The notes: generated by a model from the sequence alone, not told the origin. A DNA stretch of 9,222 nucleotides from Candidatus Mcinerneyibacteriota bacterium (GCA_030630935.1 DAOVMD010000090.1:1-9222); one strand, 5' to 3'. Numbered from the stretch's first letter, positions 1 through 9,222 are shown. Numbers and translations are program-made.

Positions 1-160
1 AAAATCGTAAATAAATTAATATGTCAAAGAACTGATTTATATTAAATCATCTTATAAATGAAATTCGAAAACTGTGTAAGTAAGAAAAGAGCTGCTTTAT
101 ATATCTACTTTCGGGACTGTTTTCTTTTTCATATTCTTTCATATTACTTTTCACACTTCC
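1..160. other. Gene-poor stretch downstream of the BMC operon
   Basis: AT-rich sequence following the stop codon of the YmdB-type gene. I see no GC-rich hairpin with a T-run that would end the operon here; the only short symmetry, around 86-99, is weak. One 31-codon minus-strand reading frame occurs (47-142, listed separately). All three minus-strand frames carry stops in this segment, so no long downstream gene begins within the window. The transcript may therefore run past the left edge. Confidence 0.5.
47..142 (-). CDS. Doubtful 31-codon ORF after ymdB
   Basis: This is a short minus-strand frame, ATG at 142-140 to TGA at 47-49, starting 18 nt after the preceding stop. A GGAAG-like purine stretch lies upstream. 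The peptide is polar and charged at its start and ends in an aromatic and basic segment (key residues LFSYLHSFR). That segment faintly recalls the start of ABC exporter membrane domains (LLSYL-x-x-YR type). None of the three frames continues past this point, so a simple one-base frameshift does not rescue a longer gene. It could be a genuine small peptide, the decayed remnant of a transporter start, or chance. I would not annotate it without homologs. Confidence 0.15.
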   Translation of the reverse strand: MKEYEKENSPESRYIKQLFSYLHSFRISFIR

Positions 161-955
161 TTAAACATTAACAGATATTCTTTTTATTTCCAATACTTTT
201 TTTGATTCCTTATCAATTGTAATAATCACTCCTTGAAGTTTAATATCTCCTTTTGCAACTTCAAAACGGGTTAAGTTCTGTAAAAGGAATCTTTCTAATA
301 TCTCATCTTCCCTCATTCCAATGATAGAATCATGAGGCCCGGTCATCCCGATATCAGTAATAAATGCAGTACCCTTGTTGAGGATCTTCTCATCTGCAGT
401 TTGAACATGAGTATGAGTTCCAACCACTGCATGAACCCGACCATCTAAATACCTCCCGAATGCAGCTTTCTCTGATGTTGCTTCAGCATGAAAATCCACA
501 ATGAAAATATCTGCTTTATCCTTGAATTCAGATAAAATTTCATCAACTGTTCTAAAAGGACAATCATAATCTTCCCTGATAAAAACTCTGCCATGCAGAT
601 TTATTACACAAAAACGAATCTCATCCTTTTCAATTACAGTTACACCTTTCCCAGGAAGAGCTGGTGGAAAGTTTCCTGGTCTAAGAAGTCTATCTGAAAA
701 TTCAGTTATAAAATTCAGGGTCTCCTTCACTTTGAAAATATGATTACCGGAAGTAAGAACATCTATCCCTGATACTAAAAATTCTTCTGTGATTTTTCTG
801 GTTATTCCAATACCATGCGCTGAATTCTCACCATTGGCAATTACAAAATTGATTTCGTTCTCTTCAATAAAATCGGGAAGAACCTTTTTAACTGCATATC
901 TACCGGGTTTCCCGACGATATCACCAATTATTAAAATATTTATTTTATCCTGCAT
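161..955 (-). CDS. ymdB: YmdB-type metallophosphoesterase (2',3'-cyclic nucleotide phosphodiesterase family)
   Basis: This 264-residue protein has normal length for the YmdB/TIGR00282 calcineurin-like phosphoesterase family. In that family a dinuclear metal centre hydrolyses 2',3'-cyclic nucleotides in the cytoplasm. All expected metal ligands can be read: Asp12 in GDIVGKPGR, Glu43 and Asn44 in NGENSAHG, Asn71 and His72 in SGNH, His156 in DFHAE, and His181 and His183 in GTHTHVQT. The closing ITDIGMTGP segment is also typical. The usual aromatic after GNHI is Trp; here it is Phe. The gene starts 5 nt after the stop of a BMC-P gene, with only a weak purine-rich ribosome site, which suggests translational coupling. 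It has no obvious role in a microcompartment, so it may be a passenger or a regulator acting through RNA or nucleotide turnover. The family call is firm; the precise substrate is inferred. Confidence 0.93.
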   Translation of the reverse strand: MQDKINILIIGDIVGKPGRYAVKKVLPDFIEENEINFVIANGENSAHGIGITRKITEEFLVSGIDVLTSGNHIFKVKETLNFITEFSDRLLRPGNFPPALPGKGVTVIEKDEIRFCVINLHGRVFIREDYDCPFRTVDEILSEFKDKADIFIVDFHAEATSEKAAFGRYLDGRVHAVVGTHTHVQTADEKILNKGTAFITDIGMTGPHDSIIGMREDEILERFLLQNLTRFEVAKGDIKLQGVIITIDKESKKVLEIKRISVNV

Positions 956-960
956 TTTTT

Positions 961-1230
961 TCAGTCCATTTGAATTTCATCTATTATTCCAACAATAACG
1001 GAATCAATCGGCATTTTCATATCACCAAGAGCATCTCGTGCTGAGGATCCCTGAACAGTAACAAGAACAATATCACCAACCCCGGCTTGAACAATATCAA
1101 TCGTCTCAAATGAATTTCCATAGGGCTCTCCATCTACTTCAATTGGTTGGACTACTAAAATCTTCTTGCCCTTAAATTTTGGTTCTTTCTTGGTCGCAAC
1201 AACGTTACCGATTACTTTACAAATTAACAT
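961..1230 (-). CDS. BMC-P pentameric shell protein (EutN/CcmL family), copy 4 in operon order
   Basis: This 89-residue single-domain protein belongs to the EutN/CcmL (Pfam BMC-P) family. Such proteins form pentamers that cap the vertices of the polyhedral shell. Hallmarks are the start MLICKVIGNVVATKKEPKFKG, a KILVVQP strand, the central AGVGD turn, the GSSAR segment near residues 61-65, and the closing VGIIDEIQMD. It matches the first BMC-P of the operon (5879-6145) best: about 41 of 88 positions by hand count, with GSSAR shared. It is thus closer to that distant copy than to its two immediate neighbours. It starts 2 nt after the stop of the preceding BMC-P. The ribosome site AAAGAGGAAAG lies inside the last codons of that upstream gene. 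ATG start. Confidence 0.93.
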   Translation of the reverse strand: MLICKVIGNVVATKKEPKFKGKKILVVQPIEVDGEPYGNSFETIDIVQAGVGDIVLVTVQGSSARDALGDMKMPIDSVIVGIIDEIQMD

Positions 1231-1232
1231 TT

Positions 1233-1523
1233 TTATTCTTTCCTCTTTTTTGCTTCTTTAACTATAAATATATCATCAACTATTGCATTAACTCCATAAT
1301 CAATTGGTGGATGCGGTTCAGGCAATCTTAAAACTGCTTCCTTGCCTTTTACCATTAAAATCGTTTCACCAAAACCTGCTCCCATCATATCAATTGCAAT
1401 CAAAGGTTTTCCAAAGGGCTGTTCGTTTTCATTTAAAGGTTGAACTATTAAGAGAGTTTTTCCCTTTAATTTCTCGTCCATTTTAGAAAGTACTACAGCA
1501 CCAAGTATTTTTCCTAATATCAT
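1233..1523 (-). CDS. BMC-P pentameric shell protein (EutN/CcmL family), copy 3 in operon order
   Basis: This 96-residue EutN/CcmL-family vertex protein begins MILGKILGAVVLSK. It continues with KTLLIVQPL, the GAGFGE turn, a PEPHPP proline cluster replacing the GSSAR segment of the other subgroup, and VDDIFIV. It aligns without gaps to the preceding BMC-P (1520-1870), with about 47 of 89 positions identical by hand count, so the two look like a tandem duplication that has diverged. Its start codon overlaps the stop of the upstream gene as ATGA (1520-1523). A good site, AAGGAGA, lies inside the upstream coding end. The short lysine-rich tail (EAKKRKE) is partly the ribosome site of the next gene read as codons, so it may have no structural meaning. 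Confidence 0.92.
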   Translation of the reverse strand: MILGKILGAVVLSKMDEKLKGKTLLIVQPLNENEQPFGKPLIAIDMMGAGFGETILMVKGKEAVLRLPEPHPPIDYGVNAIVDDIFIVKEAKKRKE

Positions 1524-1870
1524 ATCTTTCTCCTTCGATAATAGGAGTTTGAATCATCTTCTCTCTCTTTATCCTTATTATACTTAACTTTTTTTATCAT
1601 AATCTCTGTTATATTTATATCATCAATAATTCCTACAACCCCAAGGTCAGCAGGGGGAATCGGATCGGGAAATGACAACATCGATTCGTCTCCTTCGCAA
1701 ATTAATACCAGCTCACCATTCCCTGCACCAACCGTATCAACAGAAATTACAGGTGACCCAATTGCATTTTCATTCTCATCAAGAAGCTGAAGAATAAGCA
1801 GCTTCTTCCCTTCTAATTTCTTATCCTGTTTCGATAAAACAATACGGCCAATAACTTTTCCTAATAACAA
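1520..1870 (-). CDS. BMC-P pentameric shell protein with charged C-terminal tail, copy 2 in operon order
   Basis: This 116-residue EutN/CcmL-family protein is longer than the usual 85-100 residues. The core (about residues 1-88) shows MLLGKVIGRIVLSK, KKLLILQLL, the GAGNGE turn, the PDPIPP cluster and GIIDDINI. A further 28 residues or so form a polar, lysine- and arginine-rich tail without hydrophobic pattern. The start is TTG (1868-1870). It is chosen because it places the conserved Met-x-x-Gly-Lys-Val start exactly, and AAAGAGGT stands 4 nt upstream. The TTG lies 2 nt after the rpiB stop. A weak start would suit a protein needed in few copies. The tail ends in the AAGGAGA ribosome site of the next gene. 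The tail could extend into the lumen or bind cargo, or be neutral drift. Confidence 0.92.
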   Translation of the reverse strand: MLLGKVIGRIVLSKQDKKLEGKKLLILQLLDENENAIGSPVISVDTVGAGNGELVLICEGDESMLSFPDPIPPADLGVVGIIDDINITEIMIKKVKYNKDKEREDDSNSYYRRRKI

Positions 1871-1882
1871 GATTACCTCTTT
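1871..1882 (-). promoter_or_regulatory. Ribosome binding site supporting a TTG start
   Basis: AAAGAGGT (1875-1882) stands 4 nt before the TTG at 1868-1870 and overlaps the last codons and stop of the RpiB-family gene. No ATG fits: the first residues after the TTG already match the family start (LLGKVIG). This site decides the start and implies reinitiation or coupling with the upstream gene. Confidence 0.75.
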
Positions 1883-2493
1883 ATAATTCTAACTTTTTTT
1901 TCGTCTGCAAATTCCTTCGCAAGTGGAGTAATGATTGCATTCTTATCAATATAAACTACTCCTCCACCATTTCTGATTGCATATAAAACATCATCTTTTG
2001 TAAGTATCTTTTTAGGCTTTTCACTGAATTTTTCAATCTCAACTTTATTATTTGCATCTTCAAATTTTAAAATTTTATTTATCCTTCTCTCGTGGCGCCC
2101 ACCGCCAAAGGGAGTTCTTATAAAATTATTTACTATCTCCTTCGCCAATAGAAGCCCGACAATTCCGGAACCCATTACAAGAACGTTTGCATTATCATGC
2201 TCTCTTGCAGCTTTTGATGTAGTTACATTATTACAAGTTGCAGGTAAAATTCCTTTCACCTTACCTGCCGCCATTGCAGACCCTATACCTATCCCGTCAA
2301 TTAAAATTCCATAATCATAATTCCCCTTTGCAACTTCAATTGAAACCATAAATGCGATATCAGGATAATCAACTGCATCAGTTGAATAAGTTCCGAAATC
2401 ACTTACCTCAATATCTTCAAGCTTTGACAGGTAATCGAAGATTTTATTCTTGAGTTCAAAACCACCATGGTCTGCGCCGATTGCAATTCTCAT
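1873..2493 (-). CDS. rpiB: RpiB/LacAB-family sugar-phosphate isomerase homolog with C-terminal extension
   Basis: This is a 206-residue protein. Residues 1 to about 148 are an RpiB/LacAB domain, whose members interconvert ribose 5-phosphate and ribulose 5-phosphate or related sugar phosphates. Visible motifs are GADHGG (Asp8, His9), DYPD at 42-45, the anion-binding loop GIGIGSAMAAGK (67-78), REHDNANVLVMG with His99, and GGGRHERR with Arg133 and His134. The position of the usual catalytic Cys (ILICGTGIG in typical enzymes) is Asp66 here, and the following Thr is Ile68. Activity or substrate may therefore differ. Residues about 150-206 are an added segment with TKDDVLYAI and ITPLAKEFA, resembling short pieces of the BMC proteins EutQ and EutT as I remember them. 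RpiB homologs mark the sugar-phosphate class of BMCs. The gene starts 18 nt after the BMC-T stop, with AAAGG as ribosome site. The family is sure; the reaction is not. Confidence 0.88.
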   Translation of the reverse strand: MRIAIGADHGGFELKNKIFDYLSKLEDIEVSDFGTYSTDAVDYPDIAFMVSIEVAKGNYDYGILIDGIGIGSAMAAGKVKGILPATCNNVTTSKAAREHDNANVLVMGSGIVGLLLAKEIVNNFIRTPFGGGRHERRINKILKFEDANNKVEIEKFSEKPKKILTKDDVLYAIRNGGGVVYIDKNAIITPLAKEFADEKKVRIIKR

Positions 2494-2511
2494 ATTAATA
2501 ACCTTTCATTT

Positions 2512-3066
2512 TTAAAATAATTTTTCCCAAATCTGTTCATTTGGAAAAGGTACAATTACTGAATTTAAAAAAGCCCCGTTCGCCGCAATTATTTCACGTC
2601 CTGCAGAGATTGCTGCTTTAACATCAGCAATCTCACCTGTTAAGGTAAAGAAGGATTTTCCGCCAAGCCCTTTTGCAAGACGAATCTCTATTAGTTTCAC
2701 TGCAGCTTCTTTTGCAGAAGTATCTGCGGCAATTATACAAGAAGCTACTGTGAAAGATTCAATTGCTCCGATTGCATTAATCTTTGATACATCTACCTTT
2801 GTCGCTCCCATAATCGCCGGGATAATATCTTCATGAATATTTGGAATGATTAAACTATCCACATAAAAATCTGTTGACTCATCTTCTCCAACTTCAACAG
2901 CGCGTTTCACCGCACCAACATCACCGGCGATAAGTATCATATATTTCCCGGGACAAACTGGAAATGCATCAACTAAATTTACTGCTGAAACCTTACACAT
3001 CTGGTCAGCAACATAGATACCTTGAACGACGCTGTTTAATTCTAAAACGCCAATTGAAGGTTCCAT
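2512..3066 (-). CDS. pduT: BMC-T trimeric shell protein, PduT type with pore cysteine
   Basis: This 184-residue shell protein has two fused BMC domains (about 1-90 and 95-184) and forms trimers that look like hexamers in shell facets. The first domain has GVLELNSVVQGI and VCPGKYMILIAGDVGAV. The second has GAIESFTVASCI and GKSFFTLTGEIADVKAAI. Cys38 in VCPGKY is at the very position that binds the [4Fe-4S] cluster at the trimer pore in PduT. This supports the electron-transfer subtype rather than the gated double-stacked BMC-T type. The gene lies directly after pduS (15-nt gap), the partner expected to pass electrons to it. A good AGGAG ribosome site precedes the ATG. The cluster itself is inferred from position, not shown. 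Confidence 0.9.
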   Translation of the reverse strand: MEPSIGVLELNSVVQGIYVADQMCKVSAVNLVDAFPVCPGKYMILIAGDVGAVKRAVEVGEDESTDFYVDSLIIPNIHEDIIPAIMGATKVDVSKINAIGAIESFTVASCIIAADTSAKEAAVKLIEIRLAKGLGGKSFFTLTGEIADVKAAISAGREIIAANGAFLNSVIVPFPNEQIWEKLF

Positions 3067-3081
3067 TGGTTCTCCTAAATA

Positions 3082-4404
3082 TTATTTTTTTATCTTTATA
3101 AATTTATCTGTTACTTCTATTACATTACCGTTTATTGAAGAGTGAACATCCGCCCCCAGAAAATCATTTTCCATCTTCGCAATGACTTGACCCTGGGTTA
3201 CTTTATCATTAACTTTCACAACAGGTTTTGCCGGGGATCCAATATGCTGCTGAAGAAGAATCTGGATAATGCTTGAGGATAATTTCGTTTTAATCGAATC
3301 CGGAACAACTTTATATTTTCGTAGATTGGCTTTCATAATTAACCGGTTCCCTGGAATTTGTCTGAATTCCCGAATTGTATGAACCCGGTTTGGAGCAGAA
3401 TGATGCGGGTTCTTGATTCCAGCTTCCAATAACTTCTGTTTCAACTGCCTTGCAACTAATCTTGGTGAAAGATCCATGGGACAAGCATAGATTTCACATA
3501 ATCCGCATTCACAACATAAATAAGCCGTAGTATCCAATCTCTTAAAAATAGAAACGGATTTCATCAATACATCCGGACGCATATCATGCCCAATTAAATA
3601 CCTTGGGCAAACTTCAGTACAGGATTGGCACATACAACAATATGATTGAGCCTTCTTAATTATTAAAGATTCCCGCGCTTCCAATTGATGAATGATATAA
3701 TGGTTTTCAGGTAAAACAATTATTCCTGATGTGGTCTTGGTAATTGGTTGATTTATATCCTCTACAAGTTTTCCGGTCATAGGCCCGCCTTCAAGAATTT
3801 TAAACCTATCTTGAAGAGCCTTCCTGACTCCACCGGCATAATCAATCAGATATGAAATTGAAGTTCCAATTGCAACATCTGCAACAAATGGTTTTTCTAC
3901 TTCACCAAGAACAGTTACAAATCTGGAAATAACAGGTTCATTATTTTTTAATGCATTAAAAACATTAAAGAGTGTCCCGACATTCTGTACTACGACCCCA
4001 ACTTCTAATGGAAGACCGCCTTCAGGCACAATTCTATTTAAAACTTCCCAAACTAAAACCTGCTCATCACCAACAGGATAAGCATCAGGAAGAAGAAAAA
4101 TCTCAATATTACCGGGTAATTGCTTTTCCAAAAGTTGGATTAGATCTTCATACTTCTCTTTTATCGCAATAATTCCTTTCTTCGCACCAACAAGTTCAAT
4201 TGAAAGTTTCATACCTTCAATTAATTCAGAGCTCTTTTTCTTAATTAAGTCTTTATCGGAATATAGAAGAGGTTCGCATTCTGCAGCATTTGCAATTAAG
4301 GTATCAACAGATGCTTCCAATTTTTTATAGGTAGGAAATCCGGCTCCGCCGGCTCCAACTACACCGCTTGCTTTAATTTGATCTAATAATTTTTTCTTGT
4401 TCAT
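3082..4404 (-). CDS. pduS: PduS-type NADH-oxidising flavo-iron-sulfur protein (RnfC-like)
   Basis: This 440-residue protein has the PduS/RnfC architecture. A glycine-rich nucleotide and flavin motif (GVVGAGGAGFPTYKK, from residue 14) is followed by NAAECEPLL (residues 39-47). A central SLBB-like region and GGPMTG (206-211) come next. Two ferredoxin-type motifs follow: Cys256-x2-Cys259-x2-Cys262-x3-Cys266-Pro and Cys297-x2-Cys300-x2-Cys303-x4-Cys308-Pro. A lipoyl-like hybrid fold (VKVNDKVTQGQVIAKME) closes the protein. In 1,2-propanediol compartments PduS is a flavin and Fe-S protein linked to cobalamin reduction and NADH oxidation. Here no B12 enzyme is visible, so NAD+ regeneration for the neighbouring aldehyde dehydrogenase, with electrons passed to the BMC-T pore, is the more likely role (inference). 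It starts 4 nt after the aldehyde dehydrogenase stop with almost no separate ribosome site, suggesting coupling. Confidence 0.92.
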   Translation of the reverse strand: MNKKKLLDQIKASGVVGAGGAGFPTYKKLEASVDTLIANAAECEPLLYSDKDLIKKKSSELIEGMKLSIELVGAKKGIIAIKEKYEDLIQLLEKQLPGNIEIFLLPDAYPVGDEQVLVWEVLNRIVPEGGLPLEVGVVVQNVGTLFNVFNALKNNEPVISRFVTVLGEVEKPFVADVAIGTSISYLIDYAGGVRKALQDRFKILEGGPMTGKLVEDINQPITKTTSGIIVLPENHYIIHQLEARESLIIKKAQSYCCMCQSCTEVCPRYLIGHDMRPDVLMKSVSIFKRLDTTAYLCCECGLCEIYACPMDLSPRLVARQLKQKLLEAGIKNPHHSAPNRVHTIREFRQIPGNRLIMKANLRKYKVVPDSIKTKLSSSIIQILLQQHIGSPAKPVVKVNDKVTQGQVIAKMENDFLGADVHSSINGNVIEVTDKFIKIKK

Positions 4405-4408
4405 CTCT

Positions 4409-5854
4409 TTAAATTATTCTGAAATAATCAACCAGGGAACATCTTCTTTCCCTTGTAAAAGTTCTGGCTCTGGTAAGTCCATCCCCTGTTGGTGAAGCAA
4501 TTGTCAAGGTTGTATAACCTTCACCGTTAAAACCTAATCCTGCATAGGAAGGACCGTTTTTTACAAAAATAGAAGCATTACAGAGCCTTGCTACTTTAGA
4601 TAAATTTGCAATATCCTTTGAATGCATAATGAAGGTATGACCAAAATGATGCTCGGTTTCAATTGCATAACCAATTGATTGTTCCAATGTATCAACTTTC
4701 ACAATTGGAAGCATAGGCATTAGCTGCTCTGCCTGCACCAGAACATCATCCCAAGCAGCCTCAAATATTCCAAGAACCGTACCTTCAGGTGGATTAACCC
4801 CAATCTCGTTTAAAATCTTAACCGCATCTTTACCCACCCAATCCTTATTCACGATTGGATGCCGGAATCCCGTACCGTCATCTTTAGTAATAACGAGCTG
4901 CTTAAGTTTTGCAGTTTCAGATTCACTTAATAAATAAGCACCATGTTTCTGCATCTCTGATATTAAATTCCTGAAAATTGTTTTACAGGCAAAAACTTCC
5001 TTCTCCGCTGTACATAAAACACCATTATCAAATGATGCACCCGCAACTATATCTTTTGCCGCTTTCTTAATATCTGCCGTGTTATCTACTATAACCGGGG
5101 GATTACCGGGACCTGCAGCAATAACTTTCTTTCCGCAAGTCATCGCCATCTTAACAATCGCGGGACCACCGGTCACACAAACCAGCTTGACTTTATTATG
5201 AGACATAAGTTTCGTAACATCATCACGGGATGGATTCTTTAATGTTGTTACAATATCCGGGGGGCCACCATTCATCTCAATCGCATTCCTGATAAGTTCA
5301 ATCGCTTTCTGAGTAACACGCTTCGCTGAAGGGTGTGGGTTGAAAACAACAGAATTCCCGCCTGATAAAATACTGATACTGTTGTTTACAATTGTTGACG
5401 GGGGATTTGTTGAAGGAGTAATTGATGCAATCACACCAAAAGGTGCACGCTCAATCAAAGTTAAACCATGATCACCTGTGAATGTATATGGTTTGATGTC
5501 CTCCGGACCAGGGGTCTTTCGAGCTGCTAATAAAACCTTGTTCATCTTATCAGGCATCTTTCCCAAACCCGTCTCACTCACCGCTAATTCACCCAACATC
5601 TGTGCATTATCCTGAGCTGTCTGACGGATTGCATAAATTATTTTATTACGTTCTTCTAAAGGAAGTAAAATAAAGACTGCCTGAGCTGAAACAGCTGCGT
5701 TAACGGCATCATCAACCGTGTCATAAAAACCGGATGGAATCTTCTTGCGTATTGCCGTCTCCTTAATCTCGGCTTCAATTGAAATACCCTCTTTGGACAT
5801 TTCATCGATAACCTTCTTCATTAAATCATTAACTTTATCCTTGTTAAGTTCCAT
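4409..5854 (-). CDS. pduP: CoA-acylating aldehyde dehydrogenase (PduP/EutE type), core BMC enzyme
   Basis: This 481-residue enzyme oxidises an aldehyde to acyl-CoA with NAD+ inside the compartment. It has the PduP/EutE form of the aldehyde dehydrogenase fold: ERAPFGVIASITPSTNP (135-151), GGNSVVFNPHP (165-175), VTGGPAIVKMA (227-237) and AAGPGNPPVIVD (246-257). The catalytic Cys281 lies in FDNGVLCTAEKEVF. The first 20 residues or so (KDKVNDLMKKVIDEM) form an amphipathic helix separated from the catalytic domain by a short polar stretch, the usual form of an encapsulation peptide. Ribosome site AGGAG stands 9 nt before the ATG. The gene follows a BMC-P gene by 24 nt and precedes pduS by 4 nt. 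The chain length of the aldehyde cannot be read; acetaldehyde is a reasonable guess from the RpiB context. EutE is the alternative name; PduP and EutE are not separable by eye. Confidence 0.93.
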   Translation of the reverse strand: MELNKDKVNDLMKKVIDEMSKEGISIEAEIKETAIRKKIPSGFYDTVDDAVNAAVSAQAVFILLPLEERNKIIYAIRQTAQDNAQMLGELAVSETGLGKMPDKMNKVLLAARKTPGPEDIKPYTFTGDHGLTLIERAPFGVIASITPSTNPPSTIVNNSISILSGGNSVVFNPHPSAKRVTQKAIELIRNAIEMNGGPPDIVTTLKNPSRDDVTKLMSHNKVKLVCVTGGPAIVKMAMTCGKKVIAAGPGNPPVIVDNTADIKKAAKDIVAGASFDNGVLCTAEKEVFACKTIFRNLISEMQKHGAYLLSESETAKLKQLVITKDDGTGFRHPIVNKDWVGKDAVKILNEIGVNPPEGTVLGIFEAAWDDVLVQAEQLMPMLPIVKVDTLEQSIGYAIETEHHFGHTFIMHSKDIANLSKVARLCNASIFVKNGPSYAGLGFNGEGYTTLTIASPTGDGLTRARTFTRERRCSLVDYFRII

Positions 5855-5878
5855 AGGATCAATCTCCTATTTTTTTAT

Positions 5879-6145
5879 TCAATCTAATTTTATCGAGTCA
5901 ATTATTCCAATAATCGCTGCATCTACAGGTGTCTTTGAAAAGTTACCTGCCATCCGCGCTGAAGAACCGGTAACAATTAATACCGTCTCTCCATAACCGG
6001 AACCAACTGTGTCAATCGCAATTACATGTTTCCCGTCAGGCTTTCCATCAATGGATAAGGGTTGAATTATTAAAAGCTTCGTACCAACTAATTTCTCTTC
6101 CTTCTGAGTTGCAATGATCCTGCCTACGATTTTTGCTATATACAT
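5879..6145 (-). CDS. BMC-P pentameric shell protein (EutN/CcmL family), copy 1 in operon order
   Basis: This 88-residue EutN/CcmL-family vertex protein has the start MYIAKIVGRIIATQKEEK, a KLLIIQPL strand, the GSGYGE turn, GSSAR (60-64) and the end IIGIIDSIKLD. It pairs with the last BMC-P of the operon (961-1230) rather than with the two PDP/PEP-type copies. It is the first gene after the terminator-like hairpin at 6219-6242 and sits behind a 105-nt gap, the largest inside the operon. Its ribosome site is weak (GGGA, 8 nt before the ATG), in clear contrast with the strong site of the BMC-H gene. Low output would suit a protein needed only at the twelve vertices, if this copy supplies them. 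Confidence 0.93.
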   Translation of the reverse strand: MYIAKIVGRIIATQKEEKLVGTKLLIIQPLSIDGKPDGKHVIAIDTVGSGYGETVLIVTGSSARMAGNFSKTPVDAAIIGIIDSIKLD

Positions 6146-6218
6146 AATAAATTCCCGGACTTATTACAATTGTTATTAATTTTTATTAATATCTATATGA
6201 ATAAATATGAAAAACAAA
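6146..6218 (-). promoter_or_regulatory. AT-rich gap after the mid-operon hairpin, possible weak internal promoter
   Basis: This very AT-rich segment lies between the hairpin behind the BMC-H gene and the next BMC-P start. Several TATTAAT/TAATAA-like hexamers could act as -10 elements, but I find no convincing -35 at proper spacing. Transcription of the downstream eight genes may depend on readthrough of the hairpin, on a weak promoter here, or on both. The short palindrome ACAATTGT lies in it. Confidence 0.2.
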
Positions 6219-6242
6219 AGGGCGGAGTATGAGCCCCGCCCT
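6211..6242 (-). terminator. Terminator-like hairpin directly behind the BMC-H gene
   Basis: Read on the minus strand, AGGGCGG (6242-6236) pairs with CCGCCCT (6225-6219). One further G-C pair is possible past a bulged or mismatched base, and the loop is about 6 nt. It is followed by TTTTGTTTTT. The stem begins 8 nt after the BMC-H stop. The GC stem plus T-run fits a rho-independent terminator; the G inside the T-run and the genes behind it suggest partial termination or an RNA-stabilising 3' end. Confidence 0.75.
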
Positions 6243-6250
6243 AAATTAAA

Positions 6251-6541
6251 CTACTTTCCTTTACCTAATTTCATCGGGAAAATATCATCAAGTAATTCAT
6301 GAGGTCTTGGAATTACATGTACTGCAACCAGTTCCCCAATCTTTTGAGCAGCTGCTGCTCCAGCATCCGTAGCAGCTTTACATGCAGCTACATCACCTCG
6401 GACTAATACTGTTACATAGCCGCCGCCAATCTTTTCATAACCAACTATGATAACTTTGGCTGCCTTGATCATTGCATCTGCAGCTTCAATTAATGGAACT
6501 AAACCTTTCGTCTCAATCAAACCTAAAGCTTCATTTGACAT
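6251..6541 (-). CDS. pduA: BMC-H hexameric shell protein (PduA/EutM type)
   Basis: This 96-residue single BMC-domain protein is the main facet hexamer and the only BMC-H gene in the window. It reads like PduA, EutM or Ccm[19 protein letters not shown], then Lys26 at the hexamer-hexamer edge, the pore loop KIGGG (37-41), [19 protein letters not shown], and Arg79 in VIPRPH, the conserved edge arginine. The pore loop carries no cysteine, so it is probably a small polar pore for metabolites. A near-perfect ribosome site precedes it and a terminator-like hairpin follows it, both consistent with higher output than the downstream shell genes. The gap to the upstream pduL is 28 nt. The symbol is by similarity; EutM would serve equally. 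Confidence 0.96.
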
Positions 6542-6556
6542 GGAAAAACCTCCTTT
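6542..6556 (-). promoter_or_regulatory. Strong ribosome binding site of the BMC-H gene
   Basis: AAAGGAGGT (6548-6556, minus strand) stands 6 nt before the ATG, the best match to the anti-Shine-Dalgarno sequence within the operon. Other genes here have GGAG, GAGG or weaker sites. It fits the need for BMC-H as the most abundant shell subunit. Confidence 0.8.
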
Positions 6557-6569
6557 ACTTTAATATGAT

Positions 6570-7229
6570 TTAAATTAATAATTCTACCAATTCACCATTT
6601 TTTAAATTCGCAGCATTACCCTCATCTGTATCAAAATGAAGAGCTAACTTATGAGCAGAACCACACCGAACTAGTACTTCTTCAAAAATTAATGGACGCT
6701 CACCGGATACTCGAATCCTTACTAAATCATTTGCCTTGAGCCCCCAAGAGGATGCAAGCTCACTCTCAATATGAAGATGACGCTTTGAAATTATTACTCC
6801 ACAAGATAAACTAACAAATCCACAGGGTCCTATAATTAAAATACCAGGAGTCCCTTCTATATCACCGGAAATCCTAATTACAGGCTTTATACCAATATAA
6901 AATGCATCAGTCTTGGAAATCTCAACCTGGGTATGTGAACGACAAGGACCTAATATCCTGACTTTTTCAAGTACTCGCTTGGAACCAATTAATCGAACTG
7001 TCTCTTCTGATGCAAATTGGTTGGGTTGGGATAAATCCTTTAACTTCTTTAACTGGTAACCTGAACCAAATAATATATCTAAATCTCCGCGGGATATGTG
7101 AATATGTCTACCGGAAATCTCGGCAGGAACTAATTTCTTGCCGGAACCTGAGGAAGTGTTACCGGATTGGTTTTCAATAAATACTTTCTTAACTACTTCT
7201 TTTATTAGATCTTCTGAATCAGATCTCAT
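6570..7229 (-). CDS. pduL: PduL-type phosphate acyltransferase with N-terminal encapsulation helix
   Basis: This 219-residue enzyme converts acyl-CoA and phosphate to acyl-phosphate, releasing CoA for reuse by the aldehyde dehydrogenase. The tandem PduL domains carry the metal-binding histidines: His42 and His44 in SGRHIHIS, His151 and His153 in SKRHLHIE, and His198 in HFDTDEGNAA. Also seen are VRILGPCRSHTQVEIS (90-105) with the conserved Arg97, and GPCGFV. Residues about 4-20 form an amphipathic helix (DLIKEVVKKVF), then a Gly/Ser-rich linker to about residue 31: the standard layout of an encapsulation peptide ahead of a luminal enzyme. It is the first gene after the strong promoter. GGAG stands 4 nt before the ATG. 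The family call is firm; acetyl versus propionyl specificity is unknown. Confidence 0.95.
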   Translation of the reverse strand: MRSDSEDLIKEVVKKVFIENQSGNTSSGSGKKLVPAEISGRHIHISRGDLDILFGSGYQLKKLKDLSQPNQFASEETVRLIGSKRVLEKVRILGPCRSHTQVEISKTDAFYIGIKPVIRISGDIEGTPGILIIGPCGFVSLSCGVIISKRHLHIESELASSWGLKANDLVRIRVSGERPLIFEEVLVRCGSAHKLALHFDTDEGNAANLKNGELVELLI

Positions 7230-7341
7230 GTTACTCCATAGTCTATTCTGATTCTATATAATTTATAATTAACTTTAGAATCATTGTTAAAGCTTTATAT
7301 CTATAGTATATATTAATTACTATTATAATACAATTTGTTTC
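7230..7341 (-). promoter_or_regulatory. Leader (5' untranslated region) of the BMC operon
   Basis: About 105 nt separate the predicted transcription start (near 7335) from the pduL ATG. The segment is extremely AT-rich. It contains a nested inverted repeat (7250-7282) and a GGAG ribosome site. I see no known riboswitch consensus, such as a B12 box. The leader is long enough for post-transcriptional control, but there is no direct sign of any. Confidence 0.4.
7250..7282. repeat. Nested AT-rich inverted repeat in the pduL leader
   Basis: Outer arms GATTCTA (7250-7256) and TAGAATC (7276-7282) are exact complements. Inside them TAATT (7259-7263) and AATTA (7267-7271) pair around a 3-nt loop, with 2- and 4-nt unpaired gaps between arms. 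It lies about 20 nt upstream of the pduL start codon, inside the predicted transcript. It could be an operator or an RNA hairpin near the ribosome site. In sequence this AT-rich, chance symmetry is a real alternative. Confidence 0.4.
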
Positions 7342-7371
7342 ATTATAGCAAATTCTAACCTAAAAAGTCAA
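7342..7371 (-). promoter_or_regulatory. Strong sigma70-type promoter of the BMC operon
   Basis: On the minus strand TTGACT (7371-7366) is followed after 18 nt by TATAAT (7347-7342). TGC sits directly before the -10, forming an extended -10 element. This is a near-consensus housekeeping promoter between the terminator of the upstream gene and pduL. Transcription would begin near 7335. Confidence 0.85.
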
Positions 7372-7413
7372 GTAAAAACTTCATATCTTCGATTAAATTT
7401 TTCAAGGCTGTTG

Positions 7414-7431
7414 TTATACATATCTGTATAA
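7414..7431. promoter_or_regulatory. Palindrome upstream of the BMC promoter, candidate operator
   Basis: TTATACA (7414-7420), a 4-nt spacer and TGTATAA (7425-7431) form a perfect 7+4+7 dyad about 43 bp upstream of the -35 element. The position suits an activator or a distal operator. No regulator gene lies in the window. The size is that of a typical dimeric helix-turn-helix site. Confidence 0.4.
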
Positions 7432-7443
7432 AATGCGATGGCT

Positions 7444-7474
7444 AAAAAAAAGCCCCGGGAAATGACCCGGGGCT
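7444..7474 (-). terminator. Rho-independent terminator of the outer-membrane protein gene
   Basis: On the minus strand AGCCCCGGG (7474-7466), a 6-nt loop and CCCGGGGCT (7459-7451) make a perfect 9-bp stem followed by a run of T residues (7450-7444). It lies 20 nt after the stop codon of the upstream gene and separates that gene from the BMC operon. Confidence 0.95.
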
Positions 7475-7494
7475 GGAATTTATATAGGGTTGTA

Positions 7495-8955
7495 TTAATA
7501 TGTAAGATTCATTATAACTTTGCTGCCGCCTGTTCTGGAATTTACAAAGATTTGACCCTCGCTGTATCCCATTCTGGAAGCGATATATTTCTTTAATGTA
7601 GCCCCGCGCTTTTCAGATAATGATTTATTTGATGAATAGACATCAAGTACTATCTGCTTTGGTGGGTTCTTTCTAATTATGCTAGAGAGTTTAGAAAGTT
7701 TCAAATATGAAACGGTTTCAAATGTATCAGTATTAGCTTTGAATCTCACACCATCCATTGTTATTTTAAGACCTGTATCTGTTAACTGTGTGTTCGGGAA
7801 AATGGGTAAGACTTGTTTCATAACCGTTTCAAGACCTCCAACTTCAATACCTTTTGATGCAAGGATTGCTTTTTGTTTTGCGAGTTCCGCAAGTTTCTTT
7901 GCCTTGAGCGCTTCAGCTAAAGCTTTAGCTCTTTCAGCCTCAAGCCTTGCAGCGTCATCGGGAGTTGGTGTTGGGACTGGAACTGGGGTAGGAGTTGGAA
8001 TTGGGGTTGGGGTTGGGATTTTACCCATGTGTTTTATGGTATAGTCATTTGTAGTACCTATTGCAAATTCAATTTTAGGAGTAAATTTCTTTCCGTCATA
8101 TTTTTCAGTATCATAGTTTCTCATTGCTTCTTCGATATCTGTAATACCAATTTGAATTTTTAATCCTGGTAAGAATCTAGCCATAGGCGATTGTGACATC
8201 TTACCAAAGACTCCCGGATTATTTAAAATGAATGAAATTCCGACTGAATAGGCGTTCCCATCATAGTCGAACATAACCTCGAAAGGATTTTTTGTTTGAC
8301 CAATCAGGAATAGGGTTGATGCACCGAAGAAGATTCCGGGAGAGGCATCCTTACCATGACCCTGGAAAGAATTTGCACCCCAACCGTAATGTCCTTTTAA
8401 CGCAAAGTTTTGACCAATATTAAATTTTTTCGTAAGTGTCAGGTAAAAAGAATTATTCTGAGCATATTCCGCATAGGGTCCAGCAGGAGTAATATACTTT
8501 AATCCCTCACCGACAATATTCTTTGCACCAATTGCAATTGATGGCATCCATGCCATTTGTGGATTATTTGCAGCTGGCGAGTTCAATAGTTTATCAGTAG
8601 GATCCCTGAATAGCTGTAATTTAAAGTTAACGACTCCATCTTTCCTGTCTGGATCGCTTAAAAGTGTATATTGTGTAATTCCTAATTCCAAGTTAAGGGT
8701 TAACATTGAATTAGTTGGAATGTGAATACCAAAATTAAACCTGGCATCCTGTTCATTCCTCATTCTAGGGTCGAGATAATCTTCCTCACTGGCAAATGCC
8801 ATAGAGTTACATACGGCGATATCATAGCCCAGGTGCTCAAGAACATCTGCAGTTGGTATGTTGATTAATCCTGTATTGCCGTTAAATGCTGCTGAATAAG
8901 CAGCTACGGAAAATATAACAATGAACATTAAAGCAGTCAAGGTTTTAGACTTCAT
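7495..8955 (-). CDS. Exported YjbH-like outer-membrane protein with Pro-Thr linker, coiled coil and OmpA-like C-terminus
   Basis: This is a 486-residue exported protein. Residues 1-22 are a signal peptide (Lys-rich start, hydrophobic core, AYSA cleavage region). The mature start, FNGNTGLINIPTADVLEHLGYDIAV, resembles YjbH-type beta-barrel proteins. To about residue 300, alternating strands and aromatic ends suggest an outer-membrane barrel. A Pro-Thr linker (314-332) leads to an Ala/Lys/Glu-rich coiled coil (333-367). The C-terminus (396-486) resembles an OmpA domain: a VRFKANTDTFE strand, KLSSIIRKNPPKQIVLDVY and SEKRGATLKKYI. The peptidoglycan-contacting Asp of OmpA is not recognisable, while the later Arg (Arg450) is kept. 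The gene has its own promoter, a strong AAGGAGG site 6 nt before the ATG, and a terminator, so it is independent of the BMC operon. The exact family is uncertain. Confidence 0.7.
   Translation of the reverse strand: MKSKTLTALMFIVIFSVAAYSAAFNGNTGLINIPTADVLEHLGYDIAVCNSMAFASEEDYLDPRMRNEQDARFNFGIHIPTNSMLTLNLELGITQYTLLSDPDRKDGVVNFKLQLFRDPTDKLLNSPAANNPQMAWMPSIAIGAKNIVGEGLKYITPAGPYAEYAQNNSFYLTLTKKFNIGQNFALKGHYGWGANSFQGHGKDASPGIFFGASTLFLIGQTKNPFEVMFDYDGNAYSVGISFILNNPGVFGKMSQSPMARFLPGLKIQIGITDIEEAMRNYDTEKYDGKKFTPKIEFAIGTTNDYTIKHMGKIPTPTPIPTPTPVPVPTPTPDDAARLEAERAKALAEALKAKKLAELAKQKAILASKGIEVGGLETVMKQVLPIFPNTQLTDTGLKITMDGVRFKANTDTFETVSYLKLSKLSSIIRKNPPKQIVLDVYSSNKSLSEKRGATLKKYIASRMGYSEGQIFVNSRTGGSKVIMNLTY
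7960..8018. repeat. Low-complexity repeat encoding the Pro-Thr linker, G-rich on the plus strand
   Basis: A short tandem repeat of Pro-Thr/Pro-Val codons lies inside the outer-membrane protein gene. On the plus strand it shows several GGG and GGGG runs with short spacers, for example GGGGTTGGGGTTGGG near 8003-8017. It can change length by slippage in 6-nt steps without breaking the frame, and the G-runs could fold as a quadruplex on the template strand. Confidence 0.6.
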
Positions 8956-9094
8956 AGAGTCCTCCTTATTCTTTAGTCATATTAAAATATAACATAAATA
9001 CCTTCAAATGTCAAGTATTTTTTGAAAAAATTCGAAATGTTAAATTGTTAAAGAGTTTTTCTAGAAGCATGCCTTGCATATGTTCAAGTGTGTG
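8956..9094. other. Intergenic region upstream of the outer-membrane protein gene
   Basis: No gene is visible in either strand. It holds the ribosome site and promoter of the minus-strand gene. To the right come GTTAAA-type words that lead into the tandem repeat at the window edge. Confidence 0.6.
8986..9014 (-). promoter_or_regulatory. Sigma70-type promoter of the outer-membrane protein gene
   Basis: On the minus strand TTGACA (9014-9009), an exact -35 consensus, is followed after 17 nt by TATATT (8991-8986), with TG placed for an extended -10. Transcription would begin near 8979, giving a leader of about 25 nt with AAGGAGG before the ATG. Confidence 0.85.
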
Positions 9095-9222
9095 ATAGTT
9101 GAGATGGTTGAATAGTTCAAGTGTTAAAAAAATGTTGAAATGTTGAACAAGTTAAGATAGTTCAATCGTTCAAGTGTTAAAAATAAGTTCAAATGTTAAA
9201 CAAGTTGAGATAGTTCAATCGT
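9095..9222. repeat. Degenerate tandem repeat, period about 53 nt, running off the window edge
   Basis: The 29-nt block at 9141-9169 recurs at 9194-9222 with 27 of 29 positions identical, a spacing of 53 nt. A weaker copy precedes it (from about 9095). The unit is itself built of GTTCAA, GTTAAA and GTTGAA words every 8-9 nt. No reading frame is kept. It is non-coding and truncated by the end of the window, so the copy number is unknown. Confidence 0.7.

Follow-up and report, generated by a model that had tools for sequence, protein, structure and literature searches.

An SPU-like microcompartment operon in Candidatus Mcinerneyibacteriota whose probable signature aldolase, DeoC, is encoded beside RNase Y

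The function of a microcompartment (BMC) is usually inferred from the genes that adjoin its shell genes. In the published catalogue of such loci, pfam01791 and pfam02502 are common to all SPU subtypes (PMC8217296), and Axen et al. described SPU loci without an alcohol dehydrogenase, suggesting PduS as a possible maker of the alcohol (PMC4207490). The HO (Haliangium type) compartments are the precedent for a tagged DeoC encoded at a remote site (PMC8217296). Export of electrons from PduS through PduT was proposed earlier (PMC2982820, PMC6325248), the pore cysteine motif of PduT-type BMC-T proteins being C-P/S/A-G-K/R/S-Y/F (PMC6325248), and BMCs bearing PduP have been described from the seep phylum Ca. 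Effluviviacota (PMC11323493).

The stretch of DNA analysed here (the window, 9222 bp) is an entire contig, C432, from a MAG that totals 3.16 Mb over 471 contigs and is 80% complete. Profile searches bore out the gene content read by a first-pass annotation, namely PduL, BMC-H, four BMC-P, an acylating aldehyde dehydrogenase (AldDH), PduS, BMC-T and RpiB, and the Pfam profile matches place all ten BMC genes on the minus strand (Table 1). From pduL to ymdB the intergenic gaps are 28, 105, 24, 4, 15, 18, 2, -4, 2, and 5 nt, the longest directly following BMC-H and the others ranging from -4 to 28 nt; given these short gaps, the run looks like a single operon extending into ymdB. Both ends of the operon had been taken as visible or nearly so. 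The right end is indeed credible, since the promoter-like site comes after a strong terminator-like hairpin, even if promoter-like sites overall occur at chance frequency (33 found vs 32 expected); the left limit, by contrast, is the contig edge, 160 bp past ymdB, and there is no terminator-like site in those 160 bp. No gene for an aldolase, lyase, dehydratase or alcohol dehydrogenase is found in the window, in agreement with the first-pass annotation, which had named the dehydratase as a diol dehydratase.

Table 1. Features of the window, listed from the right-hand end of the BMC gene run, with regulatory sites last.
Feature	Coordinates	Strand	Evidence
PduL phosphotransacylase, EP-like N-terminus	6570..7229	-	PF06130 3.3e-70; tag score 7.8
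BMC-H shell hexamer, EutM-like	6251..6541	-	PF00936 1.1e-28; NF012018 over cut-off
BMC-P1 shell vertex protein	5879..6145	-	PF03319 9.8e-31
Acylating AldDH, helical N-terminal extension	4409..5854	-	PF00171; NF011927 610 bits, over cut-off
PduS, FMN/Fe-S NADH oxidoreductase	3082..4404	-	PF01512, PF10531, PF13534, PF13375 (Complex1_51K/SLBB/Fer4_17/RnfC_N)
BMC-T, PduT-like, pore cysteine motif CPGKY	2512..3066	-	two PF00936 domains; PDB PduT matches
RpiB sugar-phosphate isomerase, extra C-terminal tail (residues about 158-206)	1873..2493	-	PF02502 5.9e-49
BMC-P2	1520..1870	-	PF03319 3.8e-23
BMC-P3	1233..1523	-	PF03319 6.7e-22
BMC-P4; unlinked satellite upstream of ymdB in class relatives	961..1230	-	PF03319 1.3e-27; synteny
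ymdB-type metallophosphoesterase, last before contig end; housekeeping neighbour, non-core	161..955	-	PF13277 1.4e-104; synteny
Promoter-like site upstream of pduL	7342..7371	-	11/12 consensus matches
Terminator-like hairpin, end of upstream gene	7451..7474	-	9 pairs, 8 G-C, then T run
Terminator-like hairpin within operon, after BMC-H	6219..6242	-	9 pairs, 7 G-C

All genes of the locus are intact, with conservation of 38-79% identity over two families. The BMC-T protein carries the PduT-type pore motif as C38-P-G-K-Y, and in six genomes CPGK is invariant, the final residue being Y or H; no other BMC-T was found in the genome (80% complete). N-termini were scored on a tag position model trained on 29 in-locus BMC DeoC tags, with 1031 ORFs from BMC neighbourhoods as background; on this model, trained as it was on DeoC tags, the AldDH N-terminus scores at background.

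The first-pass annotation had treated an RpiB homolog as the SPU marker, which does not hold as put, since the catalogue requires pfam01791 and pfam02502 together (PMC8217296). The shell genes, PduL, AldDH and an RpiB-type pfam02502 protein are all present in the locus; DeoC is absent both from the window and from the loci of those four relatives that have both flanks assembled. Strict SPU membership therefore fails.

The window genome was compared with six relatives: G001, of the same family and 72% complete, and G002-G006, which belong to another family of the same class. In G002-G006 the main locus reads PduL-H-P-AldDH-PduS-T-RpiB-P and is aldolase-free in 5/5, with both flanks assembled in four of them; rny-deoC-eno is likewise found in 5/5, away from the main locus, and deoC retains the extra domain described below. 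The BMC-P4 orthologue of these class relatives stands alone, upstream of ymdB, MiaA-like and HflX-like genes, and in G001 BMC-P4 precedes ymdB, then an ORF of 109 aa, then a MiaA-like gene (enolase, MiaA and HflX were identified from sequence motifs, not profiles). Given that BMC-P4-ymdB leads to a MiaA-like gene in G001 and in the five class relatives, a signature enzyme just past the left edge, one of two findings that the first-pass annotation had named as counting against its reading, is unlikely. Judged by the arrangement in these relatives, the split between the main locus and deoC is no assembly accident. DeoC was not found in G001, at its 72% completeness, and among the 75 DeoCs examined there is no other case of RNase Y beside deoC.

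A PF01791 profile run over the whole genome matched two proteins, on contigs C196 and C259. The first is a DeoC of 474 aa (C196:519-1943), directly downstream of RNase Y; its score against TIGR00126, the deoC equivalog, is 295 bits (cut-off 117), and the catalytic lysine motifs KTSTGF and VKASGG are intact. An EP-like start (MNLDDMIKKITTDIKNDSS) is followed by a domain of ~200 residues and then by the DeoC domain. The N-terminus, MNLDDMIKKITTDIK, scores 10.6 on the tag position model, a value reached by 1% of the 1031 background ORFs; these ten ORFs lie in BMC loci and themselves resemble tagged cargo. The middle domain, which is flavoprotein-like, is homologous to the same domain in DeoCs of SPU loci from Myxococcota and Deltaproteobacteria (8.7e-21). 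It is also related to tagged BMC proteins that stand alone, and two of these match PF02441. In composition C196 and the window are close (GC 0.356 vs 0.366, tetranucleotide r 0.944). The genome-wide search for a tagged aldolase that the first-pass annotation had proposed thus found a probable one, and its expectation of an aldehyde source elsewhere in the genome is supported by this enzyme and by the arrangement conserved in class relatives; an externally produced aldehyde, which it had offered as an alternative, is not needed.

A long DeoC of another locus, L077, was folded, and its listed PDB matches span the aldolase part only. The sister-family DeoCs keep the middle domain and have no recognisable tag on the tag model, so that their encapsulation is unsupported. 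In the DeoC tree, where resolution is poor, the enzyme of the window genome does not group with those of the sister family; for lack of resolution, DeoC phylogeny was rejected as proof of BMC ancestry.

Several other candidates were considered and set aside. Genes for RNase Y and YmdB are often neighbours; joining C196 to the left edge of the window was rejected, as there is no shared end sequence and synteny has miaA after ymdB. The second PF01791 protein (C259, 353 aa) is no plausible cargo, with a tag score of -21.9 and no BMC context, and a class II aldolase on C139 has no tag on the model. EutB (PF06751) and PFL-like glycyl-radical enzymes (PF02901) are absent from the seven genomes searched. 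An Fe-alcohol dehydrogenase is encoded on C120 and in 5/6 relatives; it was rejected as a hidden core enzyme and is probably cytosolic, since none of the four sequences read by eye has a tag-like N-terminus, and it may piggy-back into the compartment. Viral contigs yielded no relative of the window AldDH, and a plasmid search with RpiB returned only ordinary RpiB at <60% identity.

Collection via AldDH gave 80 named loci, 26 of which carry RpiB. The aldolase gene deoC is found in 21/26 of these, the other five being two loci truncated at a contig end and three that belong to the window clade; outside the window clade, all RpiB loci that are not cut by a contig end have deoC (21/21), and one of the two cut loci, L092, breaks off early in an N-terminal domain of the DeoC type. 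The AldDH tree served to look for a different BMC class, the other finding that the first-pass annotation had named as counting against its reading; an SPU locus would have its AldDH on the SPU/EUT1 branch (PMC8217296). In this tree the window clade joins the AldDH of G035 at 99%, deeper branches lacking resolution, and G035 has PduL, BMC-P, RpiB and DeoC together in a second BMC locus.

Among the same 26 loci the C-terminal RpiB tail is found only in the window clade. The folded protein consists of an RpiB fold and a small tail domain, the latter having no separate match among those listed, and in G001 an in-frame stop lies ahead of the tail. The tail matches positions 137-206 of TIGR02536 (1.2e-8) and the DeoC middle domain matches positions 50-134 (2.5e-5), both far under the family cut-off. 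TIGR02536 is a BMC accessory protein family, and other loci have related genes that stand separately; no stand-alone TIGR02536 protein over the cut-off is found in the seven genomes, a weak match in G005, with E 0.03 and three stops, not being counted. It is conceivable, if doubtful, that a stand-alone TIGR02536-type protein was split in this lineage, with the flavoprotein-like portion now heading DeoC and the C-terminal portion forming the RpiB tail, that the two portions still dock, and that control of deoC passed to the RNase Y-enolase operon. Were the docking true, no tag would be needed to bring DeoC to RpiB and the shell, which is what the sister family requires; control of the aldolase under the RNase Y-enolase operon would, in turn, tie the compartment to nucleic-acid turnover.

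We consider it likely that the locus specifies an SPU-like metabolosome for deoxyribose-5-phosphate, its genes dispersed, with a tagged DeoC encoded beside RNase Y and electron export by PduS/PduT; in its working, assignment to an SPU-like metabolosome of this kind is well supported. From the observed gene content, second locus, tag-like N-terminus, domain architecture and conserved synteny we infer the substrate, the encapsulation and the electron route as follows. Deoxyribose-5-phosphate from DNA turnover would enter the shell, where DeoC would cleave it to acetaldehyde and glyceraldehyde-3-phosphate; the acylating AldDH would convert acetaldehyde to acetyl-CoA with formation of NADH, and PduL would turn acetyl-CoA into acetyl-phosphate, recycling CoA. 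PduS, not an alcohol dehydrogenase, would re-oxidise the NADH, and its electrons would exit via an Fe-S cluster in the pore of the PduT-like BMC-T, a route suggested by the domain set of PduS, the invariant CPGK and the published work on PduS and PduT (PMC2982820, PMC6325248). The putative role of RpiB is to isomerise a sugar phosphate. The SPU-type locus of the first-pass annotation stands as SPU-like, on the strength of the DeoC with an EP-like N-terminus on C196 and the conserved arrangement, and falls under the strict locus definition; with a probably tagged DeoC elsewhere in the genome, the compartment appears to be a rearranged form of a known, DNA-sugar-degrading one and not a new kind.

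The DeoC could instead be a cytosolic housekeeping aldolase, the compartment only detoxifying the acetaldehyde that it releases and the split marking the loss of an encapsulated first step. The sister-family DeoCs, untagged and grouping weakly with untagged housekeeping DeoCs, and the placement of deoC alongside rny and eno in a housekeeping operon fit such a history; the window-genome DeoC, however, has a BMC-type domain known from tagged cargo as well as a tag-like N-terminus, and RpiB, for which pure aldehyde detoxification has no use, is retained in the locus, so that we regard this as unlikely. With a MAG that is 80% complete, the true signature enzyme might be some other aldehyde former in the unassembled fifth, such as a B12-dependent diol dehydratase or a lyase of unknown type, with DeoC incidental, and the pairing of PduS with a PduT-like BMC-T is typical of PDU; this is quite improbable, given that relatives 91-96% complete share the locus and have no EutB or PFL-like enzyme, and that RpiB accompanies DeoC in all other uncut loci. 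An operon without a signature enzyme, together with the premature stop in the RpiB of G001, would also suit a compartment that uses aldehydes from other organisms, or a remnant in decay that lacks a functional first enzyme, but a tag-bearing DeoC is present and every gene of the locus is intact at the identities given above over two families, leaving very little room for either.

A dispersed SPU-like metabolosome, the reading we favour, bears on how such loci are classified. With the probable signature enzyme in a housekeeping operon throughout the candidate class, locus-based classifiers would call these compartments incomplete or of unknown function. The HO precedent is here extended to a split conserved over two families, which suggests that other "incomplete core" loci are worth a genome-wide check for tagged enzymes; the relatives also offer a natural test of cargo recruitment after tag loss.

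In comparison with known systems, PduL, AldDH, PduS, a PduT-like BMC-T and an EutM-like BMC-H are shared with PDU and EUT, whereas there is no EutB in the seven genomes and no dehydratase gene in the locus. The PduS/PduT pair with AldDH and PduL is shared with GRM, which differs in its PFL-like enzyme, absent from the seven genomes. With HO (PMC8217296) the locus has in common the BMC-P triplet (here BMC-P2 to P4, 961-1870, one of the three being unlinked in class relatives), a remote DeoC, with an EP-like extension in some HO members as in the C196 enzyme, and the presence of some BMC-P in satellite loci; it differs in that RpiB lies within the locus and in that the only BMC-T found, in a genome 80% complete, is PduT-like and not of the double-pore (dp) type. 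The closest likeness in working is to SPU (PMC4207490; PMC8217296): RpiB, acylating AldDH, PduL, BMC-H/T/P and a DeoC in the genome, no alcohol dehydrogenase, PduS as in Atribacteria SPU, and a DeoC that, like those of the Myxococcota and Deltaproteobacteria loci, has a tag and the extra domain. It departs from SPU in that the window-genome DeoC is encoded outside the locus, beside RNase Y (rny-deoC-eno in relatives), that RpiB has an added C-terminal tail, and that one of the BMC-P genes is linked with a housekeeping cluster of ymdB and miaA.

Separate parts of one BMC accessory protein family, TIGR02536 (NCBI), are matched by the tail of RpiB and by the middle domain of DeoC, both far under the family cut-off, and a search of seven related genomes found no stand-alone TIGR02536 protein at the cut-off. 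In the same-family relative G001 the tail (L028, about 4120-4270) is intact and in frame, with one TAA stop, either a mutation or a sequencing error, between it and RpiB.

The aldolase gene is flanked by those for RNase Y and enolase, in the order rny-deoC-eno at loci L059-L063 of the relatives; RNase Y and enolase are both tied to RNA decay in Bacillus. BMC-P4 has ymdB and a MiaA-like gene as its companions (window 161-1230; L155-L160), and in the five class relatives this housekeeping cluster holds it as a BMC-P satellite that has no linkage to the main locus.

The hairpin listed below would possibly lower expression of the downstream genes relative to the BMC-H hexamer. The 486 aa protein, for which a Pfam search returned no matches, is probably exported, and the tandem repeat may have caused the assembly break at the contig end.

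Positions of features in the window and on contig C196 of the same genome
Feature	Position	Description
RpiB tail	window 1879-2085	TIGR02536 match
DeoC middle domain	C196:1407-1658	TIGR02536 match, part other than that of the RpiB tail
Hairpin	window 6219-6242	strong, terminator-like; between BMC-H and BMC-P1
486 aa protein	window 7495-8955	proline/threonine-rich linker
Tandem repeat	window 9097-9222	53 bp, 2.4 copies; reaches contig end

Another split SPU-like set is found in G035, where one contig carries AldDH and BMC-H and the other PduL, BMC-P, RpiB, BMC-P and DeoC (L034, L065).
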